Origin: an uncultured Alphaproteobacteria bacterium
Lineage (GTDB): Bacteria; Pseudomonadota; Alphaproteobacteria; Methylaequorales; Methylaequoraceae
DNA length: 64,000 bases
Direction of reading: 5' to 3'
Assembly (NCBI GenBank): GCA_902530985.1
Contig: CACACI010000004.1
Location: 1-64,000 of the forward strand
The notes under the pieces were generated by a model. It did not search any database, was not told the DNA's origin, and saw only the letters and a list, made by a program, of their open reading frames with translations. Below, piece after piece: positions 1 through 64,000 of the stretch (its first letter is position 1; each line of letters opens with the position of its first letter). The translations under genes were made by a program, and so were the position numbers.

Positions 1-76
1 TATTTTCTTTACTAAGAGGTTCGTTAGCTGAAAATATTAAAGATTCAACAAAATTTTTTGCTTCGTTCTCGGTCAT
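1..76 (-). CDS. scpB: Segregation and condensation protein B, N-terminal fragment (runs off the window)
   Basis: Minus-strand translation from ATG at 76..74 gives MTENEAKNFVESLIFSANEPLSKEN, an ScpB-like N-terminus; overlaps the scpA stop codon by 1 nt (TAATG). Confidence 0.75.
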   Translation of the reverse strand, partial: MTENEAKNFVESLIFSANEPLSKEN

Positions 77-783
77 TATTTAGACTTTACCATTATTCTT
101 TGAAAATGATCCTTTTGATTAATTAATATTTTACCTTCATTAACTTTACTCAAAGAGGCCAGAAGTAAAGAAACTATAGCTGATTTTTTCTTTTTCAAAT
201 TTAAAATACCATTTGGTAGAAAATTAAAAAGATGCAACCAGTTTTTCTCGTCTAATTTAAACAATCCCTCTAGCCATCTGATTCCATCTTCAGTACTATA
301 TAGCTCGTTCTCATCAGCCAACATTTTTATAGAGTTCTTCTTCTTAAAAATTTCAGAATACTTAAGGATTAAATCTTGCAATGAAATATTTGGCACAACT
401 TTATCACTTATGATAAATTCATTTTTAATTTTTATATTATAAAAGTTTTCTCCCTCTCTTGGTAATTCAAATATTTTCTTCGACAACTTTTTTATAGCAT
501 TATAATGTATTAATTTCTGTGTTAAATCTTCTTGGATTTCGGTAACTTCCTCTTTTTCTTCAGGAATTAAAAGTTTTGACTTCAGATATGCTAAAAGTGA
601 AGCCATAACCAGATAATCAGCAGATAATTTAAGATTTTCTACATTTTCATCAACAAATTTTAAATACTGATTCGCTAACTCAAGAATAGAAATTTTCTTT
701 ATATCGACCTTTTGTTTTTTAGATAGATCTAGCAGTAGGTCTAAAGGACCCTCAAAACCGCTTATGTTAAGATTAAGATGCAT
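76..783 (-). CDS. scpA: Segregation and condensation protein A
   Basis: N-term FEGPLDLLLDLSKKQKVDIKKISI and LADYLVMASLLAYLKSKLLIP are ScpA hallmarks; followed by scpB. Confidence 0.9.
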   Translation of the reverse strand: MHLNLNISGFEGPLDLLLDLSKKQKVDIKKISILELANQYLKFVDENVENLKLSADYLVMASLLAYLKSKLLIPEEKEEVTEIQEDLTQKLIHYNAIKKLSKKIFELPREGENFYNIKIKNEFIISDKVVPNISLQDLILKYSEIFKKKNSIKMLADENELYSTEDGIRWLEGLFKLDEKNWLHLFNFLPNGILNLKKKKSAIVSLLLASLSKVNEGKILINQKDHFQRIMVKSK

Positions 784-1797
784 CTAGCTTTTTATCAAGT
801 TATATTCTAACAGATCAGCTTTAAATTTGTTAAAATTTCTTTTCTTTACTTTTATTGTTTTTGTTTGATTGATGAAATAATCAAATTCTTTTTTGCCAAT
901 TTTTTTTACATAAGGGTAGATTTCTTTAATATCTTCCAAAATTCCTTTGCAATACAAAACTACATCACAATTTGCGTTATAAGAGTTTTTAACTTTATTT
1001 ACCAAGCTATCATTAATTGCTTTCATTGAAATATCATCAGATAAGATTAAGCCTTTAAATTTAAATTTTTTTCTTAATATCTCATTATTGATTTTTTTTG
1101 AATAGGTAGCTACTTCTTTATCAATATTAGGATATACAATATGGGCCAACATTACCATTAATGAATTCTTTAAAATATCAAATGGAACTAAATCAGTTTT
1201 ACATAATTCATCATAACTTGTATTAATAATTGACTTATTTAAATGGGTATCAAATTTTGAACGACCATGACCAGGAAAGTGTTTTGGAACGGGAATGACT
1301 CCAGCATCAAGAAGTCCTAAACAAAAAGCACGAGACAATTCATAGACTAAATTAGGATCCGATCCAAATGATCTACTCCCAATTATTTTATGTGCAGTTT
1401 TAAAAAAAAGATCACAAACAGGAGAAAAGTTAACGTCAATTCCAATCTCATGAAGTTGAAAACCCATCAAAAATGATGATTTATAAGCTAAATCTAAAGC
1501 CCGTTTTTTATCTTTAACAAAAACATCACCAAATTTTTTTTGCTCAGGAAATTTAAGAAATTCTTCATTATCAAGTCTTTGAACTTTACCTCCTTCTTGG
1601 TCTATAAAAATAAGTGGTTTTGGATTTAAAGAATTAGTTTTTAATTCTATTATAAGCTTTTTTATCTGATTTTTATTTATAAAATTTCTTTTAAACAAAA
1701 CAAATCCTAAAGGATTTATGGATCCAAAGAAATTTATCTCATTAAGATTTAGACTATAACTCGAACAAGATAAAACTATGCCATCAGGATATTCCAT
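784..1797 (-). CDS. nagZ: Beta-N-acetylhexosaminidase (GH3, NagZ)
   Basis: FIDQEGGKVQRL, NFSPVCDL, KHFPGHGRSKFDTH motifs. Confidence 0.93.
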   Translation of the reverse strand: MEYPDGIVLSCSSYSLNLNEINFFGSINPLGFVLFKRNFINKNQIKKLIIELKTNSLNPKPLIFIDQEGGKVQRLDNEEFLKFPEQKKFGDVFVKDKKRALDLAYKSSFLMGFQLHEIGIDVNFSPVCDLFFKTAHKIIGSRSFGSDPNLVYELSRAFCLGLLDAGVIPVPKHFPGHGRSKFDTHLNKSIINTSYDELCKTDLVPFDILKNSLMVMLAHIVYPNIDKEVATYSKKINNEILRKKFKFKGLILSDDISMKAINDSLVNKVKNSYNANCDVVLYCKGILEDIKEIYPYVKKIGKKEFDYFINQTKTIKVKKRNFNKFKADLLEYNLIKS

Positions 1798-1799
1798 GA

Positions 1800-2333
1800 T
1801 TAATCCTTAATAACAATACATTGTACTTTGTTTTTTTTTAATCTTTGACATTCACTTAAAGCTTTATCAAAAGAATATTTATTTTCTGAAACAACTCTAT
1901 AGAAAGTTTGATTGTCATTTATTGCTACTTTTTTTACAAACAAATTTATATCCATTGGAAATGATAATAATTGATCTTTAATAAGATGAGAGGTTTCTAT
2001 GCTTTTTCTTTTTTCTTTGAATGATGCAAATTGTAGTCTAAATTTTTGATTAGGATTTTTGTTAGATAGAATTTCATTATTTTCTTTTTTTTTATTTACA
2101 AATTCTTCATCATTATTTTCTAAAATTTCATATACAGAATTTTTATTTCTTGAAAAATTATTTTCTAATTTGATTATTAATTCATTTTTTTGTTCTAAAA
2201 CTGGTAGTTCTTCCTCCGGAACAACAGCATTAATAGAGATAATAATAGTAATTATAAAAAAACTATATGAAGAAATTAAAAAAATATATTTTAAATTATT
2301 TTTAAACATATTACATTTTTTCTGGACAATCAA
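1800..2333 (-). CDS. SPOR-domain membrane protein
   Basis: N-terminal TM segment, C-terminal region FRLQFASFKEKRKS...FYRVVS...QCIVIKD typical of SPOR domains; located between argS and nagZ. Confidence 0.7.
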   Translation of the reverse strand: MIVQKKCNMFKNNLKYIFLISSYSFFIITIIISINAVVPEEELPVLEQKNELIIKLENNFSRNKNSVYEILENNDEEFVNKKKENNEILSNKNPNQKFRLQFASFKEKRKSIETSHLIKDQLLSFPMDINLFVKKVAINDNQTFYRVVSENKYSFDKALSECQRLKKNKVQCIVIKD

Positions 2334-4035
2334 TTTTAAGTATATTCAAACCTTTTTTTATGACTTGACTAATAGCGTATGCCAAAACTAATCTGGATTT
2401 TGATATATCAATGTTATTTTCTAAAATAATCTTTTTTGATGAATCAATCTTTCCTAAACCCCAATAAGCATGAAAATCCCTAGCCAAATCAAATAGATAA
2501 TTTGTCACTCTATGTGGTTCATAATTATTTGCTGATGAGATTATCATATTAAAATAATTACATAATTTTTTGATTAAAACCTTCTCCTCATCTAATTCAA
2601 GATAAAATAAATTAGAATTAGAAATATTAATTTTATTAAAATCATCATCAAAAGTTTTATTATATATTTTTATAAGGGACATACATCTTACATATGCGTA
2701 TTGAACATAAAAAACTGGATTATCTTTAGATTTAGACTTTATAATTTCAAAATCAAAATCAATTCTTTTGTCTGCATTTCTTGAAATCATCATAAACCTT
2801 AGAACATCAGCTCCAACTATTTTAACGACATCTCTTAAAGTCACATATTTTCCTTCTCTTTTCGACATCTTCACAATTTGGTCTCCCTCGAGAAGGTTGA
2901 CTAATGATGTTAACTTTATTTCAAAATTAAATTTTTTTTTCTTGTTAAGTTCTTCAAGAGCATTTTTTAGTCTTTTAACATACCCAGAATGGTCGATACC
3001 CCATATATTTAACAACGTATCATAATGTCTATCAATTTTATTCTGGTGATAGATTATATCAGACATGAAATAGGTTAATTGACCATCAGGTTTAAGAAGA
3101 GCTCTATCACTATCATCACCCAATTTTTTTGATTTAAATAGTAATTGTTTTTTTTGTTGCCATTTTTCAACAGAAATTGACTTGGGTTTATCCTGATAAC
3201 CAAAATAAATTAAATTCTTTTCTTCGAGTTTTTTTGTAATATTATTCACATTTTCTTTAACAGATATTTGTTTTTCAGAAACAAATGAATTGTGATCTAC
3301 TCGAATTTTAAATAAATCAGACTTAATATCTTTCATAATTAAATCAAGAACTTTTTCTTCAATTAAATTTTCATCTTTTGAATAATCTTTATGAATTTCT
3401 AAGATTTTTTTTGCAACTTCTTTAAGATAATCTCCGGGATAAAAATCATCACTCATTTCAAATTTATTATCTGTTCTATTGTTTATATGAAAAATGATAG
3501 TTTTAATTAATTTCTTGATTTGTTCACCAGCATCATTTATGTAGTATTCCTTTTCTACGTCATGACCCACTTCTTCTAAAATAGAAGAGATAGTATCGCC
3601 TAAAACCGCACCTCTTGCATGACCAATGTGCATAAGACCAGTTGGATTCGCTGATACAAATTCAATGCAAATTTTTTTTTTTTTAATTTTATATTTATAA
3701 GTATCAATTTTTTTCATCAATTCTTTCAATTGACTCTGCCAAAATGAATCAGTAAAGAAAATATTTATGAATCCAGGCCCAACAATTTCTAATTTTTTAA
3801 TTGATTCATTTTTTTTTAATTCTTCAGTAATTTTCTTTCCTAAAACATGTGGAGACATATCAATTATTTTTGAAAAGACCATAGCAATATTTGTTGATAC
3901 ATCGCCAAATTCTTTATTATCAGGGATTTCTATATTAAAAGAATCTGCTTTTAATTTTTCATTTAATTCTTTTACCAAGATCTCTGAGCTTATGAAATCT
4001 AATAACTTATATTTTAAAAAGTCATGGTAAAGCAT
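2311..4035 (-). CDS. argS: Arginyl-tRNA synthetase
   Basis: EFVSANPTGLMHIGHARGAVLGD (HIGH motif), MSKREGKYVTLRD. Confidence 0.96.
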   Translation of the reverse strand: MLYHDFLKYKLLDFISSEILVKELNEKLKADSFNIEIPDNKEFGDVSTNIAMVFSKIIDMSPHVLGKKITEELKKNESIKKLEIVGPGFINIFFTDSFWQSQLKELMKKIDTYKYKIKKKKICIEFVSANPTGLMHIGHARGAVLGDTISSILEEVGHDVEKEYYINDAGEQIKKLIKTIIFHINNRTDNKFEMSDDFYPGDYLKEVAKKILEIHKDYSKDENLIEEKVLDLIMKDIKSDLFKIRVDHNSFVSEKQISVKENVNNITKKLEEKNLIYFGYQDKPKSISVEKWQQKKQLLFKSKKLGDDSDRALLKPDGQLTYFMSDIIYHQNKIDRHYDTLLNIWGIDHSGYVKRLKNALEELNKKKKFNFEIKLTSLVNLLEGDQIVKMSKREGKYVTLRDVVKIVGADVLRFMMISRNADKRIDFDFEIIKSKSKDNPVFYVQYAYVRCMSLIKIYNKTFDDDFNKINISNSNLFYLELDEEKVLIKKLCNYFNMIISSANNYEPHRVTNYLFDLARDFHAYWGLGKIDSSKKIILENNIDISKSRLVLAYAISQVIKKGLNILKIDCPEKM

Positions 4036-5174
4036 TAAAAACTATATAAATCAAAATATTTTTTGTGAATATTAATTGCATATTTATCTGTCATTCCAGA
4101 AATATAATCTGCTACATTTATAAATTTATCATACTCTTTATTATAATTTCTCCAATTTAATGGAAGTAAGTATGGCTCCTCAATAAATAAGTCAAATAAA
4201 TCTGAAATAATTTTTTTTGCTTTAAAATTCATCGCTTTTACCCTAGGGTGATTATACATTTTATTTCTCAGAAATAATTTTAGTTCTTCTTCTTTTTTTT
4301 GCATTGCACTGCTAAAAACAACTAACGCATTTTCTGATTTTAAAATTTCCTGATAATTTCTAATTCCTAATTTTTTTATATTCACTCTAGTATTTTTTAT
4401 TAAATCATCCACCATTAAATTAATCAATTTTCTTATTAGCTCGTATTTAAATCTGCCAGAACTTTTTGATTTATTATACTTGATATTTATGATCGCTTCT
4501 CTAATTAATTCTAACTCTTCTAATTCTTCAACTTCAAATAAATTTGCATATAGTCCGTCATCTATATCATTATTATTATATGCTATGTCATCGCACATTG
4601 CCGCAACTTGTGATTCAAAAGACCCTTGTAAATTTTTATCACCATCAAAAAAGTTAATAAATTTATTTATATAACTTGGAATTTCTGCGTGAACTGGGCC
4701 ATTATGTTTAAGAATTCCATCCAAGGTCTCATATGTAAGGTTCAGTCCATCAAAGTCCATATATTTTTTCTCTAAAACTGTAAGAATTTTCAAGGTTTGG
4801 AAGTTATGATTAAATCCACCTTTACCCTCCAATTTTTTATTTAAAATATCCTCACCAGCATGACCAAATGGCGTGTGACCAAGATCGTGGCTCAATGAAA
4901 TTGATTCTGCTAAATCATCATTAATACCAAACACCTTAGAAATAGATCTAGAAAGTTGTGAAACCTCTAAACTATGAGATAATCTAGTTCGATAGTAATC
5001 TTGCTCATGATATACAAATACTTGAGTTTTATATTTTAATCTTCTAAAGGCTGAGCAATGTATAATTCTGTCTCTATCTCTCATGAAACATGTTCTATTT
5101 GGATCATCCTCTTCGCTGAAGACTCTTCCTTTACTTAACTTATAATTAGTTGAAAAATTTGAATATTGCACCAT
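4035..5174 (-). CDS. dgt: Deoxyguanosinetriphosphate triphosphohydrolase-like protein
   Basis: HD domain: TRLSHSLEVSQLSRSI, LSHDLGHTPFGHAGE. Confidence 0.93.
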   Translation of the reverse strand: MVQYSNFSTNYKLSKGRVFSEEDDPNRTCFMRDRDRIIHCSAFRRLKYKTQVFVYHEQDYYRTRLSHSLEVSQLSRSISKVFGINDDLAESISLSHDLGHTPFGHAGEDILNKKLEGKGGFNHNFQTLKILTVLEKKYMDFDGLNLTYETLDGILKHNGPVHAEIPSYINKFINFFDGDKNLQGSFESQVAAMCDDIAYNNNDIDDGLYANLFEVEELEELELIREAIINIKYNKSKSSGRFKYELIRKLINLMVDDLIKNTRVNIKKLGIRNYQEILKSENALVVFSSAMQKKEEELKLFLRNKMYNHPRVKAMNFKAKKIISDLFDLFIEEPYLLPLNWRNYNKEYDKFINVADYISGMTDKYAINIHKKYFDLYSF

Positions 5175-5218
5175 AATCTATTAAACTATATTATTAACAT
5201 AATTAAAGATATTTTATA

Positions 5219-5536
5219 ATGTTTGATCTTTCTAAAAATGCCATAAAAAGAATAAGAGAAATTTCTCTAAAACAAAAACAAAAATACTTTAGAATTTCAG
5301 TTGATGGTGGAGGTTGCCAAGGATTTTCATATAAATTTACTTTTGATGGCAAAATTAATAAAGATGATAAGTTATTTGAATTTAGTGATATACAAATTTT
5401 AATAGACCTTACCTCTTTAAATTTTCTTAAAGGATCTCAACTAGATTTTGTAGATGATATGATTGGCTCTTACTTTAAAGTAACAAACCCAAACGCTTCT
5501 TCTACATGCGGCTGTGGAACATCTTTCTCATTATAA
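5219..5536 (+). CDS. erpA: Iron-sulfur cluster insertion protein, A-type carrier (ErpA-like)
   Basis: A-type carrier motif GGGCQGFSYKF and C-terminal TCGCGTSF. Confidence 0.88.
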   Translation: MFDLSKNAIKRIREISLKQKQKYFRISVDGGGCQGFSYKFTFDGKINKDDKLFEFSDIQILIDLTSLNFLKGSQLDFVDDMIGSYFKVTNPNASSTCGCGTSFSL

Positions 5537-6316
5537 ATGACTATAATAGCTTCCTGGAATATAAATTCTGTAAGAATAAGAATAGAACATTTAAAAAAAT
5601 TCATTGAACAAGTTAAACCTGACATTTTACTTCTTCAAGAAATTAAGTGCACAAATGAAGAATTCCCAGATTTCTATTCAGCATTAGGTTATAAAGCTAT
5701 AGTTAATGGTCAAAAGGGGAAATACGGTGTTGCAACTATTTTAAAAAATAAACTACATTTTGAAGAAATAAATCTTTCTGAAGAAATCATACAAAAAGAA
5801 TCAAGAACAAGCTTTATACATGTGAAACAATTAAATTTAAAAATTTTAAATGTTTACACACCAAATGGAAATCCAATTGAAAATGAAGAAAAATTTAAGT
5901 TCAAAATTTTATGGATGGAAAAATTAAAAGAAATAGCAAAAAAGCAAGTTCAAAATATGGAAAATATATTAATTGCTGGTGATTTTAATGTTTTGGAAAA
6001 TGAAAAAGATGTTACAAACTTTAAATTCTGGGAGAATGACGCATTAGGTAATATAAACATTAGGCAGAAATTTAGAGAAATCCTATCTTCTGGACTAACT
6101 AATATTGTTAGAGTATTTAATAGACCTGGAGAAAATTTCTCTTATTGGGACTATCAGAAATCTTGTTGGGAGAGAAATGATGGACTTTTGATAGATCATT
6201 TTCTAATATCGCCAAGCTACTTACATCATGTAAAGAATATTACATTTGAATCAAAGTATAGGGCTATGGAAAGGCCTTCAGATCATATACCTATATGGAT
6301 AGCTTTAAATATCTGA
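5537..6316 (+). CDS. xthA: Exodeoxyribonuclease III
   Basis: [30 protein letters not shown] motifs of ExoIII. Confidence 0.94.
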
Positions 6317-8026
6317 ATAAATTTTTTTCTCTTTTTTTGCTCCTGGATGAGTTACAGCCCCATATCTTGCTGAACCAACTGTTTGAGAAAACTTCCAAAG
6401 AGCACCGGATCCAAAATCATTTTCTTTAGTTTTTAATATTTCTTTTCTTTGAGCTAAAATTGAATCTTTGACATTTAGTTTTAAAACTCCTTTATCAGCA
6501 TCAATAAGGATTTCATCACCATCTTGAATTAAAGCAATTGGGCCTAAAGCCATTGCTTCAGGACTAATATGACCTACACATAAACCTCTCGTGGCACCAG
6601 AAAATCTACCATCAGTGATTAGAGCCACTTTTTCACCCATACCTTGACCATAAATTGCAGCTGTGGTTGCCAACATTTCTCTCATTCCAGGACCTCCTTT
6701 AGGGCCTTCATATCTAATAACAATAACATCCCCCGATTTATATTGTTTTTTACTAACCGCCTCAAAAGCCTCTTCTTCGCAATCAAAACATCTTGCTTTT
6801 CCTTTAAAAACTTTTGAATTTAGCCCAGCAACCTTAACAATTGCCCCGTCAGGAGCAAGATTTCCCTTTAAACCAACAACTCCTCCTGTAGAAGAAATTG
6901 GATTATTGGTTGGATATATTACTTTTTGGGACTTGTAGTCTACTTTAACAGATTCAAGGTTTTCCTCTAAAGTTTTTCCAGTTACAGTTAAGCAACTTCC
7001 ATCAAGAAATCCTCCATCAAGAAGCGTCTTCATAATAATTGGCACTCCTCCAATGTCATGCAAATCTTTTGCAAGATATTTTCCACCTGGCTTCAGGTCA
7101 ACTAAATATGGTGTTTCTCTAAAAATTTTTGCAACATCTAAAATATCAAAATCAATCCCTATTTCATTTGCCAAAGCTGGAAGGTGTAATGCTGCATTAG
7201 TTGACCCTCCTGAACAAGCAACTATTCTTGCAGCGTTTATCAATGATTTTTTGTTAACTATCTCTCTAGGTTTAAGTTGTAAGTTTATTAAATCCATAAC
7301 TTTTCGCCCTGATTCATATGCGTATTCATCTCTTGATTCAAAGGGAGCAGGAGTTGAGGAAGAACCTGGAAGAGCCAAACCAATTGCTTCAGCAACACAT
7401 GCCATTGTATTTGCAGTAAATTGTCCACCACATGAACCAGCTGATGGACATGCAACTTTTTCTAAATCGCAAAGTTCTTTTTCTGAAATTTGTTTTGAAT
7501 CAAATTTTCCTACAGCCTCAAAGACGTCCTGAACTGTCACTTCTTTATTTTTATGCTTACCGGGAAGTATTGAACCACCATAAAGAAAAACTGAAGGAAC
7601 ATTTAATCTTAACATAGCCATCATAATCCCTGGTAATGATTTGTCACACCCAGCAATTCCAACTAAACCATCATAACAATGACCTCTCATTGATACTTCG
7701 ATAGAATCTGCAATAATTTCTCTGGAAACTAAAGATGACTTCATACCTTCATGTCCCATAGCTATTCCGTCTGTTACAGTAATTGTTGTAAACTCTCTTG
7801 GAGTTCCATTATTTTCTTTAACACCTCTTTTTGTTGATTGTGCTTGTCTTGAAAGAGAAATATTACAAGGAGCAGATTCATTCCAACATGTTGCAACACC
7901 AACAAATGGTTGGTATATTTCGTTTTCTGTCATACCCATCGCATAGTAATATGATCTATGAGGTGAACTCTTTGGACCTAATGAAACATGTCTACTGGGA
8001 AGCAAATCTTTTTTAATCTTTTTCAT
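6305..8026 (-). CDS. ilvD: Dihydroxy-acid dehydratase
   Basis: [33 protein letters not shown] motifs. Confidence 0.97.
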
Positions 8027-8027
8027 C

Positions 8028-8798
8028 TTATATTTTTCTTAAAATTAATTTATTAAACATTCTACTAAATTCTGTCTTATTTTCAAAAAAAGAAAAGTGA
8101 CCAGAATTTTTAATTTTGAACCGAATTGAGCCAAATAAAGATCCTGACTTATTAATTTGAGATTTATCACCACTAACGTAAATACTTTTTTTAAAAAATA
8201 TTTTAAAAAAATGTAATAATTCATTTGTTTTACTTAATTTAACACATTCTTTTGATAAATCATAAAAAGCAACTGAAGAAGTTTTTTTAAGCGAATTAGA
8301 CCAAAGATTAATAAATCTTTTATTAGATTCAGAACATTTAGAAATAAGTTTATCAAATTTTGTTGAAGTAAAATCATTTTTTTTGTATGAAATTGTTTTT
8401 TTTGTAAGAGTTTCCGTATCATCCTCAGTAAGGTTGCCCTCATAATTAATAAATTTTTTTATTAGAATTTTTTTTTTTAAAAAATTTTTAACTAAAATTA
8501 TCGGAATAATACCCCCTAATGAATGAGCAAAAAAAGTTATTTCTTTTATTTTATTTTTTTTTATGAAAAGAAATATTTTTCTCGAATACTTATATAAGTT
8601 ATCATTATTATAACTAAGATTATTATGTCCAGGTAGTTCGGCAATGAATAACTGTGATTTAAAATTAATTTGTTTAAATAGAAATTTAAAATCATTTCCA
8701 CTACATCCCAGACCATAGAAAAAAAGTATTACTCTTGGACTTGAAATATTTTTCTTATTAGAAAAAAATAAAATATTTTTAAATTTTATCTTGAACAT
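8028..8798 (-). CDS. Alpha/beta hydrolase
   Basis: [12 protein letters not shown], nucleophile elbow AHSLGG, C-terminal SGHFSFFEN. Confidence 0.65.
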
Positions 8799-11400
8799 TA
8801 TTTTTGACTAAGAGTTCTAAATTTCTCTCTGCTTCTTCAAGTTTTTTTTTATGATCTTCAACAATTCTAGGTGGAGCTTTATTAATAAAATTTTTATTAT
8901 TTAATTTTTTCATAAAGAATTTTACCTCGTTCTTATAATGCTCTATTTCTTTTGATAAAGATTTAGTATCAAATGAAGAATTATTTTCCTGCGATTCTAA
9001 AATAAATTTTAATCCAGAAACTACGATTACTTTATTGTTATTTTCATCACATTTTTCTTTATATTTAACCTCATTAAATCTAAATATTGAATTAATTAAA
9101 AAGATATTCTTGTCAATCCAATGAATCTTGTTTTTAGAGATTATAATTAGATTAAATTTTAATTTTTTAATATTACCAATTTCAAATCTAATTTTTTTTA
9201 AAAGTTCAATAAAATTATTAAATTCGATAATCGTCTCTTTTTCATGGGTTAATTTCGAATCAGTTTTTATTAGTTCATTAAAAAATGAATTCTTAATAAA
9301 ACCTAATTCTTTCCCAATCTCTTCGGTAATAAATGGAATTATTGGATTAATCAAATTTAATGATTCCGAAAAGATGTAATTAAAAATACCAGAGATCTCT
9401 TTTTTATTTTTTTCTTCTTTCAAATAATTTTTTGATAACTCTATGTATAAGTCACAAAAATCGTTCCATAAGAAATGGTATAAATCTGATATAACTAAAT
9501 TAAATTTAAATAATTCAATATTCTTTATAACTTTACTTTGTGTTTCTGAAAATCTATATAAAATCCATTTATTAAGAGAGAGTTTTGTTGATTTTGGTGA
9601 AAACTTTGAGTCAAAAGAAAAATTATTAAATTGACTAAATCTTGCTACATTCCATATTTTTGTTATAAAATTTCTGCTATTTTCAACTAATTTGTTAGAT
9701 AGTTTTATATCTCTACCTTGAGTCGACAAATTTGCCAGAGTAAATCTCAAAGCGTCCGAACCATATGAATCAATTAATTCAAGTGGGTCTATAACATTTC
9801 CTTTAGATTTTGACATTTTTTGACCTTTTTCATCTTTTACCAAAGGATGAATATATATATTTTTGAATGGAATTTCTTTCATGAACTCTAAGCCCATCAT
9901 AATCATTCTGGCGACCCAAAAAAATATAATATCAAAACCTGTAACTAATACATTGCTTGGGTAGAATTTCTTAAGTAAATTATTTTTTTTAGGCCAACCT
10001 AGAGTTGAAAATGGCCATAAAGCTGATGAAAACCATGTATCAAGAACATCAGAATCTTGATGAGTCACTTTTGCAGTTTTATTTTTACTTGTAAGTATCT
10101 TCTCAGCATCTTGTTTTGAACTTGCTGCAACTACAATATCAGAGTTCGTATACCATATAGGAATTCTATGTCCCCACCAGATTTGTCTAGAAATACACCA
10201 TGGTTCAATATTTTTTATCCAATGTTTGAAGGTATTCATCCAAGAGTTTGGATGAAACTTTATTTTTTTTTCTTTCATTGCTCTTTCAACAGCAACGCAT
10301 ATTTTTTTAGTATCTAAAAACCATTGGTAAGTCATATATGGTTCTATAACTTCACCACTTCTATCTCCTACAGGAATTACCATTTTATTATTTTCTACCT
10401 TTTCAACCCTACCTTGCTCTTGTAACTCCAAAATTACTTTTTTCCTGGCTTTGAATCTATTAACTCCTTGATAATTTTTGGGAACATTATTGTTTAGATT
10501 AGCTTTATTGTCTAAAATATTCAAAAATTCTAATTTATGTTTTTTTCCAACATGAAAATCACTAAAATCGTGTGCAGGAGTTATTTTGACAGCTCCTGAA
10601 CCTTTTTCTGGGTCTGCATATCTATCAGATATTATAGGAATTCTTCTATTTACGATTGGAATTAAGGCAAATTTACCAATAAATTTCTTTAGTTTTAAAT
10701 TTTTTGGATGAATTGCTATTGCCGTGTCTCCAAATATAGTTTCCGGCCTTGTTGTTCCTACAATAATAGATTGTTTATTTTTTTCTATATCGTACCTAAT
10801 AAAATACATTTTTCCAATAATCTCATTTTGATTAACTTCAAGGTCTGATAAAGCTGTTTCCAATTTAGGGTCCCAGTTAACCAGTCTCTTGTCTTTGTAA
10901 ATCATGCCTTTGTTAAATAAGTTAATAAAAACTTCATTCACAGACTCACTTAACCCATCATCCATTGTAAATCTTGACATATCCCAATCAACTGCAGCAC
11001 CTAATCTATTCATCTGATTCAAAATTTTATCTCCTGACTCTTTCTTCCAATCCCATATCTTTTCAATAAACTTTTCCCTTCCCAAATCATTTTTATTTTT
11101 GCCTTTTTTATCTATGATCCTTTTTTCAACAATCATTTCTGTTGCAATGCCAGCATGATCTGTCCCTGGCTGCCACAAAACATTTTTTCCAAGTTTTTTA
11201 TGAAATCTAATCAATATATCTTGAAGCGTAAATGTAAGTGCATGCCCCATATGCAGACTACCTGTAACATTTGGTGGAGGCATCATTATACAGAATGGAT
11301 CATTTTGAGGTTCATCCTGAAATGAAAAGGTTTTGGATTTAGACCAGTTATCTAAACATTTTGTTTCAATTTCTGAGAAGTTAAATCTTTTTCCGAGCAT
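8779..11400 (-). CDS. valS: Valyl-tRNA synthetase
   Basis: PPPNVTGSLHMGHALTFTLQD, GTTRPETIFGDTA, KMSKSKGNVIDP; C-terminal coiled-coil arm. Confidence 0.97.
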   Translation of the reverse strand: MLGKRFNFSEIETKCLDNWSKSKTFSFQDEPQNDPFCIMMPPPNVTGSLHMGHALTFTLQDILIRFHKKLGKNVLWQPGTDHAGIATEMIVEKRIIDKKGKNKNDLGREKFIEKIWDWKKESGDKILNQMNRLGAAVDWDMSRFTMDDGLSESVNEVFINLFNKGMIYKDKRLVNWDPKLETALSDLEVNQNEIIGKMYFIRYDIEKNKQSIIVGTTRPETIFGDTAIAIHPKNLKLKKFIGKFALIPIVNRRIPIISDRYADPEKGSGAVKITPAHDFSDFHVGKKHKLEFLNILDNKANLNNNVPKNYQGVNRFKARKKVILELQEQGRVEKVENNKMVIPVGDRSGEVIEPYMTYQWFLDTKKICVAVERAMKEKKIKFHPNSWMNTFKHWIKNIEPWCISRQIWWGHRIPIWYTNSDIVVAASSKQDAEKILTSKNKTAKVTHQDSDVLDTWFSSALWPFSTLGWPKKNNLLKKFYPSNVLVTGFDIIFFWVARMIMMGLEFMKEIPFKNIYIHPLVKDEKGQKMSKSKGNVIDPLELIDSYGSDALRFTLANLSTQGRDIKLSNKLVENSRNFITKIWNVARFSQFNNFSFDSKFSPKSTKLSLNKWILYRFSETQSKVIKNIELFKFNLVISDLYHFLWNDFCDLYIELSKNYLKEEKNKKEISGIFNYIFSESLNLINPIIPFITEEIGKELGFIKNSFFNELIKTDSKLTHEKETIIEFNNFIELLKKIRFEIGNIKKLKFNLIIISKNKIHWIDKNIFLINSIFRFNEVKYKEKCDENNNKVIVVSGLKFILESQENNSSFDTKSLSKEIEHYKNEVKFFMKKLNNKNFINKAPPRIVEDHKKKLEEAERNLELLVKNNVQDKI

Positions 11401-11403
11401 TAT

Positions 11404-12762
11404 TTATTCAATTATATCTAACCACTTGTATTTTATATCCTTAAAATTTTCAACTTCATCATAATAAATTACTGACAAGCCTAAATCTCTGGCATTTAAT
11501 TCTCCCATAAAGAAAAGAGTTTCATAGTAGGAGTTAAAAAGATCTCTATAAGATTTTACAAGATCTAGTTCAGATTGAAGTAATTCTTGTTCACCATCTA
11601 AGAGGTCTAACATTGTTCTTTCTCCTAACTGCATTTCCTGCCTAAGTCCATCCAAATATATTTTATTAGATGCAATCTGCTTTTTATAAGCAGCAATCTT
11701 AGAATATGAATAATCATAGGAAGACTTTGAAGAAATTAAATTAAATAATATCTCATCCTGAGTTTGTTTTAAAAACTGTCTAAGAGCAAATAGTTGAGCT
11801 TTAGATTCTCTAATTTTTGATGATGCACTTCCAGATTGATACAAGGGAATGTCAACAGTCGCAAAAGCTGATAAAACTTCTCTCTTACTATCATTTCTGA
11901 AATAACCTTCATTTATATATGCATCTGCTTCGAATTTTACACTTGGTAATTTTTTTCTTTTTAATGTCTTTATTTTACTCTCGGAAGACTTGATTTGATA
12001 TATAAGGTCATTAATTTTTGGGTTATTTTTTGTACTTAAAGATTTCATTTCTTCAATTTGTTTTTTAAATTCAAGAACAGTTAAATCTATTTTTGGTTCA
12101 CGAGGTTCTATTCCAAAAATAAAAGAAAAATTTGCAGTTAAAGATTCCAAATTCTTTTCAGATTCTATCAAGTCTGAATCTGCCAGGGACAACCTAGCTT
12201 CTGCAATTGAAACATCAGTTAAGGTAACTTCACCAATTTCAAATTGTTCTTTAGTTAAATCTAGTCTACTTTGCAATACTTCTAAATTCTTTTTTTTAAG
12301 TTCATAATTAGATTTTTCTGTTGCATAATCTGCGTAAACTTTTATTGCGTCCATAAATATTTCTTGCTCTGTATTTTTCAATACATAACGATGAGACACA
12401 ATAGTGTTTTCTGCAACTTTAAGATTACTTAAACTACTCCCACCATCAAAAATATTCTGAGTTATACTAATACCTTTATTAGTTTCTGTCCTAATTCCAT
12501 CTGAAGTTATGTTAAAACCATGAGAGTTCGTATGAACTTTTCCTTTTTCATAGTATCCTTTAATTTCTGGTCTAAACTCAGAAAGAGCCTGTGGCATTAA
12601 TTCATCCTTAGATTTAAGTAAATTTCTTTCATATTTTATTCTTGGATTAGTCTCATAAAGTGATTCTAATGATACTTTTAAATCCGAATTCATTATCGGT
12701 TGACAAAATAATAATTGAGGAAAAATTATTATGAAATTTAGAAAAAAAAAGTTACGAATCAT
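11404..12762 (-). CDS. TolC-family outer membrane efflux protein
   Basis: Signal peptide (MIRNFFFLNFIIIFPQLLFCQ), NIFDGGSS, repeated OEP domain LDLTKEQFEIGEVTLTDV / QEMQLGERTMLDLLDGEQELLQSE. Start placed at ATG 12762 rather than 12804. Confidence 0.88.
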   Translation of the reverse strand: MIRNFFFLNFIIIFPQLLFCQPIMNSDLKVSLESLYETNPRIKYERNLLKSKDELMPQALSEFRPEIKGYYEKGKVHTNSHGFNITSDGIRTETNKGISITQNIFDGGSSLSNLKVAENTIVSHRYVLKNTEQEIFMDAIKVYADYATEKSNYELKKKNLEVLQSRLDLTKEQFEIGEVTLTDVSIAEARLSLADSDLIESEKNLESLTANFSFIFGIEPREPKIDLTVLEFKKQIEEMKSLSTKNNPKINDLIYQIKSSESKIKTLKRKKLPSVKFEADAYINEGYFRNDSKREVLSAFATVDIPLYQSGSASSKIRESKAQLFALRQFLKQTQDEILFNLISSKSSYDYSYSKIAAYKKQIASNKIYLDGLRQEMQLGERTMLDLLDGEQELLQSELDLVKSYRDLFNSYYETLFFMGELNARDLGLSVIYYDEVENFKDIKYKWLDIIE

Positions 12763-13426
12763 TTTCATAACCATTTTTCTGGTTAATGAAATCTTCCAAT
12801 TCAAATAAATTTGTATTAAATAGTTTTGTAAATGAGATTATTGAATCAATTTTTTTACCTCTTACAAACTCACCAATATAATCATCGTCTTTTAAAACTG
12901 TATAGATTTCACCATTTTCTTTTAATTGTTTACTTAAAGCACTTGGAATAGATTGAACAGAACCCTCAATAAATATCTTATCATATGGAGAGTTTTTGTT
13001 ATTTCCACTATTAAGATTTGATTTAAATAAAACAGAACAATTTAAACATCCCATTTGTGAGAGAGTCTTATTTGCTTGATCTACAAATTTTTTATTATTT
13101 TCTATACCAAAAACATAACTAACCAGTTTCGAGACGATTGCCACTGAATACCCAGTTAGGCAACCAATTACCAATACGGAGTCTTCTTTTGAAAAATTAC
13201 AATATTCAAACATTTTTGCTAGCACAAAGGATCTCATTAGATATCTTTCAGGAGTTATCATTATATCTGAATCGCTATAAACCAAATCTTTTTCTGAATC
13301 AGGAACAAATAATTCTTTCTGCGTGTTATCAAATGAATTAATAATTTCAGAATTTTTTACACCATTAGGTAATATTTGATTATTTATCATATTTGTCCTA
13401 GCAATTTCAAAAAAATTATTATTCAT
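12752..13426 (-). CDS. Protein-L-isoaspartate O-methyltransferase family protein
   Basis: ARTNMINNQILPNGV, FVPDSEKDLVYSDSDI, VLVIGCLTGYS; upstream of tolC-like gene as in many alphaproteobacteria. Confidence 0.8.
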   Translation of the reverse strand: MNNNFFEIARTNMINNQILPNGVKNSEIINSFDNTQKELFVPDSEKDLVYSDSDIMITPERYLMRSFVLAKMFEYCNFSKEDSVLVIGCLTGYSVAIVSKLVSYVFGIENNKKFVDQANKTLSQMGCLNCSVLFKSNLNSGNNKNSPYDKIFIEGSVQSIPSALSKQLKENGEIYTVLKDDDYIGEFVRGKKIDSIISFTKLFNTNLFELEDFINQKNGYENDS

Positions 13427-13498
13427 AATTATGGTATTATTAGTTATTGTTTAATATATAAGTATTAATATTTATTACAATATTTAAGAATTTTATGG

Positions 13499-13572
13499 GG
13501 TGCGGTGGCGGAGAGGCTACGCACCGGCCTGCAAAGCCGAGAACACCGGTTCGAATCCGGTCCGCACCTCCA
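13499..13572 (+). tRNA. tRNA-Cys (GCA)
   Basis: Acceptor GGTGCGG/CCGCACC, T-loop GGTTCGAATCC, anticodon loop CTGCAAA, encoded CCA. Confidence 0.93.
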
Positions 13573-13624
13573 GTAAATTATTAATGTTTTACAATTTAGA
13601 AAATTTCACTATTATAAGCCTAAT

Positions 13625-13700
13625 TCCGGCGTAGCTCAGCTGGTAGAGCAAGCGACTGTTAATCGCTGGGTCACAGGTTCGAGTCCTGTCGCCGGAGCCA
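13625..13700 (+). tRNA. tRNA-Asn (GTT)
   Basis: Acceptor TCCGGCG/CGCCGGA, anticodon loop CTGTTAA, T-loop GGTTCGAGTCC, encoded CCA. Confidence 0.95.
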
Positions 13701-13704
13701 TTTT

Positions 13705-14706
13705 ATGAAAATATTTATTAGTGGAATAGCTGGATTTCTTGGAAGTCATTTAGCTGATGCATTCATTAAAGATGGGCATCAAGTTGTTGGGTGTGATAGT
13801 CTGATAGGAGGAGAACTGGATAATGTTCCAGTTGATGCCGAATTCTATCAGTATGATTGTTGTTTTCGAAACTCTATGCTAAAAATTACAAAAGGTTGCG
13901 ATTTAGTTTATCACACAGCTGCTACAGCTTATGAAGGTCTGTCAGTATTTTCTCCTCACCTCATCACGCAGAATATTGTTACTGGATCTGTCTCATTGTT
14001 TAGCGCTGCAATCGAAAATAAGGTCAAACGGATAATATATTGTTCATCTATGGCAAGATATGGAACTAATCAAATTCCTTTTAAAGAAGAATATAATCCA
14101 TCACCTCAAGATCCTTATGGCATAGCAAAAGTAGCGGCTGAAAACATTTTAAAAAATTTATGTGAAGTTCATGGAATTGAATATGTTATAGCTGTGCCAC
14201 ATAATATAATTGGACCTAGACAAAAATATGATGATCCTTATAGGAATGTAGCATCCATAATGATAAATTTAATGTTACAAAATAGACAACCATTTATATA
14301 TGGTAATGGAGAACAAAAAAGATGTTTTTCTTATATTGATGATGATTTGTTTTGTCTTAAAGAAATGGCTACAAACCCTAAAGTTAAAAGTCAAATAATC
14401 AACATTGGTCCAGATGAAGAATTTATTACAATTAATAAATTAGCAGAAAAAATTGCAAATCAATTAAAATTTAATCTTAATCCAAAGTACGTTACTGGAA
14501 GGCCTCAAGAAGTTCTGGAAGCTACTTGTAGTGCAGATAAGGCCCGTAAATTATTAAACTATAAAACTAAAACAAAATTAGACGAAGGTTTAGAAAAAAT
14601 GATAACTTTCATCAAAACTAAAGGAGTTAAAAAATTTAGATATCATTTAGATCTTGAGATTTTAAATTCAAAGACACCAAAAACATGGAAAGAAAAACTC
14701 TTTTAA
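13705..14706 (+). CDS. NAD-dependent epimerase/dehydratase (UDP-glucose 4-epimerase-like SDR)
   Basis: N-term Rossmann GIAGFLGSHL, SSMARYG, YGIAK catalytic motif, GNGEQKRCFSYIDD. Confidence 0.9.
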   Translation: MKIFISGIAGFLGSHLADAFIKDGHQVVGCDSLIGGELDNVPVDAEFYQYDCCFRNSMLKITKGCDLVYHTAATAYEGLSVFSPHLITQNIVTGSVSLFSAAIENKVKRIIYCSSMARYGTNQIPFKEEYNPSPQDPYGIAKVAAENILKNLCEVHGIEYVIAVPHNIIGPRQKYDDPYRNVASIMINLMLQNRQPFIYGNGEQKRCFSYIDDDLFCLKEMATNPKVKSQIINIGPDEEFITINKLAEKIANQLKFNLNPKYVTGRPQEVLEATCSADKARKLLNYKTKTKLDEGLEKMITFIKTKGVKKFRYHLDLEILNSKTPKTWKEKLF

Positions 14707-14707
14707 A

Positions 14708-15634
14708 ATGCCAAAAATTAGTTTTATTTGTCCAATATTTAACAAAAAGAAATACCTTAACAAAGTTCTTAGATCAATTAAAAGTCAGAAAGGAAATTTT
14801 GATAAAGAATATATTTTTGTAAATGATGGATCTTCAGATGGATCATTAGAATATTTGAAACAAAGCACTTCATCATGGAAAAATACTATTGTTATTAATC
14901 AAACAAACCGAGGACCTGCAATTGCAACCCAAGTTGGCATTAAACATTCATCAGGAGATTATATTAAGTTAGTTGGAGGAGATGATGTAATGGCACCATT
15001 CTGTTCTGAATTATTATTAAAAACAATTAAAAAAAGAAATTCAGTAGCTGCATTCAGTTCATACAAATTAGTTAATACTTTTGAAAATATTAATTATGGA
15101 GAAAATATAATAAGTAACTATAGAATAATAAAGAACCCTTTAATGCAAACTATAAAATCAAGTTTTTCTGGAACCACACCAAACCTTTTCTGTAATAAGG
15201 CAGTTAAAAAGTCTGGCGGATGTAACAAAAATATTTTTATAGAAGACTTTTCTCTTGCTCTTGGCTTATCAAGACTAGGAAATTTTTGTTTTATAGATAA
15301 TGTAACATCTTATGGGCCAAAAAATGATAGTCAAAGAATTATGATAGGAAAAAAGGTTCAATTACTTCATGATTATAATGCTGCACTATATTATTTCATA
15401 AAAAAAAACAGCAAAATTGAAAAATCAATTATTAAAGTTGCTTGCAATAAGTCATTGGGTAGGGCAGATAAATGGTTTAGAAGAGAACTAGGTGGAACAA
15501 AGTTTAATAAAATGAATTATTATAAAATATCTATATTTTTTGGAAGAAGAGATTACCTAAATTTAATTAGAGAATCTTGTCTATTTTTTTATAATTTTTG
15601 TAATAAACAATCTATAAGATATAAAATATCATAA
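14708..15634 (+). CDS. Family 2 glycosyltransferase
   Basis: SFICPIFNKKKYLNKVLRSIKSQ, FVNDGSSDGSLEYL, VGGDDVM. Confidence 0.87.
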   Translation: MPKISFICPIFNKKKYLNKVLRSIKSQKGNFDKEYIFVNDGSSDGSLEYLKQSTSSWKNTIVINQTNRGPAIATQVGIKHSSGDYIKLVGGDDVMAPFCSELLLKTIKKRNSVAAFSSYKLVNTFENINYGENIISNYRIIKNPLMQTIKSSFSGTTPNLFCNKAVKKSGGCNKNIFIEDFSLALGLSRLGNFCFIDNVTSYGPKNDSQRIMIGKKVQLLHDYNAALYYFIKKNSKIEKSIIKVACNKSLGRADKWFRRELGGTKFNKMNYYKISIFFGRRDYLNLIRESCLFFYNFCNKQSIRYKIS

Positions 15635-15635
15635 A

Positions 15636-16427
15636 TCACTCTCCTTGATTGATAAGCAAACCTCTATCTCTTGCCACCTTTAACATTTTTAAAAAAAACA
15701 AAATACTTAAGAATAAATAAAAAGCATTTAGAAAAACTATTATTAGGAAATTAGAAAATATAAACATTCTTTCAATTAAAATTAGTCGCATAGATTCAAA
15801 AATATGAACTGTAGGTAAAATTTGAGCGATTCCTTGAACTGTTTCTGGAAGTGAATTTAATGGGTAATAAACACATGAGAAAGGTAATATAATAAAAATT
15901 ACCGCCCATGCTAGTTCCTCGAATGCATGGCCATACCTGAGCACCAAACCTGAAACTAAAAAACCAATAGACCATCCGACTATTATTAAATTAAAAAAAA
16001 AAAAAGAAAGATAAAAACCCAGTTCAAAGAGATGAAAATTAAAAAAATAATTTGCAAAAAAAATAGCAGGTGTTAATCCAATGCATGTCCTAATAAAACT
16101 TATTAAAACTAATCCAATTACTATCTCAAAATCTTTTATTGGAGTTATAAAAAGATTAGGAAGATTTCTAGACCATAATTCTTCAAAAAAAGACATTGTT
16201 AATCCCAATTGTCCTCTAAATAAAACATCCCAAAGAACAACAGCTGACAGAATTATATTTAATGAGCTCCAAATCCCATAACTTTCATTTGACATAAAAA
16301 AGTTTGTAAAAAAACCCCAAAACAATATTTGAACTGTTGGCCAATAAAAAATACTCATTAATCTTGGAAATGATCCAAATGAGATATTCTGATATCTTAT
16401 TAAAAGTGCAAATATTCTATTAAACAT
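15636..16427 (-). CDS. ABC-2 type transporter permease
   Basis: Six hydrophobic segments; paired with the ABC ATPase immediately upstream (16430..17140). Confidence 0.78.
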   Translation of the reverse strand: MFNRIFALLIRYQNISFGSFPRLMSIFYWPTVQILFWGFFTNFFMSNESYGIWSSLNIILSAVVLWDVLFRGQLGLTMSFFEELWSRNLPNLFITPIKDFEIVIGLVLISFIRTCIGLTPAIFFANYFFNFHLFELGFYLSFFFFNLIIVGWSIGFLVSGLVLRYGHAFEELAWAVIFIILPFSCVYYPLNSLPETVQGIAQILPTVHIFESMRLILIERMFIFSNFLIIVFLNAFYLFLSILFFLKMLKVARDRGLLINQGE

Positions 16428-16429
16428 AT

Positions 16430-17140
16430 TTATTTAAACAAATCCTTAAGTGATGAATAATTATTTTTTTTAATAAGATTTTTTAAATCTCCATTATAAA
16501 ATATATTTCCATTATCGAGAACCACCAAATAAGAGCACATTTTTTCAATTTCAACTAAATCATGTGAAGTAATAATTATTGTAGATTTATTTATTCTTTG
16601 ATAGTCAATTATATACTGTCTTACAAACTCAGATGTTGAAACATCAAGAGAAGCCGTGGGCTCATCAAGAAGCAATAATTTAGGTTTGTTAAGTAATGCT
16701 TTACATAGATTTACCCTTGTTTTTTGACCTGAAGAAAGCGTACCATATTTTTTGCTCAACAAACCTTTAACATCAAGGTCCAAAGTCAATCGAGAGATTT
16801 GGGTATTATAGTCATGAACATTATATAATCGTGCATAAAAAATTAGGTTCTGTATAACAGTCATTTTTTTAGGAAGTTCTACGTATGGACTTTGAAAATT
16901 AATTTTGCTGAGTATTTCGTATTTTTTTTTACGTAATGATTCTTCAAAAATATAAATTTCTCCATTTGTTGGAGTAACTAATCCCATTAACATTGCAAGA
17001 AAAGTTGTTTTTCCAGCACCATTTTTACCTAAAATACCAAATATTCCATTTTCTGGTAAAGTAATTGATATATCATTCAAAATATTTATATCGTCATATT
17101 TTTTAGATAAATTTACTGTCTTTACTGACGATCTTATCAC
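16430..17140 (-). CDS. ABC transporter ATP-binding protein
   Basis: Walker A GILGKNGAGKTTF, signature LSSGQKTRVNL, Walker B LLLLDEPTASLD. Confidence 0.93.
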   Translation of the reverse strand: MIRSSVKTVNLSKKYDDINILNDISITLPENGIFGILGKNGAGKTTFLAMLMGLVTPTNGEIYIFEESLRKKKYEILSKINFQSPYVELPKKMTVIQNLIFYARLYNVHDYNTQISRLTLDLDVKGLLSKKYGTLSSGQKTRVNLCKALLNKPKLLLLDEPTASLDVSTSEFVRQYIIDYQRINKSTIIITSHDLVEIEKMCSYLVVLDNGNIFYNGDLKNLIKKNNYSSLKDLFK

Positions 17141-18001
17141 TTAATTTAATTGATACGCTGTAAGGTTATTGTTTTTCATCATAGGGATAAGAATAAGATT
17201 TTTATGCATTAAGATCTCAAGATCTGCTGCACCCTTATTTATTTTCTTAGTACCAATAACCATACCTTTTTTGTTAATAGTCAGAAGTTTTCCATGCATC
17301 CAGTCAGTAACTAAATAACCATTATTTCTATTGAACACAATACCATCTAAATTCCCTATTGGACGTGTGCTAAAAAATTTTTTAATTTCTCTGGTATGAA
17401 GATTTAATTTAATTAATGTTCCTTTTACTTCAGTTTTAAAACCTTCACTTATTTCTCCCCAACAAGCAACAATTAAATATTTACCTTCAATTAAAAGACC
17501 ATTAGGTGAATATAAAAGTTTACTTTGTTTCCAAATATTTAATCTATTATTCTTTAAAGCATAAATTCTATTTTTAAACATATCAGAGGCGTATATAGTT
17601 CCATTTTTATCTGCTACTAAATCATTCAAAAAACCTGCATCATTTATAGAAAAAGACTCTTTTTCCTTACTGTTTATTGAAATTTTCCATATTTTATTTA
17701 TATCTGAAACAAATAAAAAGTTTTTATGAATTGCCATTCCCTTTGGCGCATCTAAACCTGTAATCCATTTTTTTTCTAAAATTTGTCCATTTACGCTTAT
17801 TTTTGTTATGTAACCATTCTTATCTTGTTTAAGTGGATCTCCGTTGATATTTGAAATATAAATTGCATCACTACCTTTATCATAAATAACTGATTCTGGC
17901 TCGTTAAGTCCGTCAATTATCCATTTAATTTCTAATGAGATAGCATTTGAAAAATAGAAAATGAATATAAAAAAGAAAATTTTTAAAAAGATGTTTATCA
18001 T
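17141..18001 (-). CDS. Secreted SMP-30/NHL-like beta-propeller protein
   Basis: Signal peptide; WITGLDAPKGMAIHKNFLFVSDINKIWKI, LLYSPNGLLIEGKYLIVACWG. Confidence 0.7.
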   Translation of the reverse strand: MINIFLKIFFFIFIFYFSNAISLEIKWIIDGLNEPESVIYDKGSDAIYISNINGDPLKQDKNGYITKISVNGQILEKKWITGLDAPKGMAIHKNFLFVSDINKIWKISINSKEKESFSINDAGFLNDLVADKNGTIYASDMFKNRIYALKNNRLNIWKQSKLLYSPNGLLIEGKYLIVACWGEISEGFKTEVKGTLIKLNLHTREIKKFFSTRPIGNLDGIVFNRNNGYLVTDWMHGKLLTINKKGMVIGTKKINKGAADLEILMHKNLILIPMMKNNNLTAYQLN

Positions 18002-18100
18002 TTTTTTTTAGAAATTCTAAACTAAACTATTGTTAACTTTTTGTATATGATTTAGGAAAAAAAGTTTACAATCAGCTAAAAAAAATAGTTTTTAAAAAAT

Positions 18101-19102
18101 ATGATAAATAACTCTCTTAAAAATAATTTTGCAGAATGTATCGGAAACACTCCTATTATTAAACTTAAAATAGCTTCAGAAATATCTGGGTGCGAAATAT
18201 ACGGAAAATGTGAATTTCTTAATCCAGGTGGATCAGTTAAAGACAGACCAGCATTACAGATAATTCAAGATGCTATAGATGAAAAAAAAATTGAAAAAGG
18301 AGGAGTAATTGTTGAAGGAACTGCTGGTAATACTGGAATTGGTTTGTGTTTAGTTGGAAATTCATTAGGTATGAAATCAATAATTGTAATGCCAAGAACT
18401 CAAAGTGATGAGAAAAAAAAAATGTTAAAATTATGTGGTGCTGATTTAAGATTAGTTGATGCCCTACCATATAAAAATCAAGGGAATTATATAAGACATT
18501 CCGAAAGTTTATCAAAATCTATAAAAAATGATAAAGGTGTTTTGTGGGCCAACCAATTTGACAACCTATCAAATAAAAAATCCCATTATTTGACAACAGG
18601 ACCAGAAATCTACAATCAATTATGTGGAAATATTGATGGTTTTATTTGTTCAATCGGAACGGGAGGAACAATTTCTGGGGTATCAGATTTTTTGAAAGAA
18701 AAAGATAAAAATATAAAAATTGGTTTATCAGACCCAATGGGGTCAGCTATGTATAATTTTTATAAAAAAGGCAAGTTAGAATCATCTGGATCTTCTATTA
18801 CAGAAGGAATTGGTCAAGGAAGGATTACCAAAAATCTAGAAAACGTTATTATTGATGAATCTTTTCAGGTCTCGGATGAAGAAGCATTGAACATTGTATT
18901 TAAAATGATTGAAAACGAAGGGCTAATTCTGGGTGGGTCATCTGGAATAAATATTATGGGTGCAATTAAAATGGGTCAAAAGATTGGACCAAACAAAAAA
19001 ATTGTAACAATTTTGTGTGATTACGGTACAAAATATGAAAGTAAAATTTTTAACAAAGATTTTTTAAAAGAAAAGCAACTTCCAATTCCAAAATGGCTTT
19101 AA
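18101..19102 (+). CDS. cysK: Cysteine synthase
   Basis: IGNTPIIKL, NPGGSVKDRPA (PLP Lys), GTAGNTGIGL, GTGGTISGV. Confidence 0.93.
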   Translation: MINNSLKNNFAECIGNTPIIKLKIASEISGCEIYGKCEFLNPGGSVKDRPALQIIQDAIDEKKIEKGGVIVEGTAGNTGIGLCLVGNSLGMKSIIVMPRTQSDEKKKMLKLCGADLRLVDALPYKNQGNYIRHSESLSKSIKNDKGVLWANQFDNLSNKKSHYLTTGPEIYNQLCGNIDGFICSIGTGGTISGVSDFLKEKDKNIKIGLSDPMGSAMYNFYKKGKLESSGSSITEGIGQGRITKNLENVIIDESFQVSDEEALNIVFKMIENEGLILGGSSGINIMGAIKMGQKIGPNKKIVTILCDYGTKYESKIFNKDFLKEKQLPIPKWL

Positions 19103-19947
19103 ATTCAATAAAAGACTATATAATTAAGGCGAATGACCTTAAAAGAAGAATAAATTCAAGTGATTTAAAATTGATTGATTGCAGATGGTACCTAGGAGAA
19201 CCAGGAAAAGGCAATAAAGAATATTTAAAATCACATCTTCAAGGAGCTATTTTTCTTGATTTAGATGAACTTTCTTGCCAATCAAATGATTTACCGCATA
19301 TGTTTCCTCAAGATAAACAATTTGCTAAATTTACTAGAAACTTTGGTATAGAAATTAATAATGAAATAATAATATATGATCAGAATGGGTTTTTTAGTTC
19401 ATCTAGAGTTTGGTTTATGTTTAAATATTTTGGCTTTAAAAAAATTAAAATTTTAGATGGAGGAATTAATAAATGGAAAAAAATGAACTTACCCCTTACG
19501 AAGATTATTAAAGGAAGAAAAAAATCAAATTATTTAAACAATAAAATTAAAGCGGGTATTTTAATAAAAAAAAAAGATTTAGAAAAATCTATAAGCTCTA
19601 AATCAAACAATTTAAAGATCATTGACGCCAGACCTAAAAAAAGATTTCTTGGCATTGATCCTGAACCAAGGCATGGACTAATTAAAGGGAATATCAAATA
19701 TAGTATTAATATACCATATTATAGTATAGTTGAAAAAAATGGCACATTAAAAACCATACAGAAACTAAAAGAATTAATCTTAAAAGACAATGAAATTGAT
19801 AAACAAAACGAAATTGTATGTTATTGTGGTTCAGGAATAACTGCTTGCAATATTATCTTAGTTCTTGAAATATTAGGTTTTACAAAAATTAAATTATACG
19901 ATGGATCATGGGCAGAATGGGGAAAAAACAAGTCGAATCAAAATTAA
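19093..19947 (+). CDS. sseA: 3-mercaptopyruvate/thiosulfate sulfurtransferase
   Basis: Two rhodanese domains; active-site CYCGSGITAC. Confidence 0.88.
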   Translation: MALNSIKDYIIKANDLKRRINSSDLKLIDCRWYLGEPGKGNKEYLKSHLQGAIFLDLDELSCQSNDLPHMFPQDKQFAKFTRNFGIEINNEIIIYDQNGFFSSSRVWFMFKYFGFKKIKILDGGINKWKKMNLPLTKIIKGRKKSNYLNNKIKAGILIKKKDLEKSISSKSNNLKIIDARPKKRFLGIDPEPRHGLIKGNIKYSINIPYYSIVEKNGTLKTIQKLKELILKDNEIDKQNEIVCYCGSGITACNIILVLEILGFTKIKLYDGSWAEWGKNKSNQN

Positions 19948-21080
19948 TAAAATTAGGAAGTAATCCAGAAAAACATCATGGATCATTAAGTGATCCAATT
20001 TATAAAACTTCAACTATAATTTTTGATAACTATAAAAACTTTTTAAAGGCTAAGAAAGATCGATTTAATCTCCCCTATTACGGAAGGTTTGGCAATTACA
20101 CAACTAAAAGATTTGAAAACATAATTAGTCAAGTTTATCAAAGTGAGGCTTCTGTGGTAACAAGCTCTGGGTTATCATCTATCACAATATGTTTGCTATC
20201 ATTTTTATCAAAAGGTGATGAAGTATTAGTTACAGAAAATTGTTACGAACCAGTTTTTAATTTTTGCTCAAAAGAACTCAAAAAGTTTGGTATTAAAACT
20301 CATTTTTTTAAAAATAATAATATTATCCAACTCGAAAAACTTCTTAATAAAAAAACTAAGGTTATTTATTTAGAATCACCTGGTTCATTAAATTTTGAAG
20401 TTGAAGATATTGAAAAAGTTATAAAAATTGCAAAAAAAAGAAAAATTATTACAATTATAGATAATACTTGGGCAACTTTTCTTGGATTTAACCCTTTAAA
20501 ATGGGGTATAGATGTTGCTATAGAATCATGTACTAAATATTTTTCCGGTCATTCTGATAATTTCTGTGGAATAATCGCATGCTCTAAAACAAACTATCAA
20601 AAAATTAAACAAACCGCAGTGAGAATGGGAGATTTTGTTTCTGCTGAAAGCTGTTCTTATGCTATGAGAGGCCTAAAAACTCTTTTTCTGAGATTAAAAA
20701 AACATGAATCAAATGCTATGGTCATCTTTAAATATCTCCAAAAAAAGGATTCTGTAAAAAAAATTTTTTTCTTACCTGATAAAAATAATCCTAATCATGA
20801 GCGTTGGAAAAAGTATTTTAACAACAGCAATGGACTAATAACATTTGCTATAAAAAGAAATGGAAATATTGAAAATTTTTTAGATAGTCTTAACTTGTTT
20901 AAAATTGGATTTAGCTGGGGTGGATACGAAAGCTTAATTCTCCCCTTAAATAGAATAGTGCCCACAAATAAAAATTATATGAAACGATGGTATTGGTTTA
21001 GAATTCATATTGGTTTAGAATCAACTAATGATATGATATTTGACTTAGAGCAAGGATTTAATAATTATGAAAAAAAGTAA
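19908..21080 (+). CDS. metC: Cystathionine beta-lyase / Cys-Met metabolism PLP enzyme
   Basis: KLGSNPEKHHGSLSDPIYKTST, IDNTWATFLGFNPL, ESCTKYFSGHSD PLP site, GWGG-like SWGGYESL. Real start may be 19917. Confidence 0.87.
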   Translation: MGRMGKKQVESKLIKLGSNPEKHHGSLSDPIYKTSTIIFDNYKNFLKAKKDRFNLPYYGRFGNYTTKRFENIISQVYQSEASVVTSSGLSSITICLLSFLSKGDEVLVTENCYEPVFNFCSKELKKFGIKTHFFKNNNIIQLEKLLNKKTKVIYLESPGSLNFEVEDIEKVIKIAKKRKIITIIDNTWATFLGFNPLKWGIDVAIESCTKYFSGHSDNFCGIIACSKTNYQKIKQTAVRMGDFVSAESCSYAMRGLKTLFLRLKKHESNAMVIFKYLQKKDSVKKIFFLPDKNNPNHERWKKYFNNSNGLITFAIKRNGNIENFLDSLNLFKIGFSWGGYESLILPLNRIVPTNKNYMKRWYWFRIHIGLESTNDMIFDLEQGFNNYEKK

Positions 21081-21363
21081 ATTTTTAATATTCAAACCTC
21101 CAAAATCAGCCATGCAATCTGGATTAAATAAGACTAAAAAATGGTGTCTTTGTAACAATGAAATAAATGAAACATTTATGAGCAGTAAGTTTTGCTGGAT
21201 TGGAAGTGCAAATCCAGAAAAACAGATTAAATTATATTTTGATAATTTGCAGTCTGCAGAAGACTTTGCAAAAAAAAATAAATATGATTACGAAGTACAA
21301 AAATCTAATGATAGAAGTGTTATAAAGAAATCATATTCAGAAAACTTTGTTAAGAAGAATTAA
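21067..21363 (+). CDS. NADH dehydrogenase accessory subunit, NDUFS4-like (ETC complex I subunit conserved region)
   Basis: IFKPPKSAMQSGLNKTKKWCL, CWIGSANPEKQIKLYFDNLQSAEDFAKKNKYDYEV. Confidence 0.87.
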   Translation: MKKSKFLIFKPPKSAMQSGLNKTKKWCLCNNEINETFMSSKFCWIGSANPEKQIKLYFDNLQSAEDFAKKNKYDYEVQKSNDRSVIKKSYSENFVKKN

Positions 21364-21366
21364 AAA

Positions 21367-21864
21367 ATGAGTAACGAAAAGTTTTGTCCTAATTGGTTAT
21401 TTAAAATTATTATTTCGCAAACCGTATATGATTATATAGTTAGAGATATTGCATTGTTTATAAGTGCAAAAAAGTTTATTTCGTTTTTTTCAGAATATTA
21501 TGATGAACTAGACTCTGATGAAATACAGACAACTGCAGCTGCATTCATTCAATTTCTTGGAGAAGTAAAAGCTAAAGACCCCTTCATGCTACTGAATCAT
21601 TTCAAATACAGTATAATTACAGATGTAAAACCAAATACAAAAGGAATTTTTAAAAAAGATGCTTATGATAGTGAATCTAAAAAGAAATATTCTCCTCATG
21701 AAGCGGTTAAAGATTTTAAAGTTTTTTCTTACTCATGTAGATCTGGTTTGACAAGAAAAGCTCCTTTAGGATGGGAATTACAGAATGAAAATGAATTAGG
21801 CCTAATAAGTGATGCAATAAATAAAGAGTTCTCAATCGATGATATGATTGATAGTGTTAGCTAA
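21367..21864 (+). CDS. Hypothetical protein, 165 aa
   Basis: Uninterrupted ORF in a tightly packed operon; no family recognised. Confidence 0.6.
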   Translation: MSNEKFCPNWLFKIIISQTVYDYIVRDIALFISAKKFISFFSEYYDELDSDEIQTTAAAFIQFLGEVKAKDPFMLLNHFKYSIITDVKPNTKGIFKKDAYDSESKKKYSPHEAVKDFKVFSYSCRSGLTRKAPLGWELQNENELGLISDAINKEFSIDDMIDSVS

Positions 21865-21867
21865 ATT

Positions 21868-22671
21868 ATGAAATATTTATCTTTTATAGTAATTTTTTTA
21901 ATAACTTTTTTCATTAATAATGAAGCATATGGTGATGAACAGAATTTGATAACAAAGGCTGTTGAAAACCCCAATAGAGGTAAGGAAGATATATATAGAG
22001 ATAAATACAGAAACCCTTTAGAAACATTAAATTTTTTTGGTTTAGATAGGAAAATGAAAGTTCTTGAAGTTATACCTGGAAGAGGATGGTATACAAAAAT
22101 TATTAGCAATTATATGAAAAGCACTAACAACTTTTATGTCGCAACATATGAGAATCCTCCTTTTGCAACAGAGATTATTACAAAAATCCAAAAAGAATTT
22201 TTTAATTTTTTTAGAAATAATATAGAAAATTTTGGAGAAATTAAATCAACTAAAATCAATAAAGATTTCAAATTAATTGGTTATAATGATTATTTTGACA
22301 TGATTTTAACGTTTAGAAACACACACAATTTCTTAGATCAAAATAAATCAAAAGAGATTTTTAAATCATTTCATAAATCGCTAAAAAAAGGTGGGGTTTT
22401 AGGTGTTGTTCAACATAGAGCTAATGAAATATCTGAATTTAATTATAAAAAAGGGTATGTTAAAGAATCTTTTTTAATAAACCATATAGAACAACAAGGT
22501 TTCTCTTTACTTAAAAAGTCAGAAATTAATGCAAATCCCAGAGATATTAAGAATTATGAAAAAGGTGTTTGGACGCTTCCACCTAGATATACTGAAGGAG
22601 CAAAAAATAGATCTTTATATACTTCAATTGGTGAAAGCGACCGTATGACCCTAAAGTTTATCAAAAAGTAA
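21868..22671 (+). CDS. Secreted/periplasmic SAM-dependent methyltransferase-like protein
   Basis: Signal peptide; DRKMKVLEVIPGRGWYTKIIS, DMILTFRNTHNFLD, KGGVLGVVQHR resemble the COG4798-type predicted methyltransferase. Confidence 0.75.
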   Translation: MKYLSFIVIFLITFFINNEAYGDEQNLITKAVENPNRGKEDIYRDKYRNPLETLNFFGLDRKMKVLEVIPGRGWYTKIISNYMKSTNNFYVATYENPPFATEIITKIQKEFFNFFRNNIENFGEIKSTKINKDFKLIGYNDYFDMILTFRNTHNFLDQNKSKEIFKSFHKSLKKGGVLGVVQHRANEISEFNYKKGYVKESFLINHIEQQGFSLLKKSEINANPRDIKNYEKGVWTLPPRYTEGAKNRSLYTSIGESDRMTLKFIKK

Positions 22672-23463
22672 ATGATTCATTTTATTGTTGCCACTCAACC
22701 TGAGGCTCAACCAATAATTGATATTTTCAAACTTAGAAAAATTCAAAATAGCAATATCCTTCCAATTTATAATTCAAAAAATATAAGCTTAACTATAACA
22801 GGTATTGGGAAGGTAAATTCTGCAATAGGAGTTACCCAAACTCATTATGAAATTACTCAACAAAAAAATGATATATGGATCAATATAGGGCTTGCTGGTC
22901 ATGAGAAATTTGATATTGGTAAAATATTTGTAGTTAATAAAATTTCAGATTATTCAAGTGGTAAAGTTTTTTTTCCATTCATTAGTGATTTAGAAATCAA
23001 ATCATTAGAATGTATTTCTTTCGATAAAGAAAATAAAAAATACAATAATTCTATGTCTGATATGGAAAGCATTGGGTTCTACCAAGCTGCAAATAAATAT
23101 TCCACTAAAGAATTAATTAACATATTAAAAATAGTTTCCGACAATAAGAAAGAATCAATAGATTTTTTTGATAAGAAGAAAATCTATAATATGATAATAC
23201 AACATAGAGATCTAATAATAGAAAATTGTAAACATTTAAATGAAATAAAAAATAATATACTAAAAAATAATGATGGACTTATTAAAGAAACTTACGAAAA
23301 ACTAATTGATAAAGAAAAATTTTCTTTTACGGAAACTCAACAAATCAAGGCATTGCTAAAGTTGTATTTTTCAAAAAATAAGTTTATGAAAAAGAATATT
23401 TTAAATAAAAACAAAGATGGAGCTTATAATATTACAAAATTAAAAGAATTTTTAAAATTATGA
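22672..23463 (+). CDS. Nucleoside phosphorylase-like (PNP/UDP/MTAN superfamily) protein
   Basis: IVATQPEAQPII, ITGIGKVNSAIG, INIGLAGHEKFDIG, DMESIGFYQAAN match MTAN/PNP fold motifs. Confidence 0.72.
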   Translation: MIHFIVATQPEAQPIIDIFKLRKIQNSNILPIYNSKNISLTITGIGKVNSAIGVTQTHYEITQQKNDIWINIGLAGHEKFDIGKIFVVNKISDYSSGKVFFPFISDLEIKSLECISFDKENKKYNNSMSDMESIGFYQAANKYSTKELINILKIVSDNKKESIDFFDKKKIYNMIIQHRDLIIENCKHLNEIKNNILKNNDGLIKETYEKLIDKEKFSFTETQQIKALLKLYFSKNKFMKKNILNKNKDGAYNITKLKEFLKL

Positions 23464-24440
23464 AAATAAAAAATATTTACATCGAAAAGCAAATCGAAAA
23501 ACATAAAAATACAAAAAGAATTGTTAAAAATATAAAATTTGAAAATATTATATTATGCGATCATTACTCACAAATATTTAATACATCAAATCAAAGTTTT
23601 AGAATTCAAAAAAAGTTTCCATCTTTAATACTTGCAAAAAAAGAAAACAATTTTATTTTCAAAACACCTAATGGCTTTAATATAGGTTTCAAAAATAATT
23701 ATTATTTTTCTCATATGTTGAATTGTCCTTATGATTGCAAATATTGTTATCTTCAAGGAATGTTCAACTCTGCCAACTATCTTGTATTTGTTAATTATGA
23801 AGATTTTTATTCATCAATAAAAGATAAAATTAATGAAACCAATGAAACGACTTGTTTCTTTTCAGGTTATGATTGTGATAGTTTGGCACTTGAAAATATT
23901 ACCAATTTTCTTAATGATTTTTTAAAATATTTTAAAGATTTAAAAAAAGGGGTATTAGAAATAAGATCAAAAAGTGTTAATATAAATGTTTTAAAAAATG
24001 TACAACCACTAAATAACGTTATTCCAGCCTTTAGCCTTAACCCTCAATTTGTTATTGAAAAATTTGAAGACAAAACTCCAGATTTATCAAAAAGATTAAA
24101 TGCAATTAAATCACTACAAAAACTTGGATGGAATATTGGTTTGAGATTTGATCCGCTTATTTGGTTTAACAAACAAGATCAATATAAATTATTTTTTTCA
24201 AATATATTTGATTATCTTGATACCAATAAGATACATTCAGTAACTTTAGGTGCTTTTAGAATGCCATCAAGTTTTTTAAAAAAAATAGCAAATGATAGAC
24301 CTTATAATTATTTGATTCAAATGGGTAATTCAAAAAGGTTGCTAGGTATTGAAACGAGTGATTTCGATGAAAATAAAAGAATGTTCTGCAAACAGCAAAT
24401 AATGAAGTTCATACCAAAAGAAAAGGTCTTTATAAATTAG
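23460..24440 (+). CDS. Spore photoproduct lyase-like radical SAM protein (SplB family)
   Basis: CPYDCKYCYLQ (Cx3Cx2C) followed by YLVFVNYEDF, LEIRSKSVNI, IPAFSLNPQFVIEKFEDKTPDLSKRL, GLRFDPLIW collinear with B. subtilis SplB. Confidence 0.85.
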   Translation: MKIKNIYIEKQIEKHKNTKRIVKNIKFENIILCDHYSQIFNTSNQSFRIQKKFPSLILAKKENNFIFKTPNGFNIGFKNNYYFSHMLNCPYDCKYCYLQGMFNSANYLVFVNYEDFYSSIKDKINETNETTCFFSGYDCDSLALENITNFLNDFLKYFKDLKKGVLEIRSKSVNINVLKNVQPLNNVIPAFSLNPQFVIEKFEDKTPDLSKRLNAIKSLQKLGWNIGLRFDPLIWFNKQDQYKLFFSNIFDYLDTNKIHSVTLGAFRMPSSFLKKIANDRPYNYLIQMGNSKRLLGIETSDFDENKRMFCKQQIMKFIPKEKVFIN

Positions 24441-24811
24441 AATTTTTTATCTTTATATTCAAACTTTCTACAGTTCAAAAAAAGAGAGCTCACTTGACTA
24501 TCATCGTATCTAGTGAAATTTAAAACCAGTTCTCCAGAGTATCTTCCAATAATTGCGGAAATCTCTCCATCAGAGTCACTATACATTCTTATATTTTTTG
24601 CAGTCCATGAAATATTTGATTTAGTAATCAAAATTTCATCTGCAATAAAAGATAAACCACCTAAATCAATTCTTTTTGAATCAGAATCTAACAAAAGAAA
24701 TACATCTTTAACGTCAACTTCTTTAAAATTAGAGGAGTTATTTGTACATAGCAGATTTAATTCTAGAGAAAATAGTAACTTTGGAATTAAAAGAATTAGA
24801 AAAAAGTACAT
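24437..24811 (-). CDS. Hypothetical secreted protein, 124 aa
   Basis: N-terminal signal peptide MYFFLILLIPKLLFSLE; no family recognised. Confidence 0.5.
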   Translation of the reverse strand: MYFFLILLIPKLLFSLELNLLCTNNSSNFKEVDVKDVFLLLDSDSKRIDLGGLSFIADEILITKSNISWTAKNIRMYSDSDGEISAIIGRYSGELVLNFTRYDDSQVSSLFLNCRKFEYKDKKF

Positions 24812-24981
24812 AAAAAGATAATTTCAAAAAAAATTAAATTGTCAATTTTAATTTTTTATACAATAAAGTTTTTTATATTTTAAAGTAAATATTATTTGTG
24901 TTTAGCTATGTAGAGACATTTTGTTAATATAACTTTATAGTTTTAATAAATCGATTACTTTTAATTATTTTAACGAAATCA

Positions 24982-25722
24982 ATGTGGAAACGAAAATTAT
25001 ATATAAAAGATAATCTTACACCTTTCTCAATTAGTAGATCTAAAATTGATTTATTTTTTGATTGTTATCGATGCTTTTATCTTGACCAAAGATTTGGAAT
25101 TAAAAGACCACATGGCACACCTCTAGTTATCAATAATTTTGTTGTTAATCATTTTAAAAGTATTTTAAATGAATACAGAACCAACCAAACTGTTTTTCCA
25201 GATTCAAAAAGAATTAATAAAAAACTAATTCCAAGTAATAATGAATTATTAGAAAACTGGAGCCACCCTTTTAAAGGTATCTCATCCATCGATAGAAAAA
25301 CAAATTTTAAAATAAAAGCAAATCTAGATGATGTATGGCAATGTGAAGAAACCAAAGAATATTATCCAATAATTATAAAAAGTACATCAAGAAAAAAAGA
25401 TATAAGTTTTGATAGTATATGGCCAGGATATTGGAAACAATTATCATTATATTCTTATTTACTCTCAAAAAATTCAATTAAGACAGGTTCTATTGGAATT
25501 TTGGTTTATCTAAATGCTTCTGAGAATTTACCAAATGACATAAATAAAATTGATTTTGACTTGTTAATATTTGATCGAAAATTAGATCTATCATGGATTG
25601 AACCGACACTGGATGTAATCCATAAAACTTTAAATTCAGATACTGTGCCAATGGGAAGAAATAGTTGTAAATTTTGTAGGTATCAAATAGATATACAAAG
25701 AGTACTTGATGGAAAATTCTAA
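24982..25722 (+). CDS. PD-(D/E)XK nuclease superfamily protein (RecB/Cas4-like)
   Basis: SRSKIDLFFDCYRCFYLDQRFGI, IKANLDDVWQCEET...YPIIIKSTS, WKQLSLYSYLL, terminal CKFCRY; pattern of PDDEXK_1-type nucleases. Confidence 0.72.
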   Translation: MWKRKLYIKDNLTPFSISRSKIDLFFDCYRCFYLDQRFGIKRPHGTPLVINNFVVNHFKSILNEYRTNQTVFPDSKRINKKLIPSNNELLENWSHPFKGISSIDRKTNFKIKANLDDVWQCEETKEYYPIIIKSTSRKKDISFDSIWPGYWKQLSLYSYLLSKNSIKTGSIGILVYLNASENLPNDINKIDFDLLIFDRKLDLSWIEPTLDVIHKTLNSDTVPMGRNSCKFCRYQIDIQRVLDGKF

Positions 25723-27028
25723 AATAATCAAAAAATTAGAATCAACTAATTCCAGAATATCAAAAGAAGAAATTATTTTAAATGAAATGAAAAATAATAA
25801 TCAAGTGTTCTTCAAAGGAATGGAATTAGCTTACAATAAATTATTAACTTTTGGTGTTAAAAAAATCCCTGAAGCAAGCAATGATGGTTCAGGCCTTTTA
25901 TGGGAAGAATTTAACTCTCTAGCAACAAACTTGATTTCAAGAAAAATTACTGGTCATGCGGCAAGAGATGAAATTTTGGAAAAAATGAATAAAGCAAATA
26001 AAGATGAATGGAATTTTTTTTATAAAAGGATCTTACAAAAAGATATGAGATGTGGGTTATCAGAAAAAACTATAAATAATGTTTCAAAGAAAAATAATTT
26101 TTCACAATATCAAATCCCTGTGTTCGCCTGTCAACTGGCTCAGGACTCAGAATCACACCAAAAAAAATTAACTGGAAAGAAATTTTTAGAAGTTAAGCTA
26201 GATGGAGTAAGAGTTATTTCCATACTTTATCCAAATACACAAGTTGATTTTTTTAGTAGAAATGGAAAAGAATTAAACAACTTTATGGATATTCAAAAAG
26301 AATTATCAGACTGTATAGCTAAAAACCCTATAAAATCAGCATTAGTTTTAGATGGAGAAGTTGTTAGTAAAAACTTCCAAGAATTAATGAAACAAATACA
26401 CAGAAAAAACGCACCCCAAAACCTTGATGCAACATTATTTTTATTTGATATTATCCCTTTTGAAAGTTTTAAGTCTGGAATTGAAAGAAAGGTATATACA
26501 GAACGTACAAATCTTCTTAAAGATTGGTATAATAAGCATTCAAACAATTTTCAAAAAATTAAACTAATTGAAAAACAGTTAGTAGACTTAAATACAATCG
26601 ATGGAAAAGAAAAATTTAAAACTTTTAATAATCAATCTATTATTGATGGTTATGAAGGTATTATGATTAAAGAACCAGAATCTTTTTATGAATGTAAAAG
26701 ATCTTCAACTTGGTTAAAATTAAAACCTATAATAGAAATCTCACTCAAAGTTTCAAATTATGAAGAAGGTTCTGGAAAAAATTCTGGAAAGTTAGGTGCA
26801 TTAATTGCTGAAGGTTATGATAATGGAAAATTCTTTAAACTAAATATTGGTTCGGGCTTTTCTGATGCACAAAGAAATACTTTTTGGCAAGCAAGAAAAG
26901 ATTTAATTGGACAGATTATTGAAATAAGAGCAGATTCTATAAGTAAAAGTCAAGATGGTAAGCATTGGAGTCTCAGGTTTCCAAGGTTTAAGTGTTTTAG
27001 AGGAGTTGAAAAGAATGAAAAGTTATAA
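25709..27028 (+). CDS. ATP-dependent DNA ligase
   Basis: Nucleotidyl-lysine motif LEVKLDGVRVIS, FSRNGKELNNF, LVLDGEVV, DGYEGIMIKEP, STWLKLKP; OB-fold LGALIAEGYDNGKFFKLNIGSGF. TTG at 25706 precedes the ATG. Confidence 0.92.
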   Translation: MENSKIIKKLESTNSRISKEEIILNEMKNNNQVFFKGMELAYNKLLTFGVKKIPEASNDGSGLLWEEFNSLATNLISRKITGHAARDEILEKMNKANKDEWNFFYKRILQKDMRCGLSEKTINNVSKKNNFSQYQIPVFACQLAQDSESHQKKLTGKKFLEVKLDGVRVISILYPNTQVDFFSRNGKELNNFMDIQKELSDCIAKNPIKSALVLDGEVVSKNFQELMKQIHRKNAPQNLDATLFLFDIIPFESFKSGIERKVYTERTNLLKDWYNKHSNNFQKIKLIEKQLVDLNTIDGKEKFKTFNNQSIIDGYEGIMIKEPESFYECKRSSTWLKLKPIIEISLKVSNYEEGSGKNSGKLGALIAEGYDNGKFFKLNIGSGFSDAQRNTFWQARKDLIGQIIEIRADSISKSQDGKHWSLRFPRFKCFRGVEKNEKL

Positions 27029-27044
27029 CTATTTTGTTTATATA

Positions 27045-27509
27045 ATGAAAAATTCAATTAATTATATTCTAATATTTTTATTATTCTTAATTTTTTCATG
27101 TGAGAAAAAAGATAATAAGATCATTGGCCAAATTGTTGGAGCAGCTGTTGGAGGATATTTGGGTTCAAAAGTTGGTACAGGAGTGTCAAAAGATATAGCT
27201 ACAATCTTAGGTGGAGCTGCAGGATATATTTTAGGAGGAAAAATTGTTCAAATTTTAAGTGAAGATGAAAAAAATGAATTTAATAGTGTAATTGAAGAAT
27301 CACTTGATAATAATCCAGATAATACCCCAGAGCCTTGGAATAGCTCAACACATGAAGAAACATCTGGCGAGGTGATTCCACTTAACAGTTATTTAATTAA
27401 GAACAATACATGTAGAGATTTCAAGAAGATAATAAAAAAGAATAATGAAATATTTGAAGAAAAATCTACAGCTTGTAGAAATGAAGATGGAAACTGGATT
27501 CTTATTTAA
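27045..27509 (+). CDS. Glycine-zipper outer-membrane lipoprotein (17 kDa surface-antigen-like)
   Basis: Lipobox LIFSC, glycine zipper GQIVGAAVGGYLGSKVGTG, C-term TACRNEDGNWILI. Start refined from 26955 to 27045. Confidence 0.75.
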   Translation: MKNSINYILIFLLFLIFSCEKKDNKIIGQIVGAAVGGYLGSKVGTGVSKDIATILGGAAGYILGGKIVQILSEDEKNEFNSVIEESLDNNPDNTPEPWNSSTHEETSGEVIPLNSYLIKNNTCRDFKKIIKKNNEIFEEKSTACRNEDGNWILI

Positions 27510-29988
27510 CTTTCCATAAATGTATTAAGATTGGAAGAAATATTAAACTTGAAATCAATGTATTTAATAAACTCAAGAATAATAGGATTCCCATTGATGA
27601 AGTTCCCTGATGTGATGACAAATATAAAGTGCCGAATGAAAACATTGTTGTCAAACCACTAAATAATATTGCTGAAGGTGTATTAGATTTATAAACTTTT
27701 ACTATATCTTTTAATTCTTCATACCTTTTTAAAAAATAGATTGGATAACTTATACCAAGAGTAAATAGCAGTGGCAAAGCAATCATATTTGCAAAATTTA
27801 GATCTATATTTAGTAAAATCATCCAGAAAATGGTCAGTATAAAAGCACTAATTAACGAAAATAAACAAATTAAAACAGTTTTTAAATTTTTAAAGATGAG
27901 AAGCAAAAAAAGTGTCAAAAATGTCATTGAAATTATAAAAGCTTTCATAAATGAATTTATCACTACCTTACCAGCTTTAAATTGTATTATTGGCATTCCT
28001 GTAGCATTGGGAAAAAAGTTTTCAACTGCTAAGACAAATTTCTTTAAATTTTCTGGCTTAGATAAATCTTTTTCAGGAAAGATTTCAACACGATGCATTC
28101 CAGTCTCTGAAATATACCTTGACTGGAAATTCTGGGGAACAGATTCCCTAATATTATTAGGAATCAAACCAAGCATTTCAATGAATATAATTATTTCATC
28201 AAAATCATTAAATAAAAAATGCTGAATTTCAGAGGATGAATACCCTTCTTTATCAAGTGCTAAAATCTCATTTTTAAGTTTTTCAGCTTTTTTTGAAACT
28301 AGTTCAATATCATTCTCGATAAATTTATAAAGCAATCTTTTAAATCTTGTAATTTCATCTTTTCTTTTATCAATTCTAATAAAAGGTTTCTTTGATAAAA
28401 GGAATTTAAGATATTCCAGATCTTCTGATTTATATTCTTGAAAAATTTTTGAGAAAGTAAAGAAAGACTTTACATTTTCATCAACGAATATTTGGTGTGA
28501 TTCGTCAAAATTTTTAATTTCTTTTTTATCAAGGATTATCGAAACTACATAATCAGATGTTGGGTTTTTTTCAACTAGCTCTTTAGCTAATTTTACGGAT
28601 TGAAGCTTTTGATCTTTTAAATTTAAAGCATCTGAATCAAATCCAACTTTTTTTAAATTAAATAAAACAAATAATAGAATAATTGCAAAAGTTCCAATTA
28701 GTATATTTTGATTCCTAAACAACAAATTTATAAATCCACTACTATCAAACTCTAAAAAATTATATTTCATATTATCTGGAAAAATTAATAACAAACTTGG
28801 AAGAAGTGTTATATTTATTATGAATCCAACTATTAATCCAATAGCAGAAATCATACCTAACTCTGAAAGACCAATATAATCTGTTGGGATAAATGATAAA
28901 AATCCAATTATTGAGGGGATAGAAGCAAATAACAGCGTTTTATAAATTGAATAAACTTTTACAACACAATCATTTTTTTTTTTAAAATTTATTTTTTCAG
29001 AAATTCTTGAGCATACTTGAATAGCATAATCAACTGACAATCCAATAAAGAGTACTGCAAATGCAACAGATATAAGATTTAATGAACCAATTGTATAAGT
29101 AGTAATTCCTATAGTTATAATTAAACCTAAGAAAATTACAAACAATATAGAACTTATAACTACTAAGTTCCTGATTGCAATCCATAGCAGAATTCCAACT
29201 AAAATAAAACTTAGTAAACCAGAAAATATTGATCCAGAAGAAACTGATTTTATTTCCTCATAATCTATTATTAACCCTCCAGTAAAATCAATTTTAATAT
29301 CGTGGTTTTCATTTGATTTTAAATCAGATAAGAAATTATAGATTTTTTTAAAACCATTATTCTTTAAATAATTTTCTTTTACCCCAAAAAGAATAAAAAA
29401 GTCATTATCTTTGCTGAGTAAACCTTTCCAATCTACATTCTTTTTTAAAGTTAAAGATCTTGTAAAACTCTCAAAAATATTTTCAAACTCAGCCAAAGTC
29501 TCATGAGAATTATTCTTAAATGAAAGTTCAATTAAGTTATTAAATCCCTCAAGTTTGTTTTCATGGTTATTTATTTGAGACAAAAAAGGTTGATAACTAT
29601 ATAGTTTCTGAATGAGATTTTCCTTTTCGGAATCATTTAAAAATAGAAAAAAATTTTTTTTAAATATCTCATCAAAGTTAGGTGAATAAACAAATGAAAT
29701 TGCCTTATTTAGATTTAATTCATTAATAATCCTTTTACCTATTTGAACTGATTTTTCCTGATTAGAGGTTTTGACTCTAATTAATATGTTGTTATCAAGT
29801 ATATTAAATGAATCTTTTAATTTTTTTTGATTGATTTTAAAGTCTAATTGATTGTTTATTAAATCATTAGTTGAAGTATTAATTTGTAAATTATTTAAAG
29901 CAAAATTTGCTGAAATAATCCCAAAAAAGAAATATATTGAAACTATAATTCTGGGATACTTAAATAAAAATTCTAGAAATTTTATCAT
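27502..29988 (-). CDS. MMPL/RND superfamily exporter (HpnN-like)
   Basis: Two repeats of large periplasmic loop + TM bundle; GLSVDYAIQVCSRI, SGLTTMFSFGTLYLSSHQG. Confidence 0.8.
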   Translation of the reverse strand: MIKFLEFLFKYPRIIVSIYFFFGIISANFALNNLQINTSTNDLINNQLDFKINQKKLKDSFNILDNNILIRVKTSNQEKSVQIGKRIINELNLNKAISFVYSPNFDEIFKKNFFLFLNDSEKENLIQKLYSYQPFLSQINNHENKLEGFNNLIELSFKNNSHETLAEFENIFESFTRSLTLKKNVDWKGLLSKDNDFFILFGVKENYLKNNGFKKIYNFLSDLKSNENHDIKIDFTGGLIIDYEEIKSVSSGSIFSGLLSFILVGILLWIAIRNLVVISSILFVIFLGLIITIGITTYTIGSLNLISVAFAVLFIGLSVDYAIQVCSRISEKINFKKKNDCVVKVYSIYKTLLFASIPSIIGFLSFIPTDYIGLSELGMISAIGLIVGFIINITLLPSLLLIFPDNMKYNFLEFDSSGFINLLFRNQNILIGTFAIILLFVLFNLKKVGFDSDALNLKDQKLQSVKLAKELVEKNPTSDYVVSIILDKKEIKNFDESHQIFVDENVKSFFTFSKIFQEYKSEDLEYLKFLLSKKPFIRIDKRKDEITRFKRLLYKFIENDIELVSKKAEKLKNEILALDKEGYSSSEIQHFLFNDFDEIIIFIEMLGLIPNNIRESVPQNFQSRYISETGMHRVEIFPEKDLSKPENLKKFVLAVENFFPNATGMPIIQFKAGKVVINSFMKAFIISMTFLTLFLLLIFKNLKTVLICLFSLISAFILTIFWMILLNIDLNFANMIALPLLFTLGISYPIYFLKRYEELKDIVKVYKSNTPSAILFSGLTTMFSFGTLYLSSHQGTSSMGILLFLSLLNTLISSLIFLPILIHLWKVK

Positions 29989-30051
29989 ATTTAATTCAAT
30001 ATGGATTATTAATTTTATAAATCAAAATTACTACAGTTTTTTTTACATATT

Positions 30052-30237
30052 ATGTATAATAAAATAATTGAAAAAGTTTCTAACAATAAATTGAATAGAA
30101 CCAAGTACAAAGTTAAGAGATTGAAAACAATTTCAGGGCTTATACATGCAGTCATTGTTGATATTGATGACGAAAATTCAGAAATCTTAGTTGCATTATC
30201 AGTATTAGAGGATAAAAATAAGTTTAAGATATTATAA
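30052..30237 (+). CDS. Small hypothetical protein, 61 aa
   Basis: ORF only; plausible composition (GLIHAVIVDIDDENSEILVALSVLEDKNK); overlaps an antisense ORF. Confidence 0.25.
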   Translation: MYNKIIEKVSNNKLNRTKYKVKRLKTISGLIHAVIVDIDDENSEILVALSVLEDKNKFKIL

Positions 30238-30253
30238 ATTATTAGGAAAAAAT

Positions 30254-30781
30254 ATGCCATATTACAAAATTGTTATCATTTTTATTGTCATTTTCTTAAT
30301 TAATGACTCAAGTTTTTCTCATGGACCATCTAGACAGAAAGTTTCGGAATCCATTGAAATCAATGCTTCTGCTGAAGAGGTTTGGAAAATTGTAAGCGAT
30401 TTTAAAAATTTTAAATGGAACCCCACGATTACAGAAACTTCAGCTGAAAGTAATAAAGCTGGCTCTGAAAGAGTTATTAAATTTAAGACAGGAGAAACAA
30501 TAAAACAAAAATTAGAAAAAATTAATCAAAAAAAAATGATGATTAATTGGAGAATTCTTGAGACAGATAACAAAATTTTACCGGTGAATAGTTATGCAGC
30601 TAAAGTTTTTGTAAAATCTCAAGATAATAAAACAATTGTTCAATATAAATCAGGGTTCTATAGAGGTTTTATGGGAAACGACCCACCACCTGAATTGAAC
30701 GATGAAAATTCAAAAAAATTGGTAAAAACTTTTATCACTGAAAATCTCAAAGGATTAAAGCAAATTATTGAAAAAAAATAA
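30254..30781 (+). CDS. Secreted SRPBCC (polyketide cyclase/START-like) protein
   Basis: Signal peptide; SESIEINASAEEVWKIVSDFKNFKWNP. Confidence 0.8.
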   Translation: MPYYKIVIIFIVIFLINDSSFSHGPSRQKVSESIEINASAEEVWKIVSDFKNFKWNPTITETSAESNKAGSERVIKFKTGETIKQKLEKINQKKMMINWRILETDNKILPVNSYAAKVFVKSQDNKTIVQYKSGFYRGFMGNDPPPELNDENSKKLVKTFITENLKGLKQIIEKK

Positions 30782-31743
30782 TGTCTTTTTATTTTTTTTT
30801 CATAATAATTTTTACTTTTTTTTTCCCTAACTGCCAAGAATTAGCATTTATCACAAATCAAGAGAGTAATATGGTTGATGTAATTGATTTAAATAATAAA
30901 AAAAAGATTAAAGAAATCAAAGTTGGAAATAAGCCCGCTGCCATTTTTGTTGACGAAAATTCAAACCGAGTATTTGTATCAAATCCCGAAAGTAATGATA
31001 TTTCAATTATAGACCTTATCAATGATTCAAATATTTTAATTGATGCTGGTTCAAGTCCTATGGGTATTAGCTTGGATAAGGCAAGAAATTTTTTGTTCGT
31101 ATCAAACTGGTATGATAATACCGTAACAGTTATTGATCTTAATTTAGAAAAGAAAATAAAAATAATTGCTGTGGGAAAGTCCCCAGCAGGAATCTACCTA
31201 GATGAACCTTATAATAGACTTTTTGTATCTAATAGAGAGGACAATAATATTTCAGTAATAGATACAAAAAAATTTATTGTAATGAAAGAAATTAAGGTTC
31301 AGAAGGCACCATTTGGAATTTATTCGGAAAACTATTTAGACTATATCGTTGTCACAAACGTTCAATCTAATTCTATATCAATAATAGATAAAAAACAATT
31401 GAATTTAGTATCAAATATCAAAGTTGGACAATGGCCTTATTCTGCTATTCATAATAAAAATAAAAATCTTCTATATATTACTAATCAAAGAGGAAACAGT
31501 TTATCTATAATAGACATGAATAAACAAAAGAATATATCCACCCTTAGTGAAATATGTGAGTATCCTGAAGGCATTGATATTAGTTACTCACAAAATTTAA
31601 TTGTTGTCGCTTGTTGGTTTCAAGATAATATTATTCTTATTGATATTAATAACTATGAGATAATAAAAATAATTGAGACTTCTGGAGGTCCAAGAGCATT
31701 CGGAAGATTTATTCTAAGTAGAAACAATGAATATCATAGATAA
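30781..31743 (+). CDS. Secreted YVTN-type beta-propeller repeat protein
   Basis: Repeated ~42-aa units: FVSNPESNDISIIDL, FVSNWYDNTVTVIDL, FVSNREDNNISVIDT, YITNQRGNSLSIIDM. Confidence 0.88.
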   Translation: MSFYFFFIIIFTFFFPNCQELAFITNQESNMVDVIDLNNKKKIKEIKVGNKPAAIFVDENSNRVFVSNPESNDISIIDLINDSNILIDAGSSPMGISLDKARNFLFVSNWYDNTVTVIDLNLEKKIKIIAVGKSPAGIYLDEPYNRLFVSNREDNNISVIDTKKFIVMKEIKVQKAPFGIYSENYLDYIVVTNVQSNSISIIDKKQLNLVSNIKVGQWPYSAIHNKNKNLLYITNQRGNSLSIIDMNKQKNISTLSEICEYPEGIDISYSQNLIVVACWFQDNIILIDINNYEIIKIIETSGGPRAFGRFILSRNNEYHR

Positions 31744-33688
31744 AAAAAGAATTCAAGATATGGCAAATGCTATTAGAGCATTATCTATTGATTCAATTGA
31801 AAAAGCGAACTCAGGACATCCGGGCATGCCACTTGGAATGGCAGATGTAGCTACAATTCTTTTTTCTAACTATTTAAAATTTGACTCTCAAAACCCAGAT
31901 TGGATTAATAGAGATAGATTTGTTTTGTCGGCAGGTCATGGTTCAATGCTACTTTATGCTATTTCTTATTTAGTTGGTTATAGAGATTGCACCTTGAATC
32001 AACTTAAAAGTTTTAGGCAATTAGGAAGTAAGACAGCTGGACATCCAGAATATGGTTTATTAAAAAGTATTGAGACTACTACTGGACCGCTCGGACAGGG
32101 GTTGGCAAATAGCGTAGGAATGGCACTTGCAGAAAAAGTTTTAAATCTTAAATATGGAAGTTTGATTGATCATAGAACATGGGTTGTTGTTGGAGATGGA
32201 TGTTTAATGGAAGGTATATCCCAAGAAGCAATCTCTTTCGCAGGTCATCAAAAATTAAATAAATTAATTGTTTTATTTGATGATAATAAAATATCTATTG
32301 ATGGCTCTGTAGATCTAACATGCTCTGATAATCAAGAAAAAAGATTTCAAGCAAGTAATTGGAATACATTAAGTATCGATGGACACGATTTTGATCAAAT
32401 AAATAGTGCAATGAAAACTGCAATTAATTCTGATAGACCAACTTTTATTTCATGTAAAACAATTATAGGTTATGGGTCACCTAATAAATCTGGAACAGAA
32501 ACATGCCATGGCTCACCTTTAGGAAATAAAGAAGCAAAACTAACAAAAAATAATCTTAATTGGTTCTATAAGAATTTCAGTGTGCCTGAAAAAATTTTAA
32601 AAGATTGGAGACAAGTAGCCAAAAAAGGAAAAAAAGCTAAAGATAGTTGGCAAAAACGAATTGATAAATCACCTAACAAAAAATTATTATTAAAACAAAT
32701 GAAGTTGATAAAACTGGATAGGACTGAAGATACTTACAATTTTTTAAATAGTTTAACAAAAAATTCTAAAATAGAGGCAACAAGAAAATCATCCCATAAA
32801 ACACTGGAGTTTTTATACAAAAGAATTGATAAACTCTTGGGTGGCTCAGCAGATCTTACAGGTTCAAACCTTACAAAAATCTCTTCGTCAAGATTAAATG
32901 GAAAAAAACTTAACTATGTTCATTACGGAGTTCGAGAACATTTAATGGCCGCAGCTATGAATGGGGTTGCCGTACATGGTGGTTTTATACCTTATGGTGG
33001 AACGTTCTTAGTTTTTTCAGATTATTGTAAAAATTCAATAAGATTATCAGCAATGATGAAACAACAAGTTATATATGTATTTACTCATGACTCAATTGGT
33101 CTAGGCGAAGACGGCCCAACACACCAACCAATCGAACATCTGGCAGGTTTAAGAGCAATACCAAACTTGAATGTTTTTAGACCATGTGATTCCATTGAAA
33201 CATTTGAGTGTTGGGAAATTGCTATTAATACTCCAAAGGTTCCTTCAGTTCTTGCACTTTCAAGGCAAAACTTACCTCTTCTCAGAAGTAGTTTCAAAAA
33301 AAATCAGTCTGAAAAAGGGGGATATTTTTTAAAAAAACAAAGGAATTATAAGTTAACGATTATTGCTAGTGGATCGGAAGTTTCTATCGCAGTTGATGTT
33401 CAAAAGATGTTGAATAATCAAGGTATAAATGTAAATTTAGTTTCAATGCCGTGCATAGAATTGTTTGAAATGCAGAACAAAAACTACAAAAATAATATAT
33501 TAGGCTTAAAACCAAAAGTTGTAATCGAGGCTTCATCCACCTACAGTTGGTATAAATTTCTAGGCCCCAATGATCTTGTTTTTGGAATAAATAATTTCGG
33601 TGAATCAGGTAAAGCTGAAGAGTTATATAATCACTTTGGAATAACTAAAGAGAAAATATATAAAAAGATATTAAAGGAAATATTGTAA
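31727..33688 (+). CDS. tkt: Transketolase
   Basis: SGHPGMPLGMAD, LSAGHGSMLLY, GPLGQGLANSVGMA, GDGCLMEGISQEA, HDSIGLGEDGPTHQP. Confidence 0.97.
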   Translation: MNIIDKKRIQDMANAIRALSIDSIEKANSGHPGMPLGMADVATILFSNYLKFDSQNPDWINRDRFVLSAGHGSMLLYAISYLVGYRDCTLNQLKSFRQLGSKTAGHPEYGLLKSIETTTGPLGQGLANSVGMALAEKVLNLKYGSLIDHRTWVVVGDGCLMEGISQEAISFAGHQKLNKLIVLFDDNKISIDGSVDLTCSDNQEKRFQASNWNTLSIDGHDFDQINSAMKTAINSDRPTFISCKTIIGYGSPNKSGTETCHGSPLGNKEAKLTKNNLNWFYKNFSVPEKILKDWRQVAKKGKKAKDSWQKRIDKSPNKKLLLKQMKLIKLDRTEDTYNFLNSLTKNSKIEATRKSSHKTLEFLYKRIDKLLGGSADLTGSNLTKISSSRLNGKKLNYVHYGVREHLMAAAMNGVAVHGGFIPYGGTFLVFSDYCKNSIRLSAMMKQQVIYVFTHDSIGLGEDGPTHQPIEHLAGLRAIPNLNVFRPCDSIETFECWEIAINTPKVPSVLALSRQNLPLLRSSFKKNQSEKGGYFLKKQRNYKLTIIASGSEVSIAVDVQKMLNNQGINVNLVSMPCIELFEMQNKNYKNNILGLKPKVVIEASSTYSWYKFLGPNDLVFGINNFGESGKAEELYNHFGITKEKIYKKILKEIL

Positions 33689-34882
33689 ATGATAACCATA
33701 AAAAAAAAGTTTTCTGACTCTTATAACTTTGTTTATAACAAAATTGTTCTTCTTCGCGTAGATTTAAATATTCCTTTTGAAAATAATCAAGTTTTAGACT
33801 CAACTAGAATAAAAAAAATTCTTCCAACTATCAATAATTTACTTAAACATAAAGCCAAGATTATTATTATTTCGCATCTTGGAAGACCAAAAGGTAAATG
33901 GTTAGATGATTTCTCATTAAAAGTTGTAATAAGCGAGTTAGAAAACTTAACAAATAAAAGTGTATTATTTTTTAAAAATAATATTAAAAATATAAAAAAA
34001 GATGAAATTAATGAAAAATTTCAAGACCATGATATAATTGTTTTTGAAAATATCAGATTTTACCCTGAAGAAGAAAAGAACGACCAAAAGTTCACCAAAA
34101 AAATTGCTTCATTAGGAGATATCTATATCAATGAATGTTTTTCATGTAGCCATAGGAACCACTCATCAATCTCTGGAATACCAGAATTTTTGCCTTCTTT
34201 CCCAGGAGAACTTTTAGAAAATGAAATTCAGAATCTAAAAAACCTTTTTCTTTTATCAAATCATCAAGATAGTGTCGCAGTATTAGGTGGAGCCAAAATT
34301 TCAACCAAAATAAAACTTATAGAATTCTATGCGAGTAAATTTTCTAAAGTTTTAATTGGCGGTGCAATGGCTAATACTATTTTGGTCTCTCAAGGTTTTG
34401 AGATTGGAGCATCATTAATTGAGAAAAAAATGATTAAATTCTCAAACGAAGTTTTCAAAATGTTTAAAGATAAAATTTTATTGCCAACTGATGTTATAGT
34501 TTCAGATAAAAAATTATTAAAAAAAGCTGAAGTAAAACTAACAACAGAAATTAATAAAACTGATGTTATTTTAGACATCGGTCCAAAAACTAGAATGTTA
34601 TTCTTTAATGAAGTTGTTAAAGCAAAAACTATTTTATGGAATGGTCCACTTGGTTTTTTTGAAAAAAAACCGTTTGATGAGGGGACTCATTATGTATTAA
34701 AGTCAATTAAAGCTAACAAAAATAAAAATTTCTTTTCTGTCGCAGGTGGAGGTGATACTATATCTATATTAAATCAATCAAATTGTTTTAATGATTTTTC
34801 TTTTGTTTCAACCGGTGGCGGAGCCTTTTTAGAGTTCATTCAAGGTGAAAATATGCCAGGTTTGTCTAGTTTAAATGAATAG
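33689..34882 (+). CDS. pgk: Phosphoglycerate kinase
   Basis: LLRVDLNIPFENN, ISHLGRPKG, FENIRFYPEEEKN, LGGAKISTK, WNGPLGFFE, GGGDT. Confidence 0.97.
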   Translation: MITIKKKFSDSYNFVYNKIVLLRVDLNIPFENNQVLDSTRIKKILPTINNLLKHKAKIIIISHLGRPKGKWLDDFSLKVVISELENLTNKSVLFFKNNIKNIKKDEINEKFQDHDIIVFENIRFYPEEEKNDQKFTKKIASLGDIYINECFSCSHRNHSSISGIPEFLPSFPGELLENEIQNLKNLFLLSNHQDSVAVLGGAKISTKIKLIEFYASKFSKVLIGGAMANTILVSQGFEIGASLIEKKMIKFSNEVFKMFKDKILLPTDVIVSDKKLLKKAEVKLTTEINKTDVILDIGPKTRMLFFNEVVKAKTILWNGPLGFFEKKPFDEGTHYVLKSIKANKNKNFFSVAGGGDTISILNQSNCFNDFSFVSTGGGAFLEFIQGENMPGLSSLNE

Positions 34883-34894
34883 TATGAAGAGATT

Positions 34895-35929
34895 ATGAGT
34901 CATAATAAGTTAAATGAAATAGCAAAAAATTTGTCAAAACCTCCTAAAGGTATTCTAGCAGCAGATGAGAGTACCAATACTATTTCTAAGAGATTTAATG
35001 ATATTAAAGTCGAATCAACCGATGAGAATAGAAGAAAATATAGAGAGTTACTCTTTAAAACAAAAGATTTAAATAAATTTATCAGTGGTATTATTCTCTT
35101 TGATGAAACAATTCGTCAATCAACCTCAGAAAAGGTTCCATTTGGAAGATTTCTTAATGATCTGGGAATAATGCCAGGAATAAAAGTGGATACTGGTGCA
35201 GTTCCGATTGCACCTGAATCTATTGAAAAAGTAACAGAAGGATTAGACGGATTAGGTAAAAGGTTAATTGAATATAAGGAACTTGGAGCCTTATTTACAA
35301 AATGGAGAGCAATAATTGATATCAATGAAGAAAGTAGAATACCCTCTGATTATTTAATAGATTTAAACTGTTCAAACTTGGCAAGATATGCAAAAATTGT
35401 CCAGGATCATGGCATGGTTCCTATTGTTGAACCAGAAGTTTTAATGGACGGTGCTCATTCTATAGAAAAATGTTATGAGGTAACCTCAAAAACTCAAAAA
35501 TTACTTTTTAAAAAATTAGATCATAACGATGTAAATCTAAAAGGAATACTTTTAAAACCTAATATGATTATTTCAGGAAGAAAATCACCATCACAAGCTT
35601 CTATTTCTGAAGTGGCATCACAGACTGTTAAATGTTTAAAAGAAAATGTGCCAAAAGATGTTCCTGGAATTGTTTTTCTATCTGGTGGACAATCTAATGA
35701 GTTAGCAACTCAGCATCTAAATGAGATGAATAAATCTAATGAAGAAAAACCATGGAATTTAAGTTTTTCTTATGGCAGAGCACTTCAACAACCAACACTA
35801 AATGCATGGCAAGGAAATGATAATAAAATCTCAAATTCGCAAAATGCGTTATTTAAAAGAAGCAAATTGAATTCAAGTGCCACTCTTGGAAAATATTCAG
35901 AGGATCTAGAAAACTCAAATTATGAATAA
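34895..35929 (+). CDS. Fructose-bisphosphate aldolase class I
   Basis: KGILAADESTNTISKRF, ILLKPNMIISG, FLSGGQSNELATQHL, WNLSFSYGRALQ. Confidence 0.96.
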   Translation: MSHNKLNEIAKNLSKPPKGILAADESTNTISKRFNDIKVESTDENRRKYRELLFKTKDLNKFISGIILFDETIRQSTSEKVPFGRFLNDLGIMPGIKVDTGAVPIAPESIEKVTEGLDGLGKRLIEYKELGALFTKWRAIIDINEESRIPSDYLIDLNCSNLARYAKIVQDHGMVPIVEPEVLMDGAHSIEKCYEVTSKTQKLLFKKLDHNDVNLKGILLKPNMIISGRKSPSQASISEVASQTVKCLKENVPKDVPGIVFLSGGQSNELATQHLNEMNKSNEEKPWNLSFSYGRALQQPTLNAWQGNDNKISNSQNALFKRSKLNSSATLGKYSEDLENSNYE

Positions 35930-36572
35930 AAAGGTGAAAATCGCACCATCAATTCTTTCTGCAGATTTTTCAAAACTTGGTGATGAGATTTCTGATCTCG
36001 ATAAAACAGATTGTGATTATATTCATATAGATATAATGGATGGACATTTTGTTCCAAATATAACAATAGGGCCAAACGTTATTAAATCAATAAGAGGATA
36101 TACTGACAAAACATTTGATGTTCATTTAATGATTGACCCAGTAAAAAAATTTATACCTGAATTTGCAAATGCAGGTGCAGATATAATAACTATACATCAT
36201 GAGATTAAGGAAAATGTATTTGACTCAATTTCTGTAATAAAAGAATTCAATAAAAAAGTTGGTATTTCAATTAAACCATCTACTCCCGCAAAAGTAGTTG
36301 AAAAATACTTAGATTATACTGATTTAATACTAGTGATGACTGTAGAGCCAGGTTTTGGTGGACAAGATTTTTTACATAAACAATTAGATAAAATAAAAGA
36401 TATTAAAGGCATGATAGGAAATAAAAAGATCGACCTAGAAGTTGATGGTGGAATTAACTTAAATACTTCAAAAAAGGCTATAAATGCAGGAGCAAATGTA
36501 TTGGTTTCGGGTTCAACAATTTTTCAGTGTAGTGAGTATAAAAAAATAATAAAAGATCTCAGGAATGTATGA
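35922..36572 (+). CDS. rpe: Ribulose-phosphate 3-epimerase
   Basis: IAPSILSADFSKLGDEI, HIDIMDGHFVPNITIGP, VMTVEPGFGGQ, LEVDGGI. Confidence 0.97.
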   Translation: MNKKVKIAPSILSADFSKLGDEISDLDKTDCDYIHIDIMDGHFVPNITIGPNVIKSIRGYTDKTFDVHLMIDPVKKFIPEFANAGADIITIHHEIKENVFDSISVIKEFNKKVGISIKPSTPAKVVEKYLDYTDLILVMTVEPGFGGQDFLHKQLDKIKDIKGMIGNKKIDLEVDGGINLNTSKKAINAGANVLVSGSTIFQCSEYKKIIKDLRNV

Positions 36573-37570
36573 ATTCAACAATAATAAAATTATCTATTTT
36601 TTGTCTTCTTTTTTTTAATAAATTGAATTCACAAAACCTTGTTACTGTTGGAGCTCACAAACCTATTATAAAAGAAATTTCAGATACTTTAGAACTCCCA
36701 GGCTCAGTTGTTGCAAATGAGAGCGTTAAGATAACAAGTGTAGTTTCTGAAAAAATAAAAAGAATTCTTTTCAAGGAAGGCAGATTTGTAAAAAAAAATC
36801 AATTACTCGTAGAATTAATAGATAATGAAGAACAAGCTTTATTGATGCAGGTGCAAGCAGAACTTGAAGAAGCACAAGTCAATTACGAAAGAGCACTTAT
36901 ACTATCTAAAAAAGGAAATATTTCTCAATCCATTCTTGATAATAGACTTATGACAAAAAAGAAATTGTCAGGAAAGGTTAAAGAAATTAAAGCACAAATA
37001 GAAGATCTTAAAATTAAAGCTCCTTTCAATGGTTTAACTGGTATAAGAAATTTTAGCGAGGGATCATTTATAAAACCCGGTGATGTTATTACAGAACTTT
37101 ACGATACAGAATTTTTGAAAATCCAAGCATATGTTCCAGAAAGCTATTCTGATCAAGTTAAAGTTAATAGTAATTTTATTTTAGATTTAAGTTCAAAAAA
37201 AATTGAAGAGATAAATGGTAAAATATCAGTTGTAAATCCAATAGTAGATGAAAATACAAGAACTTTTAAAATCTTAGGTAGAATTAATAATTCTAAAAAC
37301 AATATTATGCCTGGAATGATGGTTAATTTAAAGATCCCTCTGGCAAAAAGAAATGCATTCATTGTAAGAGAAAATGCAATTCTAAGTCAAGACAACCTAT
37401 CTTTTGTTTATGTAATCATTGATCAAAATATTGTATCAAAAAAAAAAATAGAAGTTGGTTTTCGTAATGATGGGATGGTAGAAGTTTTAAATGGTTTAAA
37501 CTCTGATGATTTAGTAGTTTTTGAGGGTATTAATAAAATTAAAGAAGGTTCTAAAGTTAAGATAAGATGA
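36569..37570 (+). CDS. RND efflux periplasmic adaptor (membrane fusion protein)
   Basis: Signal peptide; LELPGSVVANESVKITS, KIKAPFNGLTGIRNFSEGSFIKPGD. Confidence 0.9.
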   Translation: MNSTIIKLSIFCLLFFNKLNSQNLVTVGAHKPIIKEISDTLELPGSVVANESVKITSVVSEKIKRILFKEGRFVKKNQLLVELIDNEEQALLMQVQAELEEAQVNYERALILSKKGNISQSILDNRLMTKKKLSGKVKEIKAQIEDLKIKAPFNGLTGIRNFSEGSFIKPGDVITELYDTEFLKIQAYVPESYSDQVKVNSNFILDLSSKKIEEINGKISVVNPIVDENTRTFKILGRINNSKNNIMPGMMVNLKIPLAKRNAFIVRENAILSQDNLSFVYVIIDQNIVSKKKIEVGFRNDGMVEVLNGLNSDDLVVFEGINKIKEGSKVKIR

Positions 37571-40500
37571 ATTTTTCAGAGTTTTTTATAAAAAAACCAG
37601 TTTTTTGTTCAGTACTTGTAGTATTTTTAATCATACTCGGGCTTCTTTCTTTAAAAAAACTACCACTTAGGCAGTTCCCAGATATTGAAAGATCTGAAAT
37701 TACTATAGATACTCTTTATCCAGGTGCTGCTTCAGAAATTATTGAAACCAAAATCACAGAAATTCTTGAAGGACAAATAAGTGGAATTGATGGAATAGAG
37801 TCCATCTCTTCTGTAAGCAGAGATGGAAGGTCAAAAGTTACAATAGAATTTAAGGCTGACAAAGATATTAATGAAGCCGCTAATGATGTTAGAGATGCCG
37901 TTTCTAGAATTCTAGAAAATCTACCTAAGGATTCTAATCCACCTGAAATATCAAAGATTGATTCTGACGCCAATGCGATTATGTGGTTAAATTTAACTTC
38001 AAATGACATAAATCAATTAGAACTTACAGATTATGCAGAAAGATACTTAGTTGATAGATTATCAGTTATACCTGGTGTAGCAAAAGTTCGACTCTCAGGT
38101 GGTAAAAAGAAATCATTGAGGATATGGCTCGACCCTAAACTCCTATCCCAATATTCAATATCAGTCTCAGAGATTGAACAAAAACTTTTAAACGAAAATA
38201 TAGAAACACCCGCGGGAAGAATTGAGTCAAAATATAGAGACTTTACAGTTAAGCTTGAAAGTGGATACAAAACTGTTAATGATTTTGAGAATTTAGTAAT
38301 TAAAAGAGTTGATAGTTTTTCATTTGTTAGATTAGGTGATGTTGCTAAGATTGAAATTGGTCCAGAAGAGACTAGACAAATCTTCAGAGGCAATGCAGAA
38401 GAAATGATTGGACTTGGAATTTTAAAACAAAAGTCAGCAAATTTAATTGATGTAACAAATAAGGTAAAAGAAGAATATGCTAGAATCAAAGACGAACTTC
38501 CGCAAAGTATTAATATTTATCAAAGCTATGATACTTCACTTTTTGTGTCTGAAGCGCTTCAGGAAGTAATATTCACCCTTTGTTTTGCAGTGCTTTTAGT
38601 TACTATTATAATATTAATTTTTTTAAGAAATATTAAAAGTTCAATAATTCCAGTTTTAACGGTACCTATCTCAATTTTATCAACTTTTATTTTCCTAAAT
38701 TTGTTTGGATTCTCTTTAAATCTTATTACTCTTTTAGCTTTAGTGCTATGCACAGGGTTAGTTATTGATGACTCAATAGTAATGTTAGAAAATATTCATA
38801 AAAGAATTGAGTCAGGTGAATCAAAGTTATCTGCTGCTATAAATGGTTCTAAAGAAGTGCTATTCGCAATTTTATCAACTTCAGTTGTTTTAATTAGTAT
38901 TTTTATGCCAATAATTTTCTTAGAAGGAGACACAGCTAAACTTTTTCAAGAATTAGCAGTAACTGTTATAGGCGCGGTTGTATTTTCTACAATAATATCT
39001 TTAACATTAACTCCTATGCTGTGCTCCAAAGTATTAGATTCACCAACAAATAATAACAAAACAAAAAGATTTGAGGAATTATATATAAAATTACTTTCAT
39101 TTTTTCTTAATAAAAAACTAATTTATCCAATACTTATTATTCCAATTATTTTATTTTCGATTTTTTTATACAAGAATATTGCAAAAGAATTTGCACCACA
39201 AGAAGACCGAGGTGTTTTTATTATGGTGATGGAGTCACCAGAGGGTAGCACATTTGAAAATACGGTAAATCAAATGTTAAAGCTAGAAACAAAATTAATT
39301 GAATTCAATAAAAATAATGAGGCAAAACGAATTCTTTTAAGAGTTCCAAGAAGCTTCTCAGGTACTCAAAATTTTAGTGATGGACTTGGTATAATAATTT
39401 TAAATCATTGGGATGATAGAAGAACAATTTGGGAAATAATCGATGAATTTAGGAGTATATCGACTGAAATTACTGATTCAAAAGTAATAATTTTTCCTCC
39501 ACGTGGTCTGGGACAAAGAAGGTCAGGTCAACAACTTCAATTTGTGATTTCAGGAGACTCCTATCAAAATATTAACCAAAATATGAAAATCATTCTAGAT
39601 GAGATCAAACAGAATAAGAACTTTCTTTTTAGTAGAATTGATTACAAAAAAAATAGACCTCAAATTAAAATAAAAATAAATAAAAACACCGCCTCAGATC
39701 TTAAAGTTTCAAACTTTCAAATTGGCAGAACTCTTGAGATACTTCTTGCTGGGAGGAAAATTAACACCTTCATAGAAGATGGAGAGGAATATTATGTAAT
39801 TGTTCAAGCAAAGAAAGAATATAGACAGAATATAAAAGACATTGGAGCATTTGAAGTAAAATCATTGGATGGAAACTATATTAGATTAGATAGTTTTTTA
39901 GAGTTCCAAGAAGTTGCAGAAGCAAAAGAGCTGAACAGGTATAACAAAATGAGATCTATCACGCTTAGTGCTGGCTTACAAAAAGGATATTCCTTAGGCG
40001 AAGCAATAAATTATTTAGAGAACTTATCTAAAGAAAAACTAAAAGGAAATTTTAAAATCGATTTCAAAGGACAAAGTAAAGAATATAAAAAATCAATGAA
40101 TCAATTTTATTTTTTATTTATAGTTTCCTTTATTTTTGTTTATCTTATTCTTTGTGCTCAATTTGAAAGCTACAAATTTCCTCTTATAATAATGTTATCT
40201 GTACCTTTAACTATTGTAGCTCCCCTTAGTGGAATATATTTATTTAATAACTCATTAAATATATTTAGTCAGATAGGTCTAATTATATTAATTGGTATTG
40301 CAGCAAAAAATGGCATTCTAATAGTTGAGTTCGCTCGGCAAATGAAATTAAAAGGAGAGAATTCATACAATGCCATTATTAAAGCATGTAAAAAAAGATT
40401 TAGACCTGTTATTATGACAGGTTTTTCTACTGTGATTGGAATTATACCATTAGTTTTAGGTTCCGGAGCTGGTTTTGAATCAAGATTAACAATTGGGATT

Positions 40501-40584
40501 GTTTTGATCACTGGAATTATTTTTTCTATTTTTTTAACATTATTTATAACCCCATTTTTCTTCAGAATTATTGATAAAAAATAA
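37567..40584 (+). CDS. RND efflux inner-membrane transporter (AcrB/HAE1 family)
   Basis: 1005 aa; FFIKKPVFCSVLVVFLIILG, LALVLCTGLVIDDSIVMLENIHK, VYLILCAQFESY, GIAAKNGILIVEFA. Confidence 0.95.
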   Translation: MNFSEFFIKKPVFCSVLVVFLIILGLLSLKKLPLRQFPDIERSEITIDTLYPGAASEIIETKITEILEGQISGIDGIESISSVSRDGRSKVTIEFKADKDINEAANDVRDAVSRILENLPKDSNPPEISKIDSDANAIMWLNLTSNDINQLELTDYAERYLVDRLSVIPGVAKVRLSGGKKKSLRIWLDPKLLSQYSISVSEIEQKLLNENIETPAGRIESKYRDFTVKLESGYKTVNDFENLVIKRVDSFSFVRLGDVAKIEIGPEETRQIFRGNAEEMIGLGILKQKSANLIDVTNKVKEEYARIKDELPQSINIYQSYDTSLFVSEALQEVIFTLCFAVLLVTIIILIFLRNIKSSIIPVLTVPISILSTFIFLNLFGFSLNLITLLALVLCTGLVIDDSIVMLENIHKRIESGESKLSAAINGSKEVLFAILSTSVVLISIFMPIIFLEGDTAKLFQELAVTVIGAVVFSTIISLTLTPMLCSKVLDSPTNNNKTKRFEELYIKLLSFFLNKKLIYPILIIPIILFSIFLYKNIAKEFAPQEDRGVFIMVMESPEGSTFENTVNQMLKLETKLIEFNKNNEAKRILLRVPRSFSGTQNFSDGLGIIILNHWDDRRTIWEIIDEFRSISTEITDSKVIIFPPRGLGQRRSGQQLQFVISGDSYQNINQNMKIILDEIKQNKNFLFSRIDYKKNRPQIKIKINKNTASDLKVSNFQIGRTLEILLAGRKINTFIEDGEEYYVIVQAKKEYRQNIKDIGAFEVKSLDGNYIRLDSFLEFQEVAEAKELNRYNKMRSITLSAGLQKGYSLGEAINYLENLSKEKLKGNFKIDFKGQSKEYKKSMNQFYFLFIVSFIFVYLILCAQFESYKFPLIIMLSVPLTIVAPLSGIYLFNNSLNIFSQIGLIILIGIAAKNGILIVEFARQMKLKGENSYNAIIKACKKRFRPVIMTGFSTVIGIIPLVLGSGAGFESRLTIGIVLITGIIFSIFLTLFITPFFFRIIDKK

Positions 40585-40589
40585 AAAAA

Positions 40590-42248
40590 TTATCCAGCTT
40601 TTTCTATGTTCTGAAAATTTTTTTCACCAAAATAAGTCTCATCAATTTCAAATTCTTTTAAACTTAATGAATAATAATTTTCAAACCATTCTTTAATCTT
40701 TTTATGAATATTCTTGTCATATGACAATTTAAGACATTTTGTTGATGTTTTTAAATTTTTATGAACTTTTCCGTTTTTAACAATTTCAATACCATTTTTA
40801 AATACATATTCTGCATTTCTGAACATTTTGTCGATTGGTTTTTTTGGGTTGTAGATAGAAATATCAGCTACAGATCCAAATTTTAGAGAACCCCTGTCTG
40901 TTAAGCCAAGAATTTTTGCTGGGGCTGCCCTTGTCATTATAGCTAACTCATAAAAACTATAAGTTCTTTTAATAAATTTTAAATCACTCATATCTTTTGC
41001 ATAATTATTAATTTTGTCTAGCTCAGAATTTCTAAAATCAAGGTCCATTAATAATCTTATTAATTCTGGATAAGAAGTAAAAGGGGCACCATTTGGATGG
41101 TCTGTGGTTAGAAAAACTCTCCAAGGGTCCTTTATCAATAAAAAAAGTTCTAACCCTATTGCCCATTGAAGTGCATTTACAAAATTCTTTTCTTTATATT
41201 CATAAGGTATTATGCCCCCTCCCCCATCTTCAATTTCTGAGATCACCCATTTTTTTGGATTCGCATGAAGTTTTGATTGATTCTGCTTCCAGATATCTGA
41301 AGAAATTGTCATCGTTGGTTTAAACATTACTTGACCTATATCCACTGAAATATTTTTATTTTTATTTATTTTTTCAGCTAACTCTTGAGACCCTGAAGAA
41401 AATCCTTTTTTACCCTTACTATCATATCCGTAAAACTGAATATGAGCTAAGTGCATTCTTCTTCCTTGGGCAGCATCTATAGTACTCAACACAGAACTTA
41501 TGTTTCCAGCCATCCCCAAATTATTACAATGAACATGTACTGGGTGAGGAATCTTTAGGTTCTCGTTAGCAATATTGAGGGATTCTAAAATCTGCCTTGA
41601 ACTAACACCATATTCTGGAACAATGTCATCTAAATTAAATGATTCAGATTCTCCAGTACGTTTAAAAAACTCTGAGCCACCTGCATTAATAACTTTCAAA
41701 CCAAGACACTTAGATGAATTAATGTTCCATGCAACATAGTCATCAATAAAAGACTGTCCTTTTTTTTTGTTTAAAGCATCAAGCAAAAGAGTATCATTAC
41801 CAACAATTCCTAAGCAACCTTTATCGATCATTGGAATTTTCTCCAACTCTAATTGAGTTAAGAAAGCATTAATAGGAAGTACCGCAGGTTCAATAACTGT
41901 AGTGAAACCCATCTCAGCATATCTATACCCAGTACCTTCTGAAGTCCATCTTGAATTAAAACCTGGAAGAAGTTTCTTTCTATTTAGATTATATTCTAAA
42001 AAATTAGAATGGATTTCAGGCGATAGCAATCGAGCATTGTTTACATTTCCTCCAGCTATATGAGAATGAATATCTATAGCTCCAGCCATAACTATCATCC
42101 CTTTTGCATCATAAGTATTCTGATAATCCTTGATTTTTGACTTTTCAGGTTTAACAATTAATCCGTCATCTACATACAAATCTTGTTTTTTTCCATTAAT
42201 ATTTTGTGAAGGGTCGTAAACAGTACCATTTAAGATTTTAAATTTCAT
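40590..42248 (-). CDS. Formylmethanofuran dehydrogenase / formyltransferase-hydrolase complex subunit A-like amidohydrolase (FwdA/FhcA family)
   Basis: GAIDIHSHIAGGNVNNARLLSPE, GLKVINAGG (carboxylated-Lys region), HPVHVHCNNLGMAGN, GRRMHLAHIQFYGY, LTTDHPNGAPFTSYPELIRLLMD, MTRAAPAKILGLTDRGSL. Confidence 0.88.
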   Translation of the reverse strand: MKFKILNGTVYDPSQNINGKKQDLYVDDGLIVKPEKSKIKDYQNTYDAKGMIVMAGAIDIHSHIAGGNVNNARLLSPEIHSNFLEYNLNRKKLLPGFNSRWTSEGTGYRYAEMGFTTVIEPAVLPINAFLTQLELEKIPMIDKGCLGIVGNDTLLLDALNKKKGQSFIDDYVAWNINSSKCLGLKVINAGGSEFFKRTGESESFNLDDIVPEYGVSSRQILESLNIANENLKIPHPVHVHCNNLGMAGNISSVLSTIDAAQGRRMHLAHIQFYGYDSKGKKGFSSGSQELAEKINKNKNISVDIGQVMFKPTMTISSDIWKQNQSKLHANPKKWVISEIEDGGGGIIPYEYKEKNFVNALQWAIGLELFLLIKDPWRVFLTTDHPNGAPFTSYPELIRLLMDLDFRNSELDKINNYAKDMSDLKFIKRTYSFYELAIMTRAAPAKILGLTDRGSLKFGSVADISIYNPKKPIDKMFRNAEYVFKNGIEIVKNGKVHKNLKTSTKCLKLSYDKNIHKKIKEWFENYYSLSLKEFEIDETYFGEKNFQNIEKAG

Positions 42249-42357
42249 TTTGCAAATTGGATTTTTAAGTAGTATTAAATATATTACTTTAAATTTTTTT
42301 TTTTAGTACAAGATTATTAATTATCAGATTAATTTAAAATAGAAAGAAAAAGATATT

Positions 42358-42966
42358 ATGGATTCAAGTTCACCAAAAAAAATAAAGCTGGCACATCAGA
42401 ATAAAGTAAGCAGAAAAGAAGCAGAAAAAGCAGTGGAGACACTAATTCGCTGGGCAGGTGATGACCCTGAAAGAGAAGGTTTACGTGAAACTCCAAAAAG
42501 AGTTATCAATGCCTATGAAGAGTTTTTCTTAGGCTATAACGAATCGCCAGAGAAAATCCTTTCCAAAACCTTTGAGGATGTCCAAGGTTATAAAGACATG
42601 GTAATGTTAAAAGATATACCCTTTAATTCTCATTGTGAACATCATATGGTACCCATAATAGGAGTTGCTCACATTGCTTACATTCCGGTAAAAAGAGTAG
42701 TTGGTATTTCCAAGTTAGCAAGAACAGTTGAAATCTTTGCCAAGAGACTCCAAACACAAGAAACAATGACTCAACAGATCTCAACTGCAATTAATAATGC
42801 AATGAAACCAAGAGGAGTTGCTATTTACATCAAAGCTATTCACCAATGTATGACAACTAGAGGAGTTGAAAAACCAAATGTCTCAACAATCACAAATTCT
42901 TTTTTAGGTGAGTTTAAAACAGACTTAAACTTACAAAAAAGATTTTTGAATTATATTATGGACTAA
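42358..42966 (+). CDS. folE: GTP cyclohydrolase I
   Basis: DDPEREGLRETPKRV, FNSHCEHHMVPIIG, GISKLARTVEIFAKRLQTQE, HQCMTTRGV. Confidence 0.97.
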   Translation: MDSSSPKKIKLAHQNKVSRKEAEKAVETLIRWAGDDPEREGLRETPKRVINAYEEFFLGYNESPEKILSKTFEDVQGYKDMVMLKDIPFNSHCEHHMVPIIGVAHIAYIPVKRVVGISKLARTVEIFAKRLQTQETMTQQISTAINNAMKPRGVAIYIKAIHQCMTTRGVEKPNVSTITNSFLGEFKTDLNLQKRFLNYIMD

Positions 42967-43439
42967 TGATTAAGAGTTTCAGTAAAAGAGAATCTATTTT
43001 TGAAGTTGAAGAGGGCACAACACTTCAGCCAAAGTTCGACGACAACAACTTGATCCCTGTAATTACTGTGGATTCAAATAACAATCATATACTTATGCAC
43101 GGTTACATGAATCCTGAGGCATTTAAATTATCAATGAATACAGGAGAAGCCCACTATTGGTCAAGAAGTAGGAAATGTATTTGGAAAAAAGGTGAAACAA
43201 GTGGTTTAAAACAAAAGATAAAAGAAATTAAAATAGATGATGACCAAGATTGTGTTATTTTTAAAGTAGAGCTAGGGGGACTTAAGGCTAGTTGTCATGT
43301 TGGGTACAAATCCTGTTTTTACAGAAAATTGGCTTTAGCTGACAATAAATATTCAATTAAACTTGAGTTTACTGAAAAAGAAAAGGTTTTTGACCCTAAA
43401 GAAGTTTATGGAGATGCCCCAAACCCTACCAAACTTTAA
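42966..43439 (+). CDS. hisI: Phosphoribosyl-AMP cyclohydrolase (HisI) with C-terminal extension
   Basis: MHGYMNPEAFKLSMNTGEAHYWSRSRKCIWKKGETSG, CHVGYKSCFYR; overlaps folE stop. Confidence 0.92.
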   Translation: MIKSFSKRESIFEVEEGTTLQPKFDDNNLIPVITVDSNNNHILMHGYMNPEAFKLSMNTGEAHYWSRSRKCIWKKGETSGLKQKIKEIKIDDDQDCVIFKVELGGLKASCHVGYKSCFYRKLALADNKYSIKLEFTEKEKVFDPKEVYGDAPNPTKL

Positions 43440-43512
43440 TAGAACATATCTTATAAAAATTAACATTTTTTTTATATCGTAAAAAAACCTTCAGAACACT
43501 ACATTATGATTA

Positions 43513-43535
43513 AGAATGTTGTAATTAAACATTCT
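43513..43535. promoter_or_regulatory. Candidate operator: 8-bp inverted repeat AGAATGTT-gtaatta-AACATTCT
   Basis: Perfect 8+8 bp dyad in the intergenic region, about 60 nt upstream of the aldehyde dehydrogenase start; no T tract following. Confidence 0.4.
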
Positions 43536-43594
43536 AATTGTTAGGATAATAGCAAAAGCTTTATTTTATAATTTAATAATTGGAGGGAATTAAA

Positions 43595-45112
43595 ATGGAT
43601 GCTTCTATTCTAGACTATACTGTTAACGACAACGTTGGCAAGTTTCTTAAACAAACTCAAAAACTCTATATCAATGGTAAATGGGTAAATTCAAAATCTG
43701 GTAAAACCTTTGATGTTGAAGATCCTGCAACAGGCAAAAAAATATCTACTTGCTCGGCAGGTAGTGAGGAAGATATTAATTTGGCAGTATCAGCAGCCAG
43801 AAAATGTTTTGATTCTGGTAAATGGCATAAAGTACCACCAAATGAAAAAGGGAAAATAATATGGAAAATTGCAGAATTAATTGATGATCACACGGAAGAA
43901 CTAGCGCAACTAGAGTCTTTAGATAATGGAAAACCTGTTGCTATAGCTGCAGGTGCTGATGTTGCACTATCCTCAGATATTTTTAGGTATATGGCTGGTT
44001 GGGCTACAAAAATAGAAGGTGAAACAATCCCAATTTCTGTTCCATACACTCCTGGAGCACAATATCATAGTTATACTTTAAGGGAACCAGTTGGTGTAGT
44101 TGGTCAGATTATTCCTTGGAATTTTCCTCTTTTAATGGCTGCATGGAAATTATCTGTAGCACTAGCCGCAGGTTGTACTATCGTCTTAAAGCCTGCAGAA
44201 CAAACTCCATTATCTGCACTAAGATTAACTGAAATCATAAACGATGCAAATATTTTACCTGAGGGAGTTTTAAATGTTGTAACAGGATTTGGTGAGGAAG
44301 CAGGTGCTCCCCTTGCAGCGCACCCTCATGTTGATAAAGTTGCATTTACTGGATCAACTGAAGTTGGTAAATTAATCACCAAAGCATCCGCAGGAAATCT
44401 AAAAAAAGTTTCATTAGAACTTGGGGGCAAATCACCAACAATTATTTTTCCAGACGCTGATATTGATGCTGCAATTGCTGGTGCTGCAAGTGCTATTTTC
44501 TTTAATCATGGTCAATGCTGTTGTGCTGGATCAAGATTAATGGCTCATGAAAAAGTTTTTGATCAGGTAACTGAAGGGATTTCAAAAATAGCTTCAAATA
44601 TTAAGGTTGGACCTGGTATGGACTCATCATCTGAAATGGGACCTTTAGTCTCAGATGAACAGTTTAAAAAAGTATCCGGTTACATTGAATCTGGTAAGTC
44701 TGAAGGTGGCAAAATTGTAGCTGGAGGTAAATATGATAATTCATCTGGTGGGCATTTTGTTCATCCAACTGTTTTTGCAAAAACTAATAAGGATATGTCA
44801 ATAGTTAAAGAAGAAATATTTGGACCTGTACTCTGTGCACAACCATTTTCTGATCAAGATCTAGATAAAATTGCTGAGGCAGCAAATAATACCACTTTTG
44901 GTTTAGCTGCTAGTGTATGGAGCCAAAATATAAGTACGGCACATAAACTTGCAGCAAAGATTAGAGCTGGAACAGTTTGGGTCAATTGTCATAATATTTT
45001 TGATGCATCACTACCATTTGGAGGATATAAAGAATCTGGATGGGGAAGAGAAATGGGTCATGAAGTTCTAAAAAGCTATACAGAGCTCAAAGCTGTCACT
45101 GTTAATCTTTAA
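43595..45112 (+). CDS. Aldehyde dehydrogenase family protein (phenylacetaldehyde/betaine aldehyde dehydrogenase-like)
   Basis: EPVGVVGQIIPWNFPLLMAAWK, FTGSTEVGKLI, LELGGKSP, FFNHGQCCCAGSR, EEIFGPVL. Start moved to 43595, 8 nt after a GGAGGG Shine-Dalgarno (43582..43587). Confidence 0.94.
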   Translation: MDASILDYTVNDNVGKFLKQTQKLYINGKWVNSKSGKTFDVEDPATGKKISTCSAGSEEDINLAVSAARKCFDSGKWHKVPPNEKGKIIWKIAELIDDHTEELAQLESLDNGKPVAIAAGADVALSSDIFRYMAGWATKIEGETIPISVPYTPGAQYHSYTLREPVGVVGQIIPWNFPLLMAAWKLSVALAAGCTIVLKPAEQTPLSALRLTEIINDANILPEGVLNVVTGFGEEAGAPLAAHPHVDKVAFTGSTEVGKLITKASAGNLKKVSLELGGKSPTIIFPDADIDAAIAGAASAIFFNHGQCCCAGSRLMAHEKVFDQVTEGISKIASNIKVGPGMDSSSEMGPLVSDEQFKKVSGYIESGKSEGGKIVAGGKYDNSSGGHFVHPTVFAKTNKDMSIVKEEIFGPVLCAQPFSDQDLDKIAEAANNTTFGLAASVWSQNISTAHKLAAKIRAGTVWVNCHNIFDASLPFGGYKESGWGREMGHEVLKSYTELKAVTVNL

Positions 45113-45122
45113 AACTAATAAT

Positions 45123-45151
45123 AAAGCCAGGTTAATTTTATGCCTGGCTTT
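45123..45151 (+). terminator. Rho-independent terminator-like hairpin AAAGCCAGG-ttaattttatg-CCTGGCTTT
   Basis: Perfect 9-bp stem with GC-rich core, 11-nt loop, followed by short AATTTA; 10 nt after the aldehyde dehydrogenase stop. Confidence 0.75.
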
Positions 45152-45156
45152 AATTT

Positions 45157-45438
45157 ATGAAAAAACTTCCTTCCAAAGAAAAATTATATAATAAATTCAT
45201 CTTCTTAAATAAGTTGATTGCATTTTCTTTCTCTTTATTAATTTTATTTATATACTTTGCATTCATTTTACTAATTGGTTTTAGGCCTAGAGTTTTAGGT
45301 ATTTACTTATATGACAGCTATATTACAGTTGGAATAGTCCTTGGACTTTCTATAATTATTTTTTCAATTTTTCTTACGTTCGCATACACACTTATAGCAA
45401 ATAATTATCTTGATAAACTTAAAGATAAATTAAAATGA
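45157..45438 (+). CDS. DUF485/YjcH-like small membrane protein
   Basis: Two TM helices, [10 protein letters not shown], directly precedes and overlaps actP-like symporter. Confidence 0.75.
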
Positions 45439-47045
45439 CGGTTTTTTATTATTTTATCTTTTTATTTTTTTTTCCTTCATTGTGTTTAGCAACTAGTGGT
45501 GGGAGCAATTATTTTGCTGCCATCATATTTATTTTATTTGTTTTTGTAACCCTACTGATAACATACTATGCTTCAAAAAAAACCAATATAAAAGAAAATT
45601 ATTATGCTGCAGGAGGGAAGATTTCAGGTTTTCAAAATGGCCTTGCAATTGCAGGTGATTACATGTCAGCTGCGTCATTCCTAGGAATTTCAGGTTTAGT
45701 CTTTTTTTCTGGTTTTGATGGTTTGATTTATTCTATTGGCTTTCTTGTTGGTTGGCCAATAATTCTATTCTTAATTTCTGAAAGACTTAAAAATCTAGGA
45801 AAGTTTACATTTGCTGATGTAACTTCAATCCGCTTAGAACAATCAAAAATAAGAATACTTTCTGCTATTGGAACTCTAGTTACTGTCATTCTTTATTTAA
45901 TTGCTCAAATGGTTGGTGCAGGCTCTCTTATACAAATACTTTTTGGATTGCCATACGAAGTTGCTGTATGGATTGTTGGTATCTTAATGATTATTTATGT
46001 TGGGTTTGGTGGAATGATTGCTACTACATGGGTCCAAATAATAAAAGCATTTCTTTTGATATTTGGAGCTTCGATTCTGGCTTTTCTCGTTTTTAAAGAA
46101 TTTTCATTCAGTTTAAGTAATCTTTTAAATCAAGCAACTTTGATTCATGATAGTGGACAGGAAATCTTATTTCCTGGAAGACTTATAGATGATCCTATAT
46201 CTGCAATTTCCTTAGGAATAGCATTAATTTTAGGAACAGCAGGTCTACCACATATTTTAATGAGATTCTTCACAGTACCAGATGCAAAAAGTGCCAGAAT
46301 TTCTGCTTTATACGCAACAACTTTTATTGGATATTTTTATATTTTAACTTTTGTAATTGGTTTTGGAGCAATAGTTTTTTTAACAAAAGATTCATCTTAC
46401 CTTGATAGTACTGGAAACCTTTTAGGTTCTAATAATATGGCAGCAATTCACCTCTCGCATTCAATTGGAGGAGAGTTTTTTCTTGGTTTTATTTCGGCAG
46501 TAGCATTTGCTACAATTTTGGCTGTTGTATCTGGTTTAACTTTAGCTGGCGCTTCAGCTGTAGGAAGAGATTTATTTGTTTATGTTATAAAAAAAGGAAA
46601 TGTTGATGATAAAAAGGAATTATTAGTATCAAAATCTTCAAGTGTTTTAATAGGTATCTTAGCTATCTTTCTTGGAATTTTTTTTGAAGGACAAAACGTT
46701 GCATTTATGGTTGGGTTAGCATTTGCTGTTGCAGCTAGCACTAATTTCCCAATTCTCTTCTTAACCATTACATGGAAACATTTAACCACTAATGGAGCAT
46801 TTTATGGAGGTATGATTGGCCTAATTACTACCATAGCTTTAGTAATATTAGGACCAACCATTTGGATTGAGGTATTTAATTTTAAAAAAGCAATTTTTCC
46901 ATACAAATATCCTGCAATCTTTACTGTAAGTATATCGTTTATCTCAATAGTTTTAATTTCTCTATTAGATAAAAGAGCAAATAAATTGGAAAATATTGAA
47001 AAATTTAATAAACTTACTAGAGAAGCTTATTTAGGGAATAAATAG
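45435..47045 (+). CDS. actP: Sodium:solute symporter, acetate permease ActP-like
   Basis: [77 protein letters not shown]. Confidence 0.9.
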
Positions 47046-47046
47046 A

Positions 47047-47316
47047 TTGTTATTTTTAAATGTTGATGAACCAAGTCCGAATGAAATAAGGGAATGGATG
47101 AAAAAGAATGACCTTTCAATTCAAAGTGCATCAGATTCACTAGGCATAAGTAAAAGGCAATTTGCTAGAATATTATCTGGTGAATCAAAAGCAAAAAGAC
47201 TGCATACTCTTGCAATGCAGATGATTTGGCTAATTAATGAAAATAAACGGAAAATAATGGATAACAAACTAGATAATAGCTTTAAAAAAAAAAGTATAAA
47301 AATTCCTATCAAATAA
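47047..47316 (+). CDS. Small HTH-containing putative DNA-binding protein (TTG start)
   Basis: PSPNEIREWMKKNDLSIQSASDSLGISKRQFARILSGESKAKRLHTLAMQMIWL reads as an HTH. Confidence 0.6.
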   Translation: MLFLNVDEPSPNEIREWMKKNDLSIQSASDSLGISKRQFARILSGESKAKRLHTLAMQMIWLINENKRKIMDNKLDNSFKKKSIKIPIK

Positions 47317-47319
47317 TCC

Positions 47320-48240
47320 TTATTCCTTATAAATAAGAAAATTCATTCTCTTATTTTCAAATCTCACTTTTCTTATAATATCAAGTATTAATCCAGAAAA
47401 GAAACTTAAAAAGCTAAGTATCATTAGACAACCAGCTAGAATAGCTGATGGCATTTTTTCAACAAGACCAGTCAAATAAAAATCACGTATTACGGGTATA
47501 CCACTGATTAGTGAAAAAAGCAGAAAGATAATACTTAATATAGTAAAAAAAAGAAGAGGTTTTTCATCTTTTATTAATATTAGAATAAGTCTTAATATTT
47601 TAATTCCATCTTTAAAAGTACTTAATTTGCTTGATGAACCATCTATTCTTGAACTATAATTACAATCATATTCTGCAACAGATAATCTTTGTTCTAGTGC
47701 GTGGATTGTAAGTTCAGCTTCAACCTCAAATTCTTGAGATATTAAAGGAAAAGTTTTAATAAATCTTTTAGAAAAAATTCTAAATCCAGAAAAAATATCA
47801 GTAATATCTCTTCCAAAGAAAAAGTTTACGAAGTTTGAAAAAAACCTATTACCTAATACATGACCCTTTCTATAAGCTAAAGAATCTGAATGAACCCTTT
47901 TACCAACTATCATATCATATTTATATTTTCTCATTAAATCTAACATTTTGTTAATTTTTGAAACATCATATGTATCGTCGCCATCAATCATTATAAAAAA
48001 GTCACCATCAATTTGATCAGAAAACATAACTCTTACAACATTACCCTTTCCTTTTTTACTTATATGACGAACTTCCGCCCCATTCTTGAGTGCAATTTTT
48101 ACAGAATTATCAACAGATCCATTATCGTAAACTATGATTTTACATTTAGGGATTTGTTTTGTTATTTTATTAATGACATTTCCTATCCCAGCCTCTTCAT
48201 TAAGACAGGGGATTTGGACAACTATTTTTTGTGTTTTCAT
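47320..48240 (-). CDS. Family 2 glycosyltransferase (dolichol-phosphate mannosyltransferase-like) with C-terminal TM helices
   Basis: VQIPCLNEEAGIGNVI, VYDNGSVDNS, MIDGDDTYD, FSGFRIFSKRF. Confidence 0.88.
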   Translation of the reverse strand: MKTQKIVVQIPCLNEEAGIGNVINKITKQIPKCKIIVYDNGSVDNSVKIALKNGAEVRHISKKGKGNVVRVMFSDQIDGDFFIMIDGDDTYDVSKINKMLDLMRKYKYDMIVGKRVHSDSLAYRKGHVLGNRFFSNFVNFFFGRDITDIFSGFRIFSKRFIKTFPLISQEFEVEAELTIHALEQRLSVAEYDCNYSSRIDGSSSKLSTFKDGIKILRLILILIKDEKPLLFFTILSIIFLLFSLISGIPVIRDFYLTGLVEKMPSAILAGCLMILSFLSFFSGLILDIIRKVRFENKRMNFLIYKE

Positions 48241-48995
48241 TGAGAGACAAATACCAATCGATAAGAAGAATTATCAAATTCCAGGAATTTGAATCCAAAT
48301 TCGTTAAAATCTTCTAGTTTATCTATACTCTGAATTTTATTTACTATGATAAACCTTGCCATCGCTCCTCTTAGTTTCTTTATGACCATTCCAATACCTG
48401 ATAAATTATTACCTATTTTCTTTTTAAAATCAAAGTTTACTATTTGACTTTCTAATTCTGAGTTTTTAATTACTGAAGCATACTCATTAGATGCCAAGTT
48501 GAATAAATATTTAGATTTAGTCTTTTTAATGTCATTATTAAGTTTAGTTGTTACTTTTTTACCCCAATAATTATAAAGATCTTCTCCCAGTATATTATTC
48601 ATTTTTGTACCCATTTCTAATCTATAGGGCTCAATCAGATCTGATGGCTTTAATATTCCATACAAACCAGACAAAATTCTGAGATTTTTCTCAGCGTACA
48701 CTAGAGATCGATTGTTCATTGATCTTATTAACAAGCCATTAAATGTATCACCAGAAAAAATAAATCCTGCCTGTTTCATCATGTTATTTTTTTTATTTAT
48801 ATCTTTATATCTCTCAAAATTAAGTTTTGCTAATGAATCACTTATATTCATAAGAGACTTAATTTCTTTTTTATCAAGAGTTTTGATTTTTTTTATTAAG
48901 CATTTAACCTCAGAGGAGAAATAAGGAATTGTCTCTTCCAGCGGAATATCTTCAGTTTTTAAATTGAGGTTTTTAGATGGAGAAATAATAATCAT
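48237..48995 (-). CDS. yaaA: YaaA family peroxide stress protein
   Basis: IIISPSKNLN, FSGDTFNGL, ILSGLYGILKPSDLIEPYRLEMGTKM, NLASNEYASVI. Confidence 0.93.
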   Translation of the reverse strand: MIIISPSKNLNLKTEDIPLEETIPYFSSEVKCLIKKIKTLDKKEIKSLMNISDSLAKLNFERYKDINKKNNMMKQAGFIFSGDTFNGLLIRSMNNRSLVYAEKNLRILSGLYGILKPSDLIEPYRLEMGTKMNNILGEDLYNYWGKKVTTKLNNDIKKTKSKYLFNLASNEYASVIKNSELESQIVNFDFKKKIGNNLSGIGMVIKKLRGAMARFIIVNKIQSIDKLEDFNEFGFKFLEFDNSSYRLVFVSQ

Positions 48996-49035
48996 ATATC
49001 TATGATATAATAAAATAAAAAAAAAATTAAATATA

Positions 49036-49506
49036 TTATTTAATCATAGCCCATTGACCACTTTTTTCTCTACAGGCTGTTCCAAATGAATTTGATGTCT
49101 CACTTCCTTTTAAATAAATATTTTCTATCAACCTGCATTCCGGCGACCCAAAATAACCCCTAATTTTGATAACACCTTTGTTTCCGCTTTTTGGATTATT
49201 CCAGTAGCCTGAATCAACCGATATATTATTATCATTAATTTCAAGAACTCTTAAAGTTTCTTGTTTGAAAAAATAATAATCATCTTGATTTATAAAATCA
49301 ATTAAATAGGAACCAATTACTGCTCCCAAAGTAGATCCAATAGTTGTAGATAATAAGTCTCCATCTCCAAGTTGATAACCAAAATAACCTCCAACTGCAG
49401 TAGAAGAAGTTTTCATTACTGAAGATTTATCAATATTCATTGATGAACATGATGTTAAAAAAGAAAAAAATAACACCAAAGCAATAATTCTAAAATTATT
49501 CTTCAT
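49036..49506 (-). CDS. Glycine-zipper lipoprotein (17 kDa surface-antigen-like)
   Basis: Lipobox FLTSC, TAVGGYFGYQLGDGDLLSTTIGSTLGAVIGSYL, SGYWNNPKSG, C-term TACREKSGQWAMIK. Confidence 0.75.
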   Translation of the reverse strand: MKNNFRIIALVLFFSFLTSCSSMNIDKSSVMKTSSTAVGGYFGYQLGDGDLLSTTIGSTLGAVIGSYLIDFINQDDYYFFKQETLRVLEINDNNISVDSGYWNNPKSGNKGVIKIRGYFGSPECRLIENIYLKGSETSNSFGTACREKSGQWAMIK

Positions 49507-49969
49507 AATACCTATTTAATATGTAATTTCTGTTATTTGTGTTTATTATTGAATTTGAAAAATTTTTATTATTTCTCAGTTCTATAGCTTTAGATGAATA
49601 TTTTTTATTTATTAATTTTTTTTTTAAATTGTTGTAATAATTTATTTCTTCAACTTTTTGATTAACATTTATAATATTCGCAGAATGCTTATCTAAAATG
49701 TAACTTTTCTTATAAGCAAGAGGAGAAAGTTTTTCATTTATACTTGGTGTAAATCCAAGTGGTTCTAAAAAACCAGTATCATGTAGTTTTCGAATCACAT
49801 AACCTATAGATCCAGCTAGTGTTGCATACTGTAATGTGTAACTTAGACTCCTAGTTTTAGGGTTTTCTATACCTGCAGCTCCTTCACTACCAAATACTTC
49901 ACTAAAAGTATTACTCATTGATGATGAAGACCAAAAAAGAAGTACAATAAATGTTATTTTTCTTAGCAT
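49496..49969 (-). CDS. Hypothetical secreted protein, 157 aa
   Basis: Signal peptide MLRKITFIVLLFWSSSSMSNTFS; no family recognised. Confidence 0.5.
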   Translation of the reverse strand: MLRKITFIVLLFWSSSSMSNTFSEVFGSEGAAGIENPKTRSLSYTLQYATLAGSIGYVIRKLHDTGFLEPLGFTPSINEKLSPLAYKKSYILDKHSANIINVNQKVEEINYYNNLKKKLINKKYSSKAIELRNNKNFSNSIINTNNRNYILNRYYEE

Positions 49970-50009
49970 TTCATATTTAAACGACTTAAAAAATATTTGT
50001 TTAGATTTG

Positions 50010-50312
50010 TCAGAAACTTTCTAATTCCTCGATAAGCAATAACTGCTCTTGTAAAGGCAAACTTCTAAAATATCCTGCAGGGACACTTTTCCTTTGATTA
50101 TCGTAAAACTTTTCAACCAACTCTCTTTTAAATTCATAAGTGTTAGAGCGTTCAATAGAAGTATCAAAATACTGGTCTGCCACAAAACCTGCACCTATTC
50201 CAAGAAGTGAAAGTTCAAAAAGATTTAAAGCCTCAGATTTTTTTGCTGTAAAAGCCGTTAACACGAGCAGAATTGATATAAATATCTTTAAATTAAACAT
50301 AAGTCCACACAA
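50010..50312 (-). CDS. Hypothetical secreted protein, about 95-100 aa
   Basis: N-terminal hydrophobic segment FNLKIFISILLVLTAFTAKKSEA; no family recognised. Confidence 0.5.
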   Translation of the reverse strand: MCGLMFNLKIFISILLVLTAFTAKKSEALNLFELSLLGIGAGFVADQYFDTSIERSNTYEFKRELVEKFYDNQRKSVPAGYFRSLPLQEQLLLIEELESF

Positions 50313-50365
50313 TACCTTACATTAAGGTAATTATGAAGAAATTACATTTTTTTTCAACTAACTTT

Positions 50366-51400
50366 TTAAAAACTATATTGCCATCCAAGAGTAAGTTTAT
50401 AATTTTCCTTCATTTGGATACCTCTATATTGTTTATAAACAGGAAATATACCTTCTATTCCAAGCCTATGATTTTTTAAAAACTCATTATAATTTATAAA
50501 ATTAACTCCAAAACCAAAGTTTAATTTTTGATGCCCTCTATTTCTTGCGTCCATAGCTGGGCTCATTCTAGGGTTCATCTCATTATCTGAACCTTCCATT
50601 TTATTTTGATAATTGTAATTAATTTTGATAGATGTACTTATATTGTCACGCCACCTGAAGGAAGACCATATAGTTGCATCAAAATTATCTCCATATTCAT
50701 AATTTTTTGAATTTTTTCCTGATGCAGATGTCTTAAAATAAAATTGCTCACCAAACTTAAGTCTTCCATAAGAATTAACATTATTAACAAAAAAGAAAGG
50801 ATCAACAGTTCCTGTTCCATTTTGCATAGCGTAACCTAATCTAGCATTTGTAGATGCAGGAGTGTTATCTCTTTCATCGATACTTCCAGTTGGCAAACTC
50901 AACCCAACGCCTATATGAGTTTTTGTATAATCATTTTGAAATATTCTAAATAATCCTGATATTCTTGTATCTCCAATACCAGAGGAATTTACATCAAACC
51001 TTGCGCCCCCAGACATTCGCATTCTTTGTTGTGTCATCTCTTTCTCTAGATAACTAGTCATTATCATTATTGTAATATTATCCTTAAGAGCATACATAGC
51101 TCCAAACATATGCATATCCATTTTCATTGATATGGGTGAATTCATGTATCCACCTAATCCATTAGATGCACCATTAGGTGCTGAAGTCACTTCATCAATA
51201 CCTAATGACTTTGTTCCGTTCATGACATTATTCATTAACATATGCCCAAAACGATATGAAAACATTACTTCTCCTTTTTTATGCATATGATCGCCCATTA
51301 AAGATATTGGACCATGACTGTCAGCTAAATGCAGCTCAGAAGATTTAGAATGATTCGAGTTAAAAAAAATTATTAATATGATGATTAAGTTAAACATCAT
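50366..51400 (-). CDS. Outer-membrane beta-barrel 'transporter'-like protein with Met/His-rich N-terminus
   Basis: Signal peptide; HGPISLMGDHMHKKGEVMFSYRFGHMLMNNVMNG; beta-barrel alternation; C-terminal YKLTLGWQYSF ending in Phe (OMP signature). Confidence 0.75.
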   Translation of the reverse strand: MMFNLIIILIIFFNSNHSKSSELHLADSHGPISLMGDHMHKKGEVMFSYRFGHMLMNNVMNGTKSLGIDEVTSAPNGASNGLGGYMNSPISMKMDMHMFGAMYALKDNITIMIMTSYLEKEMTQQRMRMSGGARFDVNSSGIGDTRISGLFRIFQNDYTKTHIGVGLSLPTGSIDERDNTPASTNARLGYAMQNGTGTVDPFFFVNNVNSYGRLKFGEQFYFKTSASGKNSKNYEYGDNFDATIWSSFRWRDNISTSIKINYNYQNKMEGSDNEMNPRMSPAMDARNRGHQKLNFGFGVNFINYNEFLKNHRLGIEGIFPVYKQYRGIQMKENYKLTLGWQYSF

Positions 51401-51428
51401 TTATCCTTTCAAAAGTTATTATTAAAAT

Positions 51429-51764
51429 TTAGGAAAGAAATAAAGATGGTGGAGAATTTGAATTTTGTTCAATTAATTTATTTTTTGTTATTATATAACT
51501 TTTATTATTTCTTAAGATTCTATAGTCTTTATATATCGAAAAGATAAATTCATTTCCATTTATCATTCTGTCTGCTAAGCAACTATAAAAACATTTAAAC
51601 TCAGATTTTTCAGAATCATCATCTGATGAACTACAAATATTGCTGCTGTCAATCTTAGTTGTATTTAATTCCATAAAATAACTCGGACTTATAAAAAAAA
51701 GATAGGCTAAAACTAAACACAAAGATTTAAAAAATAGATTTTTTATGCAAATATGTAAAAACAT
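51429..51764 (-). CDS. Small secreted Cys-containing protein, 111 aa
   Basis: N-terminal hydrophobic segment, acidic SSSDDDSEKSE, CFYSC motif; same strand and immediately upstream of the OMP gene. Confidence 0.5.
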   Translation of the reverse strand: MFLHICIKNLFFKSLCLVLAYLFFISPSYFMELNTTKIDSSNICSSSDDDSEKSEFKCFYSCLADRMINGNEFIFSIYKDYRILRNNKSYIITKNKLIEQNSNSPPSLFLS

Positions 51765-51821
51765 GAAACTAAAGTAAAGTCACAATAAAGTTTAATAAAT
51801 AATTCAAGTATATCAAATCAT

Positions 51822-52544
51822 TTAAATTTTAAAGTGAATTTTTTTATTACTGTTATATTCAAAAAAATATGTCCATCCATATATTGAAACTAAATTATAT
51901 TTATTTTTTTTAAAGAATTTATAAATCTGATTTTTAACAGGTGGACAGTCTAAATCATGTATTTCAATTGAAACAAGTAAAGGGCAAAATCTTTTAATAT
52001 TAAAACCTCTTAATACATTCATCTCATAACCCTCTACATCAATATTAAGATAATCGATTCTATTAACATTATTTTCGATAAGAACTTGATCTAGTGTTTT
52101 TTGTTGTATTTCATGTATTTCAGGCTTTTTATTAACACTTTTAGATGTATAATTCTTAAAATTTTTGTCAACAGTATTCATTGTACAATTTTCGTAAAAT
52201 ATGAATGATTTTACTACTTCTTCTTTTGAACCTATAGAAAAATTTAAGTTTAAATCATTTGGTCTAAAAAAGTTATAAAGTTTAATACATCGTTCTGATA
52301 TATCAAAATTAATCCCTTTCCAACCTTTTTTATGAAGATTATAAGTTAAAGAATTAATCTTTGGCTGATTGCAACCAACATCAATATAAAAACCTTTTTT
52401 TTGATCAATAAAATAATTATTTACAAATAAATCTTCACCAAAACTATTTGCATAAGATTTTAATGGTTTAAAGAAGATATTATGCAAAATGTTAAATATA
52501 AATGTACTTTTAATCTTCTTTCTTATTCTTTTAAAAGTATTCAT
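51822..52544 (-). CDS. FkbM-family methyltransferase
   Basis: GFYIDVGCNQPKINSLTYNLHKKGWKGINFD, IDYLNIDVEGYEMNVLRGF. Confidence 0.87.
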   Translation of the reverse strand: MNTFKRIRKKIKSTFIFNILHNIFFKPLKSYANSFGEDLFVNNYFIDQKKGFYIDVGCNQPKINSLTYNLHKKGWKGINFDISERCIKLYNFFRPNDLNLNFSIGSKEEVVKSFIFYENCTMNTVDKNFKNYTSKSVNKKPEIHEIQQKTLDQVLIENNVNRIDYLNIDVEGYEMNVLRGFNIKRFCPLLVSIEIHDLDCPPVKNQIYKFFKKNKYNLVSIYGWTYFFEYNSNKKIHFKI

Positions 52545-52575
52545 CTTATTAACAAATTAATCATTCTTGTTCTTT

Positions 52576-52652
52576 TGGTAGCGGAGGAGGGACTTGAACC
52601 CCCGACACGCGGATTATGATTCCGCTGCTCTAACCACCTGAGCTACTCCGCC
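52576..52652 (-). tRNA. tRNA-Met (CAT), elongator type
   Basis: Minus strand GGCGGAGTAGCTCAGGTGGTTAGAGCAGCGGAATCATAATCCGCGTGTCGGGGGTTCAAGTCCCTCCTCCGCTACCA; anticodon loop ATCATAA. A lysidine-modified tRNA-Ile(CAT) cannot be formally excluded. Confidence 0.88.
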
Positions 52653-52852
52653 TTTTTTAAAAAAGAATAAATACACTTTTTTGCTGCAAGTATATGATGC
52701 TTCCTCTTTAAATATGGTATGGATGTTACTAAAAAAACTTTCATATTCAAGAATTAGATTAATTTATTTAGATCAGTTTTTTTGAAAAAAAAATATTAAC
52801 AGTTAAGTTGTAGTTATTTTTTTTAATATTTGTTAACAACTATCATCTATAA

Positions 52853-53797
52853 TTATAAAAGTAATTTATTTTTAGAATATGATTTTATAAAAGCCTTCTT
52901 TAGTCCATTCAATTCATTTACTTTTGGAGCAGATTTACATGTATGATTTGATCCCATAAAGAAAAGACTAATTAAAAAAAATAATCTTGAGATTTTTGGG
53001 AAATAAAAGAATTTTTTTCCAAGACAAAAAAAGTCATTAAAATAACCATGAATTATTTTTCTTTCATTTTCATTGAAATAATTCTTATATTTTTCATAGC
53101 TATTTTTTACAAAACCAATTCTATTAAGCACGTAACAAATATTCAATAATTTTATATACCTCTGCTTATCATCCTCAAAAATCTTATCCTCTGGATTTTT
53201 TAAATATAAAAGATCCCCTCCCCAGACTTGACATAAAAGGGTTTCATAATGACATAATCCGGCTAAAACAAAATTATTTTCTAACATCACTCTGTTTATT
53301 AAACTAAAGCCATTGCCTTCAATATCATTTTTCTCATTCCCTTGAAAACTAAATTCAACTTTTAAACATATCAAACTGTTTTTTAAAGTTTTTTTCATTC
53401 CTTTAAGAATGTCATTTTCACTTCCTTCAACATCTATTTTAATAATATCAGGAGCTTCGATTATTTTTTTATTAACGAGGTTGTCTATCGTTTCTGTTTT
53501 TACAAATGTTTTATTAACTTTAGATTCTTTAAAAAGTTTTCTGTATTTAAGAGAACTACATGTCGTATAATTAAAAAACTTTTTCTTGGAAACACTGTTA
53601 GAAATAGCATAGTCAAAAATTTTAATAGATTTGTTTTTACTGTATTTTTTCTTTAATTTTTTATATTCATTTTGATTGGGTTCAAACAAATACACATTTG
53701 ATTTATGAAAGTCCGTTATTGGTTCAAAAAGATATTCTAATCCACCAGCAGCTCCAATATCAACAATATTAATATTTTTACTCATTTTAATGCACAA
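52853..53797 (-). CDS. FkbM-family methyltransferase
   Basis: NIVDIGAAGGLEYLFEPI, VYLFEPNQNEYKKLKKKY, DIIKIDVEGSENDILKGM. Confidence 0.85.
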   Translation of the reverse strand: MCIKMSKNINIVDIGAAGGLEYLFEPITDFHKSNVYLFEPNQNEYKKLKKKYSKNKSIKIFDYAISNSVSKKKFFNYTTCSSLKYRKLFKESKVNKTFVKTETIDNLVNKKIIEAPDIIKIDVEGSENDILKGMKKTLKNSLICLKVEFSFQGNEKNDIEGNGFSLINRVMLENNFVLAGLCHYETLLCQVWGGDLLYLKNPEDKIFEDDKQRYIKLLNICYVLNRIGFVKNSYEKYKNYFNENERKIIHGYFNDFFCLGKKFFYFPKISRLFFLISLFFMGSNHTCKSAPKVNELNGLKKAFIKSYSKNKLLL

Positions 53798-54054
53798 TTT
53801 TTATGTTTAAAAAGCAATTATTTGGAATTTAAATTAAAACTAATGTTAATTAAAATATACATAGTTACAAGCGTATAGTTAAATTTTTAATTTATGAAAA
53901 ATTGATTAATAATAAAATAAATAATTTCTAATATTTATTTTCTTAATCATTAATTTGAAGAAACTTAATTTAAGAAAACATAAGATTGAATTATTTTTAA
54001 TAGTATTTAAAGAATTTTTAATATATAAAAAAGTGAAAATAATTAATCATTGAA

Positions 54055-55398
54055 ATGGAAAATAGTCAAAAGTTTTCTAAATATTGTTTGAGATCTACTC
54101 TCATTTTAGCAATTTTACTTATAGTGTATATGATTGTTAGAAGAGATTTTAGTCAGGCAACTACGGCTGAATTTATTCAATTTATATTATATTACATAGT
54201 CCCAGTGATCTCATTTTCTGCGATTTGTGTGGTAATTTCTTTTGTTAAAAAACCGGTTCAACTAACTTCTTTAATTTATATATCCTCCATTTTGTTTGCA
54301 GTTTTTTCTGCAGAATTTTATTTACAATACATTACTATTGACATTGTTTCAAAGATCAAAGAATCAGCAAAAGAAAGAAAAATTAATCCAGATTTAAGGA
54401 CCATTAAGCAAGTGGTTGAGCAACATTCCACAAAAAATAACGAAGCTTACCCTTTTTATAAATTAGCAAATGAGTATAAAGGTATACTTCCATTAGGTTT
54501 AATTCCTAATAAACTCACTGTTTATTGTAATGAAATTGGTGAGTATTTAATTTTTAAATCTGATCGTCATGGGTTTAATAATCCAGATTCAATTTGGAAT
54601 AAAAAGAAAGTTGATTTTGTTGCTTTAGGAGATTCTTTCACCCATGGAGCATGCATTCCCAATAATAAGGGCTATGTAAATCTAATTCGCGAGAATGGAA
54701 GACAAATTATTAACTTAGGAATTGGAGGCAATAATCCTTTCTCTAATTTAGCTACAATTGTTGAGTATGTCTTAATAAAAAAACCAAAAATTATCTTATG
54801 GTTCCATTTTTCAGGAAATGATCTAGCTGGGATGATGACTGATACGAATCATAAAACTTTTATCAGATATATAAAACAAAAAGAATTCTCTCAAAATCTA
54901 TTTAATAGGTCCGATGAAATTGAGATTAAAATGCTTTCATCCTATAAAGAAAATAAAAATAAAATCTTTGAAGCAGATGAAAAAACTGTTTTTCAAAAGT
55001 TTAATATAATACATTTAATTAAACTACATTATTTAAGGACAGCATTTGGGCAAAGTAGAAACTTAGATGGAGATTTTGATTTTAATGTTTTTGAAGACAT
55101 TATGAGGAAGGCGAGAGATTTGGCAGATAAAATTGGAAGTGAAATTTATTTTATTAATATCCCCACTCTTCAACAAGCCTACATATATGAATCTGACCCT
55201 AATAGAAGAAAAACATATGAAATAATAAAAAAACTAGATATTAAATGGCTTGATTTAAGTAACAAAATCATTAATCATAATGATCCAAGTTCGTTATATG
55301 CTTATCGTAATAAAGGAGGTCATTTTAGTGAAAAAGGTAATGAATTTACAGCAATGCAGGTATTGAAAATGATCGAGTTTTATGAAAAACAGGAATAA
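54055..55398 (+). CDS. Membrane-anchored SGNH/GDSL hydrolase-like protein
   Basis: N-terminal TM helices; DFVALGDSFTHGACIP, NLGIGGNNP, WFHFSGNDL, HFSEKGNEFTA. Confidence 0.8.
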   Translation: MENSQKFSKYCLRSTLILAILLIVYMIVRRDFSQATTAEFIQFILYYIVPVISFSAICVVISFVKKPVQLTSLIYISSILFAVFSAEFYLQYITIDIVSKIKESAKERKINPDLRTIKQVVEQHSTKNNEAYPFYKLANEYKGILPLGLIPNKLTVYCNEIGEYLIFKSDRHGFNNPDSIWNKKKVDFVALGDSFTHGACIPNNKGYVNLIRENGRQIINLGIGGNNPFSNLATIVEYVLIKKPKIILWFHFSGNDLAGMMTDTNHKTFIRYIKQKEFSQNLFNRSDEIEIKMLSSYKENKNKIFEADEKTVFQKFNIIHLIKLHYLRTAFGQSRNLDGDFDFNVFEDIMRKARDLADKIGSEIYFINIPTLQQAYIYESDPNRRKTYEIIKKLDIKWLDLSNKIINHNDPSSLYAYRNKGGHFSEKGNEFTAMQVLKMIEFYEKQE

Positions 55399-55403
55399 AT
55401 ATT

Positions 55404-56552
55404 TTATCTCAATTCACTCGCTGTTATCCACCCTCCTCCAATCATTTTTTTATAATTATTATAAAATACGCAAGCTTGACCAGGAGCAATACCAAGTTCA
55501 GGTTCTAAAAGTTTAACAACACCATTTTTCTTATTATTTTTATTTAATTCAACTTTTGCAGATATAAGCTTTTTACCTGAACGGATTTTAATAAAAGCAT
55601 CAAATTTTTTTTTTGGTTGCTTTGTTGTAAAAAAATTTAAATCTTTTAAATAAATAAAGTATCTCATCAACTGCTCTTTAGGACCAACTTTTATTTTATT
55701 GTTTTTCTTATCTATATCAATAACATACAATGGAACCTGGTCTTCTTTCCCTTTAATTCCTCCTACTCCAATTCCTCTTCTTTGCCCTATGGTATAATCA
55801 ATAATTCCTTTATGTTCACCAATTACTTGACCATCTAAGTCTTCAATATCGCCCCTTGTAGAAACTCTTGGATTATTTTTTTTTATAAAATCTCTATAAT
55901 TACCATCAGGTATAAAACAAATATCCTGGCTATCTGGTTTTTTAGAAACAGACAAATCAAAATTTTCTGCAAGTTCTCTGATAAAGTTTTTAGTGTAATT
56001 ACCTAATGGAAACCTTAGAACCCTTAATTGTGTTTGTGTTGTGGCAAATAAAAAGTAACTTTGGTCTTTTAAGTTGTCATCTGCTTGATAAAGATTTATA
56101 TCATTACCATCTTCCATTCTTTTTACATAGTGACCAGTAGCTAAAACTTCACTTTTAATTGATTTTGTAAAACTTATTAGATCTTTAAATTTAACAGTTT
56201 GATTACAAAGAATACAAGGAATAGGTGTCTGCCCTTCAACATAACTATTTACAAATTTATCAATTACTGATTTTTTAAATTTATCTTTATAATCTATAGT
56301 GTAATGCTTTATTCCTAATTTTTTTGCAACATTTCTAGCGTCTGCAATGTCAATACCAGAACAACAGGTCTTTGGGTTTTTTGAACTTGCACCCTCATAA
56401 AGTTTCATTGTTACACCAATCACCTCATAACCAATATACTTAAGTAAGGCTGCTGTGACTGATGAATCAACACCACCAGACATAGCAACAACTATTCTGC
56501 TTCCAATGTTGGGGAGATTATTAACTTGAATAAACCGTTCTTTATCTATCAT
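55404..56552 (-). CDS. mnmA: tRNA-specific 2-thiouridylase
   Basis: VAMSGGVDSSVTAALL, CCSGIDIADARNVA, PIPCILCNQTVKF, KPDSQDICFIP. Confidence 0.96.
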   Translation of the reverse strand: MIDKERFIQVNNLPNIGSRIVVAMSGGVDSSVTAALLKYIGYEVIGVTMKLYEGASSKNPKTCCSGIDIADARNVAKKLGIKHYTIDYKDKFKKSVIDKFVNSYVEGQTPIPCILCNQTVKFKDLISFTKSIKSEVLATGHYVKRMEDGNDINLYQADDNLKDQSYFLFATTQTQLRVLRFPLGNYTKNFIRELAENFDLSVSKKPDSQDICFIPDGNYRDFIKKNNPRVSTRGDIEDLDGQVIGEHKGIIDYTIGQRRGIGVGGIKGKEDQVPLYVIDIDKKNNKIKVGPKEQLMRYFIYLKDLNFFTTKQPKKKFDAFIKIRSGKKLISAKVELNKNNKKNGVVKLLEPELGIAPGQACVFYNNYKKMIGGGWITASELR

Positions 56553-56554
56553 TA

Positions 56555-56755
56555 TTAATCTCTTTCATCGATCCATGCCATTTGAATAGCCTCCAATATT
56601 TTTTCATTTGAATTTTCTGGGACATCTTCAAATTCATCAAGTTCAAGAATCCAAGAATGGAGATCTGTAAATCTAAGATTAACATTGTCTTTTTCTGGGA
56701 ATTTTTCTTCAAGGAGAATGGCAATTTCTCTTGAATCTGACCAATTTAATTTCAT
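56555..56755 (-). CDS. iscX: Fe-S cluster assembly protein IscX
   Basis: LNWSDSREIAILLEEKFP, LRFTDLHSWILELDEFED, EKILEAIQMAWIDERD. Confidence 0.92.
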   Translation of the reverse strand: MKLNWSDSREIAILLEEKFPEKDNVNLRFTDLHSWILELDEFEDVPENSNEKILEAIQMAWIDERD

Positions 56756-57087
56756 TATTCAACACTCATATTTCTTGTACCACCTGGAATTTTAACTTTC
56801 ATACCTTCTAGTTCCTCATTAATTATTATTTGACATCCTAATCTAGATGTATGTGTAAGGCCAAAAGCTAAATCTAGCATATCCTCTTCTTCTTCAGTTG
56901 GTTCGGGTAAATTATTGAAAAAATCTTTTTCAACTATAATATGGCAGGTAGAACACGCAAGCGAACCTTCACAAGCACCTTCTAGATCAATATCATTACT
57001 ATGTGCAACTTCTAGTAAAGATAATCCATTTTCCGCTTCTACCATTTTTTCCTTACCATCAGGCTCTATAAATATTATCTTTGTCAT
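56755..57087 (-). CDS. fdx: 2Fe-2S ferredoxin (ISC system)
   Basis: [26 protein letters not shown]; overlaps iscX, follows hscA. Confidence 0.94.
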
Positions 57088-57091
57088 AATT

Positions 57092-58882
57092 CTAACTTAA
57101 TTCATTAATTCCTTTTCCAAGAACTTGTGAAAAATCTTTCTCAATCTTTTTTTGAGCAAAAGATTCAGTTGATTTATTTAATTTTTCAATGCATTCGTTA
57201 ATCATATCGCAATTATTCGTTTTTATAGTATTTTTAAGCATAATAATATTTTTTTCAATATTTTCTTGATCGTTTTTATTACATAATAATTTAATTTCTG
57301 TTTTAATTGATTCTATTTCATTTAAAAAGCTTTTTGCCTTAATTTTAGATTCAATTAACATTCTTTGTTCTATATCGTCTTTTGCATTTATTATACTACT
57401 TTCGACTATACTCCTCATTTCAGCTAGATCTAAATTTTCATTTGTTTTTATGGAAATTTCACTCTCATTTCCTGTTTCTTCATCTTGAGCAGTAACAAAC
57501 AAAATACCATCAGCGTCCAATGAGAACATAACTTTTATTCTTGGTATTCCAGCAGGTTTAGGAGAAATTTTATTTAGTGTAAATTCTCCCAGATTTCTAT
57601 TGTTTGTCGAAGTTTCTCTTTCTCCCTGTAGAATTTTAATTTTTAGCGCAGTCTGTCCGTTTTCATATGTTGTGAAAGTTTGTTCTTTTATAACTGGAAT
57701 TGGACTATTTCTTGATATTATTTTTTCCATTAAACCACCCATGGTCTCAATACCAAGTGATAAAGGTGTTACATCTAATAGAATATTTTTGGAGCCATTT
57801 AAGAGTTCATATCCATGAAGAGCAGCTCCTTTTGAAACAACAAGATCTGGATTAACATCATTGAAAATCTGAGTTCCAAATATTTCTTTTAATTTTTTAG
57901 AAATCAATTCAATTCTTGAAGATCCTCCAACTAATATAAAACCATCAATTTCATCTATAGTTGTATCAACCTCATTTAAAAGTTTAGAAGCAATTTGGAT
58001 GGTTTTTTCAACAAGTGGTTCAATACAAGAATGAAACTCCTCTATATTTATTGTAATTTTTTTTGAACTATTATTTATATTTAATTCTTCTGATATATGA
58101 TTGGTATTTGCAAATTTTTCTTTAATTAATTTAAAATGTTTTATAATTCTCAAACTTTCTTTTTCTGAAAGGTTATCTAAATCAATTTTAAGTTTCTCCT
58201 CTAAAGCCCACTTTGTAAATAGAACATCAAAATCATCTCCTCCTAAATTAGGATCACCACTAGTACCTATAACTTTAAATATCCCATCAGATAATTTTAA
58301 TAAAGAGACATCAAAAGTCCCTCCTCCAAGGTCATAAACAAAAAAAATTCCCCTTTTTTTTTTCTCTAAACCATAAGCAAAAGCGGCAGCAGTTGGTTCA
58401 TTGATCAATCTTCTGACTCTAAAGCCTGCCATAAATGCAGCTTTCATGATACCTGATCTTGCTTTTTCATCAAAATAGGCAGGAACTGTAATAACACAAT
58501 CAAAAATTTTTTGTTTTAAGAAATCCTCACATATTTTTTTTATATAAATAAAAAAATCTTTTGATACATCAACCGGTGAAATTTTATTATTTCTTTCATT
58601 TAAATAAATTTTCTTATCATAATTTTCAGTAAATTTTCTTTTTACTGAAAATATAGAATCAAAATATTTTTTTCCTTTTAAAATGTCATTTCCAAAAAAC
58701 TTTTCTTTATCATCATATAAAACAATAGTTGGTATCAATTCTTTACCCGATTTATCTAATATATAAATAAAATCATCGTTTAGTTTCACAGAACAAACAG
58801 AATTTGTGGTTCCAAAGTCTATACCTATACATAATTTAGAATCATTTTCTAGATTAGGTTCTTTAATATTAATTAAGTTCAT
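57092..58882 (-). CDS. hscA: Fe-S assembly chaperone HscA
   Basis: [55 protein letters not shown]; adjacent to hscB. Confidence 0.96.
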
Positions 58883-59463
58883 TAAAGCATCTTTAAGTTA
58901 TTTTTTATCTTTTCTAAATATGATAATTTAATATTTAATTTATAGGCATTTTTATAGTCTTCAATATCAAATGACTCTGATATACCCTTTGAAGTATTTG
59001 AAATTTTATAATCTAATTCTTTTAAAATCTCTTTTTTAGATTGTAAACTATCAGTTTCTAAACATCTATTTTGAATATTCATTATTTCCTCAAGTACTTC
59101 TGGATCATTATATGATTTACTTTCTGATTCTTTAGTAAAACCGCGTAGTGTTAATATCAAATTAGCTCTTGAGTTTTTATTCTCCAGTTTTTGATATGCA
59201 TCATTGATCATTGAAGATAATAAAGTTGAATATTTAATTTCTTTGTCTGACAAATTAGAAAATTTATCAGGATGAACCATTTTTTGAAGTTTTAAATATC
59301 TGTTCTCTAAAAACTCTAAATTTAAATTATATATTTCTTCAATTCCAAGTAACTCAAACTCATTTAATGTCTTTGGTAATTGAATTTTATTACATTTACT
59401 GCAAAAAAGATTTTTTGGGTCAACTTTATTTTTACAGTTCCAGCATATATGACTAGTGACCAT
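58882..59463 (-). CDS. hscB: Fe-S co-chaperone HscB with N-terminal tetracysteine motif
   Basis: J-domain MVHPDKF; N-term ICWNCKNKVDPKNLFCSKCNKIQLP; adjacent to hscA. Confidence 0.92.
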   Translation of the reverse strand: MVTSHICWNCKNKVDPKNLFCSKCNKIQLPKTLNEFELLGIEEIYNLNLEFLENRYLKLQKMVHPDKFSNLSDKEIKYSTLLSSMINDAYQKLENKNSRANLILTLRGFTKESESKSYNDPEVLEEIMNIQNRCLETDSLQSKKEILKELDYKISNTSKGISESFDIEDYKNAYKLNIKLSYLEKIKNNLKML

Positions 59464-59472
59464 ACCTAAGTT

Positions 59473-59796
59473 TTATACATGAAAGGACTCACCACATCCA
59501 CATCTTCCTTTTTCATTAGGATTAATAAATTTAAAACCTGACTCTAGATCACCTTCTTCATAATCCATTGTAGTACCAAGTAAGAATAATGTGGCTTTAG
59601 GGTCTATATAAATCACAATATCTTGGACCTTTAATACTTCATCATTTGCATCTGGCATATCAACAAATTCCATATTATAAGTCAACCCTGAACATCCCTT
59701 GGTTTCTATCCCAAGCTTTATACCCAGAGGTTTTTTTTCTCTCTTTGATAAAAGCCTTTTAATATGATTAACAGCATTACTAGTTACTGTTATCAT
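59473..59796 (-). CDS. iscA: Fe-S assembly A-type carrier IscA
   Basis: GIETKGCSGLTYNMEF, GRCGCGESFHV. Confidence 0.95.
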   Translation of the reverse strand: MITVTSNAVNHIKRLLSKREKKPLGIKLGIETKGCSGLTYNMEFVDMPDANDEVLKVQDIVIYIDPKATLFLLGTTMDYEEGDLESGFKFINPNEKGRCGCGESFHV

Positions 59797-60176
59797 TTTT
59801 TATTTTTCTTCTTATAATCGTCTATAGCTGCTTTAATTGCGTCTTCTGCCAAGATAGAACAGTGGATCTTAACAGGGGGAAGAGCAAGATGGTTTGCTAT
59901 CTCAGTATTTTTAATTGAATGAGCTTCATCAAGGTTTTTACCCTTAACCCATTCTGTGATTAATGAACTTGAAGCAATTGCCGAGCCACAACCAAATGTT
60001 TTGAACTTTGCATCCTCAATTACACCTTTTTCATTAACTCTAATCTGAAGTTTCATAACGTCTCCACAAGCTGGTGCTCCAACGAGACCCGTACCAACTT
60101 TTTCAGACTGTTTATCCATGGAGCCTACATTCTTCGGATTTTCATAGTGATCTAATAATTCTTTACTGTATGCCAT
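59793..60176 (-). CDS. iscU: Fe-S scaffold IscU
   Basis: GAPACGDVMKLQI, FGCGSAIASSSL, LPPVKIHCSILAEDAI (HscA-binding LPPVK). Confidence 0.97.
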   Translation of the reverse strand: MAYSKELLDHYENPKNVGSMDKQSEKVGTGLVGAPACGDVMKLQIRVNEKGVIEDAKFKTFGCGSAIASSSLITEWVKGKNLDEAHSIKNTEIANHLALPPVKIHCSILAEDAIKAAIDDYKKKNKK

Positions 60177-60194
60177 GATATCTCCTTTCTTAGA

Positions 60195-61412
60195 TCAGTG
60201 ATGAGACCATTTAATTTTACTTATATCGACTCCTTCTTGAGCCATTTCCCAGAGTGGACTCAATTCTCTGAGACGTTTAACTTCATTTACAATCATTTCT
60301 GTAGCATATTGTACTTCATTTTCAGTTGTAAATCTACCAAAACCTATTCTTAAGCTTGTATGAGCTAATTCTTCTTCCACACCAAGAGCTTTTAAAACAT
60401 AAGACGGTTCTAGTGAAGCAGAAGTGCATGCAGAACCAGAGGATACAGCAAGATTTTTAATGCCCATCATTAAAGATTCACCTTCCACATAGGCAAAGCT
60501 TAAGTTTAAGTTCCCAGGAACCCTGTTGTCTTCGGACCCGTTAAGGTAAACATCTGGACATGATTTTCGAATGCCTTGAAGCATCATCTTTTTTAATTTA
60601 GATAGCGTCTTATGCTCATTTTCCATTTCATCAGAGTATATACGGCAAGCTTCTCCTAAACCAACACAAAGAGCCGGAGACAATGTTCCAGACCTCATGC
60701 CTCTTTCTTGACCCCCACCACTTATCATTGAAGAAATTCTTACCCTTGGTTTGCGTCTAATGTATAAGGCACCGATACCTTTTGGTGCATAAATTTTATG
60801 ACCTGAAATACTCATTAAGTCAATATTCATTTTATCTACATCCAGTGGAATCTTTCCGATGGCTTGAGCACAATCCGTATGAAAAAAAACATCATTTTTT
60901 CTGCAAATTTCTCCAATCTTTTCCAGAGGTTGAATAACTCCGATTTCATTATGAACTCCCATAATAGATACAAGTAACGTTTTGTCAGTTATTACTTTTT
61001 CAAGTTCATCTAAATTAATAAGACCATCACTTTGAACTGGTAAATAAGTAACATCAAAACCTTTCCCTGAGAGATTTCTGCAAGATTCTAAAACACATTT
61101 ATGTTCGGTTACACAAGTAATTATATGATTTTTTTTATCTCCATAAAACTCTGCAACACCTTTAATGGCTAAATTGTTTGACTCAGTTGCTCCAGATGTA
61201 AAAATTATTTCCTTAGGATTTGCTCCAATAATTTTTGCTACATGCTCACGTGCCACCTCAACGCCTTGTTCAGCCTCCCAACCATATGAATGATTCCTTG
61301 AATGAGGGTTTCCATAAATTTCAGCAAAATAGGGCATCATTTTATCTAAAACTCTTGGATCTACAGGGGTAGTTGCTTGATAATCAAAATATATATTTTT
61401 CATTTTTTCCAT
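60195..61412 (-). CDS. iscS: Cysteine desulfurase IscS
   Basis: [48 protein letters not shown]. Confidence 0.97.
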
Positions 61413-61422
61413 AATCTAATAT

Positions 61423-61890
61423 CTAGTGTTTAAAATTGACTTTTTCCATCTTTTCATGATTTTTTTTTAAAAAATTATCTGATTTTACATCTTCAATTGA
61501 AATTGACCTAAGAAAGCTTGATATATGATTACTGAACTCATACCACAAATTATGGGTTAGGCACTTCGATTTTTTATTTCGAGCAGAAATACAACCAAAA
61601 TCGAAACCATTACAATTATTTATTTTCAATTTTTCATCAACAGCCTTTATAACATCATATATCTTGACTAAATTTGGATTTTTAGCAAAAGTATAACCAC
61701 CCATTGGTCCTCTTCTACTTTCAACGATTCCATTTCTTTTGAGTGAATAAAATATTTGTTCTAAAAATGTAATTGAAATATTTTGCCTTTTTGCAATATC
61801 AGAAAGTTTTATGGGATTGCTATTTCTAGAATACAGAGCCATATCAACAAGAGACGTCACAGCCACTCTACCTTTAGATGATAATCTCAT
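61423..61890 (-). CDS. iscR: Rrf2-family Fe-S regulator IscR
   Basis: MRLSSKGRVAVTSLVDMAL, ISITFLEQIFYSLKRNGIVESRRGPMGGY; Cys ligands plus CLTHNLW. Confidence 0.94.
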   Translation of the reverse strand: MRLSSKGRVAVTSLVDMALYSRNSNPIKLSDIAKRQNISITFLEQIFYSLKRNGIVESRRGPMGGYTFAKNPNLVKIYDVIKAVDEKLKINNCNGFDFGCISARNKKSKCLTHNLWYEFSNHISSFLRSISIEDVKSDNFLKKNHEKMEKVNFKH

Positions 61891-62648
61891 TTTTGCCTAC
61901 CTTGCTTAGTTTTATTATCCTTTAATTTAATTTCTTTTGATGAAACTCTAAATCCATTGTTTTGTTGTTTTTTTAAATCTTCAATTTTTTGATTTAAAGA
62001 ATGAATTTCTTTGAAGAGGGCATGAATGCTCTTTTTGTTTGGATCATCTATCTTTCCTTCTGATATCCCATAAGCATTAAATGATTCACTCAGATTTTTG
62101 GATTCAATCTTTCTAGCCGGAATACCAACATAAGTAATATTTTCAGGAATATTTTTTAGCACAACAGCGTTAGCACCGATTCTGGAGTTTTTTCCAATTA
62201 CTACAGGACCAAGAATCTGAGCACCAGAGCCTACAATTACATTATCATGGATTGTTGGATGTCTTTTAACATTTCTTTGAGAATGTGAATTAAGTGAAGG
62301 AGACAATCCTCCAAGTGTAGCTTGTTGATATATTGTAACATTTTTACCAATCTTTGTGGTTTCCCCAATAACTAAACCAGCACCATGATCAATGAAAAAG
62401 CCAGAATCTATCTCAGCAGCTGGATGAATTTCAATTGATGTTAATATTCTCGAAAGATTACTTATAAATTTAGCTAGAAATTTTAATCTTAATTTCCATA
62501 GAAGATGACAAATTCTGTGTATCAAGGTTGCATGAAAACCAGAGTAAGTAAAAAAAATCTCAAGTAAATTCCTAGCCGCGGGATCTCTATTCCTAGCAGC
62601 TCTTAAATCCTCTAGAATTAAGACAAATAAATTTTTTGACATAATCAT
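61887..62648 (-). CDS. cysE: Serine O-acetyltransferase
   Basis: RDPAARNLLEIFFTYSGFHATLIHRICH, IHPAAEIDSGFFIDHGAGLVIGETTKIG, left-handed hexapeptide repeats. Confidence 0.95.
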   Translation of the reverse strand: MIMSKNLFVLILEDLRAARNRDPAARNLLEIFFTYSGFHATLIHRICHLLWKLRLKFLAKFISNLSRILTSIEIHPAAEIDSGFFIDHGAGLVIGETTKIGKNVTIYQQATLGGLSPSLNSHSQRNVKRHPTIHDNVIVGSGAQILGPVVIGKNSRIGANAVVLKNIPENITYVGIPARKIESKNLSESFNAYGISEGKIDDPNKKSIHALFKEIHSLNQKIEDLKKQQNNGFRVSSKEIKLKDNKTKQGRQK

Positions 62649-62651
62649 ACT

Positions 62652-62683
62652 TTTGTACTATACAATTTTTGTATTATACAATT
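62652..62683. repeat. Tandem direct repeat, 2 x 16 bp (TTTGTAYTATACAATT)
   Basis: 62652..62667 TTTGTACTATACAATT and 62668..62683 TTTGTATTATACAATT, one mismatch, abutting, in the cysE leader. Confidence 0.8.
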
Positions 62684-62686
62684 ATG

Positions 62687-62716
62687 AATATAAATATATC
62701 TTACTAAATTAGTCAA
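62687..62716 (-). promoter_or_regulatory. Candidate sigma70-type promoter for cysE-isc operon (TTGACT - 18 nt - TATATT)
   Basis: Minus strand: -35 TTGACT at 62716..62711, -10 TATATT at 62692..62687. Confidence 0.5.
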
Positions 62717-62720
62717 GTAT
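62696..62720 (-). promoter_or_regulatory. Candidate IscR type-1 binding site ATACTTGACTAATTTAGTAAGATAT
   Basis: Matches the published E. coli type-1 consensus ATASYYGACTRWWWYAGTCRRSTAT at 23 of 25 positions by eye; overlaps the predicted -35. Confidence 0.6.
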
Positions 62721-62722
62721 AA

Positions 62723-63349
62723 ATGCCAGAAATTTTACTTAATGGGCCGATCGGAAGGCTCGAAGCTCGCTACACTCATAATAATAAAGCTAATTCACCA
62801 TCAGTTCTTATATTGCATGCTCATCCGGGTCATGGTGGTAATATGAACAATCCATTGTCATTGAGACTTCATAAATTTTTCTCTGATATAGGTTTTTCTA
62901 GTTTAAGATTTAATTTTAGGGGTGTTGGAAAGTCAGATGGAGAGCACGATGGAAGTGAAGGAGAACTAGCCGATTCAGCAATTGCTCTAGATTGGCTCCA
63001 ACACCAGAATCAGGAATCAACTCAATACTGGATTTGTGGTATTTCATTTGGTGCATGGGTTGGAATGCAACTTTTAATGAGGAGACCAGAAATTCCAAAA
63101 TTTATACTCATTAGTCCTCCTGTTGGAAAATATGATTTTAATTTTCTTGCTCCCTGCCCAGCCTCAGGTCTAGTAATTTCTGCAGAAAAGGACAATCTTG
63201 TGGAAACCGAAGCAATAGACGATGCTGTCGACAGACTTAATAAACAAAAGTCCATAGAAGTAAAACATGAATTAGTAAAAACTGCCGATCATTTTTTCTT
63301 AAATAATGAAAATAAAGTAATTGAAAAAGTAAAAAAATATGTTGGATGA
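62723..63349 (+). CDS. Alpha/beta hydrolase
   Basis: LILHAHPGHGGNMNNPL, LRFNFRGVGKSDGEHDG, ISFGAWVGMQL, ADHFFLNNE. Confidence 0.85.
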   Translation: MPEILLNGPIGRLEARYTHNNKANSPSVLILHAHPGHGGNMNNPLSLRLHKFFSDIGFSSLRFNFRGVGKSDGEHDGSEGELADSAIALDWLQHQNQESTQYWICGISFGAWVGMQLLMRRPEIPKFILISPPVGKYDFNFLAPCPASGLVISAEKDNLVETEAIDDAVDRLNKQKSIEVKHELVKTADHFFLNNENKVIEKVKKYVG

Positions 63350-63352
63350 TGT

Positions 63353-64000
63353 TTACTTAATAGATTGAATCAACCCAGATACTGATCTCTCTGAACAACC
63401 AGTTGTTTGTGGAAAAGAAGATGGCAAGTTTTTTAGAGTTCTAACAGAAATATAAGCAAATGCCATAGATTCAATAAAAAATGGATCTAATCCATAAATT
63501 TCAGTTTTAAAAATTGTAGATGTGCCTAATAATTTTTTGAGATCATTCATAAGAGTTTTATTTTCCACCCCTCCTCCTGAAAAAATCCACTTGTCGATTT
63601 TATAATTTAACTTTTTATTAATATTAAAAATTAGATAAGCAGAAAAATAAGTAAGACTTCTAAGAATATCCAAATGACTGTAATTATTTTTTCTAATAAA
63701 ATCTTTTGTCCTAAAAAATGCATTGTCATAAGAAATAGGAATTGAGTCGTTGATGAATTTTTTTTTTTTCCACTTCTCTATCAAATTTGGAATTATTATA
63801 CCTTTGGATGAAAGTTCTCCATTTTTATCGTAATTTACATTGAAATTCAAACTACAAAACTCATCTAAAAGTTTGTTGCCTGGACCGATATCTGAGGCTA
63901 GAGTTATTTTTCTTCCTTTAAAGAAAGAAAAATTAGAAATACCTCCAAGATTAACTACCATCACATTTTTTTTATTCTCTGAGAACTTACATTGATGAAA
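63353..64000 (-). CDS. anmK: Anhydro-N-acetylmuramic acid kinase, C-terminal part (runs off the window)
   Basis: VVNLGGISNFSFF, ASDIGPGNKLLDEF, WIFSGGGVENKTLM; the frame stays open to position 64000 (FHQCKFSENKKNVMVVNLGG), so the GTG at 63964 is not the real start. Confidence 0.88.
   Translation of the reverse strand, partial: FHQCKFSENKKNVMVVNLGGISNFSFFKGRKITLASDIGPGNKLLDEFCSLNFNVNYDKNGELSSKGIIIPNLIEKWKKKKFINDSIPISYDNAFFRTKDFIRKNNYSHLDILRSLTYFSAYLIFNINKKLNYKIDKWIFSGGGVENKTLMNDLKKLLGTSTIFKTEIYGLDPFFIESMAFAYISVRTLKNLPSSFPQTTGCSERSVSGLIQSIK

Follow-up and report, generated by a model that had tools for sequence, protein, structure and literature searches.

Background

In the formyltransferase/hydrolase (Fhc) complex, formyl-H4MPT gives up its formyl group to complex-bound methylofuran, a transfer carried out by FhcD; hydrolysis by FhcA then releases formate (PMC8141765, PMC11656701). 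The binuclear-metal site of the hydrolase subunit requires four His, one Lys and one Asp as ligands, Lys64 of archaeal FwdA has been suggested to act as a formate gate, and the Methylorubrum extorquens complex has lost the metallopterin (PMC11656701). The alphaproteobacterial order TMED127, which includes MED657, AG-892-F10 and TMED13, has been renamed Methylaequorales, and a methylotrophy island has been described for it with the same modules that we find on contig C1 of the genome studied here (PMC12542740); the methylotrophy pathway of this lineage is thus known. TMED127 reportedly ranks with the open-ocean methylotrophs of highest transcriptional activity. Since the term 'fhc' is absent from the text of PMC12542740, the displaced fhcA and the conflicting phylogeny presented below are undiscussed in its main text, and our literature search found no description of a displaced, discordant fhcA subunit.

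The gene considered here lies on contig C4, in a stretch of 64 kb that was analysed as a whole (the window). Its genome (G000; 1.12 Mb, 45 contigs, 78% complete) was examined by family searches and by reading the stretches around the matches. MED657, AG-892-F10 and TMED13 are among its relatives, and AG-892-F10 belongs to the same genus.

Identity and surroundings of the fhcA gene

The open reading frame is real: it starts with ATG on the minus strand, encodes 552 amino acids and contains all five motifs on which the original prediction was based. The surroundings are also as predicted: the gene sits between an RND pump and folE, and fhcB, fhcC and fhcD are absent from the 64-kb window.

37567..40584, plus strand: RND efflux pump, convergent neighbour with 5 bp between it and the fhcA end (ORF reading; conserved order)
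40590..42248, minus strand: fhcA, hydrolase (A) subunit of the formyltransferase/hydrolase complex (552 aa, ATG start; TIGR03121 and 6s6y matches)
42249..42357, no strand: divergent fhcA-folE intergenic region, 109 bp (sequence; promoter scan)
42358..42966, plus strand: folE, GTP cyclohydrolase I, conserved neighbour of fhcA (comparison of TMED127 loci)
42966..43439, plus strand: hisI, conserved neighbour downstream of folE (ORF reading; locus comparison)

This arrangement is kept across TMED127 in the order tkt-pgk-fba-rpe-RND-fhcA (reversed)-folE-hisI-aldehyde dehydrogenase, and folE adjoins fhcA in all loci that reach that side (26/26). The sugar-phosphate cluster tkt-pgk-fba-rpe beside the RND pump (window 31727-36572) has a conserved order of its own throughout TMED127. 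When the fhcA region was scanned by simple means for promoters and terminators, matches were no better than chance, with none promoter-like in 42249..42357. The base composition of fhcA (GC 31%, GC3 21%) is unremarkable beside the neighbouring genes, so there is no compositional sign of recent transfer.

The assignment to the FwdA/FhcA family was confirmed. Against NCBIfam, the product scored 628 bits with TIGR03121 (formylmethanofuran dehydrogenase subunit A; curated cut-off 392.75) and 423 bits with the related archaeal FwdA model. Models of other amidohydrolases (dihydroorotase, D-hydantoinase and similar families), any of which might have claimed the protein, reached at most 51 bits, all below their cut-offs, and Pfam detected only the generic Amidohydro_3 fold. 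The closest solved structure is the FhcA of 6s6y (E 1.5e-126), which outranks every archaeal FwdA, and this homology is decisive for the fold. The product is therefore FhcA, which in a normal bacterial Fhc complex is the amidohydrolase subunit with a binuclear metal site.

Alignment bears out the expected metal ligands and carboxylated Lys, as H61, H63, K185, H238/H240/H266/H269 and D383 are all kept:

42060..42068, minus strand: HxH metal-ligand motif codons (H61, H63), His invariant in the alignments
42045..42047, minus strand: N68 codon, matching the 'gatekeeper' residue Lys64 in archaeal FwdA by position (alignment; 6s6y comparison)
41694..41696, minus strand: K185 codon, expected carboxylysine, conserved in all aligned FhcA apart from one X
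41529..41537, minus strand: HVH codons (H238, H240), candidate metal ligands (FhcA alignments)
41442..41453, minus strand: HLAH codons (H266, H269), candidate metal ligands (FhcA alignments)
41100..41102, minus strand: D383 codon (TTDHPNG), expected ligand and general base, invariant in the FhcA alignments

The His residues of HxH are invariant in an alignment of 56 FhcA proteins (one X) and also in a broader sample of 60, and K185 aligns with the corresponding Lys of 6s6y. Residue 68 is Asn in TMED127 and in Methylorubrum-type FhcA and Lys in the other FhcA type. Asn68 in place of Lys64 would fit an enzyme that releases formate rather than trapping it; the change is not required, as K-type bacterial FhcA also occurs with FhcB proteins without cofactor motifs.

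Partner genes and the methylotrophy island

The genome-wide search for fhcB, fhcC, fhcD, mch, mtdB, fae and H4MPT biosynthesis genes located all of them on contig C1, where fhcB-fhcD-fhcC occupies 24.4-27.2 kb; the sole fhcA is on C4. The gene is thus not an orphan, as the original prediction had it, and its other suggestion, a dispersed C1 cluster, holds: fhcA lies apart from the rest of the H4MPT pathway. A second fhcA elsewhere, which together with a distant fhcBCD would also have contradicted the orphan status, was not detected by family search in this 78%-complete genome, in which fhcA is single copy.

On C1, hopanoid-type genes are followed by fhcC-fhcD-fhcB and a pterin carbinolamine dehydratase (minus strand); then by beta-RFAP synthase, mtdB, mch, an MptN-like ligase, a CitG-like protein and fae; by homologues of MfnD, MfnF, MfnB and MfnE (methylofuran), DUF447, a dihydropteroate-synthase-like protein, a flavoprotein and FolB; and finally by xoxF, a cytochrome (xoxG), an xoxJ-like binding protein, a cupredoxin-like protein and pqqE/D/C/B-like genes. 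The C1 genes were named from family matches, xoxF from its closest solved structure; for the hopanoid genes, the cytochrome, xoxJ, the cupredoxin and the pqq genes, names come from reading the sequences and agree with the published island. Profile scores were 185 bits for fhcC (TIGR03122), 414 for fhcD, 378 for mch and 255 for fae. The FhcB match was weak (58 bits, cut-off 328), and the assignment of this gene combines that match with its position in the fhcB slot and its tree. An MtdB-type Mpt_N domain was also matched. Methylofuran and H4MPT biosynthesis is present, judged by the MfnB/D/E/F homologues, the beta-RFAP synthase family, the dihydropteroate-synthase-like protein and the flavoprotein, several of which score under the equivalog cut-off of the model concerned. 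The closest solved structure to XoxF is 6oc5 (E 4e-258). Searches of this 78%-complete genome yielded neither formate dehydrogenase nor FTHFS; each is present in most relatives. Outside the island lies a further Fae homologue, divergent and scoring about 134 bits (G000:C6:52579-53073), with equivalents in most TMED127 genomes.

No FhcB from any TMED127 genome contains the metallopterin Cys or an Fe-S motif (no CxxC or CHG), as would be expected from the M. extorquens complex. By analogy with described systems, XoxF would oxidise methanol to formaldehyde, and Fae with MtdB/Mch would carry it on H4MPT to formyl-H4MPT. FhcD would transfer the formyl group onto the methylofuran that the Fhc complex carries, and FhcA would hydrolyse the formyl-methylofuran to formate, with FhcC and the FhcB lacking a redox cofactor as the presumed scaffold.

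Our TMED127 sample of 32 genomes, in one family and 12 genera, agrees with PMC12542740, and gaps are expected, given that the genomes are 54-96% complete. We detected fhcA in 27 of them, fhcD in 22, fae in 29, FTHFS in 23, a XoxF-type enzyme above cut-off in 20 and formate dehydrogenase above cut-off in 25. In one genome with 4% contamination, part of a second fhcA stands at the end of a contig (G028:C37:5-628), probably through assembly redundancy or contamination.

Displacement from the fhc operon

Outside TMED127, fhcA was found upstream of fhcD in 48 loci, directly so in 47; the remaining locus (G262) has two genes between them. Exceptions among the outgroups are G304, where contigs are broken, and G895, with fhcB-fhcA and fhcD-fhcC on different contigs (L142, L145), which is an independent break-up of the operon in another alphaproteobacterium. 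In TMED127, fhcD comes immediately after fhcB: no fhcD locus of this order has fhcA directly upstream, and none has it between fhcB and fhcD. Residence of fhcA inside the operon is customary and unnecessary for function. In one genus of TMED127 (g9; G020 and G027, loci L119, L153 and L154), fhcD-fhcC is also parted from fhcB and the island is further scattered.

Conflicting phylogenies of FhcA and FhcBCD

Two types of FhcA can be distinguished by four residues: K-type proteins have K68, P189, T268 and H273, as in archaeal FwdA, and N-type proteins have N68, A189, A268 and Y273, as in 6s6y. A few deviate at one position (e.g. P189 in G574, H68 in G766). TMED127 FhcA is of the N type and shares its four derived residues; among the sampled genomes this type occurs elsewhere only in the order of G311, presumably Hyphomicrobiales, since 6s6y shares its residues. 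In the tree of FhcA homologues, TMED127 falls with Methylorubrum-type FhcA (support 100/100). The partner subunits place it with f23, a family of alphaproteobacteria with genomes of about 1 Mb (support 96/97 for FhcD, 98/93 for FhcC and 99/97 for FhcB).

The groups compared in the AU tests were named after the first pair of trees had been seen, so all the p-values that follow are somewhat optimistic. FhcA rejected a grouping of TMED127 with f23 (p 0.00017) and with f23 and its allies (0.0002). Conversely, the unrecoded FhcB, FhcC and FhcD trees each rejected TMED127 with the N type, and concatenated FhcBCD rejected the position of TMED127 in the FhcA tree (p 0.003-0.014). Because TMED127 and f23 both have small genomes of skewed composition, amino acids were recoded (SR6, Dayhoff6). 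FhcA kept its position (p 0.003 with SR6, 0.03 with Dayhoff6), as did concatenated FhcBCD (0.0095 and 0.014), also after removal of the f23 rows (0.016 and 0.047); the placement of full FhcA likewise held without f23. Recoded single-gene tests were not significant for FhcB and FhcC, nor for FhcD under Dayhoff6.

The FhcA signal is located in residues 42-364, where the core favours the N-type position with an AU value of 6e-6. Residues 1-41 and 365-548 lean weakly and non-significantly to the f23 position, with p 0.067-0.62 for the N-type alternative across codings. Without its 12 strongest columns, FhcA gave p 0.003 unrecoded and, with significance lost, 0.07 and 0.13 recoded. Columns exceeding 0.5 log units numbered 121 for the FhcA placement vs 109 for the opposite.

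In three other genomes (G743, G815, G849), FhcA is K-type and FhcB falls outside the N-type clade, yet FhcC and FhcD nest among N-type genomes; their fhc operon is an apparent second mosaic, with fhcA in place.

Origin of the displaced subunit

These data make it probable, in our view, that the gene encodes a normal Fhc subunit with its partners in the island, and that a foreign-type fhcA, of Methylorubrum type at least in its catalytic core (residues 42-364), took the place of the native copy. Most likely, the native gene was replaced by a copy of foreign type, or recombined with one, before the radiation of the order. A foreign-type fhcA would have entered at the folE locus, replacing the native catalytic subunit, and the native gene would then have been lost from between fhcB and fhcD. 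We favour this fuller scenario with somewhat more reserve, namely exchange of the catalytic subunit from another lineage by distant insertion, deletion of the native gene, and retention of a complex with two ancestries across nearly all genera sampled. The enzyme activity, the direction of transfer and the assembly of such a mixed complex are what the sequences suggest.

The behaviour of the chain ends means that the foreign part may be the core only, or that the active-site region converged. Recombination that swapped just the barrel core (about residues 42-364) and left native ends would explain a strongly N-type core (AU 6e-6) with ends drawn towards the K-type group, and we regard it as a possible, though doubtful, course of events, given that the preference of the ends is non-significant in every coding and could reflect weak signal. 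That the native fhcA simply moved to the folE locus, the tree conflict being due to active-site convergence, composition or long-branch artefacts, seems unlikely. The slight preference of the ends for f23 agrees with it, and a composition shared by two small-genome groups could distort the FhcBCD trees; however, the FhcA placement survives two recodings, f23 removal and, unrecoded, the loss of 12 columns, the column counts lean the same way, and the FhcBCD placement withstands recoding and f23 removal.

Some alphaproteobacteria (G089, G381, G359) carry two fhc clusters, as might be expected had both fhcA types been present in the alphaproteobacterial ancestor and been lost differentially with no transfer. 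We consider this quite improbable: no sampled genome has N-type and K-type fhcA together, and the additional copies carried by G089 and G381 form a third, deeper clade. The original prediction's alternative of a stand-alone metallo-hydrolase, acting on another substrate, has the physical separation of fhcA from fhcBDC in its favour and deserves hardly any credence in view of the equivalog score, the full ligand set, the single copy in the genome and the co-occurrence of fhcA with fhcBDC, mch, mtdB, fae and the methylofuran genes, that is, with a complete H4MPT/methylofuran pathway, across the order.

A false lead is thereby removed, as there is no new stand-alone FhcA function, and a partial C1 operon in one window or contig proves a poor guide to the whole genome. 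In TMED127, the key subunit would escape any search that demands the whole fhcBADC operon. If the replacement by a foreign-type copy is true, Fhc would exemplify a channelling enzyme of several subunits in which the catalytic one can be exchanged.

Comparison with known systems

The new elements are limited to the displaced position of fhcA and the conflict between the trees of FhcA and its partners, which is well supported though not final. The hopanoid, H4MPT/C1, XoxF and PQQ modules on C1 are like those of the published TMED127/Methylaequorales island (PMC12542740). Archaeal FwdA of formylmethanofuran dehydrogenase (5t5i, 9sfi) shares the fold family and the ligand set; in TMED127, however, Asn takes the place of the gatekeeper Lys64, and FhcB has neither the metallopterin Cys nor the Fe-S motifs, so CO2 reduction is not to be expected. 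An archaeal-type CO2-fixing FwdA is not supported, as the motifs of a redox-active FwdB partner occur in no TMED127 FhcB. The closest counterpart is FhcA of M. extorquens (6s6y), to which the TMED127 protein is homologous over its full length, with the same metal ligands and the same N/A/A/Y signature, and as in M. extorquens the partner subunits FhcB, FhcC and FhcD are present in the genome. Unlike in M. extorquens, fhcA of TMED127 is found next to folE and apart from the fhc operon, and its FhcB, FhcC and FhcD partners come from a different branch of their families.
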